NCBI RefSeq assembly: GCF_000293885.2
Contig: NZ_CP010945.1
Location: 2,562,001 to 2,626,000, forward strand
Origin: Pseudomonas fluorescens NCIMB 11764
GTDB lineage: Bacteria > Pseudomonadota > Gammaproteobacteria > Pseudomonadales > Pseudomonadaceae
DNA length: 64,000 nucleotides
Reading direction: 5' to 3'
The position numbers and the translations under genes are program-made. The notes beneath the pieces were generated by a model. It was not told the origin of the DNA. It saw nothing but the letters and a program-made list of their open reading frames with translations, and searched no databases. Below are positions 1 through 64,000 of the stretch, piece after piece. The first letter of the stretch is position 1. Each line of letters begins with the position of its first letter.

Positions 1-1054
1 CCGGCAGGTTGATGTAATCCACCAGTTCCCGCAGGCGTCCATGGTCACGCGCGTTGAAGGTAAAGGCCAGGCGTGCAAGGTGGCTGAACTGCGGCTCGTC
101 GTGCTCCTCACCGCTGTAGACATGCTGATGGAAGTGATCGCTCAGGCACAGGTCGGCGAAGGCGTGCTGCATGTGTTCCAGCGCATCGTCACTGAGCTGG
201 TGATTCATGCGGATCACGAACTGATGCTTGAGCCAGCGGCTGGAGTGGAAGTTGCTGTAGAACTGATTGATCTGTTCCACCGCCTCTTCGGCGCTATAGA
301 CCAGACTCACCAGCTTCATGTCGGTGGGCAGGATGTAGCGGTTTTCCTCCAGTTGATGGTGAATGAAGTCCAGGGCTCCTTGCCAGAACTTGCCTCCCGG
401 AGCGTCCAGCAGTACCACCGGCACCAGCGGGCTTTTACCGGTCTGGATCAGCGTCAGCACTTCAAGTGCCTCGTCCAGAGTACCGAAACCGCCGGGGCAC
501 AGGACCAGCGCATCGGCTTCCTTGACGAAGAACAGCTTGCGGGTAAAGAAGAAGTGGAACGGCAGCAGGTTGGCGGTGCCGTTCACAGTGGGATTGGCAT
601 GTTGCTCGAAGGGCAGGGTGATGTTGAACCCCAGGCTGTGTTCCAGGCCGGCACCTTCGTGGGCGGCCGCCATGATGCCGCCGCCGGCACCGGTGATCAC
701 CATCAGGTCCGAGCGCGCCAGTGCCGCGCCGAGTTCTCGGGCCAGACCGTATAACGGGTGTTCTATCGGCGTTCGGGCCGAGCCGAACACAGTAACTTTA
801 CGCCGCCCCCGGAACTGTTCGAGCACGCGGAAGGCATGTTCCAGTTCGCGCAGGGCTTGCAGGGTGATCTTGGCATTCCAGCGATTGTGATCTTCCTGGG
901 CCATGCGCAGCACGGTCAGGATCATGTCTCGGTAGATCGGGATGTTCGGGCTGTTGGGCGAAACCAGGTTGAGTTGTTCTTCGACCTTGCTGGTGAGGTC
1001 GTGGCCGCTTTCTTCGAAATGACGGCTCAGGAGGTCATTCGGTTGGTAAGGCAT
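1..1054 (-). CDS. LOG-family (TIGR00730) Rossmann-fold protein, 3' end cut by window edge
   Basis: The reading frame begins with ATG at 1054 (MPYQPNDLL), preceded by AAGGAG about 7 nt upstream, and stays open to the left edge, so about 351 residues are visible and the C-terminus is missing. It carries the LOG-family signature PGGFGTLDE, a GSAR phosphate loop and an ITGAGGGIM segment. LOG proteins hydrolyse nucleoside 5'-monophosphates (cytokinin-type or general NMP) to a free base and ribose 5-phosphate in the cytoplasm. The protein is longer than minimal LOG enzymes, with an N-terminal helical extension and an extra C-terminal part, as in other proteobacterial long forms. The natural substrate cannot be told from sequence. 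Confidence 0.9.
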   Translation of the reverse strand, partial: MPYQPNDLLSRHFEESGHDLTSKVEEQLNLVSPNSPNIPIYRDMILTVLRMAQEDHNRWNAKITLQALRELEHAFRVLEQFRGRRKVTVFGSARTPIEHPLYGLARELGAALARSDLMVITGAGGGIMAAAHEGAGLEHSLGFNITLPFEQHANPTVNGTANLLPFHFFFTRKLFFVKEADALVLCPGGFGTLDEALEVLTLIQTGKSPLVPVVLLDAPGGKFWQGALDFIHHQLEENRYILPTDMKLVSLVYSAEEAVEQINQFYSNFHSSRWLKHQFVIRMNHQLSDDALEHMQHAFADLCLSDHFHQHVYSGEEHDEPQFSHLARLAFTFNARDHGRLRELVDYINLP

Positions 1055-1420
1055 CAACTTCTCCTTCCATACAGGCTCTGTTGTTCCTTTGGATGAAGGA
1101 AACATTCGCATCAAACATCGCAAACCAGGCAGCCCCTTTTCTGCCCTGAAAAGTGAACGGGAATACTATGAATCTAGACCCTCGCGGTGATTTGCGCTGG
1201 CCTGATCATTGCGCTGCAAAGTCTTTCCTGGCAACCGCTTAATGACGATTTGCAAGGTGATTTCACCGCTCGTCTGAACGCACGCCGAGTGAGCTGTACT
1301 CTGATTTACTGAATAACAGGCGTGACATGACAACTTTGCGTCAATGGCAGGGCGCACGATACAAGCGGTTCAAGGATTTTGTCGCTCAAGCAAGGGCGAA
1401 GTGCAAGGAGGCGGGATGCT
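1055..1420. other. Intergenic stretch, 366 bp, no clear gene
   Basis: Lies between the LOG gene start and the small plus-strand gene. Only short open frames are present, including a 57-codon frame from 1327 that runs out of frame into the next gene and lacks a good Shine-Dalgarno. It probably holds the promoters of the two divergent genes. I see no strong hairpin or repeat. Confidence 0.5.
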
Positions 1421-1621
1421 ATGGCCAGAGTCATTCTGGAGATCGATACGCAACTGTATCGATTATTGAAGTCATCGGCCGAGACCAATCATTTGAGTCT
1501 TGAAGAGGAGTGCTGCCGGCGTCTGGAGGGAGCCGACCGGCGCTCACGCTATTTGCAGGCGCTTCTGGCAGAACTGCGCGCCGAGGATGAACAGCGGCGC
1601 GCCAATTCCCATTCCCCTTGA
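1421..1621 (+). CDS. Small conserved-looking protein of unknown function, 66 aa
   Basis: ATG at 1421 is preceded by AAGGAGG, a strong Shine-Dalgarno 9 nt upstream; this favours it over the in-frame upstream start at 1379. The product begins MARVILEIDTQLYRLLKSSAE and is rich in charged helix formers. The start (a short beta-like stretch followed by two helices, with NHLSLEEE) recalls ribbon-helix-helix DNA-binding antitoxins, but the match is weak. It converges with the next gene, with stops one base apart. No toxin partner is visible. Function unknown. Confidence 0.6.
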   Translation: MARVILEIDTQLYRLLKSSAETNHLSLEEECCRRLEGADRRSRYLQALLAELRAEDEQRRANSHSP

Positions 1622-1622
1622 A

Positions 1623-2048
1623 TTACTTTTTCTTCGCCGGTGTCGCTTTCGGGCAATCCGATTCCTGATAGCTGGCGGAGCCGACCGAGCGGTTGGTCTT
1701 CACCTCGGTGAAGTCGTAACGCATGACCGCGCCCTTGGCCATCAGTTTGCGGAACGACGGGTTGTTGCACACAGAGGCGCCCAGTTGGAAATACACGGCT
1801 TTGGGGTCAGCGCGCATCTTGTTGGCATGGCTGCTTTGCACGCTCAAGTGGTTGATCAACACATTGCCTTCGGCGGTGTAGCCCTGATCGAGAATGTCTT
1901 CGTTGATCGCCCGTGGCGTGCCGACGCTGCTTTGGGCGGCGACGTTGCGCAGCTCTCTGTTGAGATTCTGCTCACTCAAGGACGCAGCCTGAGCGTTGAA
2001 GGACGACGCCAGCAGAATGGCAGCGGTGGGAACGATAAGGCGCAACAT
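1623..2048 (-). CDS. PA3611-like quorum-sensing-regulated secreted protein
   Basis: 141 aa. The N-terminus (MLRLIVPTAAILLASSFNAQA|AS) is a typical Sec signal peptide, so the mature protein of about 120 residues should be periplasmic or secreted. The body has two cysteines (in SVCNN and SDCPK) that could form a disulfide, plus the segments GTPRAINEDILDQGYT and LINHLSVQ, which I recognise from the Pseudomonas family typified by PA3611, a small secreted protein controlled by quorum sensing in P. aeruginosa. Its biochemical role is not known. The gene neighbourhood (TapT, ErdR, DgkA) matches the order around PA3611-PA3603, which supports the call. Confidence 0.75.
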   Translation of the reverse strand: MLRLIVPTAAILLASSFNAQAASLSEQNLNRELRNVAAQSSVGTPRAINEDILDQGYTAEGNVLINHLSVQSSHANKMRADPKAVYFQLGASVCNNPSFRKLMAKGAVMRYDFTEVKTNRSVGSASYQESDCPKATPAKKK

Positions 2049-2236
2049 GAAACTCTCCTGGTTCAGTGACTGGTGCTTCGACCCGTCACATGACTGTGCG
2101 TTCAGTGGTGACGAATTATAGGGGAGCCTGTCTGGACGGTACAGGCTTGCGCCGGCCGCTCTGGTAAACTGCCGGCCTTTATGGCCCCCTGAGTGTTATT
2201 CGTGCCGAGTTTTCCTGTCTGCCGGTGTTTCCTGCG

Positions 2237-2980
2237 ATGAACCACGCCCCCAACGCCGTAGCCCGCTTGCGTGATCAGCGCGAAGAGGAGGGCATCAAGC
2301 CGATTCAGGCCCGTGGCTGGCGGGCACCCCGTTGCCGTGCCTGTCGCGTGATCGAGAGCCATTGCCTGTGCGCGTGGCGTCCGCAGGTCGAGACCCGCTC
2401 TGGCGTGTGCCTGATCATGACCAACAAGGAAGTGTTCAAACCGAGCAACACGGGGTGGCTGATCGCTGACGTGGTGCGCGACAACCATGCGTTCATCTGG
2501 TCGCGTACGGAAACCGATCCGCAGTTGCTGGCATTGCTCGCCGACCCGCAATGGCAACCGTATCTGGTCTTTCCCGGCGAGTACGTTGCGCCCGAACGAG
2601 TGACGAACACGGTCGAAGTCGATAGCGCCAAGCGGCCGCTGTTCATTCTGCTGGACGCGACCTGGACCGAAGCCCGGAAGATATTCCGCAAAAGTCCTTA
2701 TTTCGATGCGCTGCCGATCCTGAGCCTGTTGCCCGAGAAGCTTTCACGTTATCGGCTGCGCCGGTCGACCCGCAGCGAGCATTTGTGCACGGCCGAAGTG
2801 GCGGCGTTGTGCCTCGATCTGGCGGGAGATGGCGCTGCCGCGTCGGCACTGGACGCTTATTTCGATGTGTTCAGCCAGCATTACCTCGATGCCAAACGCC
2901 AGCTGGAAATGGACGTCACGACACCGGCACATGCCGAGCTGATGCCTTTCGTGCAGAAAACGGCTGCTGTCTCGGCCTGA
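2237..2980 (+). CDS. tapT: tRNA-uridine aminocarboxypropyltransferase TapT (DTW domain)
   Basis: 247 aa from ATG 2237; an in-frame GTG at 2225 is possible, and neither start has a clear Shine-Dalgarno. Family members transfer the 3-amino-3-carboxypropyl group of SAM to uridine 47 of tRNA (acp3U47). Seen here: an N-terminal cysteine cluster (RCRACRVIESHCLC) that probably binds metal, the stretch KPSNTGWLIADV, and the DTW motif as LLDATWTEARKIFRKSP. The pattern is close to E. coli YfiP/TapT from memory. It stands alone on the plus strand, 209 bp before erdR. Confidence 0.9.
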   Translation: MNHAPNAVARLRDQREEEGIKPIQARGWRAPRCRACRVIESHCLCAWRPQVETRSGVCLIMTNKEVFKPSNTGWLIADVVRDNHAFIWSRTETDPQLLALLADPQWQPYLVFPGEYVAPERVTNTVEVDSAKRPLFILLDATWTEARKIFRKSPYFDALPILSLLPEKLSRYRLRRSTRSEHLCTAEVAALCLDLAGDGAAASALDAYFDVFSQHYLDAKRQLEMDVTTPAHAELMPFVQKTAAVSA

Positions 2981-3189
2981 TTGTCGCCCATACTGCAAAG
3001 AACTGTACCGGCCAGACACCTTGACCACCCCGGTTTCGCTGGGCATGCTTGGCGCCGATTAGGGCGCGGCCAAAGTTTGATACGCCGTTTCTTTACGTGA
3101 ATTGCCACGTGATTGGCGTTGAACGTGCCCTGTTGGTGCAGCTCCGTGGCTGTACCTCGAGTTGTTAGAAAAACAGGATCATTTGAAAA

Positions 3190-3840
3190 ATGGCCACATA
3201 CGAAATCCTGATTGCCGATGACCACCCTCTTTTTCGTAGCGCCCTGCATCAGGCGTTGACCCTTGGCCTTGGCCCGGACGTCCGTCTGGTGGAAGTGGCT
3301 AGCATTGCCGAGCTGGAAACCCGTCTGGACGAAAAGTCCGACTGGGATCTGGTGCTGCTGGACCTGAACATGCCGGGAGCCTACGGTTTTTCCGGGCTGG
3401 TGCTGTTGCGCGGTCAGTACCCGCAAATTCCAGTGGTGATGGTGTCGGCCCAGGAAGAGGCCTCGATCATGGTCAAGTCCCGTGAGTTCGGGGCCAGCGG
3501 TTTCATTCCCAAATCGAGTGACCTGAGCGTTATCCAGAAAGCCGTACGTGCGGTGCTGGATGGCGATGTGTTCTGGCCGCCCCAGGCGTTTGAAGCAGTC
3601 AGCGTTTCCGACGAAGCCAAGGCCGCCAGCGAAGGCCTTGCCAGCCTGACGCCGCAGCAGTTCCGGGTGTTGACCATGGTCTGCGAAGGTTTGTTGAACA
3701 AGCAGATTGCCTACGAACTGAGCGTGTCCGAAGCAACAATCAAGGCACACGTCACGGCGATTTTCCGTAAGCTGAATGTGCGCACCCGGACCCAGGCGGC
3801 GTTGCTCCTGCAACAACTTGAGTCAATTTCAAGCCACTAA
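3190..3840 (+). CDS. erdR: Response regulator ErdR (NarL/LuxR type)
   Basis: 216 aa with an N-terminal receiver domain (acidic pair D10/D11, phosphoacceptor D58 in LLDLNMPG, conserved Lys in FIPKSS) and a C-terminal LuxR-type helix-turn-helix (LTPQQFRVLTMVCEG to ATIKAHVTAIFRKL). No sensor kinase lies next to it, so it is an orphan in this locus. In other pseudomonads ErdR works with the hybrid sensor MxtR and controls acsA and ethanol/acetate use; the identification here rests on sequence recall and on the dgkA neighbour, which matches the P. aeruginosa order. AGGA lies about 12 nt before the ATG. Confidence 0.85.
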   Translation: MATYEILIADDHPLFRSALHQALTLGLGPDVRLVEVASIAELETRLDEKSDWDLVLLDLNMPGAYGFSGLVLLRGQYPQIPVVMVSAQEEASIMVKSREFGASGFIPKSSDLSVIQKAVRAVLDGDVFWPPQAFEAVSVSDEAKAASEGLASLTPQQFRVLTMVCEGLLNKQIAYELSVSEATIKAHVTAIFRKLNVRTRTQAALLLQQLESISSH

Positions 3841-3915
3841 AGGTTGGCCCCTTCACGCTTTTTTGACTTCGGTTGATCTAGCTTTCCCACTCCTTTTTTG
3901 GTCAGTTGCCACTTT

Positions 3916-4278
3916 ATGTCCCCTTTCAAAGGCCAGACCGGCCTGAAACGCATCCTCAACGCTTCCGGTTACTCCCTGGACGGCCTGCGCGCAGCCTTCA
4001 CCGGCGAAGCGGCTTTTCGGCAACTGGTGTTGCTCAATGTCATCCTGATCCCGATTTCGTTCTTTTTGAACGTCAGCCGCGTCGAGCAGGCGCTGTTGAT
4101 TGCCGTCTGTTTGTTGGCATTGATCGTCGAGTTGCTCAACTCTGCGGTGGAAGCGGCCATTGACCGCATCTCCCTTGAGCTTCACCCGCTGTCCAAGAAC
4201 GCCAAGGACATGGGCAGCGCCGCCCAGTTCGTAGCGTTGACCATGATCGGGCTGGTGTGGGCGGTGATCCTGCTTTAA
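3916..4278 (+). CDS. dgkA: Diacylglycerol kinase DgkA
   Basis: 120 aa from ATG 3916 (MSPFKGQTG). A small integral membrane kinase that phosphorylates diacylglycerol to phosphatidate, recycling lipid left by periplasmic glucan and LPS modification. Three membrane segments can be seen, and the signature VELLNSAVEAAIDRI (about residues 71-85) contains the conserved Glu/Asn catalytic and Mg-binding residues. An early EAAFRQL motif is also typical. The stop codon overlaps the convergent stop of finR by 3 nt. Confidence 0.95.
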   Translation: MSPFKGQTGLKRILNASGYSLDGLRAAFTGEAAFRQLVLLNVILIPISFFLNVSRVEQALLIAVCLLALIVELLNSAVEAAIDRISLELHPLSKNAKDMGSAAQFVALTMIGLVWAVILL

Positions 4279-5201
4279 GCGATGGTGGGCAGCACGATCT
4301 CGTCGCTGCGCTGCACCCCGGCGGTGAAGGCGCGGCACAGGTCGAGGAATTCGCGCATCGCTGACGTCTGATATTTCTGTTTGTGCCAGATGAAGTAGAA
4401 CTGCCGCGCCAGGTCCAGGTCCGGTGTCTCCACCGGCACCAGGCTGCCGCGGCGGAATGCATCGCGCAGGGCCAGCCGTGAAATGCAGCCAATGCCCAAT
4501 CCCGACTCTACCGCGCGCTTGATCGCTTCAGTGTGTTCCAGCTCCAGGCGGATATTCAACGCGCTGCGATGGTGACGCATGGCCTGATCAAAGGTCAGCC
4601 GCGTACCAGAGCCCTGTTCCCGCAGGATCCACGCCTCATGGCTCAGTTCTTCCATGGTCGCCGTGCCGCGAATGGCCAGCGGGTGCTGGGGCGCGCAGAA
4701 CACCACCAGCTCATCCTCGACCCAACTCTGTACTTCGATGTCCGGATGGCTGCAGTCGCCTTCGATTAGACCCAGATCAATTTCATAGTGGGCAACTTGC
4801 TGCACGATGTTGGCAGTGTTTTGCACGTGCAGCTTCACCTGGCTTTCCGGGTGGAGTTGCATGAAGCTGCCGATCAGCAGCGTGGCGAGGTAATTACCGA
4901 TGGTCAGCGTCGCGCCGACAGCCAAAGAGCCGAAGCCGGACTTGCCGTTGAGCAGGTCTTCGATTTCCTTGGACTGGTCGAGCAGCGCCACCGCTTGCGG
5001 CAACAGCTGTTTGCCGAGGGCGTTGAGACTCAACCGTTTGCCCGCGCGATCGAACAGCTGACAGCTCGACTGGCGTTCCAGTTCGGTGATGGAGGTGCTC
5101 GCCGCCGATTGCGACAGGTTGAGCAAGCCCGCAGCACGGGATACGCTTTCCTGCTGGGCGACGGCGACGAAGACTTGAAGTTGACGGAGAGTAAATCGCA
5201 T
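4275..5201 (-). CDS. finR: LysR-type regulator FinR, divergent to fpr
   Basis: 308 aa from ATG 5201 (MRFTLRQLQVFVAVAQQ), a textbook LysR start with an N-terminal winged helix (SVSRAAGLLNLSQSAASTSI) and a C-terminal effector-binding domain. In-frame codons upstream to 5276 lie in the promoter and are unlikely to be used. In P. putida the LysR protein divergent to the ferredoxin-NADP reductase gene is FinR, which drives fpr under superoxide or redox stress and in sulfur assimilation; the same head-to-head arrangement is seen here. The inducer is not readable from sequence. Confidence 0.85.
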   Translation of the reverse strand: MRFTLRQLQVFVAVAQQESVSRAAGLLNLSQSAASTSITELERQSSCQLFDRAGKRLSLNALGKQLLPQAVALLDQSKEIEDLLNGKSGFGSLAVGATLTIGNYLATLLIGSFMQLHPESQVKLHVQNTANIVQQVAHYEIDLGLIEGDCSHPDIEVQSWVEDELVVFCAPQHPLAIRGTATMEELSHEAWILREQGSGTRLTFDQAMRHHRSALNIRLELEHTEAIKRAVESGLGIGCISRLALRDAFRRGSLVPVETPDLDLARQFYFIWHKQKYQTSAMREFLDLCRAFTAGVQRSDEIVLPTIA

Positions 5202-5213
5202 ATCTATATAACC

Positions 5214-5226
5214 GATAACCCTTATC
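5214..5226. promoter_or_regulatory. Candidate LysR operator in finR-fpr intergenic region
   Basis: A perfect inverted repeat, GATAA-CCC-TTATC, sits 12 bp before the finR start and about 98 bp before the fpr start, in an AT-rich 122-bp divergent promoter region. A short dyad with a central spacer is what a LysR dimer usually recognises. Assignment to FinR is inferred from position only. Confidence 0.4.
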
Positions 5227-5323
5227 TTAATAATCCATTTAACAGATATTGTCGCTGCCATTAGAATGCTATGCAATTGCGCACATCATAGGCGCAGGCA
5301 AAATCTCCAGGAGTCCCACGTAC

Positions 5324-6103
5324 ATGAGCAACATGAACCACGAGCGTGTCCTCAGTGTTCACCACTGGAACGACACTCTGTTCAGCTTCAAGTGCACCCG
5401 CGATCCGGGCCTGCGCTTCGAGAACGGTCAGTTCGTGATGATCGGCCTGCAACAGCCCAACGGCCGGCCGCTCATGCGCGCCTACTCGATTGCCAGCCCG
5501 AACTGGGAAGAGCATCTCGAGTTCTTCAGCATCAAGGTGCCTGATGGCCCGTTGACTTCCCAGTTGCAGCATCTGAAGGAAGGCGACGAGATCATCATCA
5601 GCAAGAAGCCTACCGGCACGCTGGTGCTGGATGACTTGAAGCCTGGCAAACATTTGTACCTGCTCAGCACCGGTACCGGCCTGGCGCCGTTCATGAGCGT
5701 CATCCAGGACCCGGAAACGTACGAGCGTTTCGAAAAAGTGATCCTGTGCCACGGCGTACGTTACGTCAACGAAGTCGCTTACCGCGAATTCATCACCGAG
5801 CACTTGCCGCAGAACGAGTTCTTCGGCGAGGCCCTGCGTGACAAGTTGATCTACTACCCGACCGTGACCCGTGAGCCGTTCGAGAACGAAGGTCGCCTGA
5901 CCGACCTGATGCGCAGCGGCAAGCTGTTCAGCGACATCGGTCTGCCACCGATCAACCCGCAGGACGACCGTGCCATGCTGTGCGGCAGCCCGAGCATGCT
6001 CGACGAGACCAGCGAAGTGTTGAACAGCTTCGGCCTGAAAGTTTCGCCGCGGATGCGCGAGCCGGGTGATTACCTGATCGAGCGTGCGTTCGTCGAGAAG
6101 TAA
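5324..6103 (+). CDS. fpr: Ferredoxin-NADP+ reductase Fpr
   Basis: 259 aa from ATG 5324 (MSNMNHERV), with CCAGGAG about 10 nt upstream. It transfers electrons between NADPH and ferredoxin or flavodoxin using FAD. Seen: FAD-binding RAYSIAS (residues 52-58), NADP-binding STGTGLAPFMS, CGSPSML near the C-terminus, and the acidic or aromatic tail ending AFVEK, as expected of bacterial subclass I reductases of this length. Divergent from finR. Confidence 0.95.
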   Translation: MSNMNHERVLSVHHWNDTLFSFKCTRDPGLRFENGQFVMIGLQQPNGRPLMRAYSIASPNWEEHLEFFSIKVPDGPLTSQLQHLKEGDEIIISKKPTGTLVLDDLKPGKHLYLLSTGTGLAPFMSVIQDPETYERFEKVILCHGVRYVNEVAYREFITEHLPQNEFFGEALRDKLIYYPTVTREPFENEGRLTDLMRSGKLFSDIGLPPINPQDDRAMLCGSPSMLDETSEVLNSFGLKVSPRMREPGDYLIERAFVEK

Positions 6104-6132
6104 GCACAACGCCTGACGGCTTTGCTTTCCCT

Positions 6133-6220
6133 GTGGGAGCGAGCCTGCTCGCGATAGCGGTGTATCAGTCAGCATTATTGCCGACTGCCACACCGCTATC
6201 GCGAGCAGGCTCGCTCCCAC
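6133..6220. repeat. REPIN, family A (GTGGGAGCGAGC type)
   Basis: Two REP units in inverted orientation: GTGGGAGCGAGCCTGCTCGC on the left and its exact complement on the right, continuing inward through the GATAGCGGTGT/ACACCGCTATC arms, with a central spacer of about 27 bp. Related units occur at 9437, 13741, 14576, 31561 and 43194. REPs of this type are mobilised in pseudomonads by RAYT transposases; none is encoded in the window. Confidence 0.85.
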
Positions 6221-6235
6221 AGTGGTTTCTGGCGT

Positions 6236-6934
6236 TCAGGTTTTTGCGGGAATGACTTCCAGGACGCGGATGACGCCCGCCTCGGGATAATGCCAGCGCA
6301 CATCCAGATCCCAGAACTGCGCTCCATATTCCCGCTCAGGCGCAGGCGTCTGATACGCCGGCCGTGGATCTTGCGCTAGGCACTGTTCAATCAACTCCAC
6401 CAGCGGCTCTTCAAGACGCTGAGCGTGGCCATGAGCCTGCTGCAGCGCCGAGTCCGTCCACTGCACGGCAATCAACGGCGGCGCAGCGCTGGCGATGCTG
6501 TTGGAGGCTGTGTCGATGATGTCGGCGTAAGGCACGTAGGGTTTTATGTCGAGAATCGGCGTGCCGTCGAGCAGGTCGATGCCGGATATCCACAGGCGAT
6601 TGGCTTCGACCTTGTCCAGCTTCACCACGGATTGGCCTATGCCATTGGGTCGGTGCGTCGCGCGGGTGGCGAACACGCCCATGGACTTGTTGCCGCCGAG
6701 GCGAGGAGGGCGGACTTTAAGGCGGGGTTTTTCTTCCAGGGCCTGGTGGAACAGAAACAGCAGCCAGATATGACTCACTTGCTCCAGGCCTTGCACCGCA
6801 TCGCCCTGATCGAACGGCGCCACCAGTTCCAGCACGCCGCGAGCGGCCGGGGCCAGTTGTGGCTGGCGCGGGATGGCGAACTTCTCCTTGAAGCAGGAGC
6901 GAACGAAGCCGATGGGGGAAACGCTGTAGGTCAT
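6236..6934 (-). CDS. trmO: tRNA (N6-threonylcarbamoyladenosine37-N6)-methyltransferase TrmO
   Basis: 232 aa from ATG 6934 (MTYSVSPIGFVRSCF). TrmO methylates t6A37 of tRNA-Thr to m6t6A with SAM and has the TsaA/VirR beta-barrel fold. Seen: PIGFVRSCFKEKFAIPRQP at the N-terminus, GVFATRATHRPNGIG in the middle (substrate and SAM site), and LLDGTPILDIKPYVPYAD, all typical. Open codons upstream of 6934 belong to the REPIN that follows and are not coding. Confidence 0.9.
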   Translation of the reverse strand: MTYSVSPIGFVRSCFKEKFAIPRQPQLAPAARGVLELVAPFDQGDAVQGLEQVSHIWLLFLFHQALEEKPRLKVRPPRLGGNKSMGVFATRATHRPNGIGQSVVKLDKVEANRLWISGIDLLDGTPILDIKPYVPYADIIDTASNSIASAAPPLIAVQWTDSALQQAHGHAQRLEEPLVELIEQCLAQDPRPAYQTPAPEREYGAQFWDLDVRWHYPEAGVIRVLEVIPAKT

Positions 6935-6987
6935 GGTTTGCGATCGAGGCGGGAATGAGGGCGAACATGATAGCCCATGCGCACCCT

Positions 6988-7115
6988 GTGGCGAGGGAGC
7001 TTGCTCCCGCTGGGGCGCGAAGCGCCCCCAACCACCTTCACTGGTTTTATCCAGGGGAAACTCGGTGCTGTAGGCGGTTGCTTCGCAACCGAGCGGGAGC
7101 ACGCTCCCTCGCCAC
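6988..7115. repeat. REPIN, family B (GTGGCGAGGGAGC type)
   Basis: GTGGCGAGGGAGCTTGCTCC on the left faces GGGAGCACGCTCCCTCGCCAC on the right, with an internal dyad GGTTGCTTCGCAACC. It fills the gap between the rhlG stop and the trmO start. Related elements lie at 36059, 41643, 47879 and 53349. Confidence 0.85.
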
Positions 7116-7126
7116 AAAAGCGGGTA

Positions 7127-7897
7127 TCAGAGACTGAACCCACCATCCAGCGGAATAATATTCCCGGTCATATAAGCCCCGGCCGTACTCGCCAGACTGA
7201 TCGCCAACGCCGCCATCTCTTCCTCGCGCCCCCAGCGCTTCATCGGAATCAGCGCCGTATCGTCCGCCAGCGCCTGTTCATCGTTGCCTATGTGCTGCGT
7301 CATCTTGCTCGGAAAACGTCCCGGCGCGATCACGTTGACGTTGATGTGCTGGCTCACCAGCTCCCGCGCCAGAATCCGCGACAATTGGTGCAAGGCCGCT
7401 TTGCTCGGCCCATAGGCATACGCCTGTTCGCCGAAGGAAGAAATTCCCGCCACCGAGCCGATGTTGATGATCCGCGCCGGATTGGCTTCTGAACCGGCCT
7501 TGCGCAACAGCGGCAAGAACTGCTGGATACAGTTGAACACCGACGTCACGTTGAGCTGCATGACCTTTTCCCAGCCCTTGACCGGGTAGCTTTCCAGGGG
7601 CGCGCCCCAGGTGGTGCCAGCGTTGTTCACCAGAATATCCAGATGGTTGATCTGTTCGCCCAGTCGCGTGGCGAGCTGAAGCACACCTTCTTCGGTGGCC
7701 AGATTGGCCGCCACGCCGTGGCAGTGACCGAGGGCACTCAGCTCCTCGGCGGTTTGCAGGCAGGCTTCGGCGTCCCGCGAGCAGACGTACACGGTGGCGC
7801 CGGCCTCGACATAGGCCTTTGCGATCATTTTGCCGATACCACGGGTGCCGCCGGTCACCAGAGCGGTGCGGCCTTGCAGGGAAAAGTACGGGTGCAT
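7127..7897 (-). CDS. rhlG: Beta-ketoacyl reductase RhlG (SDR family)
   Basis: 256 aa, beginning MHPYFSLQGRTALVTGG. NADPH-binding TGGTRGIG (residues 15-22), NNAG, catalytic Ser in NIGSVAGIS, and the Tyr/Lys pair in YAYGPSK are all present, so it should be an active short-chain reductase. It closely follows the P. aeruginosa RhlG sequence as I recall it, including MQLNVTSVF and the C-terminal GNIIPLDGGF. RhlG was first linked to rhamnolipid 3-hydroxyacyl supply, later questioned; no rhlAB genes are in this window, so a wider lipid or PHA-related role is possible. Confidence 0.9.
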   Translation of the reverse strand: MHPYFSLQGRTALVTGGTRGIGKMIAKAYVEAGATVYVCSRDAEACLQTAEELSALGHCHGVAANLATEEGVLQLATRLGEQINHLDILVNNAGTTWGAPLESYPVKGWEKVMQLNVTSVFNCIQQFLPLLRKAGSEANPARIINIGSVAGISSFGEQAYAYGPSKAALHQLSRILARELVSQHINVNVIAPGRFPSKMTQHIGNDEQALADDTALIPMKRWGREEEMAALAISLASTAGAYMTGNIIPLDGGFSL

Positions 7898-7993
7898 GGC
7901 GAATCCTGAGAGCTGAGGGTCAATACACCCTAGTCGTCAGCCGCCCGAAGCGGAGCCACTATTTTTGCGAGGAATGAAGCTCTATACAGCCTT

Positions 7994-8070
7994 GTAGGCG
8001 CTGCCGAAGGCTGCGATCTTTTGATCTTGATTTCGAAAATCAAAAGATCGCAGCCTTCGGCAGCGCCTAC
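7994..8070. repeat. REPIN, family C (GTAGG-GCTGCCGAAGG type)
   Basis: GTAGGCGCTGCCGAAGGCTG with GCGATCTTTTGAT on the left is mirrored by ATCAAAAGATCGC and CAGCCTTCGGCAGCGCCTAC on the right, with a short central spacer. Similar elements at 20688, 38972 and 60299. It sits between the start of rhlG and the end of the DUF1456 gene, and the paired arms could also act as a transcription end. Confidence 0.85.
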
Positions 8071-8092
8071 ACAGAAGATCCGCGGGGCGCGC

Positions 8093-8563
8093 TTACTGCG
8101 GGCGAACGCGCAGGGTCAGGCCCTTGAGGAAGTTGCGCAGCAACTGGTCGCCGCACGGGCGATAGTTGGTGTGGCCGAACTTGCGGAACAGCGCGCTCAG
8201 TTCTGGCTTGGAGACCGGGAACTCGGCGGCCTTGAGGATCGCGTGCATGTCGTCTTCTTTCAGTTCGAAGGCCACGCGCAGTTTCTTCAGGATGATGTTG
8301 TTGGTCACCGGCACTTCGATCGGCTGCGGCGGACGGCTTTCGTCCTTGCCGCGCTTGAAGATCACCAGACCGTCGAGGAAATGCGCCATGACTTCGTCCG
8401 GGCAGCGTACGAAACCTTCTTCGTCTTCTTCTTTCTTGTCGAGGTAGGTCAACAGGTCTTCCAGGGACACGTCCATGCCGCCGAGCTTGATGATCTCGAT
8501 GACTTTCTTGTCGCTGATGTCGAGCATGTAGCGCACGCTGCGCAGTACGTCGTTATGAATCAT
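8093..8563 (-). CDS. DUF1456 family protein (YehS-like)
   Basis: 156 aa from ATG 8563 (MIHNDVLRSVRYML); an AGGA about 10 nt upstream supports this start over an in-frame TTG three codons earlier. The protein is two copies of a helical DUF1456 repeat, the first around residues 1-65 (MIHNDVLRSVRYMLD...MAHFLDGLV) and the second around 85-156 (TNNIILKKLRVAFEL...LLRNFLKGLTL). Soluble, charged, no catalytic motif. Function of the family is unknown. Confidence 0.85.
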   Translation of the reverse strand: MIHNDVLRSVRYMLDISDKKVIEIIKLGGMDVSLEDLLTYLDKKEEDEEGFVRCPDEVMAHFLDGLVIFKRGKDESRPPQPIEVPVTNNIILKKLRVAFELKEDDMHAILKAAEFPVSKPELSALFRKFGHTNYRPCGDQLLRNFLKGLTLRVRPQ

Positions 8564-8638
8564 GGTGTGCAATCCTGATATTCAGCAGTGGGCGCCGCAC
8601 AAGCCGCGGCGCCGAAATGTATGGCGGCGTGAAAAGCC

Positions 8639-9349
8639 TTAGAACTTCTCTTTGCCGGACAGGTAGCGCCATTGACCCAACGGCACTTTGCCGATGGACA
8701 CGCCGCCGATGCGGATGCGGCGGATGGCGACGACCTTCAGGCCGACGGCCTGGCAGAACAGGGCGATCACGCCCGGTTGTGGGTTCTTCATCGCAAAACG
8801 CAGGCGGTTTTCGTTCTGCCAGCTGGCTTTGACCGGCGGCAGTTCCTTGCCCTTGTAGGTCAGGCCGTGGTTCAGGCGGTTGAGGCCGTGGGCCACCATG
8901 TCGCCTTCAACCTCGACCACATACTCTTGCTCGATTTTCGCGGAGTCGGCGGTGAGCTTGCGCAGGATCTTCCAGTCCTGGGTGAACACCAGCAGCCCGC
9001 TGGCGTTGGCCTGCAGGTCAGTGCTGGCGGTCAGGCGCAGGAAATGGCCCTTGAGCGGACGTTTGCTGAAGCGGTGTTCCTCGCTCAGGGTGTCGGCGCT
9101 GATGGTCGCCATGGCGGTGTCCGCGTCCATGCCGGCCGGCACGTTGAACAGGATGGTCACCGGCTCCGGCGCGGTGGCCTTGGCCTCCGGGTCGAGCTCG
9201 ACTTTCTGGGTGTCGACCTTGAACTGCGGCTCGTCGATGACTTCGCCGTCCACGGTGACCCAGCCGCCCTCGATGAACAGCTCAGCCTCCCGACGGGAAC
9301 AGCCGACGAGTTCGATGAGGCGTTTGGAGAGACGAATCGGGTCAGTCAT
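8639..9349 (-). CDS. RsuA/RluF-like pseudouridine synthase with altered catalytic motif
   Basis: 236 aa from ATG 9349 (MTDPIRLSKRLIELVG). An N-terminal S4 RNA-binding domain (about residues 4-50, SRREAELFIEGGWVTVDGEVI) is followed by an RsuA-type catalytic domain. In active relatives the motif is GRLDxxTxGLLxxT, with catalytic Asp five residues before the second Gly. Here the stretch is TASTDLQANASGLLVFTQD: Gln113 occupies that position and Asp111 lies two residues earlier, and the GR pair is missing. The C-terminal part (YVVEVEG, LNHGLTYKG, GLKVVAIRRIRIGG) is otherwise family-like. It could use Asp111 or be a non-catalytic RNA binder. Confidence 0.8.
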   Translation of the reverse strand: MTDPIRLSKRLIELVGCSRREAELFIEGGWVTVDGEVIDEPQFKVDTQKVELDPEAKATAPEPVTILFNVPAGMDADTAMATISADTLSEEHRFSKRPLKGHFLRLTASTDLQANASGLLVFTQDWKILRKLTADSAKIEQEYVVEVEGDMVAHGLNRLNHGLTYKGKELPPVKASWQNENRLRFAMKNPQPGVIALFCQAVGLKVVAIRRIRIGGVSIGKVPLGQWRYLSGKEKF

Positions 9350-9436
9350 GACAGGGCCGTAACAAAAAAGGGGTGAGCATTGTACCTGCTGGGCGCCGGT
9401 TAATCCCGGCTCCATTTCAGTACGGTTGAATTTCCT

Positions 9437-9521
9437 GTGGGAGCTGGCCTGCCCGCGATTCAGACGCTACGGTTTGTCGGATACACCGAGGTGATGCAAT
9501 CGCTGGCAGGCCAGCTCCCAC
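9437..9521. repeat. REPIN, family A variant (GTGGGAGCTGGCC)
   Basis: GTGGGAGCTGGCCTGCC at the left end and GGCAGGCCAGCTCCCAC at the right end form long inverted arms separated by about 50 bp. It lies between the pseudouridine synthase start and the GNAT stop. The arm sequence differs from the other family A elements (TGGCC for GAGCC), so it may be a subfamily. Confidence 0.8.
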
Positions 9522-9536
9522 TGGGGTTCTATGGTG

Positions 9537-10010
9537 TCAGCCATTGCGCGTCCGTTGTTGCGCCTGGCGCAGCCGCATGTGCAACAGCGGATAAGGCTGG
9601 CCCATGCCGTCGACCTCCGAGCGGCCGATCACCTCGAACCCTTGTTTGAAGTAGAACCCCAGCGCCTGCGGGTTCTGCTCGTTGACGTCCAGTTCATCGG
9701 CGTTCAGGTGTTCCATGGCGTAACGCAGCAACTGTTTGCCCAGGCCCTGGCCGCGATGAGCGGGGTCGATGAAGAGCATTTCGATCTTGCCCGCCGCGAC
9801 GCCGGCGAACCCGGTGATGCGCTGGCGCGCGTCCTTGGTGCAGATCAGCATGACCGCGTCGAGGTAGCGGGTCAGCACCAGGTTCTTCAACAGTTCGATG
9901 TAGCTGTCCGGCAGAAAGTCATGGGTGGCGCGCACCGAGGCCTCCCAGACTTGCGTCAGTTCCTGATAATCGCTCTGTTTCGGTGTGTGAATGACCGAAT
10001 GTTGGCGCAT
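9537..10010 (-). CDS. GNAT family N-acetyltransferase
   Basis: 157 aa from ATG 10010 (MRQHSVIHTPKQSDYQELTQVW). Acetyl-CoA-binding motif A is clear: MLFIDPAHRGQGLGKQLLRYAME, containing RGQGLG. The ending NEQNPQALGFYFKQGFEVIGR is motif B, as in YjaB/RimI-like small acetyltransferases. The substrate cannot be predicted. It lies downstream of rimO on the same strand but a strong terminator separates them. Confidence 0.85.
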   Translation of the reverse strand: MRQHSVIHTPKQSDYQELTQVWEASVRATHDFLPDSYIELLKNLVLTRYLDAVMLICTKDARQRITGFAGVAAGKIEMLFIDPAHRGQGLGKQLLRYAMEHLNADELDVNEQNPQALGFYFKQGFEVIGRSEVDGMGQPYPLLHMRLRQAQQRTRNG

Positions 10011-10072
10011 GGCCGAATGCCCCTTTTCACCGATGGTTGTGCGAGTCCTTTCTTCCACAAAACGATAGACGT

Positions 10073-10110
10073 AAAAAAGCCCCGCATCTCGTCAAGAGAG
10101 CAGGGCTTTT
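10073..10110 (-). terminator. Rho-independent terminator after rimO
   Basis: On the minus strand AAAAGCCCTGCTCTC pairs with GAGATGCGGGGCTTTT (one bulge) around a short loop and is followed by a T run. It ends rimO transcription 15 bp after its stop and insulates the GNAT gene. An A run on the other side makes it potentially bidirectional. Confidence 0.85.
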
Positions 10111-10124
10111 CGTATTTTTTGCGT

Positions 10125-11462
10125 TTAGATCTGTTCAGCCCACAGGTCGTATTCGTCGGCGTCGGTCACTTTGCACCAGACCTTGTCACCTGGCTTGAGG
10201 TTGCTGCCGTTGTCGATGAACACGTTGCCGTCGATTTCCGGGGCATCGAAGAAGCAGCGGCCAACGGCGCCTTGCTCGTCGACTTCATCGACCAGCACTT
10301 CGATTTCACGGCCGACGCGCATTTGCAGACGCGCCGAGCTGATGGCCTGCTGGTGCGCCATGAAGCGGTCCCAGCGGTCTTGCTTGACGTCGTCCGGAAC
10401 GATGGCCGCGTCCAGCAGATTGGCCGGTGCGCCTTCGACCGGCGAGTACTGGAAGCAGCCGACGCGGTCGAGCTGGGCTTCGGTCAGCCAGTTCAGCAGG
10501 TACTGGAAGTCTTCTTCGGTTTCGCCGGGGAAACCGACGATGAAGGTCGAACGGATGATCAGGTCCGGGCAGATCTCGCGCCAGTTCTTGATGCGCGCCA
10601 GGGTCTTGTCTTCGAACGCCGGGCGTTTCATGGCTTTCAGGACTTTCGGGCTGGCGTGCTGGAACGGGATGTCCAGGTACGGCAGGATCTTGCCGGCAGC
10701 CATCAGCGGGATCAGCTCGTCGACGTGCGGGTACGGGTAGACGTAGTGCAAGCGCACCCAGACGCCGAGGGTGCTCAGGGCTTCGCAGAGTTCGGTCATG
10801 CGGGTTTTCACCGGCGCACCATTCCAGAAACCGGTGCGGTATTTCACGTCGACGCCGTAGGCGCTGGTGTCCTGCGAGATCACCAACAGCTCTTTGACGC
10901 CGGCCTTGACCAGGCGCTGGGCCTCGTCGAGCACGTCACCGACCGGACGGCTGACCAGTTTGCCGCGCATCGACGGGATGATGCAGAAGCTGCAGCTGTG
11001 GTTGCAGCCTTCGGAAATCTTCAGGTACGCGTAGTGGCGCGGGGTCAGCTTGATGCCTTGCGGCGGTACCAGGTCGATCAGCGGGTTGTGATCCTGACGC
11101 GGCGGCACGACGTCGTGCACGGCATTGACCACTTGCTCGTACTGCTGCGGACCGGTCACGGCCAGCACGCTTGGGTGCACGTTGCGGATAGTGCCTTCTT
11201 CGACACCCATGCAGCCGGTCACGATGACCTTGCCGTTTTCCTTGATGGCTTCGCCGATCACTTCCAGGGATTCGGCCTTGGCCGAGTCGATGAAGCCGCA
11301 GGTGTTGACCACCACGACATCGGCGTCCTGGTAGGTGGACACAACGTCATAACCTTCCATGCGCAGCTGGGTAAGGATGCGCTCGGAGTCGACCAGTGCT
11401 TTGGGGCAACCCAGGGATACGAAGCCAACCTTTGGATTGGCCGGCGCAGGAGTGGTGGACAT
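10125..11462 (-). CDS. rimO: Ribosomal protein S12 methylthiotransferase RimO
   Basis: 445 aa from ATG 11462 ([20 protein letters not shown]). A radical-SAM enzyme that adds a methylthio group to Asp88 of ribosomal protein S12. Domains in order: UPF0004 with cysteines C19, C55 and C84 for one 4Fe-4S cluster; radical-SAM core with C153/C157/C160 in [10 protein letters not shown]; and a C-terminal TRAM domain (about residues 375-445). Length is normal. The frame upstream of 11462 is open for 26 codons but has no start context. Confidence 0.95.
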
Positions 11463-11749
11463 GTCTAACCTCGGTATTTGTGACGCCTCCAGCCGAAGAC
11501 GGCAAGGCGACAAACGGGCGCTTGCTGCGCCTCTGATCAAAAAGTGCGCAATTCTAGCGATGAGACGTTCAATTGACCAGCTTTATGGAGGGAAATACGA
11601 CGAGTGCTGCGCTATGCTTCGCGCCGTTACGCTTTACCGATTTTTTACAGTCAACAAAACGTCTGTAACCATAAGTAAAACAGCGCATGCTGCATGACAA
11701 AGCATAGTGCTTCTTTAAAGAAGTCCGGTCTGGGTAGTGGGAGTGTTGG

Positions 11750-13651
11750 ATGGGTCAGGCAAGTAGTCAGGCAGCGAGCGCCGGGCATTCGGCGGCAAAG
11801 CCGATCGGCATGCTGGTCGCGGCGGTCGGGGTGGTTTATGGCGACATCGGCACGAGCCCGCTGTACACCCTCAAAGAAGTGTTTTCCGGTGGCTACGGTG
11901 TGCCGGTCAACCATGACGGCGTGTTGGGCATCCTGGCACTGATCTTCTGGTCGCTGATCTGGGTCGTCTCGATCAAGTACATGATGTTTGTGCTGCGTGC
12001 CGACAACCAGGGCGAAGGCGGGATCATGGCGTTGACCGCGCTGGCCCGGCGGGCGGCGTCGGGGCATAAGAAATTGCGGACGTTGCTGGTGGTCTGCGGG
12101 CTGATCGGCGCGGCGCTGTTTTATGGCGACAGCATGATCACCCCGGCGATTTCCGTGCTCTCGGCGATTGAAGGCCTCGGACTGGCCTTCGAAGGCATCG
12201 ATCATTGGGTGGTGCCGCTGTCGTTGATCGTGCTGGTGGCGCTGTTTTTGATCCAGAGCCACGGCACCGCGCGTATCGGCATTCTGTTCGGGCCGATCAT
12301 GGTCACCTGGTTCCTGGTCCTGGGCGCGCTGGGCATCTACGGCATCGTGCAGCACCCGGAAGTGTTGCAAGCGATGAACCCGGTCTGGGGTGTACGTTTC
12401 TTCACCCAGCATCCGGGCATGGGCGTGGCGATCCTCGGCGCGGTGGTGCTGGCATTGACCGGCGCCGAAGCGCTGTACGCCGACATGGGCCACTTCGGGC
12501 GCAAGCCGATTGCCCGCGCCTGGTTCATCCTCGTGCTGCCGGCGCTGGTGCTTAACTACTTCGGCCAGGGTGCGTTGCTGCTCGGTGATCCGGAAGCGGC
12601 GCGTAACCCGTTCTATCTGTTGGCGCCAAGCTGGGCGTTGATTCCATTGGTGGGGTTGTCGACCCTGGCCACGGTGATTGCCTCGCAGGCGGTGATTTCC
12701 GGTGCGTTCTCCCTGACTCGTCAGGCGATCCAGCTTGGCTACATTCCGCGCATGCACATCCGACACACCTCCAGCGCCGAACAGGGCCAGATCTACATCG
12801 GTGCGGTGAACTGGGCGCTGATGGTCGGCGTGATCCTGTTGGTGCTCGGCTTCGAATCCTCTGGCGCCCTGGCTTCGGCCTATGGCGTGGCGGTGACGGG
12901 TACGATGCTGATGACCACCATCCTGGTGTCGGCGGTGATGTTGCTGCTGTGGAAATGGCCGCCAGTCCTTGCCGTGCCGGTGTTGATTGGTTTCCTGCTG
13001 GTGGACGGTCTGTACTTCGCGGCCAACGTGCCGAAAATCGTTCAGGGCGGGGCCTTCCCGGTGATCGCCGGTATTGCGCTGTTCGTGCTGATGACCACCT
13101 GGAAACGCGGCAAGCAGTTGCTGGTAGAGCGCATGGACGAAGGCGGGCTGCCGCTGCCGATTTTCATCAGCAGTATTGCGGTACAACCGCCGCATCGTGT
13201 TCAGGGCACCGCCGTGTTCCTGACTGCGCGCCCGGATGCTGTGCCTCATGCGCTGTTGCACAACCTGCTGCATAACCAGGTACTGCACGAGCAAGTGGTG
13301 CTGTTGACCGTGGTGTACGAAGACATCCCGCGAGTACCGCCGACGCGGCGCTTCGAGGTCGATTCCTACGGCGAAGGGTTCTTCCGGGTGATCCTGCACT
13401 TTGGCTTCGTCGACGAACCGGACGTGCCGCAAGCGCTCAAGCTGTGTCATCTCGATGACCTCGACTTCAGCCCGATGCGCACCACCTACTTCCTCAGCCG
13501 CGAGACGGTCATCGCCTCCAAACTCGAAGGCATGGCGCGTTGGCGCGAGGCGTTGTTTGCGTTCATGTTGAAGAATGCCAATGGCAATCTGCGGTTCTTC
13601 AATCTGCCGTTGAACCGGGTGATTGAGTTGGGGACGCAGGTCGAGATGTAA
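11750..13651 (+). CDS. kup: Potassium transport system protein Kup
   Basis: 633 aa. A proton-coupled low-affinity K+ importer of the inner membrane. Seen: [19 protein letters not shown] near residue 30 (hallmark of KUP proteins), [12 protein letters not shown], about 12 hydrophobic segments up to residue 460, and a soluble C-terminal domain of about 170 residues. Start ATG 11750 is preceded by GGGAG. Its 287-bp upstream region is AT-richer than its surroundings and probably carries the promoters of both kup and the divergent rimO. Confidence 0.95.
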
Positions 13652-13663
13652 GCCCGCGACATC

Positions 13664-13703
13664 AAAAAGCCCCCGTTGCCAGTGCGGCAGCGGGGGCTTT
13701 TTT
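13664..13703 (+). terminator. Rho-independent terminator after kup
   Basis: AAAAAGCCCCCGTTGCC, a 4-nt AGTG loop, then GGCAGCGGGGGCTTTTTT: a long GC-rich stem with a T tail, 12 bp after the kup stop. Confidence 0.9.
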
Positions 13704-13740
13704 GTGTCTTGCACTTGATCCGAGCTTCGCGCAGCCCCCT

Positions 13741-13823
13741 GTGGGAGCCTGCTCGCGAAAGCATTCTGTCAGTCACAGGTATATTGGATGTACCGCCGTC
13801 ATCGCGAGCAGGCTCGCTCCCAC
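13741..13823. repeat. REPIN, family A
   Basis: GTGGGAGCCTGCTCGCGA on the left and TCGCGAGCAGGCTCGCTCCCAC on the right. The left unit has lost four bases (GCGA) relative to the consensus GTGGGAGCGAGCCTGC, so the arms no longer match end to end. Confidence 0.8.
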
Positions 13824-13860
13824 AAGGAATCTTGGCGCCTGCTGATTTGGGCTCATGCCA

Positions 13861-14166
13861 TCATTTTTTAGATTCGGTTTTCGTCGCAGCCGGTCGCTCC
13901 AACACTTTCACCGCATCATCCACCACGGCCTTGCTCATCGCCGTCAGATAATGTGCGGCCCAGATATGGCGGTCGGTATCACGATTAAAGGCAGCATCTC
14001 GGGTCAGTTCCTTGGCCAGGAACAGAAAATCGGAGGCCATGGCTAGCGCATCGCCGAGGGGAACGTCTCGCGTGACATGGAACAGCGGTTGGTTTGAACA
14101 GTAGATGAAGGGGGTGAGGCCAATGGTTTTTAATTCTGAGGCTTCGGACTGTTTTGTATTTGTCAT
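13861..14166 (-). CDS. DUF3077-like small protein, 101 aa
   Basis: Begins MTNTKQSEASELKTIGLTPF at ATG 14166, with CTGGAG 7 nt upstream. The core PLFHVTRDVPLGDALAMASDFL followed by IWAAHYLTAMSKAVVDDAV resembles the Pseudomonas DUF3077 and related family, whose members share a PLFxV...DAL..AS..L pattern and a WAAxYL...KAVVDD helix. Soluble, helical, Lys-rich end (TKTESKK). Function unknown; pseudomonads often have several paralogues. It is preceded by an unusual hairpin-rich leader (14190-14394). The frame is open upstream to 14328 but the Shine-Dalgarno fixes the start at 14166. Confidence 0.7.
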   Translation of the reverse strand: MTNTKQSEASELKTIGLTPFIYCSNQPLFHVTRDVPLGDALAMASDFLFLAKELTRDAAFNRDTDRHIWAAHYLTAMSKAVVDDAVKVLERPAATKTESKK

Positions 14167-14189
14167 GGTTTTACTCCAGGGTTCGAGGA

Positions 14190-14394
14190 GCTGCCACATT
14201 CGTTTCCAAGCGAATGGGTGGCAGCTGTACGCAGGTTGGAAAACCGGGAACCAAGGAACCGGCACGCCCGAGGGCGTCCCACGCACAGCCGCCATTACTC
14301 TAGATTGCAGCCATAAAATCGGTTGCATTCATGCAGGGGGCTCTAGCGCTTTGATTCGACGGGTTTCCAAGCCCGATCGCTGAATGGTCAGCGA
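14190..14394 (-). promoter_or_regulatory. Hairpin-rich leader upstream of DUF3077-like gene; candidate RNA element
   Basis: Plus-strand coordinates of perfect dyads: GCTGCCAC (14190-14197) with GTGGCAGC (14218-14225), enclosing ATTCG-TTTCCAAG-CGAAT (14198-14215); CGCCC-GA-GGGCG near 14265; CGGG-TTTCCAAG-CCCG (14360-14375); TCGCTGA-ATGG-TCAGCGA (14377-14394). The first and third hairpins share the same 8-nt loop, which on the transcribed minus strand reads CUUGGAAA and exposes GGA, the core of RsmA/CsrA sites. The first hairpin ends 24 nt before the start codon. Whether this is one RNA element is inference; folding and conservation were not computed. Confidence 0.5.
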
Positions 14395-14575
14395 CGTCCG
14401 GAGACTATCCCGTCAAAGAAAAGCGCAACAAGGCATCAAAGTGCCCACAAAACACGATTCGGAGTTTGCCTACAAGGTCTGCGGGCGTCATCTGATATTG
14501 CGTCACCTTAAGTAAACAAAACTAAACGCGAAGCGCGATTTCACACGCCGCTGGAGAAGACGGTGGAGATCCAAT

Positions 14576-14659
14576 GTGGGAGCGGGCTTGCTCGCGAATG
14601 CGGACTGACATTCAAGACTGATATCGACTGACCCACCGCTTTCGCGAGCAAGCCCGCAC
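14576..14659. repeat. REPIN, family A
   Basis: GTGGGAGCGGGCTTGCTCGCGAA on the left and TTCGCGAGCAAGCCCGCAC on the right; the GGGCTTGC version of the family A arm. The right unit lacks the bases matching the left GGGAGC, so the outer tips are imperfect. Confidence 0.8.
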
Positions 14660-14683
14660 AGGGGCAGTGTGTCTGCTGGAATT

Positions 14684-14722
14684 AAAAAGCCCCCGCTACC
14701 GTAAGGCAACGAGGGCTTTTTT
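14684..14722 (-). terminator. Rho-independent terminator of the mprF-acvB operon
   Basis: Minus strand: AAAAAAGCCCTCGTTGCC, short loop, then GGTAGCGGGGGCTTTTT. The stem is interrupted by small mismatches but has A and T tracts on its two sides. It lies 16 bp after the stop of the acvB-type gene. Confidence 0.8.
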
Positions 14723-14737
14723 GTGGGCGGGTTCAGA

Positions 14738-16033
14738 TCACTCCTGCGCCGCTGTCTCCTTCGCCTGACGCTTCTCAATCACCTCCACCAACCGCTGGGC
14801 CAGTTTCGGGTAGTTCTCGTCGAAGTGGTGGCCACCGGGCAGTTTGATCGCTTCGCCCACGGCGGTCTTGTCGGTGCAGCCGCTTTCGTCGGTTTCTTCT
14901 TCACCGTAGATGCACACCACTTTCTCGGCGGGCAGCTTGGCCATTTCCGGGCCGGTGGCGGCTTCTTTGCCGGCGTTGCCGAGCCAGCCTTCGACTTCGA
15001 TCTCGAAGCTGCCAGTGCGGGCGAAGGCCAGCAGGATGATTGCGTCGACGCGTTGCTGTTCCGAGGCTTCCAGGCGGTTGTAGATCGCCGGCAATACGTC
15101 AGCACCGAACGAGTAGCCGGTCAGGATGAAGCGCTTGGTGCCCCATTTCTGCCGGTAGTGCTGCATCAGTTCGGCGAGGTCCAGGGCGCTTTGCTCCGGG
15201 CTCTTGTGCTGCCAGTAGTAGCGCAGGGTGTCGATGCCGACCACCGGGTAGCCGATCTTGGCCATCTCGCCCGCCACGTCGCGGTCGAGGTCGCGCCAGC
15301 CACCGTCGCCGGAGAGGAACAGGGTGACCGTATCCTTGGCCTGGCCGGCCGGCACTTCAACCACTGGAATCTGCAGGCCGCCAGCAGCTTTGTCGCCGCC
15401 GACGAGGAGTTTGCGCAGTTCGTTGTTCAGCACTTGCGGCAGGTTGATGTCGTAGTCGCTGATGCTGGTTTCGGCGTTGGGTTGGTCGCGTACGAAACCG
15501 GCGCTGGTGTCGTCCGGGTTGTCGTTCCACGCCACCAGCCAGTGGCCGTGAGCGGCGCTTTTCGGCAGCAGGTGGGTGCAGCCGGGTTTTTCCAGGGCCA
15601 GGTCCACCGAAACGGCCTGGGACTTGTCGTCCTTCTGCTCGGACAACCAGCGCCACGCCAGCACGGCGCCAGGGCCGATGCCGCTGACCAGGGTCGCCGG
15701 GCCTTTGAGTTCTCTCAGGCCCGCTTGCAGGGCGCGGCTTTGCAGCAGGCATTCCTTGGGCAGGATCACCTGAACGATCTGCGCCGAACCGCTGCGGCTG
15801 AGGGTCATCAATTGCTTGTCGCTGAGTTTCTGGTCTTCATTGACCGCCACCAGCACCTGGGCGCGGGGCGTGTTGCCGGGAATGACACGGGTCATCGCCG
15901 CGCCGCCGGCCGGTGTCAGCTGTTCCAGGGTCGGTTCTGGCGCCGGACGTTTGAGGTACCAGTAACCGCCACCGAGAATCAGGGCCAGCACTACCAGTGT
16001 GGCCAGTACGTACCGCAGGGAGCGTTGAATCAT
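14738..16033 (-). CDS. AcvB/VirJ-family periplasmic aminoacyl-phosphatidylglycerol hydrolase
   Basis: 431 aa with an N-terminal membrane anchor or signal (about residues 8-26, YVLATLVVLALILGGGYWYL). Two alpha/beta-hydrolase-like halves follow; the second has the nucleophile elbow GYSFGAD (Ser308) and a late GGHHF (His402/403), preceded by SGDGGW. In P. aeruginosa the equivalent gene next to the MprF-type synthase encodes a periplasmic hydrolase that removes alanine from alanyl-phosphatidylglycerol. Here the start overlaps the mprF stop (TGATG), so the two should be translationally coupled and act as a synthesis and turnover pair. Confidence 0.85.
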   Translation of the reverse strand: MIQRSLRYVLATLVVLALILGGGYWYLKRPAPEPTLEQLTPAGGAAMTRVIPGNTPRAQVLVAVNEDQKLSDKQLMTLSRSGSAQIVQVILPKECLLQSRALQAGLRELKGPATLVSGIGPGAVLAWRWLSEQKDDKSQAVSVDLALEKPGCTHLLPKSAAHGHWLVAWNDNPDDTSAGFVRDQPNAETSISDYDINLPQVLNNELRKLLVGGDKAAGGLQIPVVEVPAGQAKDTVTLFLSGDGGWRDLDRDVAGEMAKIGYPVVGIDTLRYYWQHKSPEQSALDLAELMQHYRQKWGTKRFILTGYSFGADVLPAIYNRLEASEQQRVDAIILLAFARTGSFEIEVEGWLGNAGKEAATGPEMAKLPAEKVVCIYGEEETDESGCTDKTAVGEAIKLPGGHHFDENYPKLAQRLVEVIEKRQAKETAAQE

Positions 16034-18675
16034 CAGCGTTTCACCAATCCAGTCAAGCCGCCCGCAATCAGGGCAGCAGTGTCGGCCAGGGCAACCAGCG
16101 GATCGAGTCCGGCGGGCACGGCCATATAACGGGGTTCCCAGTCAGGCTGGAACTTGTCTTTGAAGCGGCGCAAACCTTGGAAGTTGTAAAGCTGCTCACC
16201 ACGGCGGAAGACCATCGAGCCCAGGCGCTGGGTCAGTGGTGCACCGCGACGGGGTTGCAACCCCGACAGCGGCACCATGCCCAGGCTGAAACGCGCGTAT
16301 CCATGATTTTTATAATGTTGAATCAGGCCGACCATCATGAACTCCATGGTCAGCTTGGGGGCATCCGGGTGCGCGCGCATCAGGTCGAGGCTGGCCAGGT
16401 CGTGGCCGTAAGTCTCGAGCAAGTTGGCGAACGCTACCGGACGCCCTTCGAAACGAATCACCGCGACGCGGAAATGCTTGAGGTAGTCATCGCTGAAACG
16501 ACCGAGGGAGAAACCTTTCTCGCGCACGTTCTTGCCGGTCAGCCAGGCATCGGAAATCACCTTGAGCTCATCCATTGGCGCATGCCCTGGCTCATGGATC
16601 TCCAGCGACAGGCCATCGCGGGTGCCACGGTTCCAGGTGTAGCGCAGGTCTTTCATCTCCTTGCCCTTGGCTTCGAGATCAAAGCGCTGCAGATCGACCC
16701 GGGCTTCTTCGCCGAGCTTGATCGCGGTCAGGCCGATGTCCATGTAGTACGGCAGGTTTTCCGCGCGGACCTGATAGAACACCGGCCGGGCGTGGTGGAT
16801 GTCGCAGAGGTCGCGGAACTGCCAGATCATCTCGGCCCGTTGCTGGGTCGGGCCGATCGGGTCGTACAAGGCCACGAGGCTACGCCCACGGCGGGCGTAC
16901 ATCAGGAACGCCTCGTCGTTGGGGTGGAACAGTAGCGCCTTGTCACCGGTCAGGGCGAGGCCACCATCCGGTTGTGCGGAAGCCATCAGGATTTTTACCG
17001 CGCGGTCCAGCTCATCCGGCGTCGGCAGGTGAATCACCGGGCGCGCAGTGCGCAGCAGCCAGGTCAGGGACACCACCACCAGCAGCACGGCGGCGCCCAG
17101 CAACGAGCGCAGGCCACGCGGGGCGTCGGCGTCGAGGGTGAACTGCCACCAGAGTTGATGGCTGTACGGAACGTCCTGATAAGCGAACAGCAGCAACCAG
17201 ATCGACGCACCGAGCACGCACAGGCTCGACACCAGATACAGCGGCGAAAACGGCAATTCAGTCAATCGGCTCGGGCGATAGAACGAGCGGCGGAAAACCC
17301 CCAGCAGGCTCGCGGTCAGGGTCATCAGGCAGGCTTCTTCCCAGTCGAAACCTTTGAGCAGCGAGAGCACGGCACCGACCAGCAACAGAATGGTGGTGAG
17401 CATCCAGGCGGCCGACAGTCTGCGGCGCAGGCCCTGAGCCAATAGCAGGCAGAGCACGCCGACGAGGCTGGCGCCGAAGTGCGAGGCGTCGACCAGTCGA
17501 TGGGGAATCAGAAAACCGATGTGTTCCAGGCGCGTGTCGATTTCCGGAGTTACGCCGGAGAACAGCAGCACCACGCCAGACAGGAACACCAGCACCGCCA
17601 GAATCGGCGCGGCCAGGCCGGACGCGGCGCGCAAAGACTGACGCGTCTGAAACAGGCGCTGGCCTTCGTTGATCAGCAGCAGCAGACAAGCCACCAGCAG
17701 CGGCAGCACCACGTAGATCAGGCGATAGAGCAGCAGTGCGGCGGCCAGTGGTGCAGCGCCGAGTTTGTCGGCGAAGGCGGCCAGCAGAATCGCTTCGAAT
17801 ACCCCGACACCGCCGGGCACATGACTGAGCACGCCTGCGGCCAACGCCAGCAGGTACACCAGCAAGAACGCACCGAAGGGCGGCGCTTCCGGCAACAACA
17901 GATACAGCACCGTTGCGGCGGCGGCCACGTCAAGGGCGGTAATGATCAGTTGCAGGAACGTCAGGCGGCGGCCCGGAAGGCGCAAGGTGCGACGACCGAC
18001 CTTGACCAGCAGGTTGTCCGCATAAGGCTGCTCCGGCAGGCGACGACGGTAGATCCCGACCGCCAGCACGATAAACAGCAGCAGCACGGCGGCAGCGATC
18101 ACACCCAGCAATATCTCGGAGAGACCGAGGGCGGCGGACGCGGCTGGCAGGTTGCTCAGTGTCGCGAGGGCGGCCAGCGGGGGCAGGGCGCAGCCAAGCG
18201 AGAGACTGGCGAACAGCGTCATGTGCGCGACTTCGGAAGCCCCCAGGCCATGACGTGCATATAAACGATAGCGAACCGAGCCCCCCGAGAGCATCGACAG
18301 ACCGATGGCATTGCCGATGGCGAATGCCGTGAATCCGCCGAGGGCAAGAATTCGCGGCGCCAGCGTTACGCCGGCATAGCGGCTGGCCGACCATTCATAG
18401 CCGAGCAATATGATGAAGCCCACGACCGTCGCTGCCAGTGCGCCCAACAGTGCAGGTTTCGGTACTTCAAGAATCGAGTCGTGCAGAGCGTACAGATCGA
18501 GTTCGCTCAGCAGATGGCGACAGGCAATCAGCGCGATCGCGAACAACAGCAGGGTGACCGCCAGGCCGATGGGCTGGCGATACTTGCTGACCTGATCAAG
18601 CAAGCGCAAACGCTCGGGCTTGATGGGTTGTGTCGCTGTGACAGTGTCTTGTGGATCAGACGAGTTGGCGCGCAT
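16033..18675 (-). CDS. mprF: Bifunctional aminoacyl-phosphatidylglycerol synthase/flippase MprF
   Basis: 880 aa from ATG 18675, with AGAGGTGA 6 nt upstream; the preceding in-frame TTG is less likely. An N-terminal flippase part with many membrane helices (about residues 30-560, including HVPGGVGVFEAILL) is followed by a cytoplasmic GNAT-like synthase domain (about 570-870, with NDEAFLMYARRGRSLVAL and a C-terminal FKDKFQPDWEPRYM). It transfers an amino acid from aminoacyl-tRNA to phosphatidylglycerol and moves the product outward, lowering the negative surface charge and giving resistance to cationic peptides. In P. aeruginosa the product is alanyl-PG; which amino acid is used here cannot be read from sequence. 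Confidence 0.93.
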   Translation of the reverse strand: MRANSSDPQDTVTATQPIKPERLRLLDQVSKYRQPIGLAVTLLLFAIALIACRHLLSELDLYALHDSILEVPKPALLGALAATVVGFIILLGYEWSASRYAGVTLAPRILALGGFTAFAIGNAIGLSMLSGGSVRYRLYARHGLGASEVAHMTLFASLSLGCALPPLAALATLSNLPAASAALGLSEILLGVIAAAVLLLFIVLAVGIYRRRLPEQPYADNLLVKVGRRTLRLPGRRLTFLQLIITALDVAAAATVLYLLLPEAPPFGAFLLVYLLALAAGVLSHVPGGVGVFEAILLAAFADKLGAAPLAAALLLYRLIYVVLPLLVACLLLLINEGQRLFQTRQSLRAASGLAAPILAVLVFLSGVVLLFSGVTPEIDTRLEHIGFLIPHRLVDASHFGASLVGVLCLLLAQGLRRRLSAAWMLTTILLLVGAVLSLLKGFDWEEACLMTLTASLLGVFRRSFYRPSRLTELPFSPLYLVSSLCVLGASIWLLLFAYQDVPYSHQLWWQFTLDADAPRGLRSLLGAAVLLVVVSLTWLLRTARPVIHLPTPDELDRAVKILMASAQPDGGLALTGDKALLFHPNDEAFLMYARRGRSLVALYDPIGPTQQRAEMIWQFRDLCDIHHARPVFYQVRAENLPYYMDIGLTAIKLGEEARVDLQRFDLEAKGKEMKDLRYTWNRGTRDGLSLEIHEPGHAPMDELKVISDAWLTGKNVREKGFSLGRFSDDYLKHFRVAVIRFEGRPVAFANLLETYGHDLASLDLMRAHPDAPKLTMEFMMVGLIQHYKNHGYARFSLGMVPLSGLQPRRGAPLTQRLGSMVFRRGEQLYNFQGLRRFKDKFQPDWEPRYMAVPAGLDPLVALADTAALIAGGLTGLVKR

Positions 18676-18915
18676 CAATCACCTCTTGGATTGTGCGCGA
18701 CAGGATGGGGGTATCCAGCCAAGTTACCAATCCCTGTAGAAAAAAATAATCACAAATATTAACGCCTCTCGCCGGGTGTCGGCGATGGCAGGTCATCCGT
18801 CGTGGAGGATTCCGTCTGCGATCCAGCATAGTCTGATCTCAGCGCTTCAGTGATCCCGAACACTTCCCCACAGAGTGACAGGTCATTGTTGCGAAAGGAC
18901 TTTTTCAACAGATAC

Positions 18916-18947
18916 AAAAAAGGCCACTCTTTCGAGTAGCCTTTTTT
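18916..18947 (-). terminator. Terminator of the downstream initiator tRNA copy
   Basis: Minus strand AAAAAAGGCTACTC-GAAA-GAGTGGCCTTTTTT: an 8-bp stem with a GAAA tetraloop and T run, 6 nt past the CCA end. The same terminator sequence follows the other tRNA copy. Confidence 0.9.
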
Positions 18948-18953
18948 GATGTT

Positions 18954-19030
<77 letters not shown>

Positions 19031-19198
19031 TCTGTGTGGCGGCATTCTATAGAGATACGCCTGTGTGTCAACCGTTAATCCGGAACCGGGTCAAATAAGC
19101 GTGAATAAGCGGCGAACGGTCGCAGGGGAGCGCTAAGTTTCGGAAGCAGAACGATTTCTCGGTTCCGGTGAAAAGAGGGGGCAAAAACAGGCGCGCAC

Positions 19199-19230
19199 AA
19201 AAAAGGCCACTCTTTCGAGTAGCCTTTTTT
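19199..19230 (-). terminator. Terminator of the upstream initiator tRNA copy
   Basis: Same hairpin and T tract as at 18916-18947, 6 nt after the CCA end. Because it lies between the two tRNA copies, each probably has its own transcript and promoter. Confidence 0.9.
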
Positions 19231-19236
19231 GATGTT

Positions 19237-19313
<77 letters not shown>

Positions 19314-19614
19314 TCTGTGTGTCGGCATTCTACAGAGGATCGCCGGGCTGTCAACCTTCAATCTGGATAAAACCTGTTCTGGTTCAATCGGTTAGCTTGA
19401 AAGAACGCCAGTGTAATCGGCTGGGAGTCAGGCGTGGCAAGGCTTCCAGCTCTATCGCAGGCGGTCTTTCGATTGAGAAAATAAATTCATCTGCGACTTT
19501 TCCTACGGGCAGGAAAGAACATTCAGACTACTGGTGCTATATACAGGTGTCAGTGAGATACTGCCAACCCGGCCTGCCATGTCTCCTTTTCTACGCCATG
19601 AACACCGCTTTCAT
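19314..19614. other. Intergenic stretch between tRNA-fMet and dinB
   Basis: 301 bp. The left part is the tRNA promoter (the repeated GGCATTCTA block). The right part has the LexA box at 19531-19546 and the dinB leader. No supported coding frame; the frame open from 19534 is the dinB leader. Confidence 0.6.
19531..19546. promoter_or_regulatory. LexA box (SOS operator) of dinB
   Basis: CTG-GTGCTATATA-CAG, a 16-bp match to the CTG-N10-CAG pattern with the expected AT-rich right half (consensus CTGTATATATATACAG). It lies 68 bp before the dinB ATG, where an SOS operator would be expected. Binding is inferred from the motif and from the known SOS control of dinB. Confidence 0.8.
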
Positions 19615-20676
19615 ATGACCCAGCGAAAAATCATCCACGTCGATTGTGACTGCTTCTACGCTGCCATCGAGATGCGTGACGACCCGCGCCTGGCCGGAAA
19701 ACCGCTGGCGGTGGGCGGGTCGGCGGATCGGCGCGGAGTGATTGCCACCTGCAACTATGAAGCGCGAGCGTATGGCGTGCGTTCGGCGATGTCTTCCGGG
19801 CACGCCTTGAAGTTGTGCCCGGACCTGACCATCGTCAAGCCGCGCATGGACGCCTATCGAGAAGCCTCGAAGGAAATTCACACGATCTTTCGCGATTACA
19901 CCGACCTGATCGAGCCGCTTTCCCTCGATGAGGCCTACCTCGATGTGTCGGACAGTGCGCACTTCGGCGGCAGCGCCACACGAATTGCCCAGGACATCCG
20001 CCGACGGGTGTCCAATCAGTTGCACATCACGGTTTCGGCCGGCGTGGCGCCGAACAAATTCCTGGCCAAGATTGCCAGCGACTGGAAGAAACCCAATGGT
20101 TTGTTCGTCATTACGCCGGATCAGGTCGAGGACTTTGTCAGTGGCTTGCCCGTGAGCAAGTTGCACGGCGTGGGCAAAGTGACGGCCGACAAACTGGGCA
20201 GGCTCGGCATTGTCGATTGCTCGCATTTGCGCGAGTGGGACAAGTTGGCGCTGGTGCGTGAATTCGGCAGCTTTGGCGAACGACTTTGGAGTCTGGCCCG
20301 TGGGATCGATGAGCGGCTGGTGCACAACGACAGTCGGCGGCAATCGATCAGTGTCGAAAACACGTATGACGTGGATCTGCCGGATCTGGTGAGCTGCCTG
20401 GATAAATTACCGGAGTTGCTGGAAACCCTGGCGGGCCGCATGGCTCGGATTGACGACAGTTATCGACCGGGCAAGCCGTTCGTCAAAGTGAAGTTTCATG
20501 ATTTTACCCAGACCACCCTTGAGCAGGCCGGGGCAGGGCGGGACCTGGGGAGTTATCAGTTGTTGCTGACCCAGGCGTTCAATCGCGGCGGAAAGCCGGT
20601 GCGGTTGTTGGGGATTGGGGTCAGGCTGGAGGATTTGCGCGGCGGGTTTGAGCAGATGGAGTTGTTTGAGCGATAA
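19615..20676 (+). CDS. dinB: DNA polymerase IV DinB
   Basis: 353 aa from ATG 19615 (MTQRKIIHVDCDCFYAAIEM). An error-prone Y-family polymerase for translesion synthesis. Seen: catalytic DCDCFYAA near the N-terminus, SLDEAYLDVS with the second metal-binding Asp/Glu, the palm motif YEARAYGVRSAM, the thumb helix-hairpin-helix (LPVSKLHGVGKVTADKL), and a C-terminal clamp-binding tail (FEQMELFER). In-frame ATGs upstream (19579) lack a Shine-Dalgarno. SOS induction is supported by the LexA box. Confidence 0.96.
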   Translation: MTQRKIIHVDCDCFYAAIEMRDDPRLAGKPLAVGGSADRRGVIATCNYEARAYGVRSAMSSGHALKLCPDLTIVKPRMDAYREASKEIHTIFRDYTDLIEPLSLDEAYLDVSDSAHFGGSATRIAQDIRRRVSNQLHITVSAGVAPNKFLAKIASDWKKPNGLFVITPDQVEDFVSGLPVSKLHGVGKVTADKLGRLGIVDCSHLREWDKLALVREFGSFGERLWSLARGIDERLVHNDSRRQSISVENTYDVDLPDLVSCLDKLPELLETLAGRMARIDDSYRPGKPFVKVKFHDFTQTTLEQAGAGRDLGSYQLLLTQAFNRGGKPVRLLGIGVRLEDLRGGFEQMELFER

Positions 20677-20687
20677 CCTCTAAAAAC

Positions 20688-20761
20688 AAAAGATCGCAGC
20701 CTTCGGCAGCTCCTGCGGAGGAAAAATACCGCGTAGGAGCTGCCGAAGGCTGCGATCTTTT
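20688..20761. repeat. REPIN, family C
   Basis: AAAAGATCGCAGCCTTCGG with CAGCTCCTGCG at the left faces CGTAGGAGCTGCCGAAGG with CTGCGATCTTTT at the right. It separates the convergent dinB and lipoprotein genes and, with its T tail, could double as a bidirectional terminator. Confidence 0.85.
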
Positions 20762-20768
20762 AGGAGAC

Positions 20769-21722
20769 TTAATTCGGTCCCGGATCCGCCACCAATCGCC
20801 CGGCATCCTTGGTCAATGACTTGAGGAATTCAGTCTGCAACTCCGGATCGTTGCGAGTCAGCTCGATCAGGCTCTGTTCCAGCTCGCTGGCTTCTTCTTC
20901 CAGGCCCAGCTCCGACAGACGTTTGACCCGGTGGACCCACTGGCTCACTTCGTCGTCTTCAAGATCGTCGTAAATCAGCCCATGGGCTTCAAGCAGTTTG
21001 CCGCGCAACGAGCTGCTGACCGCCAGGGTTGAGTCGGTATGCACATCGTCCTGACCATCTTCGACCTTGATCAGCAGCCGGCTCAGATGGTTGATGTCAT
21101 GTTCGGCGAACGGGCTGTCCAGCAGGTTCAGGCGCAACACGCCATTTTTGTCAGTGCTCAGCTCGAACGTTTCCTTGCCGGCCTTGACCTCCACCGGGCG
21201 CTCACTCCACGGCAGGCTCGAGTATTCCGTGCGCTTGTCGAGCTGGACCTCATCGATACCCGCCAGGTTCTGCTGCGCACGACCGTGCGACGGCGCGTTC
21301 ATGAACGGATTTAGCCCGGCAAAACCGTAACTGAACCAGTCCTTGGTCACGCTATCCGGCAAATTGCCGAGGGTGAACACGTTGACCACGTTCGCGCCGA
21401 CACCAGCCACCACGGCCACCGCGCCCAGCGGGATCTCATAGATCTCCCGCCAGGGTTGGTAAGGCGTGTAGCGGTCGTAATGCCGCGTGACTTCGAACTC
21501 GGTGACTTCGAAGGTCTTCTGCTCGTGGATTTTCACCCGGCGTTGCGGCAGCTCAAGCACCTTGGGCTCACCGACATCGATCTGCAGGCTGTGGTCGAGC
21601 AATTTGCGCTCGACACGTTCCTCGTGCTCGCTGCGTTGCGACATGTGATTGGCACAGCCGCTGACCAGCAGGGTGCCGCACAGGGCGGCACCACCGAGGC
21701 CTAAGGTGTTTCGCTTGAACAT
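20769..21722 (-). CDS. Lipoprotein of unknown function, 317 aa
   Basis: N-terminus MFKRNTLGLGGAALCGTLLVSGC is a lipoprotein signal with lipobox LVSGC (Cys23). After it comes a charged region with beta potential (VEVKAGKETFELSTDKNGVLRLNLLD), a hydrophobic segment near residue 100 (LGAVAVVAGVGANVVNVFTLG), and an acidic helical C-terminus. No catalytic motif recognised. It lies just downstream of proS on the same strand (17-bp gap) and may be cotranscribed with it. Other pseudomonads appear to have the same arrangement, from recall only. Confidence 0.75.
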   Translation of the reverse strand: MFKRNTLGLGGAALCGTLLVSGCANHMSQRSEHEERVERKLLDHSLQIDVGEPKVLELPQRRVKIHEQKTFEVTEFEVTRHYDRYTPYQPWREIYEIPLGAVAVVAGVGANVVNVFTLGNLPDSVTKDWFSYGFAGLNPFMNAPSHGRAQQNLAGIDEVQLDKRTEYSSLPWSERPVEVKAGKETFELSTDKNGVLRLNLLDSPFAEHDINHLSRLLIKVEDGQDDVHTDSTLAVSSSLRGKLLEAHGLIYDDLEDDEVSQWVHRVKRLSELGLEEEASELEQSLIELTRNDPELQTEFLKSLTKDAGRLVADPGPN

Positions 21723-21739
21723 GACTTCTCTATCTGGTG

Positions 21740-23455
21740 TCAGCGGCGGATACGGGCCTGGAGGAAGGACAGCACGTCAGCGACCGGCAGCGCTTGCGCC
21801 TCGGGCTCGGTGCGGCTCTTGTATTCCAGATTGCCTTCGGCGAGGCCGCGGTCACTGACCACGATCCGGTGAGGAATGCCGATCAGCTCCATGTCCGCGA
21901 ACTTGATGCCCGGGCTGGTTTTCTTGTCGCGATCGTCCAGCAGCACTTCGAAGCCGGCCGCAGTCAGTTCTGCATACAGCTTGTCGGTGGCTTCGCGAAC
22001 CTGCTCGGTTTCGTAGCGCAGCGGCACCAGGGCAACCTGGAATGGCGCCAGTGTGTCGCTCCAGATGATCCCGTTCTCGTCGTTGTTCTGCTCGATGGCG
22101 GCGGCCACCACGCGGGAAACGCCGATGCCGTAGCAACCCATTTCCAGGGTGACCGGCTTGCCGTTCTCGCCCAGCACTTCGCACTTCATCGCCTTGCTGT
22201 ACTTGTTGCCCAGCTGGAAGATGTGCCCGACTTCGATGCCGCGCTTGATTTCCAGGGTGCCTTTGCCGTCAGGGCTAGGGTCGCCCGCCACGACGTTGCG
22301 CAGGTCGGCAACGGTCGGAACCGGCAGGTCACGCTCCCAGTTCACGCCGAAGTAGTGCTTGTCATCGATGTTCGCACCGATACCGAAGTCGCTCATCAGC
22401 TCGACGGAACGGTCGATGATGATTGGCAGCGGCAGGTTCAACGGGCCGAGCGAGCCGGCACCGGCGCCAATCGCGTCACGCAATTCGCTTTCCGACGCCA
22501 TGACCAGCGGGCTGGCAACGCCTGGCTGGTTGGCGGCCTTGATTTCGTTCAGCTCGTGGTCGCCACGGATGATCAAGGCAATCAGCTTGCCTTTCTCTTC
22601 GGCGTGCACCACCAGGGTCTTGATGGTCTTTTCGATCGGCAGGTTGAATTTTTCCACCAGCGCGGCGATGGTTTTGGTCTCTGGTGTGTCGACCAGGCGC
22701 AGCTCTTCAGCCGGCGCCGGACGGGAGGTTTCCCGTGGCACGGCTTCGGCCTTCTCGATGTTCGCGGCGTAGTCGGAACCGTTGCTGAAGACGATGTCGT
22801 CTTCGCCGGATTCGGCCAGTACGTGGAACTCGTGGGAGCCGGCGCCGCCGATGGAGCCGTTGTCGGCTTCAACAGGGCGGAATTTCAGGCCCAGACGGGT
22901 GAACACGTTGCAGTACGCCTGGTGCATGCGGTCGTACGTGACCTGCAGCGAAGGCTGGTCAGCGTGGAACGAGTAGGCGTCCTTCATGATGAATTCGCGG
23001 CCGCGCATCAAACCGAAGCGGGGGCGGATTTCGTCACGGAATTTGGTCTGGATCTGATACAGGTTGATCGGCAGCTGTTTGTAGCTGCTCAGCTCGTTGC
23101 GCATCAGGTCGGTGATGACCTCTTCGTGGGTCGGGCCGGCGCAGAAGTCGCGACCGTGGCGATCCTTGAAGCGCAGCAACTCAGGGCCGTATTCTTCCCA
23201 GCGACCGGATTCCTGCCACAACTCAGCCGGTTGAGTACTCGGCATCAACACTTCGAGAGAGCCCGCGGCGTTCATTTCTTCACGAACGATGGCTTCGACC
23301 TTGCGCATCACTCGCAAGCCCATCGGCAGCCAGGTGTATAGGCCCGAGGCGAGTTTGCGGATCATGCCGGCGCGCAGCATCAGCTGATGGCTGATCACGA
23401 CCGCATCGGAAGGCGTTTCTTTCTGTGTGGCGAGCAAAAATTGACTGGTGCGCAT
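21740..23455 (-). CDS. proS: Prolyl-tRNA synthetase ProS
   Basis: 571 aa, begins [20 protein letters not shown]. Charges tRNA-Pro. Class II motif 2 is visible ([23 protein letters not shown] in pieces), TxE motif in CAGPTHEEV, an inserted editing domain of about 170 residues (about 220-400) typical of the bacterial long form, motif 3 ([19 protein letters not shown]), and a C-terminal anticodon-binding domain. Normal length. Confidence 0.97.
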
Positions 23456-23585
23456 GGTTGGCCGTTGTCGGTTGCTGATGACGAGAAATGACGGAGCATT
23501 GTACGGGCGAGATCTGCTGGCGTACAGGCGTGCGGTCGGTGGTGTGGCTCGAGGGCAGGATTCTCCACGCCCTCGGCGAAGCGTC

Positions 23586-25145
23586 CTACGATTCTTCCGC
23601 GACCTGGGTCGGCACCGGTTCTGGCGTCGGTGTCGGGCCTTCGCGGCGGTTCTCCTGGAACCAGTGCAGGGCGATCAACAGCAGTGTCGGAACACCCAGC
23701 AACGCGGTGATCAGGAAGAAATTGTGATAGCCGAACTTTTCCACCATGACCCCGGAATAGCCGCCGATCAGGCGTGGCAGCAGGAGCATGATCGAGCTGA
23801 GCAGGGCGTATTGGGTGGCCGAGAACTTGAGGTTGGTCAGGCTCGACAGATAGGCGACGAACGCCGAGGTCGCCAGGCCCGAGCTGAAGTTGTCGAGGGA
23901 AATGGTCAGGATCAGCATGTTCAGGTTGGCGCCCATGTCGGCGAGCATCAGGAACAGGATGTTGGTGCCCGCTGACGCCACGCCGCCGATGAACAGGATC
24001 GGCAGGATGCCGAAACGCACGATCAGCAGTCCGCCCATGCCGGCGCCGACCAGGGTCATGATCAGGCCGAAGATTTTGCTGACGCTGGCAATCTGATCCT
24101 TGGTGAAGCCTTGGTCGATATAGAACACGTTGGCCATCACGCCCATTACCGTATCCGACATCCGATACGTGGCGATCAGTCCGAGTAGCAGCAGTGCCTG
24201 CCAGCGGTAACGCAGAATGAAGTCGTTGATCGGGGTGAGTACGGGCGCGAGGCCTCGGCGGCCTATGGCCGAAAGGCACAGCGCGGTGAGCGTGGTGTAG
24301 AGAATCGCCCGCAGGAACGCGCGATCTTCCAGCAGCAGGTCGAGCAGGCTCGTGCCTTGGAACAGCACGCTGGCGAAGTCGGTGTTGTAGAGCTGGGTAA
24401 ACATGGCCGGCACGGACACCAGCAGCACGATCAGCACGAACACCGAGGCCAGTTGATGCGCAAAGCTGTAGCGCCCGGCCTGGAGTTGCGTGCGTAACGG
24501 CACTGGCGGTTCACGCATGAAAAACGAGGTGAGCAGCGCCGGAACCATCAGGGCACCGAACAGCAGGTAAGTGCCGGCCCATGCCGAATGCTTGTAGTTG
24601 AAACCGGTGGAGCCGAAGCCTTCGGCAAAGAACAGGGCGCCGGCAGTGGCCAGCAGCGCCGCGATCCGGTAGCCGGACATGTAGCTGGCGGCGAGGGCGG
24701 CCTGACGGGTGTCGTCGGCGATTTCCAGGCGATAGGCGTCGACCGCGATGTCCTGCGTCGCCGAAGCGAAGGCTACGACCACGGCGATTGCGATCAGCCA
24801 GGACAGATGTTTTTGCGGGTCGCAGAAACCCATCCCGATCAGGCCGAGGATTACCAGTGCCTGGGACAGCACCAACCACGAGCGACGGCGACCGAGCTTG
24901 CCAAGCAAGGGCAGGCGCCATTGGTCGAGCAGCGGCGACCAGACCCATTTAAAGGCGTAGGCCAGGCCGATCAGGCTTGCATAGCCGATGGTTTCGCGAG
25001 CCACACCGGCTTCACGCAACCAGACCGACAGTGTCGAAAACACCAGCATGTAGGGCAGGCCGGCGGCGAAACCAAGCAACAACAGCACAAGTGTTGAAGG
25101 GCTGGCATAGGCGGCGAGCGCGGCGCGCCAGGTTTTACGGGGCAT
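23586..25145 (-). CDS. ampG: Muropeptide permease AmpG
   Basis: 519 aa MFS transporter with about 12-14 membrane segments, beginning [20 protein letters not shown]. It imports anhydro-muropeptides for cell-wall recycling, and AmpG activity is needed for AmpC beta-lactamase induction. Features that match AmpG include [23 protein letters not shown], a WSPLLD loop (KFxxxPxxD-like) and [13 protein letters not shown]. Pro/Thr/Glu-rich C-terminal tail ([11 protein letters not shown]). 130 bp upstream of proS on the same strand. Confidence 0.93.
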
Positions 25146-25188
25146 GGGCTGAAGTCTGCCTCAAGATTACGGAAACAAAGCGCGCACT

Positions 25189-25542
25189 CTAACCGCTGTG
25201 CTCTACCGGGCGCCAGCCATGGCGCTGAATATCAACACGATTGTTCAGGACACTGATCCCTTCGGAGCGTAATCGCGCGCGCTGCTCATCCCCTGAGGGA
25301 CTGCCCACCGGCAGGCTGATTCGACCGCCGGCGCCGAGCACGCGGTGCCAGGGCAGTTTGGTGTCGCCGGGCAACTGGCTCAGGGTACGACCGACCCAGC
25401 GCGCCGCGCGGCCGAGTCCTGCCAGTTCGGCCAGCTGACCATAACTCACGACTTTGCCCTCGGGCACCTGCGCCAGGGTCAGATAGAGCGCCGTGCGTCG
25501 GATTTGCGCGGCACTTTCTGTTTCGAGGGTGGGGTCAGTCAC
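25189..25542 (-). CDS. Alkyltransferase-like (ATL) protein, MGMT family
   Basis: 117 aa from GTG 25542, which has AGGAAG 8 nt upstream; an ATG at 25569 has no Shine-Dalgarno. It is the DNA-binding half of O6-alkylguanine-DNA methyltransferase: VVSYGQLAELAGLGRAARWVG (helix-turn-helix, with the Arg finger) then PWHRV at residues 64-68. In active methyltransferases the motif is PCHRV; here Trp replaces the acceptor Cys, as in E. coli Atl. Such proteins flag alkylated guanine for nucleotide excision repair and cannot remove the lesion themselves. Confidence 0.9.
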   Translation of the reverse strand: MTDPTLETESAAQIRRTALYLTLAQVPEGKVVSYGQLAELAGLGRAARWVGRTLSQLPGDTKLPWHRVLGAGGRISLPVGSPSGDEQRARLRSEGISVLNNRVDIQRHGWRPVEHSG

Positions 25543-25704
25543 GTTCGGGCTTCCTGAAGAGGTTCGCATTACCGTCTGTAGAGTAAATCCTTGATCGCTT
25601 ACTGAGAAATGAACTCGGTGGGAATAGTCGTGTCAGTCCAAGCTAGGGCCTTGTTCCTTGGGATAATGCCGACTTTTTTCGCAAACTTGAGCCTGTATTT
25701 GCTT

Positions 25705-26715
25705 ATGGTGTCCAGAACCCTGCTGTGCCTCGCTGTCTTGAGCGCTTCCTCGTCCGTGCTCGCCGATACCGTCTGGTTGAAGAACGGTGACAAACTGAGC
25801 GGCAAGATCACGCTGTTTGACGGCGGCAAACTGTTGATTCAGACCGAGTACGCCGGCTCGGTGCCTATCGACTGGAAGCAGGTCAAAACCCTGGAAAGCG
25901 ATCAGGAGTTGCTGGTCAAGCAGGAAACCTACAAAGGCGAGAAGGCCAAGTCGCTGCACGCGGCAGACGACGGCAAGGTGACGCTGGAAAACGGCGAGGC
26001 ACCGAAGACGGTCGAGCTGGCGAGTATCCAGCAGATTCTCAAACCCAAGCCGGTCGTCGAAGATCTGGTCTGGAAAGGCAATATCGATGCGGCGCTGGAT
26101 TACCAGCGGGCGGAAAAAGACACCGACGATTACGACATCGACTTCAAGACCACTGCGCGTCATGGCAGATGGCGGCATATCGCGGAAGGCGAGTACAACC
26201 GTGAATTCCAGGATGACGTGGTTACCACCGACAACTGGCGGGGCGAGTACTCCCTCGACCGCTTCCTGACCGAGAAATGGTTCTGGCAGGGCCGCGCGGT
26301 CTATAAGCGCGACAAGGTTGAAGAGCTCTCCCGTCAGCGCACCGTCGGTACCGGGCCGGGTTACCAGTTCTGGGATGACGAGCTGGGCGCATTCTCGCTG
26401 GGCTCGCTGGTCAACCGCACGGACTACCAGTTTGACGACGGCAGGAAAGAAAACTTCTATTCCCTGGCGATGAAGTGGGATTACAACCGCTACCTGATCG
26501 GCAAGAAGGTGGAGTTCTTCACCAATGGCGAAGTGGGCAAGCCGTTGTCGGGCGTGGCAGATTATGCGCTCGATGCGGAAGTGGGCCTGCGCTACAAAGT
26601 GACCGAGTGGGCGTCACTTAACCTGAAGGCCGAACGAGACATCATCAGCGGTACCGATGACGATGCCGATCTGGACAAGACCCGCTACACCGCAGGATTC
26701 GGTGTGGCCTGGTAA
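25705..26715 (+). CDS. DUF481 family secreted/outer-membrane protein
   Basis: 336 aa from ATG 25705 (MVSRTLLCLAVLSASSSVLA|D), giving a clean signal peptide; upstream in-frame codons from 25609 would spoil it. Residues about 22-115 form an SH3-like domain seen in such proteins (TVWLKNGDKLSGKITLFDGG). The C-terminal part (about 130-336) is rich in alternating aromatic and charged residues and ends in VAW, as in outer-membrane beta-barrels of the YdiY/DUF481 type. Function unknown, perhaps a salt- or acid-induced outer membrane protein as in E. coli YdiY. Confidence 0.8.
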   Translation: MVSRTLLCLAVLSASSSVLADTVWLKNGDKLSGKITLFDGGKLLIQTEYAGSVPIDWKQVKTLESDQELLVKQETYKGEKAKSLHAADDGKVTLENGEAPKTVELASIQQILKPKPVVEDLVWKGNIDAALDYQRAEKDTDDYDIDFKTTARHGRWRHIAEGEYNREFQDDVVTTDNWRGEYSLDRFLTEKWFWQGRAVYKRDKVEELSRQRTVGTGPGYQFWDDELGAFSLGSLVNRTDYQFDDGRKENFYSLAMKWDYNRYLIGKKVEFFTNGEVGKPLSGVADYALDAEVGLRYKVTEWASLNLKAERDIISGTDDDADLDKTRYTAGFGVAW

Positions 26716-26720
26716 GCCAC

Positions 26721-26754
26721 AAAAAATCGCAGCCCACGGGCTGCGATTTTTTTT
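26721..26754 (+). terminator. Rho-independent terminator after the DUF481 gene
   Basis: AAAAAATCGCAGCC-CAC-GGGCTGCGATTTTTTT: a perfect stem with a 3-nt loop and T run, 6 bp after the stop. The ATCGCAGCC arm resembles the inner part of family C repeats and may derive from one. Confidence 0.92.
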
Positions 26755-26775
26755 GCCTGCAAAACACACAGGCAC

Positions 26776-26808
26776 AAAAAAGCCCCGCTTTTAAGGGCGG
26801 GGCTTTTT
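26776..26808 (-). terminator. Rho-independent terminator of capB
   Basis: Minus strand AAAAAGCCCCGCCC-TTAAAA-GCGGGGCTTTTTT; a strong GC stem with A and T tracts on its two sides, 17 bp after the capB stop. Probably works in both directions. Confidence 0.9.
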
Positions 26809-26825
26809 ACTAAAGCAAGTACAAG

Positions 26826-27035
26826 TTAGATAACTTGAACTTCTTCAGCTTGCATGCCTTTCTGACCGCGGGTAGCGATGAAAGAAACCTGTTGGCCTTC
26901 TTTCAGGCTTTTGAAGCCGTCGGATTGGATAGCTTTGAAGTGAACGAACAGGTCGTCACCGGATTGTGGAGTGATGAAGCCGAAGCCTTTTTCATCGTTG
27001 AACCACTTAACGGTACCAGTTTGGCGATTAGACAT
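26826..27035 (-). CDS. capB: Cold-shock protein CapB/CspA
   Basis: 69 aa, begins [20 protein letters not shown]. Single-stranded nucleic-acid binding OB fold; RNP1 (KGFGFI) and RNP2 (LFVHF) motifs are intact. An RNA chaperone that melts mRNA structure, active in cold and stationary phase. AAGGAG is 8 nt upstream of the ATG. The 5' region is long and AT-rich, as for other csp genes, so post-transcriptional control is likely. Confidence 0.95.
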
Positions 27036-27389
27036 GGTGTAACTCCTTGAACAAAGATAACTGCGACACAGGAAGAACCCTGGCCGAGACTGAGTGCAAA
27101 GAGCAGGAAAAATTCTTGTAGATGGTTGGATCGAAATTCAACATATCGTGTAGAGATTCTCAGTGACACAAGCAGCACAGTGGCGCCACCTTAACCCTTT
27201 TTCCGGGACGTGCCAATGCTTCCTGCGAAGGTTTCTCTGTTTTCGTGACTGACGGTGCATCGTATTGCGGCGAAGCGCCGGAATTTACGGGGGATCGGCG
27301 AGAATTGCGCCACGGTCTTTGAACCCGAAGCGCGCGCCCGGTAAGATGCCGGACAGATTTTTTCCACCTCGCTATTCAGGACACCCGCC
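27036..27389. other. 354-bp divergent region between capB and dcd
   Basis: Holds the capB Shine-Dalgarno and a probable long leader (about 27036-27190, AT-rich with AGAATCTC and ATTTTTCC stretches when read on the minus strand), and the dcd promoter and leader on the right. I could not place the transcription starts. No coding frame is supported. Confidence 0.5.
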
Positions 27390-27956
27390 ATGAGCATCAA
27401 ATCGGACAAGTGGATTCGCCGCATGGCGCAAGAGCACGGCATGATCGAACCGTTCGTCGAGCGCCAGGTGCGCGGCAGCGACGATAGCCGTGTGATCTCC
27501 TACGGCGTGTCGAGTTACGGCTACGACGTTCGTTGCACTAATCATTTCAAGGTGTTCACCAACATTAACTCGGCTATCGTCGACCCGAAAAATTTCGATG
27601 CTGGCAGTTTCGTCGACATCCACAGCGATGTCTGCATCATCCCGCCGAACTCTTTCGCCCTGGCGAGCACCGTCGAGTACTTCCGTATTCCGCGCAACGT
27701 ATTGACCATCTGCCTGGGCAAAAGCACCTACGCCCGCTGCGGCATCATCGTCAACGTGACCCCGCTCGAGCCTGAGTGGGAGGGGCACGTGACCCTGGAA
27801 TTCTCCAACACCACCAACCTGCCGGCGAAAATCTACGCCAACGAAGGCGTGGCACAGATGCTGTTCCTTGAATCCGACGAAGAGTGCGAAGTTTCCTACA
27901 AGGACCGTGGCGGCAAGTATCAGGGCCAACGCGGCGTGACCCTGCCACGTACCTGA
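27390..27956 (+). CDS. dcd: dCTP deaminase Dcd
   Basis: 188 aa, begins [18 protein letters not shown]. Deaminates dCTP to dUTP, the main route to dTMP precursors. Seen: [32 protein letters not shown] (active-site Ser/Arg and catalytic Glu, in pieces) and the C-terminal [12 protein letters not shown]. Normal length for the homotrimeric bacterial enzyme. Confidence 0.96.
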
Positions 27957-28062
27957 TCGATTCATCTGGCAGCTAGCGGGAATTCTTGAGCGGGTAGACA
28001 CTCTACTGGGTGTACTGCCCGGTTCGCGCACAGCGGACCAGGCCTTTGCTCAGGAGTGCTTT

Positions 28063-28272
28063 ATGAAGATCGATCCGCGAATAAGTGCCGAACTGGCAAG
28101 GCTTGAGCCCAATCAGGTTGGCGTCTTGGCCTGGTCCTTGTTGGCACATCCGCCAATCAGCATGGCGGGGGGCATCCCCGGCCAGCCTGATCCCGATACC
28201 CCTAACGAACAACCCACCGAACCCGGCGAGCCGACCCTGCCGGATGAGCCGCCTCCCGCGCCGGTTGCCTGA
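28063..28272 (+). CDS. Small proline-rich protein of unknown function, 69 aa
   Basis: ATG 28063 is preceded by AGGAG at good spacing, which supports a real gene. Sequence starts MKIDPRISAELARLEPNQVG, has a short hydrophobic stretch (VLAWSLLAHPP) and an acidic proline-rich tail (PDPDTPNEQPTEPGEPTLP). No known domain. It follows dcd after 106 bp on the same strand and ends 19 bp before the palindrome at 28291. Confidence 0.6.
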   Translation: MKIDPRISAELARLEPNQVGVLAWSLLAHPPISMAGGIPGQPDPDTPNEQPTEPGEPTLPDEPPPAPVA

Positions 28273-28290
28273 TTGACAGGTTGTAGACGA

Positions 28291-28336
28291 ATGGCCAGTC
28301 AGCTGATGTCCTTGAAGACTTCAGCTGACTGGCCAT
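28291..28336. repeat. Perfect 16-bp inverted repeat at the pdeM 3' end
   Basis: ATGGCCAGTCAGCTGA (28291-28306) and its exact complement TCAGCTGACTGGCCAT (28321-28336) with a 14-nt loop. The right arm is the last 16 nt of pdeM including its TGA. No T run follows on either strand, so it is not a standard terminator, but it could stop or protect the converging transcripts. Confidence 0.8.
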
Positions 28337-28977
28337 ATTTCGTTATCACCGATGACGAAAATCCTACAGCTGTCGTCCCTTTCGACCTGATACCCACCGG
28401 TGAACGCACCGAAGGCCGGAAGCAGGCTGATTTCCCCGGCAAATCTGAAGCACGCCAGCCGCAGGCTTTGCCGACCTCGACCGTTCAACCGATAGACCGG
28501 ATGCACATGGCCAGCGAGCACGTGCCGCTGCGGATGCGGTTGAGGTTCGTGCTGCAACGCAAACGGCCCCAGTAGCAAAGGCTCAGGCACCACGCGAATG
28601 TTCAGCGACGCCGGTGGATCCCCGGCACGCTTGTCGTGATTTCCCCGAATCAGTGTCATGGGCAACTGGCAGTGTCGCGCTCTCCAGTCGGCCAAGGCCT
28701 TCAGCGTCTCGGTGGCATGGGAGCCGGGTCCGTGAAGAAAATCACCGAGGAAAATCAGCTGGCGGCAGGGCAGGGCCGCCAGCAATCCGTCGAGCACGGC
28801 GATATTGCTGGAGGTGGTGCCCCGGGGCACCGGCTGGCCGAGCGTTCGGTAGGCGGCGGCCTTGCCGAAATGCACGTCGGCAATCAGCAGGGCTTGTTGC
28901 GCAGGCCAGTAGAGGGCCTTTTCCGGCAACAACCATAGTTCTTCACCAGCCAGGCTTACGGGATAGGGCGTACTCAT
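28321..28977 (-). CDS. pdeM: Ligase-associated DNA damage response endonuclease PdeM
   Basis: 218 aa calcineurin-like metallophosphoesterase, begins [17 protein letters not shown]. All metal-binding blocks are visible: ADVHFGK, GDFLHGPGS, RGNHDKR and GHVHPVY. The related P. putida enzyme is a Mn-dependent DNA endonuclease from a four-gene repair cluster with an Lhr-type helicase, an ATP-dependent ligase and an exonuclease. Here its start overlaps the helicase stop (TGATG), indicating coupling, but the ligase and exonuclease are about 5 kb away. Confidence 0.92.
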   Translation of the reverse strand: MSTPYPVSLAGEELWLLPEKALYWPAQQALLIADVHFGKAAAYRTLGQPVPRGTTSSNIAVLDGLLAALPCRQLIFLGDFLHGPGSHATETLKALADWRARHCQLPMTLIRGNHDKRAGDPPASLNIRVVPEPLLLGPFALQHEPQPHPQRHVLAGHVHPVYRLNGRGRQSLRLACFRFAGEISLLPAFGAFTGGYQVERDDSCRIFVIGDNEIWPVS

Positions 28978-31460
28978 CAGACTTTTCCGGTTTCGGCAGT
29001 GTTCTCAAGGTCGCTGACCATGCGCCTGATGCGATCGGCGAGTTTTTCCGAACTCATGCTTTCGCGCATGCGTTCTACCAGCAGTGGAAACCCGAGGGGC
29101 GTAGGACGTTTGACCGGATGCACGTCGAGCCTGAGTCGACTGATGTGCTCCAGCGTCTTTTCCAGACGATGAATATCCAGCTCGTTGCGCAGGACTTCTT
29201 CCCCGGCCTGGGCCAGGAGCAGGTTCCCGGCGTCGTATTGCTTGAACACTTCGTAAAACAAACCACTGGAGGCCTGAACCTGGCGCGTACTTTTCGGGGC
29301 GCCGGGATACCCGGCGAACACGAGCCCGGCAATCCGTGCGATTTCCCGAAAGCGCCGCAGCGCCAGTTCGCCAGCGTTCAAGCTGGCGAGCACATCGTTC
29401 AATAACTGCTCGGGACTCAGCAGTCCGGGGTTCAGGACACTGGACCACTCCACACAGGTGGCGCTGAGCAATTCCAGCCCGTAATCGTTGACCGCAATGG
29501 AAAACGTCACCGCCTGTTGCTGACTGACACGCCATGCCAGCAGACTCGCCAGCCCCAAATGCACCTGGCGCCCGGCGAAGGGGTAGAGGAAAAGGTGCCA
29601 ACCCTCACGGGATTTCAGCGTTTCAGCCAGCAGACTGTTCTCGGTTGGCAATCCCGACCAGCGCTGTTGCACCTCCAGTAACGGACGCAAGGCCTGCATT
29701 TCAGGACCGATGAACTCGCCCAGCGCCGCTGCACCGAAACGCTCGACTACCGCCCGGGCCAACTCGCTGGAAAGCGGCATGCGCCCACCGTTCCATCGTG
29801 GCACCGCGGCTTTTTTTACCGTGCTGCGTTTGACGTAAGCGGTCATGTTTTCCACGCGCACCAATTCGAGCAGTCGGCCGGCAAACAGAAAGCCATCGCC
29901 CGGTTTGAGACGTGCGATAAATCCTTCCTCGACGCTGCCCAGTTGCTTGCCCCCGCCGCCCTTGCTCCAGAACTTCAGCTGGATGCTTGCGTCGCTGACA
30001 ATCGTGCCGATGCTCATGCGATGGCGCCGGGCCAAGCGCGCATCCGGCACGCGCCAGACACCCTGTTGATCCGGTTCAACGCGGCGATAATCCGGATACG
30101 CCGTCAGGGAAAGCCCTCCGTGGCGTACGAAAGCCAGCGCCCAGGTCCAGTCTTCCAGCGTGAGATCACGATAAGCCCAGGCCCCGCGGACTTCTTCATA
30201 CAACTCATCGGGCAAAAAACCACCGCCCAAGGCCATGCTGACCAGATGCTGAACCAGCACATCCAGCGGTTTATGCGGCGATTCTCGGGGTTCGATCCGG
30301 CGCTGCGCCACGGCGTCCTGAGCGGCGGCGGCTTCGATCAACTCCAGGCTGTGCGTTGGCACGAGCGTCACCCGCGACACGCGTCCCGGTGCATGGCCGG
30401 ACCGCCCGGCACGCTGCATCAGTCGCGCCACTCCTTTGGCCGAGCCGATCTGTAGCACCCGCTCCACCGGCAGGAAGTCTACGCCGAGGTCCAGGCTGGA
30501 AGTGCAGACCACCGCTTTGAGCTGACCGTCCTTGAGTGCGCGTTCGACCCAGTCGCGGGTGTCGCGTGACAGTGAGCTGTGATGCAAGGCAATCAAGCCG
30601 GCCCAGTCGGGGCGTGCTTCCAGCAGCGCCTGATACCAGATTTCGGACTGGGCACGGGTGTTGGTGAAGACCAGGCTTGCGGGGCTCGCATCCAGTTCCG
30701 CGACCACCTGCGGCAACATCTTCAACCCGATATGCCCGGCCCATGGAAAACGCTCGATGGCTGGCGGCAACAGCGTGTCGACGAGCAGCGCCTTGCGGGT
30801 TTCGCCCTGAACGCTAATGCCACCGCCTTGTGGGATTAGGACTTGTTCGGCGTGGGCCTGATTACCCAGCGTTGCGGAAACACCCCACACGATTAGTTCG
30901 GGATTCCACCGACGCAGGCGAGCGAGGGCGAGTTGCAGTTGTATGCCGCGTTTGTTGCCGAGCAATTCGTGCCATTCGTCCACCACCACCATACGCAAGG
31001 TCGACAGCGCGGTTTGCGCGTCGGCACGGGCGAGCATCAGGGTGAGGCTTTCCGGCGTGGTGATCAGCGCGGAGGGCAGCCGCCGGGTCTGCCGCGCGCG
31101 TTCGCTGCTGCTGGTGTCGCCGGTGCGCAGGCCAACACTCCACGGGAGCTGCAAGTCGCGCAACGGCGCTTCCAGTGCGCGGGCGGTGTCCGCGGCCAAG
31201 GCGCGCATGGGCGTTATCCACAGAACCGTCAGTGGTTCGGCAAGCGGTTTTCGTTTGCGGGATTTTTCAACAGGGGCGGCAGAGGCGAAGCGGTTGAGGG
31301 CGGCAAACCAGACGGCGTAGGTTTTGCCGGCACCCGTGCTGGCGTGCAGCAACCCCGATTGCCCTTGTTTGACCGCGGCCCACACCTGTTTCTGAAAGGC
31401 GAACGGTTTCCAGCCGCGAGTGGTGAACCAGTGCTTTGCGAAGTCGGAGGAGGTTCCCAT
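28977..31460 (-). CDS. Ligase-associated DNA damage response DEXH-box helicase (Lhr-Core type)
   Basis: 827 aa, begins [17 protein letters not shown]. Superfamily 2 helicase with Walker [10 protein letters not shown] (GAGKT at residues 43-47), Walker B/DEXH as [17 protein letters not shown], and motif [10 protein letters not shown]; the C-terminal half has the Lhr winged-helix and beta-barrel region. The length fits the Lhr-Core form (about 820-870 aa), shorter than full Lhr. It unwinds 3'-tailed duplexes in its characterised relative and should act in repair together with PdeM, ligase and exonuclease. Confidence 0.92.
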
Positions 31461-31560
31461 GCCGGCGGTGTGCGCTCTGAACGTGTTCTTTCAGTGACCG
31501 CGGGGGGATGCGACAAGTTTAATTGCTTTGCTGTCGTGTCAGCGATTGACACGTTACCCC

Positions 31561-31647
31561 GTGGTAGCGAGCTTGCTCGCGATAGCGGTGTGTCAGTCAC
31601 CTCATGTGGCGGATGACATGGCCTCACGCAAGCAAGCTGGCTCCCAC
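31561..31647. repeat. REPIN, family A (degenerate)
   Basis: GTGGTAGCGAGCTTGCTCGCGA on the left and GCAAGCAAGCTGGCTCCCAC on the right. Arms carry several mismatches, so it is an older or recombined copy. It separates the end of the ABC operon from the helicase gene start. Confidence 0.7.
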
Positions 31648-31664
31648 AGGTTTATCGGCGACGT

Positions 31665-32429
31665 TTACTTGAGATTACCGCTGAGGAATTGCTTCAACCG
31701 CTCGCTCTTCGGGTTGCCCAGCACGTCTTCCGGCGCGCCTTCTTCCTCGACCAGTCCCTGATGCAGAAAAAGCACCTGGCTCGACACCTTGCGGGCGAAG
31801 CTCATTTCGTGGGTGACCATGATCATGGTCCGCCCTTCTTCGGCCAGCCCCTGGATCACCCTGAGCACTTCACCCACCAGCTCGGGGTCGAGCGCCGAGG
31901 TCGGTTCGTCGAACAGCATGACTTCCGGTTCCATGGCCAACGCTCGCGCAATGGCCACACGTTGTTGCTGACCCCCGGAAAGAAACGCTGGGTACTGGTC
32001 TGCCACGCGTGCAGCCAGGCCAACCTTGTCGAGATAACGACGGGCGCGGTCTTCGGCTTCCTGCTTGCTGCAGCCCAGCACCCGGCGCGGGGCCATGGTG
32101 ATGTTTTCCAGCACCGTCATGTGGCTCCACAGGTTGAAGTGCTGGAACACCATGGCCAGGCGCGTGCGGATTTTTTGCAGTTCATCGGCGTCGGCCACGT
32201 GCATGCCGTGGCGGTCCTTGATCATGCGGATGTTCTGACCGTCCAGGGTCATGGTGCCGTCGTTGGGTTGTTCAAGAAAGTTGATGCAGCGCAGAAAGGT
32301 ACTTTTACCCGAGCCGCTGGCGCCGATCAGGCTGATGACGTCGCCGGTGTTGGCCTTGAGTGAAACGCCTTTGAGCACATGATGATCGCCATAGCTTTTA
32401 TGCAGGCCTTCGATGGTCAGTTTGTACAT
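31665..32429 (-). CDS. Basic amino-acid ABC transporter ATP-binding subunit (HisP/AotP type)
   Basis: 254 aa, begins [19 protein letters not shown]. Walker A GASGSGKS, signature LSGGQQQRV, Walker [14 protein letters not shown] and the H-loop THE are intact. Last gene of a five-gene operon on the minus strand (binding protein, two permeases, deacylase-like protein, ATPase). The order matches aotJQMOP of P. aeruginosa, which takes up arginine and ornithine. The substrate here is inferred from subunit type only. Confidence 0.9.
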
Positions 32430-32442
32430 GGGGCATGCATCC

Positions 32443-33561
32443 TCAAGGCGAAAGTAGGTAACCGCTGCGATAGGCTTCGGTGCCCGCGACGTGGGCGATC
32501 ACCATGCCGGCAGTGGCCATGCGCCGCAGCGAGCGGGCGTACATCAGCCCGGCGACGGTGCAGTGAACGGGGGTGACGCGGTCATTGACCGGGTCGATGA
32601 TTTCGGCGACCCGTTGCCCGGCTTCGAGGTATTCCCCCGGCAGCGCTGTGAACACCAGCAAGCCGCCCACGGGCGTAGCCACCGGTTCGACGGCGGCCAG
32701 CGGCGTGGCGGGATACGGCAGCTCCGGCAGGGGCGCCGGTTCGCCGGCAATGGCGCCGTGGTGAATCAGGTAATCAAGCAACGCCTGGCAGTCGAGGCTG
32801 GCCAATGGATGATTGACGTCACCCTGGCCGCGCAATTCGACGGTCACCGAAAAACTCCCCAGCGGAATATCGAAATGCTCGCCGAAGCGCTCCTTCAACT
32901 GCCACCAGAGCAGGGTGAAGCACTCGTCGAACGACTGGCCGCCGGAATCGGTGGCCAGCAGACTCGCTTCGGCACCGATGTAACGGGCCAGCGGCTCGAC
33001 CTGCGGCCAGGCTTCGGGCGTGGTGTAGAGGTGCGCGACCGCTTCGAAATCGCAATGCAGGTCCAGCACCACGTCCGCATCACAGGCCAGGCGTTGCAGG
33101 ATCAGGCGCTGGGATTGCAGTTGAGTGCTGGCGGTCTGTCGCGCCAGCGCCTGACGCAGGCTGCTGCGGATCAGTTCGAGGTTGCGCTGCGGATCGTCGC
33201 CCAGTTGGCCTTCGATTTCGTTGCCGACTTCTTCGCTCAGATCGACGAACCAGCGGTTGAAGTTCTGGCCGCTTTCGAGCTCGTAGCGCCCCAGCGGCAC
33301 ATCCATCAGCACTTGTTCGAGGCCGACCGGGTTGGCCACCGGCACCAGCACGATTTCGCTGCGCAGGCGACCGGAGGCTTCGAGTTCCGCCAGGCGCTGC
33401 TTGAGGTGCCAGGCGACCAGCATGCCGGGCATTTCATCGGCGTGCAGGGACGCCTGGATATAGATCTTGCCCTGGGCCGTCGTCGGGCCGAAGTGGAAAC
33501 TGTGAATCTGTCGTGCGGTCCCCGGCAGCGGGGCCAGCAGGTCATGTATCTGGTGGCGCAT
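32443..33561 (-). CDS. Succinylglutamate desuccinylase/aspartoacylase-family protein (AotO-like)
   Basis: 372 aa from ATG 33561 ([18 protein letters not shown]); a TTG two codons upstream is less likely because AGGA fits the ATG. M14-type zinc hydrolase: [10 protein letters not shown] gives the HxxE metal pair, RWF and GQNFNRW are substrate-site segments, and LDLHCDFEA supplies the third ligand. The C-terminal half has a beta-domain. It sits between permease and ATPase genes, as PA0891 does in the aot operon, so it may process an acylated amino acid brought in by the transporter. Confidence 0.85.
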
Positions 33562-33573
33562 TTGCAAGAAGTC

Positions 33574-34284
33574 CTAGTGGGTCGGCCCGAGGAACGCCAG
33601 CCATCGGCGTTCGGCGAGGCGGAACAGTCCGACCAGCGCAAAGGTAACGGTCAGGTAGATCAGCGCGGCGATGCCGAACGACTGGAAGGTCAGGAAGGTC
33701 GCCGAGTTGGCGTCCCGCGCGACTTTCAGGATGTCCGGGACGGTCGCGGTGAACGCCACCGTGGTCGAGTGCAGCATCAGGATCACTTCGTTGCTGTAAT
33801 ACGGCAACGAGCGACGCAGCGCCGACGGCATGATCACGTAGGCATACAGCTTCCAGCCGGTCAGACCGTAGGCCTTGGCCGCTTCGACTTCACCATGGGC
33901 CATGCTGCGGATCGCCCCGGCGAAAATCTCCGTGGTGTAGGCGCAGGTGTTCAGGGCGAACGCCAGGATGGTGCAGTTCATCGCGTCGCGAAAGAACGCA
34001 TCGAGTATCGGCTGCTCGCGCACGGCGGCCAGGCTGTAAATGCCGGTGTAGCAAATCAGCAGCTGGATATACAGCGGCGTCCCGCGGAACAGGTAAGTGT
34101 AGAACTGCACCGGCCAGCGAATGTAGAAATGCGGTGACACCCGGGCGATGGACAACGGGATCGACACCAGGAACCCGATGAAGATCGACGCGCTGAGCAG
34201 CCACAGGGTCATGGCCAGGCCTGTGATGTTGTAGCCATCGGTATAGAGGAAAGGTTTCCAGTATTCCTGCAGGAGTTCGATCAT
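33574..34284 (-). CDS. Basic amino-acid ABC transporter permease (HisM/AotM type)
   Basis: 236 aa, begins MIELLQEYWKPFLYTDGYNI. Five to six membrane segments and the binding-protein-dependent permease loop EVEAAKAYGLTGWKLYAYVIMPSALR (EAA motif). Overlaps the preceding permease gene by 4 nt (ATGA), so the two permeases are translationally coupled and should form the heterodimeric channel. Confidence 0.92.
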   Translation of the reverse strand: MIELLQEYWKPFLYTDGYNITGLAMTLWLLSASIFIGFLVSIPLSIARVSPHFYIRWPVQFYTYLFRGTPLYIQLLICYTGIYSLAAVREQPILDAFFRDAMNCTILAFALNTCAYTTEIFAGAIRSMAHGEVEAAKAYGLTGWKLYAYVIMPSALRRSLPYYSNEVILMLHSTTVAFTATVPDILKVARDANSATFLTFQSFGIAALIYLTVTFALVGLFRLAERRWLAFLGPTH

Positions 34285-35009
34285 CGTACGGCCTCCCGGG
34301 AGCCGGCGGAGTAGCGGCGTTCAAGCCAGCGCAGGATGAAGTTGGAGGCGCTGGTGATCAGCAGGTAGATCAACGCGGCCAGCACCAGGAAGTAAAACAG
34401 CTGATAACTGCTTTTGCCGGCGTCCTGCGCGGCCTTGACCAGGTCGGCGAGGCCGATGATCGATACCAGCGCGGTGGCCTTGAGCATCACCATCCAGTTG
34501 TTACCGATGCCCGGCAGGGCAAAGCGCATCATCTGTGGAAACACCACGATCCAGAACCGCTGGCCACGCTTGAGGCCATAGGCGGTCGCCGCTTCGACCT
34601 GGCCCCGTGGCACCGCGAGAATCGCGCCACGAAAGGTTTCGGTGAAGTACGCGCCATAAATGAAGCCCAGGGTGATGACCCCGGCGCTGAACGGGTTGAT
34701 CTCGATGTATTCCCATTCCATGAAGTCGGTGAGCGACGTCAACCAGGTTTGCAGGCTGTAAAAGATCAGCAGCATCAGCACCAGGTCTGGCACGCCGCGA
34801 ATCAGCGTGGTGTAGATCTGTGCCGGAACGCGCACCAGTTTGACTTTTGACAGTTTGGCACTGGCGCCGAGCAGGCCGAGCAACACGGCCACCAGCAGCG
34901 ACAACGCCGATAATTTGATGGTCATCCAGGTGCCTTCCATCAGCAACGGGCCGAAGCCCTTGAGGCTGAAGGCAGAGAGCCCCAGATTTTGTAAGAGGTT
35001 TTCGAACAT
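34281..35009 (-). CDS. Basic amino-acid ABC transporter permease (HisQ/AotQ type)
   Basis: 242 aa, begins MFENLLQNLGLSAFSLKGFG. Membrane permease with EAA loop QVEAATAYGLKRGQRFWIVVFPQ. Follows the binding-protein gene after 56 bp; partner of the M-type permease. Confidence 0.92.
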   Translation of the reverse strand: MFENLLQNLGLSAFSLKGFGPLLMEGTWMTIKLSALSLLVAVLLGLLGASAKLSKVKLVRVPAQIYTTLIRGVPDLVLMLLIFYSLQTWLTSLTDFMEWEYIEINPFSAGVITLGFIYGAYFTETFRGAILAVPRGQVEAATAYGLKRGQRFWIVVFPQMMRFALPGIGNNWMVMLKATALVSIIGLADLVKAAQDAGKSSYQLFYFLVLAALIYLLITSASNFILRWLERRYSAGSREAVR

Positions 35010-35065
35010 AAATCAGCAACCTGATCGGATGAAAAAAGCGCCCATCGCGAGATGGGCGCCGGGCA

Positions 35066-35848
35066 TTATTTGCCGCTGTACAGATTCAGATCGCCAAAGT
35101 GTTTCTTCTGAATGGTGGCGTAGGTGCCATCGTCGTGTAACGCTTTGATACCTTTATCCAAAAGTGCCTTGAGGTCTTTGTTACCTTTAGAGATACCGAT
35201 AGCTGTTTTGGCTGGCAGCAATTCGCTGTCGACCGGCTTGCTGACTTCGTAGCCTTCGCCTTTAGGCGACTTCAAGAAGCCCAGTTCGGCTTGCAGCATG
35301 TCCTGGATTGCCGCATCGAGGCGACCGGACATCAGGTCCGAATACACCTGGTCCTGGTTCTGGTAAGCCTGGGTTTTCACGCCAGCCTTGTCCAGCACGG
35401 CCTTGGCGTAGGCTTCCTGGATGGTGCCTTGCTCGTAGCCTACGGTCTTGCCCTTCAGGGACGCGACGTCTTCGCTCAGGCCGGAACCTTTCTTGAACAC
35501 GTAAGCGGTTGGGCCGGAGAACAGCTCGCTGGAGAAGTCGATGACTTTTTCGCGGGCCGGGGTGACGGTCATCGAAGAGATCACACCGTCGAATTTATTG
35601 GCCTTCAGGCCCGGAATCATGCCGTCGAAATCGCTTTCGACCCACTTGCACTTGACCTTCAGCTCGGCGCAGATCGCGTTCCCCAAATCGATGTCGAAGC
35701 CCACCAGGCTACCGTCGGCCGCTTTCGACTCGAACGGTGCATAGGAAGGGTCAACGCCGAAACGCAGTTCTTTGTATTCCTTGGCCAGCGCGGAGCCGGC
35801 AGCCATGCACAACGCCAGTGCAGAAAGGGTCAGCAATGCTTTTTTCAT
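35066..35848 (-). CDS. Periplasmic basic amino-acid binding protein (ArgT/HisJ type)
   Basis: 260 aa with signal peptide MKKALLTLSALALCMAAGSALA|KE. Solute-binding family 3 pattern: LRFGVDPSYAPFESK, GFDIDLGNAICAELKVKCKWV (two cysteines, as in HisJ), VISSMTVTPAREKVIDFS. It delivers ligand to the permease pair downstream. The sequence is not the same as P. aeruginosa AotJ as I recall it, so this may be a paralogous lysine/arginine/ornithine or histidine system with the same gene order. First gene of the operon. Confidence 0.9.
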   Translation of the reverse strand: MKKALLTLSALALCMAAGSALAKEYKELRFGVDPSYAPFESKAADGSLVGFDIDLGNAICAELKVKCKWVESDFDGMIPGLKANKFDGVISSMTVTPAREKVIDFSSELFSGPTAYVFKKGSGLSEDVASLKGKTVGYEQGTIQEAYAKAVLDKAGVKTQAYQNQDQVYSDLMSGRLDAAIQDMLQAELGFLKSPKGEGYEVSKPVDSELLPAKTAIGISKGNKDLKALLDKGIKALHDDGTYATIQKKHFGDLNLYSGK

Positions 35849-36167
35849 TATTCAATCCCTAAGAACCAATATGAGCGCTTGTGGCGCAGAATTATTGTTA
35901 CTGGAAAGCGTAAGACCCATTGAAAGTAGCAATTTCCGAACCAGAGTGCCGAACAAGCGTTTTAAAAGGTGATACGAGAAATGGCAAGGCGGGATTTTTG
36001 CACGAAAACGGGCGTCGCAAACAGGTTGCACCAAATCAGGTCGGTCGGACGCAATCCTGTGGCGAGGGAGCTTACTCCCGCTCGACTGCGCAGCCGTCGT
36101 AAATCTCTGTAAACCGGGACCGCTTTGCGTTCCAGCGGGCGCAATCTCCCTCGCCACAAGGCCTCTT
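35849..36167. other. 319-bp intergenic stretch: ABC operon promoter region and a REPIN
   Basis: The part next to the binding-protein gene (35849-36050) should hold the operon promoter; I could not identify an ArgR-type operator with confidence. The rest is the family B REPIN at 36059-36157. No coding frame supported. Confidence 0.5.
36059..36157. repeat. REPIN, family B
   Basis: GTGGCGAGGGAGCTTACTCC on the left, GGGCGCAATCTCCCTCGCCAC on the right. Lies 10 bp past the ligase stop, possibly contributing to 3' end formation. Confidence 0.8.
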
Positions 36168-37856
36168 TCAGCCCAACAAATCCTGCAATGTGGCCAGGTT
36201 GTCAGCCTCTTCAACGGATTTATCCTGCCGCCACCGCAACATCCGCGGAAATCGCACCGCTATCCCGCTCTTGTGCCGCTTGGACAGGGCAATCCCTTCA
36301 AACCCCAGCTCAAACACGAGGCTCGGTTTCACGCTGCTGACCGGTCCAAATTTTTCGACGGTAGTCTTGCGCACAATGCTGTCGACCTGGCGCATCTCTG
36401 CGTCGGTGAGCCCCGAATAGGCCTTGGCGAACGGCACCAGAGTGCGTTCGCTGGCGTCCGGCGGGCCGTCCCACACGGCGAAGGTGTAGTCGCTGTAGAG
36501 ACTGGCCCGACGGCCATGCCCGCGTTGCGCGTAGATCAGCACCGCGTCGACGCTGAACGGGTCGACTTTCCATTTCCACCAGACGCCCATGTCCTTGGTG
36601 CGGCCGACGCCATACAACGCATCGCGGGCCTTGAGCATCATGCCTTCGACGCCGAGGCGGCGGGAGGCTTCGCGTTGGCGGGCGAGGTCGAACCAGTCTT
36701 CCCCGGTGAGCACGGGGGAGGGCAGTAACACCGGGTTGCTGCAGTCAGCGATGACGTGCTCCAGTTGGGTGCGACGCCTGGCTTGAGGCTGGTTGCGCCA
36801 GTCTTCGCCCGCCCATTCCAGCAAGTCGTAGGCGAGCACAACCACCGGGACTTCTTCGAGGATTTTCTTGCCCAGGGTTTTACGGCCGATCCGCTGTTGC
36901 AGCAGGGCGAACGGTTGGACCGCGGGCGGCGTTGGCGCCAGTGGATCGAAGGCATCCTCGGTGTCCGGTGGCGCGGTTTTCCAGGCAACGATTTCACCGT
37001 CGATCACCGTGCCGTCGGGCAGGCCGTGGACCAGGCTGTCGAGTTCGGGAAAGCGTTCGGTGACCAACTCTTCACCGCGGGACCAGATCCACAGTCGGCC
37101 GTCGCGCTTGACCACTTGGGCACGGATACCATCCCACTTCCATTCCACTTGCCAGTGGCTGGCCGGGCCGAGCAACCCGTCGAACTGTTCGACCGGTTGG
37201 GATAGCGCATGCGCCAGAAAAAACGGATAGGGCTGACCGCCACGCTGAGCATGTTCATCCGACGATTCGGCCGCAATCAGCTTCAGGTAACTGGCCGCGC
37301 TCGGGCGATTGGACAGGTCGGTGTAACCCACCAAACGCTGGGCCACGCGTTTGCTGTCGAGCTGTGCCATCGCCGCCAGGGCGCGGGTCACCAACAACTT
37401 TGAGACGCCGACGCGGAAACTGCCGGTGATCAGTTTGATGCAGAGCATCAGGCTGGGGCGGTCCAGTTGCGACCAGAGTTTTGGCAACTGTTCGGCGAGC
37501 ACTTCGGGAGATTCGCCGCGCAACGGCAGCAGTTTTTCTTCGATCCACACCGCCAATCCGTCGGTGGAGCTGTGGGGCGTTTCAGGCAGTACCAGCGAGA
37601 TGGTTTCCGCCAGATCGCCGACCGCCTGATAACTCTCTTCGAACAACCACGGCGACAGGCCGGAGTACGCTACGGCGAGTTCTCGCAGGATGCGCACTGG
37701 CACCAGTTGGCGAGGGCGTCCGCCGGACAGAAAATACACCGCCCATGCCGCGTCTTCCGGCGCGGCCTGGGCGAAGTAATGTTGCATGGCCGCCAATTTG
37801 GCGTTGCTCGAGGTCGTGGCATCAAGTTCCGCATACAACTCGGCGAAGGCCTTCAT
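36168..37856 (-). CDS. Ligase-associated DNA damage response ATP-dependent DNA ligase
   Basis: 562 aa, begins MKAFAELYAELDATTSSNAK. N-terminal DNA-binding domain (residues about 1-200, with CIKLITGSFRVGVS), nucleotidyltransferase domain with adenylation Lys240 in EWKWDGIRAQ, and motifs IDGEIV (III/IIIa region), EGMMLK (IV) and WWKWKVD (V); C-terminal OB domain. This is the ATP-dependent ligase class found with Lhr-Core, PdeM and the MBL exonuclease, distinct from the NAD-dependent replicative LigA. Its start overlaps the exonuclease stop by 4 nt (ATGA). Confidence 0.92.
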   Translation of the reverse strand: MKAFAELYAELDATTSSNAKLAAMQHYFAQAAPEDAAWAVYFLSGGRPRQLVPVRILRELAVAYSGLSPWLFEESYQAVGDLAETISLVLPETPHSSTDGLAVWIEEKLLPLRGESPEVLAEQLPKLWSQLDRPSLMLCIKLITGSFRVGVSKLLVTRALAAMAQLDSKRVAQRLVGYTDLSNRPSAASYLKLIAAESSDEHAQRGGQPYPFFLAHALSQPVEQFDGLLGPASHWQVEWKWDGIRAQVVKRDGRLWIWSRGEELVTERFPELDSLVHGLPDGTVIDGEIVAWKTAPPDTEDAFDPLAPTPPAVQPFALLQQRIGRKTLGKKILEEVPVVVLAYDLLEWAGEDWRNQPQARRRTQLEHVIADCSNPVLLPSPVLTGEDWFDLARQREASRRLGVEGMMLKARDALYGVGRTKDMGVWWKWKVDPFSVDAVLIYAQRGHGRRASLYSDYTFAVWDGPPDASERTLVPFAKAYSGLTDAEMRQVDSIVRKTTVEKFGPVSSVKPSLVFELGFEGIALSKRHKSGIAVRFPRMLRWRQDKSVEEADNLATLQDLLG

Positions 37857-38887
37857 GGCAGCACCTCGGTGCTCTCGGGGTCGGTGGTTGTAATGTCTTC
37901 TTCATCGTCGCCGTACTCGGTGGTGAACCCTTGGGCGTCGAGACCTTGTTCGCGCAGATGGCGCACCAGGACCGCCACCGAACCATGGGTGACCATGACG
38001 CGCTCGGCGCCGGTCTGCTCGATGGCCCAGAGCAGGCCTGGCCAGTCGGCGTGGTCGGACAACACGAAGCCACGGTCGACACCGCGCCGGCGCCGTGTGC
38101 CGCGTAAACGCATCCAGCCGCTGGCAAAGCCATCGCTGTAGTCACCGAAGCGGCGCATCCAGGTGCTGCCGCCAGCGGAAGGCGGGGCCAGAATGAGCGC
38201 GTTGCGCATCATCGGGTCGCTCTTTTTGACATCGCCGGCGTAGATCGTTGGCGGTAAATACACGCCGCTCTCGCGATACACCCGGTTGAGCGGCTCGACG
38301 GCACCGTGCACCAGAATGGGGCCGAGGCTGGCGTCGATGCCGTGGAGAATCCGCTGTGCCTTGCCGAAGGAATAGCAAAACAGCACGCTGGCCTTGTCTT
38401 CGACGGCGTTGGCTTGCCACCACTGATTGATCTCTGCAAACACCTGCGCCTGGGGTTGCCAGCGGTAGATCGGCAGGCCAAATGTCGATTCGGTGATGAA
38501 GGTGTGGCAGCGCACCGGTTCGAAAGGCGCGCAAGTGCCGTCGGGCTCGACTTTGTAATCTCCTGAAGCGACCCAGATCTCGCCGCCGTATTCCAGGCGC
38601 ACCTGTGCCGAGCCGAGCACATGGCCGGCGGGATGAAAACTCAGGGTGACGCCGTGGTGCAGCAGCCGTTCGCCATAGGCCAGGGTTTGCAGGTTGATGT
38701 CCTGGCCCAGTCGCGCGCGCAATATCCCTTCGCCGGGGGCGGCCGCCAGATAGTGCTGGTTGCCGCCTCGGGCATGATCGCCGTGGGCGTGGGTGATAAC
38801 CGAACGCTCGACCGGCCGCCACGGGTCGATATAGAAATCGCCGGCGGGGCAATACAAGCCTTCGGGACGCGCGATAACAAGATCCAT
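37853..38887 (-). CDS. Ligase-associated DNA damage response exonuclease (MBL fold)
   Basis: 344 aa, begins MDLVIARPEGLYCPAGDFY. Metallo-beta-lactamase fold with HAHGDH (residues 33-38), GHVLGSAQ, SGDYK and a beta-CASP-like region up to LSDHADW, as in SNM1/Artemis nucleases. First gene of the exonuclease-ligase pair. In the characterised P. putida cluster the equivalent gene sits beside ligase, helicase and phosphoesterase genes. Confidence 0.9.
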   Translation of the reverse strand: MDLVIARPEGLYCPAGDFYIDPWRPVERSVITHAHGDHARGGNQHYLAAAPGEGILRARLGQDINLQTLAYGERLLHHGVTLSFHPAGHVLGSAQVRLEYGGEIWVASGDYKVEPDGTCAPFEPVRCHTFITESTFGLPIYRWQPQAQVFAEINQWWQANAVEDKASVLFCYSFGKAQRILHGIDASLGPILVHGAVEPLNRVYRESGVYLPPTIYAGDVKKSDPMMRNALILAPPSAGGSTWMRRFGDYSDGFASGWMRLRGTRRRRGVDRGFVLSDHADWPGLLWAIEQTGAERVMVTHGSVAVLVRHLREQGLDAQGFTTEYGDDEEDITTTDPESTEVLP

Positions 38888-38971
38888 GTTGTTACCAAAA
38901 TGGAGGGACTTGTTAGCTATGAGGTTTGGCCGAGGTCAGAAGTTCTATGGATTTTTTGCAACGATCAAAAG

Positions 38972-39050
38972 CAAAAGATCGCAGCCTTCGGCAGCTCCTG
39001 CAGATGAACGCGAATCCACTGTAGGAGCTGCCGAAGGCTGCGATCTTTTG
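38972..39050. repeat. REPIN, family C
   Basis: CAAAAGATCGCAGCCTTCGG on the left and CCGAAGGCTGCGATCTTTTG on the right, with inner arms CAGCTCCTGCAG and CTGTAGGAGCTG. Located between quiP and the exonuclease gene. Confidence 0.85.
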
Positions 39051-39065
39051 ATCTTTTCTTTGCTC

Positions 39066-41516
39066 TTATTTTCCGGGTGTCAGCGTCAATCGCTTGGTCC
39101 CGTACACCTTGTCGTAGTTCTGCGGTTGCATCGGCAGACTCACGTATTGCCCCTTGAGCCACGGCTGCACGCTGTCGAGGTAATGGGGGCTGGCCGGATT
39201 ACCGGACTGACCCGTGCCGTTCTGGCCCATCAGCGGTTCGGCCTGGCCGAAGTCGACGATGAAGCGCATGGCCGGCGCCAGCGTGGTGTTGAAATCCTGG
39301 CCCCAGGCGAACGCCGCGGTGTTCAGCGTAGTGTGATCGCCGCCGGCCGCGAGCGGGCCGCGCACGGTCTGGCCACTGGCGTTTTTCCACTCATAACGGT
39401 GCAATTTGCCCCACTGCCAGGCTTTGTGGTCGCCACCCAACTGGCTGTCGCCGGCGGTGATGGCGGCTGCAAGGCTGCGGGCGAGGATCGCCGGTTTGTC
39501 TTCTTTCTGCGGCGTGCGCGCGTCATCCCAGAACGGGCTGTCTTCACGGCCCAGCAGGTGATCGGCCTGGGCCGCGTAGGACAACTTGCCGTTGGCGATA
39601 AAGGCTTTCCATGCGGGGCTACTTTCCGGGCCCAATTCGTCGAGGAAAATTTGCTGGGCGCTTTGCTGCAGGAACAACTCGTAAATCGCCGCATCGGCGG
39701 AGGTCGGCGCGAGTTTTCCGTCGAACGCCATCAGGCGGGTCAGCGCTTCATGAGCCTTGCCGCGATCAGCGACCGGCAGCGCCTCGATAGCCTGTTTCAG
39801 CGGTTGGGCCATACCCGGCGCTGCAAACATCTTCTTCAGTTTGGCGGCGAAGGTGGTGGTCTGATCGTATTGCATGGCGATCACACTGCGCGTGTCGTGT
39901 TTGCCCGCGCCGGCCAGTTCGGCCATGCGTTCGCCGCGCTCCGGCGCCGACCACGAGTTGGACAGCTGCATGCCGTAGCCATGGGGAATGACCCGCTGGT
40001 TGGCGGTGCCGAGCCAGCCTTGCGCCGGATCCTGATCGTACGGGTGCAGCATCGGGTCAGCGTAACCGTCCCAGTCGTAACGACCTTCCCAGCCCGGCGA
40101 CGGTAGCAGGCCTTCGCCTTCGCGGCGGTTCGGGTAACGGCCGGTGACTTGCCAGCCGATGTTGCTGGCGTCGGCGAAGACCAGGTTCAGCGTGATCGCG
40201 CGGATTTCACGGCTGGCGTCCGAGGCTTTCTCGACGTTCTGCGCCCGGGACAGGTCGAAAAACGCGTCCAGGGATTTGTCATCGGTGAAGTTCGGCGTCT
40301 GCAATGCCAGACCCAGGCCGTTATCCAACGCTGTGCCTTTGGCACTGTTGAGCAGCGGTCCGTGGCGGGTTTCGTACACCGCTTCGCGAATCGGCCGCTG
40401 GCCTTTGACGAAGTAGGTTTCGTTGCGAACGATGGCCGGCTGCCATTTGCCGCCGACTTCGTAGGAAAGTCCGTTGCCCTGGCGTTTGATTTTTTCCAGG
40501 AACAGGTCCTGGTTGTCGCCCATGACCGACGCCATGCTCCACGCCACTTTGCCGTTGAAACCGCCCAGCACCATCGGCAAACCGGCGATGGTCACGCCGG
40601 ACGCCTGATATTTCGGCGTACGAATCTGCACGTAACTGAGCAACGACGGCACGCCCAGCGGCCCATGGCTGTCGCTGGCCAGCAGGCTTTTGCCGCTGCG
40701 GCTGCGTTGCGGGGCGATCGCCCAGTTGTTCGATGACGTGGCGCCCAGCAGATTCAGGTCGGACAGTTGAGCTGTGGCCTTGCTGATGCCGGCGAGCCCC
40801 GCAATTGCCCCGTTCAGCTTGAGGCCCTGAAGTTTTTCGGCTTCGGCCACGGGCAGTTTTTCGTCGGGAGCGGACGGTGTCAGCCAGGCGAGTTTGTCGG
40901 TGGTGACCGTTTGGGCCAGCACCAGCGAGGAAATTTCCTCGGGCAGGTTCGCCGATTGACTGAAGTTCAGCAGGCAGAAAATCAGCGCCGAGTCTTCCGG
41001 TTTCCAGTACTCGGGCTTGTAGCCGGTGGCCGCGAGGTCTGCCGGGAGCTTGTCGCGGTAGCGGAACAGGTAGGCGTTGACCCCGCGGGCATAGACTTCG
41101 AAGAAGCGTTTAAGGCGCGGCGACGAGGCCTTGTACAACTCACCGGCGCTTTTCTTCAGGTTGATGGCGCGCATGTAACGGTCGGCATCCAGCAGGTCCG
41201 AGCCGGACATCTCCGACAAACGGCCCTGGGCCAGCAGGCGCAGGGTGACCATTTGCGTGATGCGGTCGCTCGCGTGCACGTAACCGAGGGTGAACAGCGC
41301 GTCGTGGAACGTGCTGCTTTCGATCAACGGCATGCCCATGGCATTGCGGCGCACTGAAACGTTCTGCGCCAGACCCTTGAGCGGCTGCACGCCAGTCGTC
41401 GGCGGGAGGGTGTCCTGGGTGTTCCAGGTCTGACAACCGGTCAGGCTCAAAACACCGGCCACTGCTGCGGCAACGCCGAACCGGGGAAGAAAATGTGTGA
41501 GGGCTGGCGAGGCCAT
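39066..41516 (-). CDS. quiP: Acyl-homoserine lactone acylase QuiP (penicillin acylase family)
   Basis: 816 aa from ATG 41516 ([19 protein letters not shown]), with AGGAG 8 nt upstream. Signal with lipobox-like LTGC (Cys28). Ntn-hydrolase: the precursor is expected to be cut before Ser262 of SNNWAI, which becomes the nucleophile of the beta chain. It follows the P. aeruginosa QuiP sequence from recall, including [21 protein letters not shown] and [17 protein letters not shown]. The enzyme breaks long-chain AHL signals into fatty acid and homoserine lactone. The stretch before [10 protein letters not shown] is shorter than in P. aeruginosa QuiP as I recall it. Confidence 0.9.
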
Positions 41517-41642
41517 GGCAAAGCTCCTGCGGGGGTAGAGGCGCAATAAAGGCGCTACGTTAGAGAGCAGGAGGTGGCCGCGCAAGCGGGGTATAGGGTT
41601 ATTTCAGGATTTGTCTGATAAACCGAGGTCAGCGATGTCCCT

Positions 41643-41761
41643 GTGGCGAGGGAGCTTGCTCCCGCTGGAGTGCGCAGCGCTCCCAAACCGGGCTCATCGG
41701 AAACAGAGGTGTCTGGATTGAGTCTGCTGCGCAGCCGGGCGGGAGCAAGCTCCCTCGCCAC
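41643..41761. repeat. REPIN, family B
   Basis: GTGGCGAGGGAGCTTGCTCC at the left and GGAGCAAGCTCCCTCGCCAC at the right are exact complements; inner dyad CTGCGCAGC. It lies between the GST stop and the quiP start. Confidence 0.88.
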
Positions 41762-41797
41762 AGGGGTTGTGAACACGCTGAGGGGCTGTGGTGCTCC

Positions 41798-42442
41798 TCA
41801 GGGCTTGGGTGGGTTGATTTTCGCTGCAAGGGCATACGCCTTCATCGTCGCCGGCCGATCCTGGATGTGGTTGAACCAACGCAGAACATTCGGGAAATCC
41901 TCCAGATTCTGGCTCTGCCATTTGTGGGAAACGGTCCAGGGGTAGATCGCCATGTCGGCAATGCTGTATTCGTTGCCGGCGACAAACTCGTTGTTCGCCA
42001 GTTGCTTGTCGAGTACGCCGTAAAGGCGCGCCGTCTCATCGATGTAGCGCTTGATCGCGTAAGGGATTTTCTCCGGCGCGAACTGGCTGAAGTGATGATT
42101 CTGCCCGGCCATCGGCCCCAGCCCGCCCATCTGCCAGAACAACCATTGCAGCGCCTGCTGGCGACCGCGCAGGTCCTTGGGCAGGAACTTGCCGGTCTTT
42201 TCCGCCAGGTACAGCAGAATCGCCCCGGACTCGAACAGCGACAGAGGTTCCCCGCCATCGGCTGGCTCATGATCGACGATCGCTGGAATTCTGTTGTTCG
42301 GAGAGATTTTCAGGAAATGCGGCTGGAACTGTTCGTTCTGGCTGATGTTGATCGGGTGCACGTTGTAAGGCAGGCCGGCTTCTTCCAGGAAAATCGAGAT
42401 TTTGTGGCCGTTGGGGGTGGTCCAGTAATACAGGTCGATCAT
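41798..42442 (-). CDS. Glutathione S-transferase, YfcG/Ure2p-like (nu class)
   Basis: 214 aa from ATG 42442, with GGAG 7 nt upstream; an in-frame ATG at 42466 is less favourable. Thioredoxin-fold N-terminal domain with TPNGHKISIFLEE (active-site Thr/Asn of the YfcG class), PNNRIPAIVD (cis-Pro) and ESGAILLYLAEK, then an all-helical domain with IADMAIYPW. YfcG-type enzymes have disulfide reductase activity with glutathione; the substrate is unknown here. Confidence 0.92.
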   Translation of the reverse strand: MIDLYYWTTPNGHKISIFLEEAGLPYNVHPINISQNEQFQPHFLKISPNNRIPAIVDHEPADGGEPLSLFESGAILLYLAEKTGKFLPKDLRGRQQALQWLFWQMGGLGPMAGQNHHFSQFAPEKIPYAIKRYIDETARLYGVLDKQLANNEFVAGNEYSIADMAIYPWTVSHKWQSQNLEDFPNVLRWFNHIQDRPATMKAYALAAKINPPKP

Positions 42443-42588
42443 GAAGTACTCCACATCAAGAGACATTGTCAGGAATGGACAGCAACCGCGGGCATCAGGT
42501 CGTCCTGTTTGCGATCGAAGGCTTGTCTGCAGGAGGAGGTGATGCTGAAGTGCGTGAAATTCAATGACCTTGCGTGAGAATAGTCGGC

Positions 42589-43146
42589 ATGGAGCTCAAG
42601 ACCAACGCGGCACTGATCATCATCGATCAACAAAAAGGCATCCTGGAGCCCCGGCTCGGCCGGCGAAACAATCCTCAGGCTGAGGCGCGGATTCTGGAAG
42701 TCCTGGGTTATTGGCGTGAAACCGGGCGCCCGGTGATTCACGTCCAGCATCTGTCGCGTTCGCCGGACTCGGTGTTCTGGCCGCAGCAGTCGGGCGTGGA
42801 ATTTCAGGAGCGGTTCCAGCCATTGGCCGGCGAGCAGTTGATTCAGAAACAGGTACCGGATGCGTTTTGTGCAACGGGGTTGGAGTCGGGATTGCGCGAG
42901 GCGGGGATCGATCAGTTGGTCATCGTTGGCGTAGCGACCCACAATTCGGTGGAGTCCACGGCGCGAACGGCCGGGAATCTGGGGTTCGAGACATGGGTGG
43001 CGGAGGATGCGTGCTTCACGTTCGACAAGGCGGATTACTTTGGTAATGCCCGTTCTGCCGAGGACGTGCATGCCATGTCGCTGGGGAATCTGCAGGGGGA
43101 GTATGCGACGGTTGTCAGCACGGCGCAGTTATTGAACGCAAACTGA
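42589..43146 (+). CDS. Isochorismatase-fold protein with Ser in place of the catalytic Cys
   Basis: 185 aa from ATG 42589 (MELKTNAALIIIDQQKG); an in-frame GTG at 42574 is an alternative, and neither has a strong Shine-Dalgarno. The family triad is Asp-Lys-Cys: Asp13 (IIIDQQKG) and Lys87 (IQKQVPDAF) are present, but the Cys position in the GVxTxxCVxxTxR motif reads GVATHNSVESTAR, so Ser120. Either it is a serine variant, or it is a non-thiol isochorismatase-type enzyme like EntB/PhzD, which also lack the Cys. Faces away from the GST gene. Confidence 0.85.
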   Translation: MELKTNAALIIIDQQKGILEPRLGRRNNPQAEARILEVLGYWRETGRPVIHVQHLSRSPDSVFWPQQSGVEFQERFQPLAGEQLIQKQVPDAFCATGLESGLREAGIDQLVIVGVATHNSVESTARTAGNLGFETWVAEDACFTFDKADYFGNARSAEDVHAMSLGNLQGEYATVVSTAQLLNAN

Positions 43147-43193
43147 AAAGCCTGTGCGTTAACTGACAAATTGAAGGTGAACAGTACGGCTGC

Positions 43194-43217
43194 CATCGCG
43201 GGCAAGCCCGCGATAGC
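43194..43217. repeat. Single REP unit
   Basis: CATCGCGGGCAAGCCCGCGATAG: one palindromic REP (TCGCGGGC-AA-GCCCGCGA) without an inverted partner, between the isochorismatase-like and SEC-C genes. Confidence 0.75.
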
Positions 43218-43252
43218 GATTCAAGAGGCGAAGAATTTTTTCGCCTGAAACA

Positions 43253-43462
43253 TCAAGCGCCGTGGCACTTCTTGAATTTCTTGCCATTGCCGCACGGGCA
43301 AGGATCGTTACGGCCGACGTCTTTCAAGGCGTTGCGTACCGGTTCCTGGTGCGCGTGGCCGCAGTTCGGGCCGTGAACATGGCCATGGTCGTGATCATGG
43401 TGGTCGTGATGGTCATGATCGTGGTTGCAGTCAGGGCCATGGACGTGGGGTTGCTGGGTCAT
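43253..43462 (-). CDS. Histidine-rich SEC-C motif protein, 69 aa
   Basis: N-terminal 38 residues hold 14 His in HDH/HGH runs, framed by two similar blocks ([10 protein letters not shown] and [10 protein letters not shown]). The C-terminus is a SEC-C zinc motif ([17 protein letters not shown]), as at the end of SecA. Likely a metal-binding protein or small zinc/nickel store; a link to SecA or ribosomes is possible from the SEC-C tail. It overlaps the upstream lipoprotein gene by 4 nt (ATGA), so the two are coupled. Confidence 0.85.
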
Positions 43463-43953
43463 CGGGTGTGCTCCGGAATTAAATCGGCGGGGATTATCAC
43501 GCCTTTGCGCGCCAGGTGCACGTAGTGCGCGATGAACACACCGGTTTCCAGCTCACCTTCAAGACGATAGGGGATGGGTTGCTCGGGTTTTTTCAACAGT
43601 TTCACCAGATCCCGCACCTTCGGCCACAGGTTGGTGCGGATCGGCACTTTGAAATACGCGCTGCGCCTGGGGCTGACCGTAAACCAGTGTTCATGCTCGC
43701 CTTCGGTCAGCAGCATGTCGCCCAGGTGAATCCGGTATTCGAGGCCGCGTACCGTCAGGTCGCTGTCTCGAGGGTTGTCGACGCGAAAGAACAACAGGAA
43801 GCGTTGCTCCATCAGCTTCGCCCGGACTACTTCGACCTTGACCAGATGCACTTGAGGTTCCGGCTCATCGTCGCTGAACCAGGACGCACAGCCGCCAAGC
43901 CCGAGAAACAGGAGCAGGGTGAGCAGAAAAAGTGCGAATCGCCTGGTGATCAT
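43459..43953 (-). CDS. LEA14-like lipoprotein
   Basis: 164 aa with lipoprotein signal [22 protein letters not shown] (lipobox GLGGC, Cys22). The mature part resembles LEA type 2 (WHy) beta-sandwich domains: [34 protein letters not shown] in pieces, including the typical RVDNP. Such domains occur in desiccation and stress proteins; bacterial members are periplasmic lipoproteins of unclear role. Overlaps the SEC-C gene start. Confidence 0.8.
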
Positions 43954-44000
43954 GGTTGTGTTTCTCCCTTGACCCCCAGTCTAGCCCTTCACGGATCACT

Positions 44001-44477
44001 TCAGCTCGCGAAATACCCCGCACAACACTTCTTGAACTTCTGCCCGCTGGCGCAAGGGCAGGCATCGTTGCGCCCGGCCTTGAGGGGCACGGTGGGGTCG
44101 ATGAAGTACCAGTGGCCGGCGTTCTGTACGAACGACGAACGCTCGCGGTGGCTGTGTTCGCCGCTGCCGTCGTGCCAGCGTGCGGTGAACGTCACGAACG
44201 CGTGTTCCGGCTGACCGCCGAACACCTCGGAGCTTTCCACCTCCAGGCCCAGCCAGGTGCTCTTGGCGCTCCAGTCACTGATGGACTGACGATCGAGGCC
44301 GGTCTGTTGTGCCGGCAGGGTGGTCGCCACCAGATAGTCAATCAGCCCCAGCACATAAGCGCTGTAGCGCGACCGCATCAAGGCTTCGGCGCAGGGCGCC
44401 GGGTGACCGGCATGGTAATGACCGCAGCAGGCGTCGAGCAGGGTGCCGCTGCCGCAAGGGCAAATGGATGTACTCAT
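44001..44477 (-). CDS. YchJ family SEC-C protein
   Basis: 158 aa from ATG 44477 ([19 protein letters not shown]). Zinc-binding SEC-C motifs at both ends (CPCGSG...CC near residue 6 and [13 protein letters not shown] near the end) flank an NTF2-like domain of about 100 residues ([22 protein letters not shown]). The family is common but of unknown function. It lies 4 bp after the DUF6231 gene on the same strand, so probably one operon. Confidence 0.9.
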
Positions 44478-44481
44478 TGCG

Positions 44482-44979
44482 TTACCACCAATATTTCCCG
44501 AAGTTTTCCGGATTGGCCCAGAACCGTGAGTTGAGCCAGTCGGGCACTTGTTTGTAGTCAAGCAGATCGTAGGTGAACAGGGTCAGCACCTGATCGTCGC
44601 GCTGGAAACGTTCACTGGCTTGCAGGGCCAGGGAGAAAAAGTCCGTCTCCTGCCAGCCGCTGGCCGGCAAGTCCGCCAGCACCGCAATGCGACTGGCATT
44701 GAGGTTGCGGATTCCGCCGAGCAAATTCAGACCCTCGCGTTTGGGCAAGTGTTCGAGGCAGTCGACCACCAGCGCCAGATCGAAGCGGCGCGCCGCCAGC
44801 TCGACCGGCAACGGCCCGGGCGCGGCATGGGCGACGCAGGTGTCCGGGTGCGCGAGCTTGAACGCTTCAAGCGCGGGAAACTCACTGGCGCCGATCAGCA
44901 ACAGGCGCGGCGGGGCGTAGCGATCGAGCAAAGCGGCCAGCGCCTGCTGCGGCGTGCGCGAAGAAATACCTGAAATCAT
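44482..44979 (-). CDS. DUF6231-type, degenerate methyltransferase-like protein
   Basis: 165 aa from ATG 44979, with GAGGAT 6 nt upstream. Fold pattern resembles a Rossmann methyltransferase ([16 protein letters not shown], then [25 protein letters not shown]) with DCLEHL in place of the usual motif IV, but no clear SAM-binding glycine loop. The name is from recall of pseudomonad annotation. Forms an operon with the YchJ gene. Confidence 0.7.
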
Positions 44980-45115
44980 CAAAGATCCTCAATCAGAGCG
45001 CCAAGACTAGCCTGCCCAAACGCCCAGATATAGAGCGGCTTAGCGCCAAAAGTGCCGATCACCCGTGAACACGGGACAAAACAGGCATGGCCTATTGCTG
45101 GCGGAGATTAAAACT

Positions 45116-45160
45116 CGGGTCTTTACTCCCTGAATCGGTTCTAAGCCGATCCCTCAGGAG
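45116..45160 (+). promoter_or_regulatory. SD-sequestering hairpin before the first OmpA-type lipoprotein gene
   Basis: CGGGTCTTTA, then CTCC(C)TGA and ATCGG (45126-45138), loop TTCTAAG, CCGAT and, after CCC, TCAGGAG (45146-45160). The last arm is the Shine-Dalgarno, 8 nt before ATG 45169, and it pairs with the first arm with one bulged C. The same CGGGTCTTTACTCC start and layout recur before the next gene at 45901 with a different stem sequence. Confidence 0.6.
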
Positions 45161-45168
45161 AAAACTAG

Positions 45169-45864
45169 ATGAGCATAGTTCGGACAGCATTACCCTTGGT
45201 TCTGCTAACCAGTGTGTTGACTGGTTGCGCAGGTTTGCAGAAAACCGACTGGCCGACCTGTGCGGCAGTCGGCGGTGTAGTCGGTGCAGGTCTCGGCGCG
45301 ACCGAGAGTTCGGCATGGGCGGGGTATGGCGCGCTGGCAATCGGCGGTATGGCCGCAGCCTATTGCTGGGTTCACGGTGATGGCGACGAAGACGGCGACG
45401 GCGTGCCGGACAGCCGCGACAAGTGTCCGGGTACGCCTAAAGGCGTGCAGGTCGATGCCGATGGCTGCCCACCACCAGTCCCTGCGCCAGTGGTTGAAGA
45501 GGTGGTTGTGGTCAAGGAAGAAACCATCGTCATCCGCGATGTTCACTTCCAGTTCGACAAAGCCACACTCACTCCTTCCGACAAGCTGGTACTCGACAAA
45601 GTCGCCACTCGCCTGAAACAGGAATCTACCACCGCACGCCTGACCGTCACTGGCCATACCGACAGCGTGGGCAGCGATGCCTACAACCAGAAACTGTCTG
45701 ATCGTCGCGCGCACTCGGTGGTTGATTACCTCGTCAAGGATGGCGTGCCGCGCAGTAGCTTCGTGTCTGTGACCGGTGCCGGTGAAAGCCAGCCTGTTGC
45801 CGATAACAAAACCGCTGACGGCCGTGCGTTGAACCGTCGTACCGAAATCAAGATCGAGCGTTGA
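45169..45864 (+). CDS. OmpA-family lipoprotein with TSP3-like calcium repeat (first of tandem pair)
   Basis: 231 aa. Lipobox LTGC with Cys20; glycine-rich hydrophobic segment (AAVGGVVGAGLGATESS, about 32-48) that may insert in the membrane; a thrombospondin type 3-like Ca-binding stretch (GDEDGDGVPDSRDKCPGTPKG, about residues 72-92, in pieces) and a C-terminal OmpA peptidoglycan-binding domain (about 121-231, with LTVTGHTDSVGSDAYN and NRRTEIKI). Likely an outer-membrane lipoprotein anchored to peptidoglycan. Next gene is a paralogue. Confidence 0.92.
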   Translation: MSIVRTALPLVLLTSVLTGCAGLQKTDWPTCAAVGGVVGAGLGATESSAWAGYGALAIGGMAAAYCWVHGDGDEDGDGVPDSRDKCPGTPKGVQVDADGCPPPVPAPVVEEVVVVKEETIVIRDVHFQFDKATLTPSDKLVLDKVATRLKQESTTARLTVTGHTDSVGSDAYNQKLSDRRAHSVVDYLVKDGVPRSSFVSVTGAGESQPVADNKTADGRALNRRTEIKIER

Positions 45865-45900
45865 GTCCCTTCCGCTCCGCGGCTTGTGCAGTCGCGGATG

Positions 45901-45946
45901 CGGGTCTTTACTCCTGTGTGACCGGCATCTGCCGGTAACACAGGAG
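45901..45946 (+). promoter_or_regulatory. SD-sequestering hairpin before the second OmpA-type lipoprotein gene
   Basis: CGGGTCTTTA, then CTCCTGTGT (45911-45919), G, ACCGGC, loop ATCT, GCCGGT, A, ACACAGGAG (45938-45946). The stem is 9 + 6 bp with one G/A mismatch, and its 3' arm is the Shine-Dalgarno, 9 nt before ATG 45956. There is no T run after it, so it is not a standard terminator of the gene upstream. Same architecture as 45116-45160 but different paired bases. Confidence 0.65.
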
Positions 45947-45955
45947 CTTTCAACC

Positions 45956-46666
45956 ATGAGCCTTCTCCCCAGAACCCTCTTGCCGGTGCTGCTGCTTGGC
46001 GGCGTATTGACCGGTTGCGCGACTCACAGCGATGGCACTGCCCCCCTCAATCAACGTACCTGGCCTGTCTGCAGCGTTATCGGCGGTCTGGTCGGTGGAG
46101 GCCTGGGCGCTCTGGAGAGTAGCGGCTGGGCGGCGGGCGGAGCGGCACTGGGGATCTTGACCGGGGGCTTGATCTGTTATGCCCAGGACGGCGATGAAGA
46201 CGACGATGGTGTATTCGATCGACGCGATCGCTGCCCTGATACCCCGGCCAATACCCCGGTTGAACATCATGGTTGTCCGTTGCCGCAATACCCGGCCAGC
46301 GTGAAACCTGTGCAAACCGAAGTCATCACTCTGAGCGATGCGGGCGACGTGCTGTTTGCCTTCAATAATTCCGACCTGACGCCCTCGATGCAAAGTCAGC
46401 TGGACGCGCTGATGCCCACACTGCAAAGCGCCGATGTGGTGAGCATTAAAGTGATCGGCCATACCGACAGCGTAGGTTCGGACACTTATAACCAGGCGCT
46501 TTCAGAACGACGCGCCAGCAGCGTGGCGGCTTACTTGTTGGGCATGGGCCTGGCGCCGAACAAACTCACCAGCGAAGGCCGGGGCGAAAGTCAGCCCGTG
46601 GCTGATAACGAAACAGACGAAGGCCGCGCGAAAAACCGTCGCGTGGAATTGCACATCAATCGCTGA
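45956..46666 (+). CDS. OmpA-family lipoprotein (second of tandem pair)
   Basis: 236 aa from ATG 45956 (MSLLPRTLLPVLLLGGVLTGC, lipobox Cys21). Same plan as its neighbour: glycine-rich segment (VIGGLVGGGLGALESSG), a DGDEDDDGVFDRRDRCPDTPAN calcium-type repeat (in pieces) and OmpA domain (IKVIGHTDSVGSDTYN to KNRRVELHINR). Starts of both OmpA domains and their order argue for a tandem duplication followed by divergence. Confidence 0.92.
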   Translation: MSLLPRTLLPVLLLGGVLTGCATHSDGTAPLNQRTWPVCSVIGGLVGGGLGALESSGWAAGGAALGILTGGLICYAQDGDEDDDGVFDRRDRCPDTPANTPVEHHGCPLPQYPASVKPVQTEVITLSDAGDVLFAFNNSDLTPSMQSQLDALMPTLQSADVVSIKVIGHTDSVGSDTYNQALSERRASSVAAYLLGMGLAPNKLTSEGRGESQPVADNETDEGRAKNRRVELHINR

Positions 46667-46814
46667 GCCACGTGATAGAGCCGTCGGACAGCCATTTCGG
46701 TTGTTCCGATGGCCATTCGGCGGCCTTCATGAAGAATTTTCCGTTGCCCTCTGGCTTATCCCGCGTGGAAGCCGTTACTGTGCGCGCAAAGAATAATTCT
46801 CAACGGGGGCGCGT

Positions 46815-47093
46815 ATGAAGGTGTTTTGGGGGCTGGGGAAGCTGTTGACCCTGCTGTTCTGGCTGGTGGTCCTGGTCAATCTGATGACGCCGTTTGTCAA
46901 TCCGCTGCACCTGTTGGTCAATCTGGCCGGCGGTCTGTTGGCGTTCCTGCATCTTCTCGAGGCGGTGTTCTGTTTCCGCAGCCTCAGAGGTCGTGCCCAC
47001 CCTTGGCGCGATCGCTTGAAGATTGTCTTTTTCGGTGTTTTCCACCTGCAAACCCTTCCGGCTCCCGCCGTCTCTAAGGCATCCCATGCGTAA
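46815..47093 (+). CDS. DUF1145 family membrane protein
   Basis: 92 aa, begins MKVFWGLGKLLTLLFWLVVL. Two to three membrane segments (about 5-25, 31-50 and 68-78) with NPLHLLVNLAGGLLAFLHLLE, the pattern of YhhL/DUF1145 inner-membrane proteins. Function unknown. Its 3' end overlaps the start of the next gene by 8 nt, so they are probably coupled. Confidence 0.85.
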   Translation: MKVFWGLGKLLTLLFWLVVLVNLMTPFVNPLHLLVNLAGGLLAFLHLLEAVFCFRSLRGRAHPWRDRLKIVFFGVFHLQTLPAPAVSKASHA

Positions 47094-47844
47094 ACTCTGT
47101 CTGCTCGCCGCTTTCATCAGCCCGCTCGCCTGCGCCCAAGTGATCAGCGTCGAAACCAACTCGCTGATGCGCCTGCCCAACACTGTCAGCACCATGCAGC
47201 TGGAACGCCTGGAAGTGGCCGATTACGGCACGCTGCTGATTCCCTCGAACGTGACCGAAGTCACCGTGGGCGAATTGCACCTGGGGCGTGAAGCGCGGAT
47301 CGCCATCGTGCCGAGCGAAAATGCCCTGGAGTTGAAGATCAACCGTGCCGAACTCTCCGAAGGCAGCCAGATCACCGCTCGCGGCGCGCCGGGCACTTAC
47401 CTCAAGGCAGCCCGCTCGGGGCGCAATCTGAACGTGCAGATCAAGGCACTGAACGCACCGCAGTTGTCGCTCGATGCACGCGGCGGCGCAGGGGCGCCGG
47501 GTTTTGTCGGTCTCGATGGCGCCAACGGTCAGGCGCCGGGGTGCACTTGGGGCCAGGCTGGCCGCGGAGCGGATGGCAGTAATGGCAGCGATGGTCAGCC
47601 AGGTGCGCCGGGCGCGCTGGTCAGGCTGGAAGTGCCGCGGGACTATCCGGCGGAGCAGATCAAGGTTCAAGTGGCGGGCGGCGCGGGTGGTCTGGCCGGT
47701 CCTGGCGGCAAGCCGGGGGCGGGCGGCAAGGCCAAGGGATGCCTGGTGTACAAGGCCGATGGCGGCAAGAGCGGCAAACCTGGCGTGGACGGCCAGCCGG
47801 GGCCTGCGGGTGCGGCGGGCTCGGTAACTGTTCAGCGGTTGTAA
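47086..47844 (+). CDS. Secreted collagen-like Gly-X-Y protein
   Basis: 252 aa from ATG 47086, with signal peptide MRKLCLLAAFISPLACA|Q. Residues about 20-140 form a beta-rich domain (VSTMQLERLEVADYGTLLIP, TEVTVGELHLG); the rest has two collagen-like tracts with Gly every third residue (GGAGAPGFVGLDGANGQAPG and GGAGGLAGPGGKPGAGGKAKG), separated by a short beta segment, and a third C-terminal tract (GKSGKPGVDGQPGPAGAAG). Probably a surface or periplasmic fibrous protein. It overlaps the DUF1145 gene. Confidence 0.8.
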   Translation: MRKLCLLAAFISPLACAQVISVETNSLMRLPNTVSTMQLERLEVADYGTLLIPSNVTEVTVGELHLGREARIAIVPSENALELKINRAELSEGSQITARGAPGTYLKAARSGRNLNVQIKALNAPQLSLDARGGAGAPGFVGLDGANGQAPGCTWGQAGRGADGSNGSDGQPGAPGALVRLEVPRDYPAEQIKVQVAGGAGGLAGPGGKPGAGGKAKGCLVYKADGGKSGKPGVDGQPGPAGAAGSVTVQRL

Positions 47845-47878
47845 GAACCACCGAGAACCCTTGTGGCGAGGGAGCTTT

Positions 47879-47989
47879 GTGGCGAGGGGATTTATCCCCG
47901 TTGGGCTGCGAAGCGGCCCCAATCCGGACTCCGCGTTGCCTGGTTTTACGACTGCTTCGCAGCCGAACGGGGATAAATCCCCTCGCCAC
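47879..47989. repeat. REPIN, family B variant (GGGGATTTATCCCC)
   Basis: GTGGCGAGGGGATTTATCCC on the left, GGGATAAATCCCCTCGCCAC on the right, with inner dyad GGCTGCGAAGC. A 13-bp partial copy of the ordinary family B unit (GTGGCGAGGGAGC, 47863-47875) lies directly in front of it. Confidence 0.85.
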
Positions 47990-48019
47990 GGAGTCCCTTA
48001 CCACAAAGTTGGCGAAGCC

Positions 48020-48484
48020 TTAGAACATCGGCCGCGCCGCGGCAATGGCTACCAACACCAACCCAACGATCAGATTGATCCCCACCAGCTTGCGAATCCG
48101 CCCCAGCACCGCAGCTCCCGTCGGCCAGTCCTGCGCCGCCACCGCCGTGCGCAACTCGGGCAACAGCAACGCCTGAATCCGGATAAACAGCGCCGTCATC
48201 ACCACGTACAAGCCCATCATCACCTGCACATAACGTGGCGCGGCCTCAAAACCGGCGTATTGCAGATGGATCATGCCCACCCCGCTGATCGGCAACAGCA
48301 CCACCGCCACCCAGACCCAGCGGAAAAAACCTTGAAACACTTCCACCCACAGTTTCAAGCGGGCAGGGCCTTCCAGCGCCTTCATCGCCGCAGGACGCAA
48401 GACCATCCACGCGAAAAACATGCCGCCGACCCACACCAGGGCGGACAGGAGATGCAGGGTGTAAACGATGCCAAAAGGTGTCAT
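48020..48484 (-). CDS. CopD-family membrane protein
   Basis: 154 aa, begins MTPFGIVYTLHLLSALVWVGG. Four membrane helices; the first contains HLLSALVWVGGMFF, typical of the CopD/YjiN-like family with a His that may bind haem or copper. It stands alone. Role in copper handling is not established for this form. Confidence 0.8.
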   Translation of the reverse strand: MTPFGIVYTLHLLSALVWVGGMFFAWMVLRPAAMKALEGPARLKLWVEVFQGFFRWVWVAVVLLPISGVGMIHLQYAGFEAAPRYVQVMMGLYVVMTALFIRIQALLLPELRTAVAAQDWPTGAAVLGRIRKLVGINLIVGLVLVAIAAARPMF

Positions 48485-48583
48485 TGAGGTACTCCGTTCT
48501 GCGCGGGATTAATTAGCGGGGTATGATAGCCGCCGAACCGAACCACTGAAAATTTATCCAGCGTTTTTTGCGCCCGACAATCC

Positions 48584-50728
48584 ATGATCAGCACCGAACT
48601 CAAAACCACGATCCAGGGCGCCTACTCGCGTTTTCTCGAAGCCAAGAGCCTCAAGCCGCGCTACGGCCAACGCCTGATGATCGCCGAAATTGCCAAAGTC
48701 CTCGGTGACATCGACACCGACGACGAAGGCCGGCGCAGTGGCGACCCCGCGATTGTCGCGGTGGAAGCCGGCACCGGTACCGGCAAGACCGTGGCCTACA
48801 GCCTGGCGGCGATCCCGACCGCGAAGGCTGCAGGCAAACGCCTGGTGATCGCCACGGCCACCGTGGCCCTGCAAGAACAGATCGTCTACAAGGATCTGCC
48901 CGACCTGATGCGCAACAGCGGGCTGAATTTCAGCTTCGCCCTGGCCAAGGGCCGTGGGCGCTACATGTGCCTGTCCAAGCTCGACATGTTGCTCCAGGAA
49001 GGTCACGCACAAACCGCCACGGCGCAGCTGTTCGAGGAAGAAGGCTTCAAGATCGAGGTCGATGAGGCCAGTCAGAAGCTGTTCACCAGCATGATCGAGA
49101 AACTCGCCGGCAATAAATGGGACGGCGACCGCGACAGTTGGTCCACCGCTCTGGAAGACGCCGACTGGGCGCGCCTGACCACCGACCACAGCCAGTGCAC
49201 CAACCGTCATTGCCCGAACTTCGGCCAGTGCGCCTTCTACAAGGCCCGCGAAGGCATGGGCAAGGTCGATGTCATCGTCACCAACCACGACATGGTCCTG
49301 GCCGATCTGGCATTGGGCGGCGGTGCGGTTCTGCCGGACCCGCGCGACACCATCTACGTGTTCGACGAAGGTCACCACCTGCCGGACAAGGCCATCGGCC
49401 ACTTCGCTCACTACACGCGTCTGCGTTCCACCGCCGACTGGCTGGAAACCACCGCCAAGAACCTCACCAAATTGCTTGCCCAGCACCCGCTGCCGGGCGA
49501 TCTGGGCAAGCTGATCGAGCAGGTGCCGGAACTGGCCCGTGAGATCAAGACCCAGCAACAGTTCATGTTTTCTGCCTGCGAACAGGTCGCCGATTTCAAA
49601 CCCGGCGAAGACGTCGAAGGTCGTGAACGGCCGCGTCACCGCTTCGTCGGTGGGGTGATTCCCGAGCACATGCGCGAAATGGGCGTTGAGCTGAAGAAAG
49701 GCTTCGCCCGTCTCACCGACCTGTTTACCCGGCTCACCGAATTGCTCAAGGAAGGCATGGACGGCGAGGTCAACATCGGCATCGCCAGCAACCAGGCCGA
49801 AGAATGGTATCCGCTGTTCGGCAGCCTGTTGTCGCGTTCTTCGGGCAACTGGGAATTGTGGGTCGCGTTCACCGCAGAAGACCCGGAAGACAACCCGCCC
49901 ATGGCGCGCTGGCTGACCCTGGCCGAAAGCGGTTCGCTGTTCGACATTGAGGTCAACGCCAGCCCGATCCTCGCGGCGGAAATGCTCCGGCGCAACCTGT
50001 GGAACGTCGCTTATGGGGCCCTGGTGACCTCGGCAACGCTGACCGCGCTGGGCACTTTCGACCGTTTCCGCATGCGTGCCGGCCTGCCGAAAAAGGCCGT
50101 GACCGCCGTGGTCCCGAGCCCGTTCCATCACGCCGACGCGGGTGTGTTGCGGGTGCCCGACCTGAAAGCCGACCCGCGTGATGCGCCGGCGCACACCGCC
50201 GCCATCATCCGAGACCTACCGCAACTGGTCGAAGGTTCGCGCGGCACGCTGGTGCTGTTCTCCTCGCGCAAGCAGATGCAGGACGTGTTCGACGGCCTCG
50301 ACCGCGACTGGCGCAAGCAAGTGTTCATTCAAGGCAACCTGTCGAAACAGGAAACCCTGAACAAGCACAAGGCGCGGGTCGATGGTGGCGATTCCAGCGT
50401 GCTGTTCGGCCTGGCGAGTTTCGCTGAAGGGGTCGACTTGCCTGGTGCTTACTGCGAACACGTGGTGATCGCGAAGATTCCGTTCTCGGTGCCGGATGAT
50501 CCGGTCGAAGCGGCACTGGCCGAATGGATCGAAGCACGGGGCGGCAATCCGTTCATGGAGATCTCCGTCCCGGACGCCTCGCTGAAACTGGTCCAGGCCT
50601 GCGGTCGCTTGCTGCGGACCGAAGAAGACCGCGGCACCATCACGTTGCTCGACCGACGCCTGGTCACCCAGCGTTACGGCAAAGCGATCCTCAATGCGTT
50701 GCCGCCATTCCGTCGAGAAATTTCCTGA
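48584..50728 (+). CDS. dinG: ATP-dependent DNA helicase DinG
   Basis: 714 aa, begins MISTELKTTIQGAYSRFLEA. XPD-like superfamily 2 helicase: Walker A EAGTGTGKTVAY, 4Fe-4S cysteines in YMCLSK and SQCTNRHCPNFGQC, DEAH-type box VFDEGHHLPD, and late motifs (LFGLASFAEGVDLPG, QACGRLLRTEEDRG). Unwinds DNA 5' to 3', R-loops and G-quadruplexes. Unlike E. coli, I see no LexA box in the 99-bp upstream region. Confidence 0.96.
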   Translation: MISTELKTTIQGAYSRFLEAKSLKPRYGQRLMIAEIAKVLGDIDTDDEGRRSGDPAIVAVEAGTGTGKTVAYSLAAIPTAKAAGKRLVIATATVALQEQIVYKDLPDLMRNSGLNFSFALAKGRGRYMCLSKLDMLLQEGHAQTATAQLFEEEGFKIEVDEASQKLFTSMIEKLAGNKWDGDRDSWSTALEDADWARLTTDHSQCTNRHCPNFGQCAFYKAREGMGKVDVIVTNHDMVLADLALGGGAVLPDPRDTIYVFDEGHHLPDKAIGHFAHYTRLRSTADWLETTAKNLTKLLAQHPLPGDLGKLIEQVPELAREIKTQQQFMFSACEQVADFKPGEDVEGRERPRHRFVGGVIPEHMREMGVELKKGFARLTDLFTRLTELLKEGMDGEVNIGIASNQAEEWYPLFGSLLSRSSGNWELWVAFTAEDPEDNPPMARWLTLAESGSLFDIEVNASPILAAEMLRRNLWNVAYGALVTSATLTALGTFDRFRMRAGLPKKAVTAVVPSPFHHADAGVLRVPDLKADPRDAPAHTAAIIRDLPQLVEGSRGTLVLFSSRKQMQDVFDGLDRDWRKQVFIQGNLSKQETLNKHKARVDGGDSSVLFGLASFAEGVDLPGAYCEHVVIAKIPFSVPDDPVEAALAEWIEARGGNPFMEISVPDASLKLVQACGRLLRTEEDRGTITLLDRRLVTQRYGKAILNALPPFRREIS

Positions 50729-50823
50729 TACAGCGGTGGGCAAATCTGCCTGCCGCGTTGTCTATCTCTCTGCCACCGCTTTTCCATTGGCCCATTGAGG
50801 TCGTTAGGGAGAATTTCGTTCTC

Positions 50824-53334
50824 ATGATTCGCCGTTCCTTGCCCGCCGTATTTGCCCTGTTGTTCGCAACGCCCTTGTTGGCCGCTCCGGCAGGCCAGCA
50901 GACGCTGTTCAACTTTGTGCGCCCCGCCGACGTGGTCCAGGTGGCGACTCAGGACGCCAGCCTGCCGCAATCCAATGCCGAGCAAACAGCCGAAGGCGAA
51001 GTGCTGCGTCGGGTGACGTTCAACCCTGTGGCACAGCCAACCCTGCGTTTGACTCCGCAAACCGGTGCCTGGGACTGGTCGCAGTCGGCCATGATGAGCC
51101 TGCGGATACAGAGCGCGATGAATTGGGCCGTGACCCTCTATGTGAAAATCCAGAGCAACGATGGCAAGACGCTGATCAGTCGCGTCGACCTGCCGGCCGG
51201 TCCTGCGCAGACGCTGCTGGTGCCATTGGTCGCCACTTCACCGCTGAGCCTGGGCATGAAGGCCGGGCCGCCGATGCCGATGACCGTCGACGGTCAACGT
51301 ATCCTGCTGGCCAGCAGCGCCGGCGAGCTGGAGCGCAGCCAGGTGGTGTCGGTGACCTTGTCGATGGATCAGCCGAAAGTCGCCCAAAGCATCCTGCTGG
51401 AACGCTTTGGCGTGCAGGACGGCGAGGCTGTGACTCAGGCCGTTTACGGCGGTCTGGTGGACGCTTTCGGGCAATCTACCCGGGCCAAATGGCCGGAGAA
51501 GGTCGGCAGCGACGAGCAACTCAAAAGCGCCGCCGCCAAGGAACAGCAACAAACCAAAAACTGGTTGGCCGAGCGCGAGAAGGCGTCGCTGGACAAATTC
51601 GGTGGCTGGATAAAAGGCCCGTCGTTCAAGGCCAGCGGCTTTTTCCGCACCGAGAAACGTGACGGTCGCTGGTACCTCGTGACGCCGGAAGGCCATCCGT
51701 TCTACTCGCTCGGGGTCAACACCGTTACCCCGGACGTCAACCAGACCTACATCGCCGGCCGCGAGTGGATGTTCGAGGCGTTGCCAAAACCCGACGAGCC
51801 GCTGGCCAGTCACTTTGGCGAAGGCGACAACCGTGGCGGCAATGGCGTCGATCAGGGCCGTGCCTATAACGCCGGTCGCTGGTACGACTTCTATGGCGCC
51901 AACCTGCAGCGTTTGTATGGCGCCCCTTGCGCACTGGGCAGCGACACCAAGGCCGGTGTCGCCGAAGCGGCCAAGGCCGACGCAGTTGAGGCGACGGTCG
52001 AAAAAGCCGCTGAGCAACCCGTCGTGCCTGCCACCGCCGAATCCGGTGTTGCCGAAGCCGCCAAGACTGGCGCAGAGGAAGCAAAGGTCGCGAAAGCGGT
52101 CGAGCAGAAACCCGCCGAGCCCTGCACCGCGGTGATTGATGAACAACGCTGGGCCAGCCACACCCTGGATCGCCTGCAAGCCTGGGGGTTCAACACCATC
52201 GGCAACTGGAGTGCCCCGGCACTGGCCAACGCTGATCGCCTGCCCTACACCTTGCCGCTGTCAATCGTCGGCGATTACGCCAGTATCAGCACGGGCACCG
52301 ACTGGTGGGGCGGCATGCCCGATCCGTTCGACCCGCGTTTCGCCATGGCCACCGAGCGTGCCGTGGCCATCGCCGCCCGCGATCATCGCGATGATCCGTG
52401 GCTGATCGGTTACTTTGCCGACAACGAACTGGCCTGGGCCGGTCCCGGCGACGACCCGAAAGCCCGCTATGCGCTGGCCTACGGCACTTTGAAAATGACC
52501 ACCGACGTGCCGGCCAAGCGCGCGTTCCTCAAGCAATTGCGCGACAAATACCGCAATCAGGCAGGCCTTTCCAAAGCCTGGGGCATCGACTTGCCGGCGT
52601 GGGAATTGATGGAAGATCCGGGCTTCGTACCGCCGCTGCCAAGCGCCGAGCATCCGGAAATCGAAGCCGACTTCAAATACTTCCAGAAGGTCTTTGCCGA
52701 CACGTACTTCAAAACCATTTCCGACTCGCTCAAGTGGCACGCGCCGAACCAGCTGTTGCTGGGCGGTCGCTTTGCCATTAGCACGCCGGAAGCCGTGGAA
52801 TCCTGCGCGCAGTATTGCGACGTGCTGAGCTTCAACATGTACACCCTGCAACCGCAGGACGGTTACGACTTCGCGACATTGCGCAGCCTGGATAAGCCGG
52901 TGCTGATTACCGAGTTCAACTTCGGCTCCGCCGATCGTGGCCCGTTCTGGGGTGGCGTGACGCAACTGGCCAAGGAAGAAGACCGTGGCCCGGCTTACGC
53001 CAACTTCCTGAAACAGGCGCTCGGTGAACCGTCGATTGTTGGCGTGCACTGGTTCCAGTACCTCGATCAACCGGTGACCGGCCGTCTGCTGGACGGTGAA
53101 AACGGCCACTTCGGTTTGGTGGGCGTTACCGATCTGCCGTTCCAGGGCTTTGTCGACAGTGTGCGCAAGAGCAACCTGGCGGCCGTTGATCAGCTGGGCA
53201 AAGAGGCCGAGAAGGCCAGGGCTGAGGCGGATAAAGCCAGTCACGATGCCGTGGGTGGGCGAAAAGCCGAAGCCGGCAAGGGCCCGGGGCAGGGCGCCGG
53301 GCAGGCGGGCGGGCATTCAGGCAAAGGCCATTAA
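50824..53334 (+). CDS. Secreted clan GH-A glycoside hydrolase (beta-agarase/GH50-like) with repeat insertion
   Basis: 836 aa from ATG 50824 with signal peptide (LPAVFALLFATPLLAAPA), AGGGAG about 12 nt upstream. N-terminal beta domain (about 25-230), then a TIM-barrel-like catalytic part with VLITEFNFGS (Glu697, nucleophile candidate) and GYFADNELAWAG (Glu535, acid/base candidate), as in agarase-type enzymes. Residues 377-433 are an Ala/Glu/Lys-rich insertion made of two 24-residue repeats 30 residues apart, flanked by Cys369 and Cys434. The C-terminal tail (about 800-836) is Gly/Lys/Ala-rich. Substrate unknown; no polysaccharide operon adjoins. Confidence 0.7.
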   Translation: MIRRSLPAVFALLFATPLLAAPAGQQTLFNFVRPADVVQVATQDASLPQSNAEQTAEGEVLRRVTFNPVAQPTLRLTPQTGAWDWSQSAMMSLRIQSAMNWAVTLYVKIQSNDGKTLISRVDLPAGPAQTLLVPLVATSPLSLGMKAGPPMPMTVDGQRILLASSAGELERSQVVSVTLSMDQPKVAQSILLERFGVQDGEAVTQAVYGGLVDAFGQSTRAKWPEKVGSDEQLKSAAAKEQQQTKNWLAEREKASLDKFGGWIKGPSFKASGFFRTEKRDGRWYLVTPEGHPFYSLGVNTVTPDVNQTYIAGREWMFEALPKPDEPLASHFGEGDNRGGNGVDQGRAYNAGRWYDFYGANLQRLYGAPCALGSDTKAGVAEAAKADAVEATVEKAAEQPVVPATAESGVAEAAKTGAEEAKVAKAVEQKPAEPCTAVIDEQRWASHTLDRLQAWGFNTIGNWSAPALANADRLPYTLPLSIVGDYASISTGTDWWGGMPDPFDPRFAMATERAVAIAARDHRDDPWLIGYFADNELAWAGPGDDPKARYALAYGTLKMTTDVPAKRAFLKQLRDKYRNQAGLSKAWGIDLPAWELMEDPGFVPPLPSAEHPEIEADFKYFQKVFADTYFKTISDSLKWHAPNQLLLGGRFAISTPEAVESCAQYCDVLSFNMYTLQPQDGYDFATLRSLDKPVLITEFNFGSADRGPFWGGVTQLAKEEDRGPAYANFLKQALGEPSIVGVHWFQYLDQPVTGRLLDGENGHFGLVGVTDLPFQGFVDSVRKSNLAAVDQLGKEAEKARAEADKASHDAVGGRKAEAGKGPGQGAGQAGGHSGKGH

Positions 53335-53348
53335 TCGCTGAGATCCCT

Positions 53349-53437
53349 GTGGCGAGGGAGCTTGCTCCCGCTGGACTGCGCAGCAGGCCTTTTTTGGGGC
53401 AGCTGCGCAGCCTAGCGGGAGCAAGCTCCCTTGCCAC
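53349..53437. repeat. REPIN, family B
   Basis: GTGGCGAGGGAGCTTGCTCC at the left and GGAGCAAGCTCCCTTGCCAC at the right, one mismatch; inner dyad GCTGCGCAGC. Lies 14 bp after the stop of the hydrolase gene. Confidence 0.85.
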
Positions 53438-53556
53438 AAAGGGTTCTGATCATTTCCATGGGCAAACCGACCGCCCAGCCCGCCCCTGTTCCCAAAACCG
53501 CCAATGGCTGGAACAATGCGGGCCACTTTGTAGAGCTTTGTCCGAGGGAGTAGCGG

Positions 53557-54702
53557 GTGCAGATTCAGGGTCATTACGAACTCAGGTTCGAAGCGGTGCG
53601 TGAGGCGTTCGCCGCGTTGTTCGACGATCCCCAGGAACGTGGCGCAGCGCTGTGCATCCAGGTCGGTGGCGATACCGTTGTCGATCTCTGGTCCGGCACC
53701 GCCGACAAGGATGGCCATGAGGCCTGGCACAGCGACACCATCGCCAACCTGTTCTCCTGCACCAAGACCTTCACCGCCGTCACAGCCCTGCAACTGGTGG
53801 CCGAAGGCAAGCTGCAACTGGACGCCCCGGTTGCCCGCTACTGGCCCGAATTCGCCGCCGCCGGCAAGGAATCCGTCACCCTGCGTCAATTGCTCTGCCA
53901 TCAGGCCGGTCTGCCGGCGCTGCGTGAATTGCTGGCCCCCGAGGCGCTTTACGACTGGCAGGCCATGGTCGATGCCCTGGCGGCCGAATCGCCGTGGTGG
54001 ACGCCGGGCACCGCGCACGGTTATGCCGCGATCACCTATGGCTGGCTGGTCGGCGAGTTGCTGCGGCGGGCTGACGGTCGTGGGCCTGGCGAGTCGATTG
54101 TTGCCCGCGTCGCCAAACCGCTGGGGCTGGATTTCCATGTCGGTCTGGCGGATGAAGAATTCCAGCGCGTGGCGCACATCGCCCGCGGCAAGGGCAACGT
54201 CGGTGATGCCGCGGCCCAGCGCTTGCTGCAAGTGACGATGCGCGAACCGACGGCCATGACCACGCGGGCCTTCACCAACCCACCGTCGGTCCTGACCAGC
54301 ACCAACAAACCCGAGTGGCGGCGCATGCAGCAACCGGCGGCCAATGGCCACGGCAATGCCCGCAGCCTGGCCGGGTTCTACGCCGGCCTGCTCGACGGCA
54401 GCCTGCTGGAAAGCGAAATGCTCGACGAGCTGACCCGCGAACACAGCCTCGGCGAAGACAAGACTTTACTGACCCGGACCCGTTTCGGCCTGGGTTGCAT
54501 GCTCGATCAACCGGACGTCCCCAACGCCACTTACGGCCTCGGCCCACGTGCGTTCGGCCATCCGGGGGCGGGCGGTTCCATCGGTTTTGCTGACCCGGAG
54601 CACGATGTTGCCTTCGGTTTTGTGACAAATACACTGGGGCCTTACGTCTTGATGGATCCGCGCGCGCAAAACCTTGCGCGGGTACTGGCCACTTGTCTGT
54701 AA
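53557..54702 (+). CDS. Serine hydrolase, beta-lactamase/EstB family
   Basis: 381 aa from GTG 53557, with GAGGGAG before it. Class C beta-lactamase-like fold: nucleophile motif SCTK (SxxK), YGWLVGELL with the YxN-like Tyr, and HPGAGGSIGFAD as the third motif. No signal peptide, so probably a cytoplasmic esterase (EstB-type) acting on short-chain esters. Substrate unknown. Confidence 0.88.
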   Translation: MQIQGHYELRFEAVREAFAALFDDPQERGAALCIQVGGDTVVDLWSGTADKDGHEAWHSDTIANLFSCTKTFTAVTALQLVAEGKLQLDAPVARYWPEFAAAGKESVTLRQLLCHQAGLPALRELLAPEALYDWQAMVDALAAESPWWTPGTAHGYAAITYGWLVGELLRRADGRGPGESIVARVAKPLGLDFHVGLADEEFQRVAHIARGKGNVGDAAAQRLLQVTMREPTAMTTRAFTNPPSVLTSTNKPEWRRMQQPAANGHGNARSLAGFYAGLLDGSLLESEMLDELTREHSLGEDKTLLTRTRFGLGCMLDQPDVPNATYGLGPRAFGHPGAGGSIGFADPEHDVAFGFVTNTLGPYVLMDPRAQNLARVLATCL

Positions 54703-54816
54703 AACGCGCTCACGGGTTCCAGGGCCGGAACCTGAAGGCCTTTATGTTTTCCAAGCGTCTGTTTATCCGGGTCAAGCCGGCCTGATTTTTTATGACTTCA
54801 TTTTTGTGGATATCCA

Positions 54817-55908
54817 ATGTCATTCAATAAAACCACCCTCGCTTTGGCCCTGTGTGTCGCTGTTACCGGTTGTGCGCAGACTCCACAAAATGATTCGGAT
54901 GGCAGCAGCTGGTGGCCGTTCGGTTCCTCCGACAAAGTTGCGGCAAAAGAGCCGGCGCCGGCGCCAGCACCTGTGAAACCAGTCGCTGCGGCTCCGGTGG
55001 CCAAGGCTGAAAGCTCCAGTCCCTGGTACTGGCCGTTTGGCTCTGAGGAAGTTCTGGACAAGAAGCCAGAGGTGAAACCTGAAGCCAAACCGGTCGAAGT
55101 GGCCAAGGCTGAGGCGCAAGCAGGTGGCAAATGGTGGTGGCCGTTCGGCGGCAAGGATCAGAGCACCGCTAAAGCTGTACCGATGCCGGATCCGAAAGTC
55201 ACCCAGGCCTGGCTCGACGACTACGAACCGCGCCTGCGCGAGGCGATCAAGGACAGCAACCTGCAACTCGAGCGCCGTGAAAACGTGCTGGTGGTGACCG
55301 CGCCGGTAGAAGGCTCGTTCAACCCCGACCGCCCGGCCATGTTGCTGCCGGTCACCTTGGGGCCGTTCACTCGCGTGGCGAAAATCCTCGAAGTCGATCC
55401 GAAGACTGCCGTGCTGGTACTCGGTCACAGCGATACCTCGGGCGCCGCACCGGCCAACGTAAAACTGAGTCAGGAGCGGGCACAAGCGGTGGCGGCAATC
55501 TTCCGTCTCAGCGGCTTGCAGCGTGATCGTCTGATGTTGCGCGGCATGGGCGGCGAAGCCCCGCGTGCAGCGAACGACAGCACTGAAGGCCGTGCCTTGA
55601 ACCGTCGCGTTGAACTGTTGGTGACCCCGCAAAACACCATGGTCGCGCTGCTGAGCAAATACAACATGCCAGCCCCGGCGCCGGTCAAACTGGTCGCAGC
55701 CCAGGACGTGAAGCCAGTGGTCAAGCCGGTCACTCCCGCACCTGCCGCGAAGAAAGCCGCTGTGCCTGCCGCGAAAAAAGCGCCGGCCAAGAAAGCTGCC
55801 GCCAAGAAGGCTCCAGCCAAAACAGCGACGCCGGCTAAAAAGACCGCGCCGGCCAAAGCCGCAGCAACTGACAAGAAAGTCGCTGCCGCCGATGCTGTGA
55901 AAAAGTGA
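54817..55908 (+). CDS. OmpA-family lipoprotein with three WPFG repeats and histone-like tail
   Basis: 363 aa. Lipobox VTGC (Cys19). Residues 30-111 contain three aromatic blocks, SSWWPFG, SPWYWPFG and KWWWPFG, ending at 36, 75 and 111 and separated by Pro/Ala/Lys-rich linkers. The OmpA-like domain follows (about 170-285, with VLGHSDTSGAAPANVKLS and NRRVEL), shorter than the classical domain. The last 70 residues are a Lys/Ala/Pro-rich tail (KKAPAKKAAAKKAPAK) like AlgP or histone H1. The regular repeats suggest a binding or assembly module. The tail could bind DNA or acidic polymers, but it would be periplasmic or at the surface. Confidence 0.85.
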   Translation: MSFNKTTLALALCVAVTGCAQTPQNDSDGSSWWPFGSSDKVAAKEPAPAPAPVKPVAAAPVAKAESSSPWYWPFGSEEVLDKKPEVKPEAKPVEVAKAEAQAGGKWWWPFGGKDQSTAKAVPMPDPKVTQAWLDDYEPRLREAIKDSNLQLERRENVLVVTAPVEGSFNPDRPAMLLPVTLGPFTRVAKILEVDPKTAVLVLGHSDTSGAAPANVKLSQERAQAVAAIFRLSGLQRDRLMLRGMGGEAPRAANDSTEGRALNRRVELLVTPQNTMVALLSKYNMPAPAPVKLVAAQDVKPVVKPVTPAPAAKKAAVPAAKKAPAKKAAAKKAPAKTATPAKKTAPAKAAATDKKVAAADAVKK

Positions 55909-55932
55909 TTCGTTAACCAAAAGGAATGCGCC

Positions 55933-56580
55933 ATGACCCAGGGCCTGGCTGATATGCGTCGCGACTACACCCGAGATGGCCTGACCGAGGCACAAGCCCC
56001 GAGCGAGCCGTTCGCGCTGTTTCACCACTGGTTCGCCGACGCGGTGAAAACCGAGCAGGCGCCGGTGGAAGCCAACGCCATGACCCTGGCCACCGTCGAC
56101 CCGGACGGTCGGCCGCATTGCCGCATTCTGCTGCTCAAGGGCCTTGATGAACACGGCTTCACGTTCTTCACCAACTACGACAGCGCCAAGGGCCAGCACC
56201 TGGCCGCGAATCCGTTCGCAGCCATGACTTTTTTCTGGCCGGCCCTGGAGCGTCAGGTGCGCATCGAAGGTCGGGTGGTGAAAGTCACGCCTGAAGAGTC
56301 CGACGCCTATTTTCAGGTCCGGCCGTTGGGTAGCCGGCTTGGCGCCTGGGCTTCACCGCAAAGCCGCGTGATCGCCGATCGCGCCGAACTGGAAGCGCTG
56401 CTCAAGAACACCGAGCAACGTTTCAGCGATACACAGCCCCATTGCCCCGAGCACTGGGGCGGTTATCGCCTGCTGCCTGAGCGCATCGAATTCTGGCAGG
56501 GCCGTTCGAGCCGCCTGCACGATCGCCTCAACTACCGCCTACAGGGCGCCGACTGGATTCTTGAACGTCTGGCACCCTGA
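55933..56580 (+). CDS. pdxH: Pyridoxamine 5'-phosphate oxidase PdxH
   Basis: 215 aa, begins [20 protein letters not shown]-dependent oxidation of PNP and PMP to pyridoxal 5'-phosphate, the last step of B6 synthesis. Seen: [24 protein letters not shown] (FMN site), [16 protein letters not shown], and the C-terminal [16 protein letters not shown]...RLHDR signature. Starts 24 bp after the WPFG lipoprotein gene, so the two may share a transcript. Confidence 0.95.
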
Positions 56581-56585
56581 GCAGT

Positions 56586-56822
56586 CTACCGACCGGGATA
56601 GCCTGCTGCCGCGGCCTCCAGCCACTGCGGCAGGTCCCGACGCTTGATTTTCTGCGCTTGAGCGTTCGCCAGTTGCTGGAGCATGAAGACTTTCTTATGC
56701 TCGTCGTCACCAGCCAAGGCTAACGCGAGGTCGCGGTCCATCCAGCGTTTGATCCGTACGTACAACCACCCATGGAAGTACAGACCGGCGACAGTGGTGA
56801 CGACAATGATGAAGTAATCCAT
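56586..56822 (-). CDS. Small membrane protein of unknown function, 78 aa
   Basis: Begins MDYFIIVVTTVAGLYFHGWLYV, one N-terminal membrane helix (about 3-20) followed by a charged helical part (RDLALALAGDDEHKKVFMLQQLANAQ). Convergent with pdxH, stops 5 bp apart. The length and anchor suggest an inner-membrane accessory protein; I do not recognise a family. Confidence 0.65.
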   Translation of the reverse strand: MDYFIIVVTTVAGLYFHGWLYVRIKRWMDRDLALALAGDDEHKKVFMLQQLANAQAQKIKRRDLPQWLEAAAAGYPGR

Positions 56823-56990
56823 GACAATTCCTGGTTCAGCGGCGCAGATACCATCATTTGCCGCTACTGTGTGCTGAGTTCGTGGAGGCGCCTGTACCTG
56901 GCCTGAATCAAACCAATTTTATCCGGGCGACGTCGTGACAGGCGTCAAGCAGCGGAGTTTAATGGCTACCTGTCCTTTGGAGTTGATGCT

Positions 56991-57455
56991 ATGCGTAAGT
57001 CTGTTCTGCTGGTTGCTTCCTTTTCCACCATGGCGATGTTGCTCACTGGTTGCCAATCGAGCCTGACCGGTGACTCCTATTCCCGTGACGAAGCGCGTCG
57101 TGTGCAGACCGTTCGCATGGGCACCATCGAATCCTTGCGTCCGGTGAAAATCGAAGGCACCAAGACCCCGATCGGCGGCCTGGCCGGTGCGGCGGTTGGT
57201 GGTGTCGGCGGCAGCGCCATTGGCGGCGGTCGCGGCAGTATCGTTGCAGCGGTCATCGGCGCCGTTGCCGGCGGCTTGATCGGCTCGGCCACTGAAGAAG
57301 GCCTGACCCGCGCCCAGGGCGTGGAAATCACCGTTCGCGAAGACGACGGCAGCATGCGCGCCTATGTTCAGCAGGTTCAGGAGAATGAAGTGTTCCGTGT
57401 GGGTGAGCGGGTACGGATTGCTACTGTTGATGGGACTAGCCGCGTTTCGCACTAA
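56991..57455 (+). CDS. Outer-membrane lipoprotein, SlyB/Pcp-type glycine zipper
   Basis: 154 aa; lipobox LTGC (Cys21) after MRKSVLLVASFSTMAMLLTGC (in part). A double glycine zipper (IGGLAGAAVGGVGGSAIGGG then SIVAAVIGAVAGGLIGSA, about residues 60-105) is followed by a short beta-rich C-terminal domain (EITVREDDGSMRAYVQQV). Members stabilise the outer membrane during divalent-cation limitation. Ends at a good terminator. Confidence 0.88.
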   Translation: MRKSVLLVASFSTMAMLLTGCQSSLTGDSYSRDEARRVQTVRMGTIESLRPVKIEGTKTPIGGLAGAAVGGVGGSAIGGGRGSIVAAVIGAVAGGLIGSATEEGLTRAQGVEITVREDDGSMRAYVQQVQENEVFRVGERVRIATVDGTSRVSH

Positions 57456-57472
57456 GCGGAGTGGTTACAAAG

Positions 57473-57506
57473 AAAACCCCGATCAGGTGACTGGTCGGGG
57501 TTTTTA
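57473..57506 (+). terminator. Rho-independent terminator after the glycine-zipper lipoprotein gene
   Basis: AAAACCCCGATCAG-GTGA-CTGGTCGGGGTTTTT; a GC-rich stem with one G-T pair and a T tail, 17 bp past the stop. Confidence 0.9.
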
Positions 57507-57772
57507 TTTGGTTTTTCATGGCATCCCGGAGCAATACAGAAACGCCGATTTTGATTGGGGGCATATCCGTTTCTGCGGTTGCGGCTGCTGGCGGTTCCGC
57601 TTTTACAGCGGGTCACTTGGAGACGCGCCGATGGAGGCACTCACAAGTTGACGGACAGGCTCAGGGCGTGAGGGGGGCGACTACCGCCACAGCCCACCGA
57701 GGCGGCCTACCGGCCTGGCTGATCGTGGCGGTAGGACGCGTCTCGAATGACGCCAGGAGTCGTCTCTGTCGA
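57507..57772. other. Intergenic stretch with a dispersed-repeat remnant; no gene supported
   Basis: 266 bp between the terminator and nhaA. The part 57556-57620 (GGGGGCATATCCGTTTCTGC ... GCGGTTCCGCTTTTACAGCG ... GGTCACTTGG) looks like the conserved core of a repeat I have seen in many pseudomonad genomes. The rest has a dyad ACTACCGCCAC/GTGGCGGTAG (57679-57740). No coding frame is supported. Confidence 0.5.
57556..57620. repeat. Remnant of a pseudomonad dispersed repeat (GGGGGCATATCCGT type)
   Basis: Contains GGGGGCATATCCGT, TTCTGCGG, GGTTCCGCTTTTACAGCGGG and GTCACTT in the order I recall from a repeat found across Pseudomonas genomes. The copy here lacks the usual following part (AACGCCCAAAAGTAACC). 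Identification is from memory, without database support. Confidence 0.45.
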
Positions 57773-58960
57773 TCAGGCTGGCAGCGCGGCGTTCTTGCGA
57801 CTCGACGCCGCCGTCACCGCGTAACCGATCAGTGCCGCCAGTATCGAACCGGTCAAGATCCCCATTCGGTCCATGCCGGCGTAGTCACTGACGCCCGGTT
57901 CAAACGCCAGAGAGCCGACAAAAAGACTCATGGTGAAGCCGATCCCGCAGAGGATCGCCACCCCCAGCACCTGACCCCAGTTGGCGCCTTGGGGCAGGGC
58001 GGCGATGCCGATTTTCACTGCCAGCCAGGTCAGGCCGAACACGCCGAGGGTCTTGCCCAGCAGCAGGCCGACCGCAATGCCCATCGGCACGTGGTGGGTG
58101 AAGCTTTCGACGGTCACGCCGCTCAGGGACAGGCCGGCGTTGGCGAAGGCGAACAGCGGGAGGATGCCGTAGGCCACCCATGGGTGCAGGGCATGTTCCA
58201 GGGTCAGCAGCGGTGAAGGTTCGGCGTTTTTCGTGCGCAGCGGGATGCAGAAGGCCAGGGTTACACCGGCCAGCGTTGCATGCACACCACTCTTGAGCAC
58301 GCACACCCACAGGATCAAACCGATGATCATGTACGGCCCGAGCTTGACCACGCCGAACCGGTTCATCGCGATCAGCGCCACGATGCAGGCCGCCGCGAGC
58401 GCGAGTGACAGGGTCGACAGGGTGCCGGAATAGAAGATCGCGATGACAATGATGGCGCCGAGGTCGTCGATGATCGCCAGGGTCATCAGGAACAGCTTCA
58501 GTGACACCGGCACCCGTTTGCCCAGCAGGGCGAGGACACCGAGGGCGAAGGCGATGTCGGTGGCCATCGGGATGGCCCAGCCACCCAGCGCTGCGGGATT
58601 GTCGCGGTTCAGGAACCAGTAGAGCAGCGCCGGCACGACCATGCCGCCGATCGCGGCCGCGCCTGGCAGCACGATCTGCGAAGGTTTCGACAGCTGACCA
58701 TCAAGGACTTCGCGTTTCACTTCCAGGCCGATCAGCAGGAAGAACAGTGCCATCAGCCCGTCGTTGATCCATAGCAACAATGGCTTGGCGATTTTAAGCG
58801 CGCCGATCTGGGCGACCACGGGGGTGTCCAGCAGACCGTTGTAGAGCCACGACAACGATGAGTTGTTAATGATCAGTGCCAAGGCTGCAGCGGCGATCAA
58901 CAACAGACCGCTGGCAGCTTCCAACTGAAAGAAACGCGTGAAAGTGCTACGCAGAGGCAA
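57773..58960 (-). CDS. nhaA: Na+/H+ antiporter NhaA
   Basis: 395 aa from TTG 58960 ([18 protein letters not shown]), which has GGAGAG 6 nt upstream; no in-frame ATG is available near the N-terminus and a farther TTG at 58984 lacks a Shine-Dalgarno. Twelve membrane segments with the ion-binding pair in [14 protein letters not shown] and [11 protein letters not shown]. Exchanges external H+ for internal Na+, for alkaline and salt tolerance. Confidence 0.93.
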
Positions 58961-59198
58961 GGTCGCTCTCCATCGAATTATCAAAAAGGTGGCACACCCT
59001 AACCCGTACCGTTGGTTGTTAAAACAAAAGTTATATTCTTTTTTGTTATATGCCGTTGCAGCCGAAAGATCGACACGGACCTGAGCCTAGCAGTTGTCGG
59101 ACGTATTGAAGCTCAGCTGTATCTGTGCGGGATGTCGGATTTTTCCTAAGCTTCAGGGCTGAGCCTTGTGACAAGGCCGACTCAACGAGAAAACCACC

Positions 59199-60293
59199 AT
59201 GAGCGACAGTCGACAGTGGGCCCGCGAAGCCATCCGCATCATCGAAGCCGACTTCCAGCGCAGCGCCGACACCCACCTCATCCCGTTAGCCCTGCCGGGT
59301 TTGCCGGGCATCGAGTTGTATTTCAAGGATGAGTCGAGCCATCCCACCGGCAGCCTGAAGCATCGGCTGGCGCGTTCGTTATTCCTCTATGCGCTGTGTA
59401 ACGGCTGGCTCAAACCCGATGCGCCGGTGATCGAGGCGTCCAGCGGTTCGACGGCGATTTCCGAGGCGTACTTCGCCCGGTTGCTGGGCCTGCCGTTTAT
59501 TGCGGTCATGCCGGCGACCACCTCAAAAGAGAAGATCGCGCAGATCGCTTTCTACGGCGGCAAGAGTCATCTGGTGGACGACCCGACGCAGATCTACGCT
59601 GAGTCCGAGCGCCTGGCGCGCGAGCACGACGGGCACTTCATCGATCAGTTCACCTACGCCGAACGCGCCACCGACTGGCGGGCAAACAACAACATTGCCG
59701 AATCGATCTTCCATCAGATGCGCTTCGAGCAGTACCCCGAGCCGAGCTGGCTGATTTCCAGCCCCGGCACCGGCGGCACCACCGCGACCCTCGGCCGTTA
59801 CGTGCGCTATCGCCAGCATTGCACCCGCGTGCTATGCGCCGATGCCGAGCGTTCAGTGTTTTTCGATTACTACCTGACCGGCGATGCCAGCCTGCGCCTG
59901 GATCACGGTTCGCGGATAGAAGGCATCGGACGGCCACGGGTCGAGGCATCGTTCCTGCCGAAGGTGATCGATGCGATGGTCAAGGTACCGGACGATCTGT
60001 CACTGGCCGCCATGCATTACCTGGCGCAGCGCCTGGGGCGGCGTGTCGGCGGTTCGAGCGGGACCAACCTGATCGGCGCGTTGATGGCGGCCCAACAGAT
60101 GGTAGCGGCGGGGGAGTCGGGGTCGATCGTGGCGATTCTGTGCGACGGCGGCGAGCGATATGAGACCAGTTACTACGATCAGGATTGGCTCAAGGCCCAA
60201 GGGTATGAGCTGAGTGGATTGATGGATATCGTGGCGGCGAGTGTCGAGCGGGGCGAGCCGCTGCCGGACACCGTGTTGCGCGCCAATATCTAA
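59199..60293 (+). CDS. PLP-dependent cysteine synthase-family protein (Cds1-like)
   Basis: 364 aa, begins MSDSRQWAREAIRIIEADFQ. Fold type II PLP enzyme: PLP Lys54 in SHPTGSLKHR, substrate loop EASSGSTAIS, phosphate-binding SPGTGGTTATLG, and GGSSGTNLIGA. It differs from CysK in length and C-terminus and resembles the actinobacterial cysteine desulfhydrase Cds1 and related pseudomonad proteins. Candidate activities are cysteine desulfuration to H2S and pyruvate, or cysteine synthesis. Upstream TTATATTC/GTTATATG-like AT-rich elements (59024-59053) could bind a CysB-type regulator, not proven. Confidence 0.8.
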   Translation: MSDSRQWAREAIRIIEADFQRSADTHLIPLALPGLPGIELYFKDESSHPTGSLKHRLARSLFLYALCNGWLKPDAPVIEASSGSTAISEAYFARLLGLPFIAVMPATTSKEKIAQIAFYGGKSHLVDDPTQIYAESERLAREHDGHFIDQFTYAERATDWRANNNIAESIFHQMRFEQYPEPSWLISSPGTGGTTATLGRYVRYRQHCTRVLCADAERSVFFDYYLTGDASLRLDHGSRIEGIGRPRVEASFLPKVIDAMVKVPDDLSLAAMHYLAQRLGRRVGGSSGTNLIGALMAAQQMVAAGESGSIVAILCDGGERYETSYYDQDWLKAQGYELSGLMDIVAASVERGEPLPDTVLRANI

Positions 60294-60298
60294 AAAAG

Positions 60299-60376
60299 CA
60301 AAAGATCGAAACCTCCGGCAGCTCCTACATAGAAATGCATGCTCATGCAGGAGCTGCCGAAGGCTGCGATCTTTTG
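60299..60376. repeat. REPIN, family C
   Basis: CAAAAGATCGAAACCTCCGG at the left, CCGAAGGCTGCGATCTTTTG at the right; the left arm carries three mismatches. Lies between two convergent genes and may terminate both. Confidence 0.8.
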
Positions 60377-60386
60377 ATGTTAAGGC

Positions 60387-62000
60387 TTAAGCCTCCAGGC
60401 CAAGGATGTCGCGAGCCACTGCTTCGGCGATGCGGATCCCGTCCACACCTGCCGACAGAATCCCGCCCGCATAACCTGCACCTTCACCCGCCGGGAACAG
60501 GCCCTTCACGTTCAGACTCTGCATCGACTCGTTACGGGTAATGCGCAGCGGCGACGATGTACGCGTTTCGATTCCGGTCAACACCGCGTCATGCAGCGAG
60601 TAGCCACGAATCTGCTTCTCGAACGCCGGCAGGGCTTCGCGAATGGCTTCGATGGCGAAAGCCGGCAAGGCCAGCGCCAGATCACCCAGTGCAACACCTG
60701 GCTTGTAGGACGGTTCAACACTGCCCAGCTCGGTGGACGGTTTGCCCGCAATGAAATCGCCCACCAGTTGCGCCGGCGCTTCATAGTTGCTGCCACCCAG
60801 CACAAAGGCGTGGGATTCCAGGCGTTCCTGCAACTCGATACCGGCCAGCGGGCCGCCCGGATAATCGACTTCCGGAGTGATGCCGACGACGATCCCGGAG
60901 TTGGCGTTGCGTTCGTTACGCGAGTACTGGCTCATGCCGTTGGTCACGACGCGATTCGGCTCGGACGTCGCCGCGACCACGGTGCCGCCCGGGCACATGC
61001 AGAAGCTGTAGACCGAACGACCGTTCTTGGCGTGGTGCACCAGTTTGTAGTCGGCGGCCCCCAGCTTCGGGTGGCCGGCGTATTTGCCCAGGCGCGCGCG
61101 GTCGATCAGCGACTGCGGGTGTTCGATACGGAAACCCACCGAGAACGGCTTGGCTTCCATGAACACGCCACGACCGTGAAGCATGCGGAAGGTATCGCGG
61201 GCGCTGTGGCCGAGGGCCAGAATCACGTGTTTCGAATGGATCTGCTCGCCGCCGTTGAGCTCGACGCCCACCATTTGGCCGTCTTCGATCAACACGTCGG
61301 TGACGCGCTGCTGGAAGCGCACTTCGCCGCCCAGGGCGCGAATCTGCTCACGCATGTTTTCCACAACGCCGGTCAGACGGAACGTACCGATGTGCGGCTT
61401 GCTGACGTAGAGGATTTCTTCCGGCGCACCGGCTTTGACGAATTCATGCAGGACTTTGCGACCGATGAATTTCGGGTCCTTGATCTGGCTGTAAAGTTTA
61501 CCGTCGGAGAATGTCCCCGCGCCGCCTTCACCAAACTGTACGTTGGACTCGGGGTTGAGCACGCTTTTACGCCACAGGCCCCAAGTGTCCTTGGTGCGCT
61601 GGCGAACTTCGGTACCGCGTTCGAGGATGATCGGCTTGAAGCCCATCTGCGCCAGCAGCAGCCCGGCGAAAATCCCGCACGGACCGAAACCGACCACGAC
61701 CGGACGTTGCTCGAGATCGGCCGGCGCCTGGCCGACCACTTTGTAGCTGACATCCGGCGCCACGTTGACGTTTCGGTCATCGGCGAACTTGTGCAGCAAC
61801 GCCGCCTCATCTTTCGCAGTGAGGTCGATGGTGTAGATGAAGCACAGTTCGGAGGACTTTTTGCGCGCATCGTAGCTGCGCTTGAACAAGGTGTAATCGA
61901 GCAGGTCATCACTGGCGATGCCCAGGCGCTGCACGATGGCAGGGCGCAGGTCTTCATCGGGATGGTCGATCGGCAGCTTGAGTTCGGTGATTCGTAACAT
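60387..62000 (-). CDS. NAD(P)/FAD-dependent oxidoreductase (COG2509 type)
   Basis: 537 aa, begins MLRITELKLPIDHPDEDLRP. An N-terminal domain of about 95 residues precedes the FAD-binding Rossmann motif (VVGFGPCGIFAGLLLAQMG, about residues 102-120). GGAGTFSDGKLYSQ and a late GLFPAGEGAGYAGGILSAGVDG (in pieces) are typical of the family, once called uncharacterised FAD-dependent dehydrogenases. The substrate is unknown. Upstream 62001-62095 separates it from the lipoprotein gene. Confidence 0.85.
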   Translation of the reverse strand: MLRITELKLPIDHPDEDLRPAIVQRLGIASDDLLDYTLFKRSYDARKKSSELCFIYTIDLTAKDEAALLHKFADDRNVNVAPDVSYKVVGQAPADLEQRPVVVGFGPCGIFAGLLLAQMGFKPIILERGTEVRQRTKDTWGLWRKSVLNPESNVQFGEGGAGTFSDGKLYSQIKDPKFIGRKVLHEFVKAGAPEEILYVSKPHIGTFRLTGVVENMREQIRALGGEVRFQQRVTDVLIEDGQMVGVELNGGEQIHSKHVILALGHSARDTFRMLHGRGVFMEAKPFSVGFRIEHPQSLIDRARLGKYAGHPKLGAADYKLVHHAKNGRSVYSFCMCPGGTVVAATSEPNRVVTNGMSQYSRNERNANSGIVVGITPEVDYPGGPLAGIELQERLESHAFVLGGSNYEAPAQLVGDFIAGKPSTELGSVEPSYKPGVALGDLALALPAFAIEAIREALPAFEKQIRGYSLHDAVLTGIETRTSSPLRITRNESMQSLNVKGLFPAGEGAGYAGGILSAGVDGIRIAEAVARDILGLEA

Positions 62001-62095
62001 GACAGGATCCGGTTCGCGGGGCGCACAACTGCGCCAAGGCGTTTGAAGCCCGCGATTATAAGCCTCAAAGAATGAATCCCGTGAGGCCTAAACGA

Positions 62096-62749
62096 TCAGT
62101 CGTCGCGCGATCCGCCGAAATACCCGCAGCCACGTTGTACCTGGCCATCGATGCGCAATTCGGCGCTCATGTGCTGGACGCTGCCGGTGCTGCTGTCGAC
62201 GCACCGTTGCGGCGCGACCCACAGTTCGATGTGCTGGTTGTTGGCTTCAGTGCTGAGGTTGAAGCGTCCATCACCCAGTTGTTCTTCAACATAAGGGACG
62301 GCCAATGGCGGTTGGCCCGCACGGTCGATGACCATGCCTTTGCCGCTGACTTTTACGTTCCACTCCGGACCGTGGCCGGCGGCACGCAGGATCAGCAATT
62401 TGAAATTCGGATCGTCGCACGCTGTGCCCGAGCGTTCGACGCGGTACAACTGCGCAAGATCCAGGCGGCTGCCCTCGACCCGGCCACGCACGTCGGCGAA
62501 CAGTTTGCCCCGGTCATCGGCCAGGCTCGCGGCCTCCTGCAGGACGCTGGTGCCGCCGGTGTCGTTGACCACGAAACTGCGCTGCTCATTGCATGGCTGG
62601 AACAACAGCTTGCCGTCGGCTGCCGTCAGTTGACCCTGCATTCGGGTCTGGCCCACGTGGGAAGCACTTTCACGCGGGCCATCCAGCAACTGGCAGGCGG
62701 CGAACAGCGGAAGCAGGGCAACAAGGACTAAGGAACGGGCAACACGCAT
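62096..62749 (-). CDS. Lipoprotein of unknown function, 217 aa (COG3650-like)
   Basis: Starts at ATG 62749 (MRVARSLVLVALLPLFAAC, lipobox FAAC with Cys19), with GAGAG upstream. The mature part has two disulfide-capable regions (PCNEQ and CGYFGG) and two repeats of a beta-type domain (LFQPCNEQRSFVVND and IELWVAPQRCVDSSTG). Related to proteobacterial COG3650/MliC-like lipoproteins. Function unknown. Confidence 0.75.
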   Translation of the reverse strand: MRVARSLVLVALLPLFAACQLLDGPRESASHVGQTRMQGQLTAADGKLLFQPCNEQRSFVVNDTGGTSVLQEAASLADDRGKLFADVRGRVEGSRLDLAQLYRVERSGTACDDPNFKLLILRAAGHGPEWNVKVSGKGMVIDRAGQPPLAVPYVEEQLGDGRFNLSTEANNQHIELWVAPQRCVDSSTGSVQHMSAELRIDGQVQRGCGYFGGSRDD

Positions 62750-62808
62750 CTTTGGCTCTCCAGACAAGTGCCGCCACGTTACTCAGCCTGACCGTTCATC
62801 ACAAGGGC

Positions 62809-63408
62809 TCAGCCCACATGAAAGGTCTGGCCCGTTTGCAGGCCTTCCACGCTTTTGGCGTAGGCCAGTGCCACATCGGCTGCGGGAACCGGTTTGTAGC
62901 CGCGGAAGTACGGTGCGTATTTGCCCATCGCTTCGAGCAGAACGTTAGGGCTTACCGAGTTCACCCGCAGACCGCGCGGCAGTTCAATCGCGGCGGCACG
63001 CACGAAGCTGTCGAGGGCGCCGTTGACCAGTGCAGCCGAGGCGCCGCTGCGAATCGGATCGTGGCTGAGCACGCCGGTGGTGAAGGTGAACGATGCACCG
63101 TCATTGGCGAACTCGCGGCCGATCAGCAGCAGGTTGACCTGGCCCATCAGCTTGTCTTTCAGACCCAGGGAGAAACTGTCTTCGGTCATTTCACCCAGCG
63201 GTGCAAAGGTCACGTTTCCCGCCGCGCAGACCAGCGCGTCGAACTTGCCGGTCTGTTCGAACAGTTTGCGAATCGAGGCGCTGTCGCTGATATCCACCTG
63301 CAGATCGCCGCTATTGCGACCGATGCGGATGATTTCGTGACGCTCGGACAATTCCTTGTCGATCGCCGAACCGATGGTGCCGCCTGCGCCAATCAAAAGA
63401 ATCTTCAT
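62809..63408 (-). CDS. Short-chain dehydrogenase/reductase
   Basis: 199 aa from ATG 63408 (MKILLIGAGGTIGSAIDKEL), with GAGGA upstream. NAD(P)-binding GAGGTIGSA, AAGN, and PRGLRVNSVSPNVLLEAM. It is shorter than classical SDRs, and the usual YxxxK catalytic pair is not obvious, so it may be an atypical SDR. Divergent from the LysR-type gene at 63514, which probably controls it. Confidence 0.85.
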   Translation of the reverse strand: MKILLIGAGGTIGSAIDKELSERHEIIRIGRNSGDLQVDISDSASIRKLFEQTGKFDALVCAAGNVTFAPLGEMTEDSFSLGLKDKLMGQVNLLLIGREFANDGASFTFTTGVLSHDPIRSGASAALVNGALDSFVRAAAIELPRGLRVNSVSPNVLLEAMGKYAPYFRGYKPVPAADVALAYAKSVEGLQTGQTFHVG

Positions 63409-63513
63409 GCTGTTTATCCTCATGTGTGTTGAAAGTGGCTTCAGTCTAGAGTGGTTTTTTCTGCGGATAAGCGCGCTAATAGGCAACCTTTGGTTTTCAA
63501 ATGGAAACAATCC

Positions 63514-64000
63514 ATGAGCGAGATGGATGATCTGGCGGCGTTTGCGGTGTTGATCGAAGCGGGCAGTTTCACCCTGGCGGCGCGGCAACTGGGTTGCAGC
63601 AAAGGCCAGTTGTCCAAGCGCATCAGCCTGCTGGAGACGCGGTTTTCGGTGGTGCTGTTGCAACGCACCACCCGCCGCTTGAGTCTGACGGCGGCAGGGG
63701 CGGCGCTGTTGCCGCAGGCTCAGGCCTTGGTGGTGCAAGTGGAAAGGGCGCGCCAGGCATTGGCACGGTTGAAGGACGACATGGCCGGGCCGGTGCGGAT
63801 GACGGTTCCGGTCTCGTTGGGGGAAACCTTCTTCGATGGCTTGTTGCTGGAGTTTTCCCACCAGTACCCCGAAGTGCAGATCGAACTCGACCTCGACAAC
63901 AACTACCGTGATTTGTCCCGGGACGGTTTTGATCTGGCGGTGCGTTCCGATGTGGGCAATGACGAGCGTCTGGTGGCGCGGCCGCTGTTGGCCTGGCACG
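63514..64000 (+). CDS. LysR-type regulator, 3' end cut by window edge
   Basis: Begins MSEMDDLAAFAVLIEAGSFT at ATG 63514 and runs open to the right edge (162 residues visible). N-terminal winged helix (SFTLAARQLGCSKGQLSKRISLLE, in part), then RRLSLTAAG and the start of the effector domain (MAGPVRMTVPVSLGE). This is the LysR group near transcriptional regulators of SDR genes; it is divergent from the SDR gene, separated by 105 bp, so regulation of that gene is likely. Confidence 0.9.
   Translation, partial: MSEMDDLAAFAVLIEAGSFTLAARQLGCSKGQLSKRISLLETRFSVVLLQRTTRRLSLTAAGAALLPQAQALVVQVERARQALARLKDDMAGPVRMTVPVSLGETFFDGLLLEFSHQYPEVQIELDLDNNYRDLSRDGFDLAVRSDVGNDERLVARPLLAWH

What the first reader, a model, noticed from the sequence alone, without database searches (positions are those of the whole stretch)
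45116..45955. Two tandem OmpA-type lipoprotein genes each preceded by a hairpin that hides its Shine-Dalgarno
Both leaders start with CGGGTCTTTACTCC and then fold so that the SD (AGGAG) pairs with the CTCC just downstream of that start. The middle stem is different in sequence: ATCGG/CCGAT in the first, ACCGGC/GCCGGT in the second, and the lower stem is CTCC(C)TGA/TCAGGAG versus CTCCTGTGT/ACACAGGAG. Same architecture with different paired bases is what covariation looks like and argues for selection on RNA structure. SD to ATG spacing is 8 and 9 nt. A translational switch (RNA thermometer, or release by a protein or small RNA) is the simplest reading. The same dyads could instead be DNA operators.
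Basis: partly seen in the sequence, partly recalled or inferred. Interest (0 to 1): 0.75.

Follow-up and report, generated by a model that had tools for sequence, protein, structure and literature searches.

The report
Twin lipoprotein promoters with start-site hairpins
Two neighbouring Pseudomonas outer-membrane lipoprotein genes each carry a highly conserved promoter-like element and a short RNA hairpin next to the ribosome-binding site; this looks like a conserved promoter plus start-of-message hairpin rather than a temperature switch.

Summary
The hairpins are real, but the reading changes. CGGGTCTTTACTCC is probably not leader RNA. GTCTTTACT, with TGGC (gene 1) or CTTG (gene 2) at a fixed distance upstream, behaves like a promoter -10/-35 pair: in 61 gene-1 leaders anchored on GTCTTTACT, TGGC is invariant and conservation ends about 32 nt upstream. 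TGGC-N16-GTCTTTACT occurs in 115 of 149 Pseudomonas genomes and, in six, before an unrelated DUF1508-type gene. Transcription would then start inside the lower stem, leaving a hairpin at the message's 5' end, followed by the Shine-Dalgarno (SD). CTCC able to pair with GGAG is kept in 91 of 92 gene-2 but 100 of 129 gene-1 leaders. Gene 1's SD occlusion is ordinary (21 of 65 background starts as low or lower). Covariation is negligible in gene 1 and modest in gene 2 (6 of 15 pairs). The leader as drawn does not open on warming. Best reading: separate promoters plus 5'-terminal stem-loops; gene 2's whole stem would exist only in read-through RNA and mask the SD there. No start site was available to prove this. 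Modest interest.

The parts
45099..45102 (+). gene 1 -35-like block TGGC, 16 nt before GTCTTTACT
   Evidence: each base 131-132 of 134 unique gene-1 leaders; 2.0 bits at fixed spacing in 61 representatives chosen to contain GTCTTTACT
45119..45127 (+). gene 1 -10-like block GTCTTTACT
   Evidence: 161 of 166 gene-1 loci
45131..45134 (+). gene 1 inferred transcription start (range for ECF-like or sigma70-like spacing)
   Evidence: inference from the promoter assignment; not measured
45134..45150 (+). gene 1 core hairpin ATCGG/CCGAT
   Evidence: core found in 123 of 134 unique leaders, 3-9 nt between TCGG and CCGA
45156..45160 (+). gene 1 Shine-Dalgarno AGGAG
   Evidence: G, G, A, G each 133-134 of 134
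45169..45864 (+). gene 1: OmpA-family lipoprotein, 231 aa
   Evidence: PF00691 E 2.1e-24; relatives named OmpA family protein
45876..45898 (+). intergenic hairpin TCCGCGGCT/AGTCGCGGA whose arms change among relatives while the gene 2 -35-like block in and at its loop stays
   Evidence: stem of 7 bp or more (G-T allowed) in 71 of 92 gene-2 leaders, 33 distinct stems; z <= -2 in 26 of 35 against 2 of 35 upstream of gene 1
45883..45886 (+). gene 2 -35-like block CTTG, same spacing as gene 1
   Evidence: 109-111 of 112 per base
45904..45912 (+). gene 2 -10-like block GTCTTTACT
   Evidence: 103 of 124 gene-2 loci
45916..45919 (+). gene 2 inferred transcription start
   Evidence: inference; not measured
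45911..45946 (+). gene 2 long hairpin CTCCTGTGT-g-ACCGGC/GCCGGT-a-ACACAGGAG
   Evidence: z -5.4; 6 of 15 pairs with double changes
45942..45946 (+). gene 2 Shine-Dalgarno AGGAG
45956..46666 (+). gene 2: OmpA-family lipoprotein, 236 aa
   Evidence: PF00691 E 5.9e-24

Best explanation
Each gene has its own promoter of one unusual type (TGGC or CTTG, about 16 nt, GTCTTTACT). Transcription starts 10-13 nt after the C of GTC (inferred), so the mRNA opens with a short stem-loop and the SD follows directly. The stem-loop most likely works as a 5'-terminal structure that protects the message and keeps the start region compact, not as a temperature switch. In gene 2 the full 9+6 bp stem that buries the SD would form only in RNA reading through from gene 1, keeping such RNA from being translated at gene 2. 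Shown: conserved two-block element, hairpin, weaker upkeep of the CTCC partner in gene 1, modest covariation in gene 2. Inferred: start sites, protection, masking of read-through RNA.
For: TGGC or CTTG at a fixed distance from GTCTTTACT, with weaker conservation between and none beyond about -32 in gene 1. TGGC-N16-GTCTTTACT is in 115 of 149 genomes; the reversed pattern gives 16 matches in the same 149 (my count of the table). At 6 of 9 second sites fetched it precedes a DUF1508-type gene (Pfam run on 3 of the 6 and on the window genome's copy). In gene 1 the hairpin's distance to the -10 block (7-10 nt) and the length between TCGG and CCGA vary, as in RNA. Gene 2 stem: double changes in 6 of 15 pairs. 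A CTCC-like strand able to pair with GGAG is kept in 91 of 92 gene-2 but 100 of 129 gene-1 leaders; the nearest upstream gene that Pfam recognises runs away from gene 1 (DUF6231). In 92 unique gene-2 leaders with an intact -10 block the median P(SD open) of the whole leader is 0.00; in the 12 folded of 20 without it, 0.39.
Against: No start site was measured or found here. The -10 block lacks the A at position 2 that the sigma70 scan asks for, and the scan finds no promoter. Double changes at gene 2 columns 12/41 and 14/39 lie at or upstream of the inferred start, which own-promoter RNA alone would not explain. Gene 1's core stem is nearly invariant in sequence, more than a purely structural hairpin needs, and only 33 of 129 gene-1 leaders fold at z <= -2. 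In gene 2 the hairpin spacing is nearly fixed (9 nt in 88 of 93). With RNA starting at the inferred sites the SD of gene 2 still folds with early codons (P(open) 0.02-0.16). Slid controls give 2-5 pairs with double changes, and one slide has more changed cells (13) than the structure (10). Loss of -10 block and CTCC together may be common decay. Apart from the six DUF1508 sites, not every match was checked for the gene behind it.
Confidence: 0.5

Rival explanations
1. Translational switch as first proposed: the whole leader from CGGGTC on is in the mRNA and the stem hides the SD until heat, a protein or a small RNA opens it.
For: Gene 2 SD is buried (P(open) below 0.01) and the stem covaries down to column 12/41. 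CTCC can still pair with GGAG in 100 of 129 gene-1 leaders.
Against: Two-block promoter signature; no rise of SD opening with temperature for the drawn leader at 10-50 C; gene 1 occlusion ordinary.
Confidence: 0.15
2. DNA operator: the CGG...CCG dyad just downstream of the promoter is bound by a repressor that blocks initiation.
For: Core arms nearly invariant in both genes, CGG/CCG common to both; position suits an operator; in gene 2 spacing is nearly fixed (6 nt between the arms in 82 of 93).
Against: In gene 1 the half-site spacing varies (6 nt in 23, 7 in 96, others in 4 of 123); the lower stem of gene 2 covaries.
Confidence: 0.2
3. No function of its own for the hairpin: conserved promoter, SD and spacing produce it by descent from one duplicated leader.
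For: Gene 1 shows no double changes above shuffles and weak folding z.
Against: Core arms are found in 123 of 134 unique gene-1 leaders and gene 2 covaries.
Confidence: 0.15

Closest known systems
E. coli ompA 5'-terminal stem-loop mRNA stabiliser (Emory et al. 1992, seen only as cited in PMC7509114)
   Same: stem-loop at or near the 5' end of an mRNA, close to the SD
   Different: here the 5' end is inferred, half-life unknown, no sequence relation tested
Yersinia ompA RNA thermometer (PMC8245352, search listing and start of abstract only)
   Same: structured 5' UTR of an OmpA gene
   Different: the leader as drawn shows no predicted opening with temperature
Pba/PA1041 of P. aeruginosa, OmpA-family peptidoglycan-binding anchor (PMC7947798, abstract and passages)
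   Same: OmpA-domain lipoprotein, 210 aa, near in length to the 209-aa gene-1 relatives in L072/L073
   Different: orthology with gene 1 not tested by sequence; leader not described in the passages read
AlgU-type promoters (GAACTT-N16/17-TCTNN, quoted in PMC7641640, passages)
   Same: TCT in the -10 block, similar spacing
   Different: -35 is TGGC or CTTG, not GAACTT

Membership tests
RNA thermometer | SD paired in the leader | tested here: met
   predicted; gene 2 strongly, gene 1 weakly
RNA thermometer | SD opens on warming through the growth range | tested here: not met
   predicted only, leader as drawn, 10-50 C; from the inferred starts a gradual rise is predicted (gene 1 0.52 to 0.78, gene 2 0.004 to 0.11)
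RNA thermometer | match to a described Rfam family | tested here: not met
   none in the region at gathering scores; two matches far below gathering scores (45076-45152 minus, 45216-45274 plus), neither a thermometer
5'-terminal stem-loop stabiliser (ompA type) | stem within a few nt of the 5' end | tested here: inconclusive
   holds if the promoter assignment is right; no 5' end measured
5'-terminal stem-loop stabiliser (ompA type) | longer mRNA half-life because of the stem | not testable with these tools
   needs experiment
Bacterial promoter | two conserved blocks at fixed spacing with less conserved DNA around | tested here: met
   (one search is anchored on the second block, so only the first is a free result there)
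sigma70 promoter | TTGACA/TATAAT-like hexamers | tested here: not met
   one search finds none on either strand of 44950-46800
AlgU promoter | GAACTT -35 | tested here: not met
   TGGC or CTTG instead
SigX promoter | SigX consensus | not testable with these tools
   PMC7641640 states the consensus is not precisely defined

The most novel reading that the evidence does not exclude
Start-site-dependent SD masking: the strand that hides gene 2's SD overlaps the end of gene 2's own promoter, so mRNA from that promoter lacks it while read-through mRNA from gene 1 carries it and cannot be translated at gene 2. One DNA stretch would thus act as promoter and as translational insulator.
Probability: 0.15. 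Interest if true: 0.6.

Novelty: new member of a known kind. Interest (0 to 1): 0.35.

Why it matters
It gives a promoter-like element widespread in Pseudomonas, shared by two OmpA-family lipoprotein genes and, in some species, a DUF1508 gene, with a sigma factor still to be named. If gene 1 corresponds to PA1041 (not tested), it bears on a gene listed second among the most often differentially expressed in 73 P. aeruginosa studies (PMC8547006, table passage). If gene 2's stem masks read-through RNA, it would be a compact way to insulate tandem duplicates.

Tried and rejected
Thermometer: rejected on predicted folds at six temperatures for the leader as drawn. Rfam family: none fitting. Intergenic hairpin as an intrinsic terminator: the scan lists none at 45876-45912, so only hairpin conservation is claimed. 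A regulon from GTCTTTACT alone: 16 copies in the genome against 36 of the reversed word, so the word is not over-represented; of the 14 other sites read one precedes DUF1508 (L215), and there TGGC is not at the fixed position. A looser pattern, CTKGYG-N14..16-GTCTTTA, gave four sites, two of them these genes; L114 and L117 were not followed further. A common hairpin in DUF1508 leaders: rejected, z from -1.9 to 1.1 in 7 leaders. The oprF upstream region as a SigX yardstick: no evident match by eye, not pursued. Start-site data: searches for PA0833, PA1041, PP1121/PP1122 and SigX motifs and the passages read gave no start site for these genes; supplements were not open. The motif string in print: 101 papers, 20 listed, none of those 20 titles names Pseudomonas. 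Structure prediction was not run.

The background is small: 65 starts from 464 kb by a simple ORF rule that demands GGAG.

Rows dropped: one search used 60 of 66 representative gene-1 leaders and one search used 48 of 55 gene-2 leaders, leaving out poor or decayed ones; repeat the counts with all 66 and 55. L066, L071 and L169 (gene 1) were skipped in choosing representatives; L174 gave no gene-2 start. Of 62 stretches listed, 60 were fetched. Searches use only leaders that contain GTCTTTACT.

Full report
Observation. Both genes encode OmpA-domain lipoprotein-like proteins. Folding gives a very stable hairpin for gene 2 (z -5.4, 0 of 200 shuffles) and a marginal one for gene 1 (z -2.0, 8 of 200; z 0.13 on a longer stretch). 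Against 65 GGAG starts from 464 kb of the same genome, gene 1's SD occlusion is ordinary (21 as low or lower); for gene 2, 6 are as low and its hairpin is the most stable (1 as low, possibly itself).

Relatives. I collected 79 loci of named records, 30 loci from a search of 298 genomes and 60 stretches from further genomes of that search. This gave 166 gene-1 and 124 gene-2 leaders, 134 and 112 unique over 92 nt. The two sources may overlap in species.

Promoter. GTCTTTACT is present in 161 of 166 gene-1 and 103 of 124 gene-2 loci. Among leaders that contain it, anchored on it without gaps, 61 gene-1 leaders show 2.0 bits at TGGC, 20 to 17 nt upstream, 0.3-1.7 bits from about -31 to -21, 0.2-1.3 bits between the blocks, and 0.0-0.5 bits further upstream. 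Gene 2 has CTTG at the same place (35 leaders; 109-111 of 112 per base). TGGC-N16-GTCTTTACT occurs in 115 of 149 genomes, once in 103 and twice in 12 by my count of the table; the reversed pattern has 16 matches in the same genomes. I fetched one extra site in nine of the twelve; six precede a gene of one family with its ATG 61-67 nt downstream of TGGC, and Pfam calls DUF1508 in the three of them tested. The same family sits behind a GTCTTTACT in the window's genome, though without TGGC at the fixed position. The other three extra sites had no such gene. An element in front of unrelated genes at promoter distance is best read as a promoter. The sigma factor is unknown: the sigma70 scan finds nothing and AlgU's GAACTT is missing.

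Hairpin. In gene 1 the core ATCGG/CCGAT is nearly fixed in sequence; between TCGG and CCGA lie 7 nt in 96 and 6 nt in 23 of 123 scored leaders, and the distance to the -10 block runs from 7 to 10. The closing pair is U-G, C-G or U-A in 116 of 123. No double change occurs in 60 leaders and 2 pairs in 66, like shuffles, though the covariation score exceeds most shuffles (8 of 500 as high). Folding z of gene-1 leaders is <= -2 in 33 of 129 (median -1.1), of gene-2 leaders in 89 of 92 (median -4.9). In gene 2, 55 leaders give 6 of 15 pairs with double changes against 2.4 +/- 1.1 in shuffles; slid controls give 2 to 5, and one has more changed cells (13 against 10). Restricting to 48 better-kept leaders gives 5 against 1.6. 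So RNA pairing is supported for gene 2 and neither firmly supported nor refuted for gene 1.

SD hiding. The tetramer facing the SD can pair with GGAG in 100 of 129 gene-1 and 91 of 92 gene-2 leaders that have GTCTTTACT; on 66 gene-1 representatives the four pairs are kept in 91% of cells. P(SD open) for the leader as drawn is 0.15 for gene 1 and 0.003 for gene 2 at 37 C; between 10 and 50 C it stays below 0.01 for gene 2 and goes from 0.27 to 0.15 for gene 1. If RNA starts 12 nt after the G of GTC, gene 1's SD opens to 0.46-0.67 depending on the length folded, but gene 2's stays at 0.04-0.10 because it pairs with early codons; these shorter RNAs do open gradually on warming (gene 1 0.52 to 0.78, gene 2 0.004 to 0.11). 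Across relatives the medians go from 0.08 to 0.41 (gene 1, 129) and from 0.00 to 0.11 (gene 2, 92).

Between the genes. A second hairpin, with changing arms (33 distinct stems of 7 bp or more in 92 leaders), encloses gene 2's -35-like block; upstream of gene 1 such stems are rare (3 of 128). It may mark the 3' end of gene 1's mRNA; no intrinsic terminator is scored there.

Decayed cases. In a group of relatives gene 2 has lost GTCTTTACT (e.g. L142, L149, L153) and the CTCCTGTG strand, yet ACACAGGAG stays. The median P(SD open) is 0.39 in the 12 folded of 20 unique leaders without GTCTTTACT, against 0.00 in 92 with it. This fits read-through masking being dropped when gene 2 relies on read-through, but also simple decay of overlapping sequence. 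Some without GTCTTTACT (L098, L123, L169) keep the stem.

Literature. I saw search listings, abstracts and passages, no whole paper. PA0833 (PMC5974059) and PA1041/Pba (PMC7947798) are the named P. aeruginosa OmpA-family proteins considered; the solved PA0833 domain matches gene 1 at 70 bits, less than OprF's domain at 95. In both papers a term search of the text for 'promoter' gave no occurrence. I found no paper describing these leaders in the searches made.

Noticed in passing
window 45876-45898: Hairpin between the two genes with changing arms around a constant CTTG; gene 2's promoter block lies in and at its loop.
   Followed up: partly
L199-L204, L215: DUF1508-type genes with the same GTCTTTACT element, six with TGGC at the fixed distance.
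   Followed up: partly
window 45088-45102: TGGC occurs twice upstream of gene 1, 11 nt apart (45088 and 45099), a possible activator site.
   Followed up: no
window 14214-14408, minus strand: Rfam C4 antisense RNA and its a1/b1 target region; from general knowledge a phage immunity element, so perhaps a prophage.
   Followed up: no
window 18957-19030 and 19240-19313, minus strand: Two tRNA genes with equal Rfam scores close together.
   Followed up: no
window 44482-44988, minus strand: Divergent DUF6231 gene upstream of gene 1.
   Followed up: no
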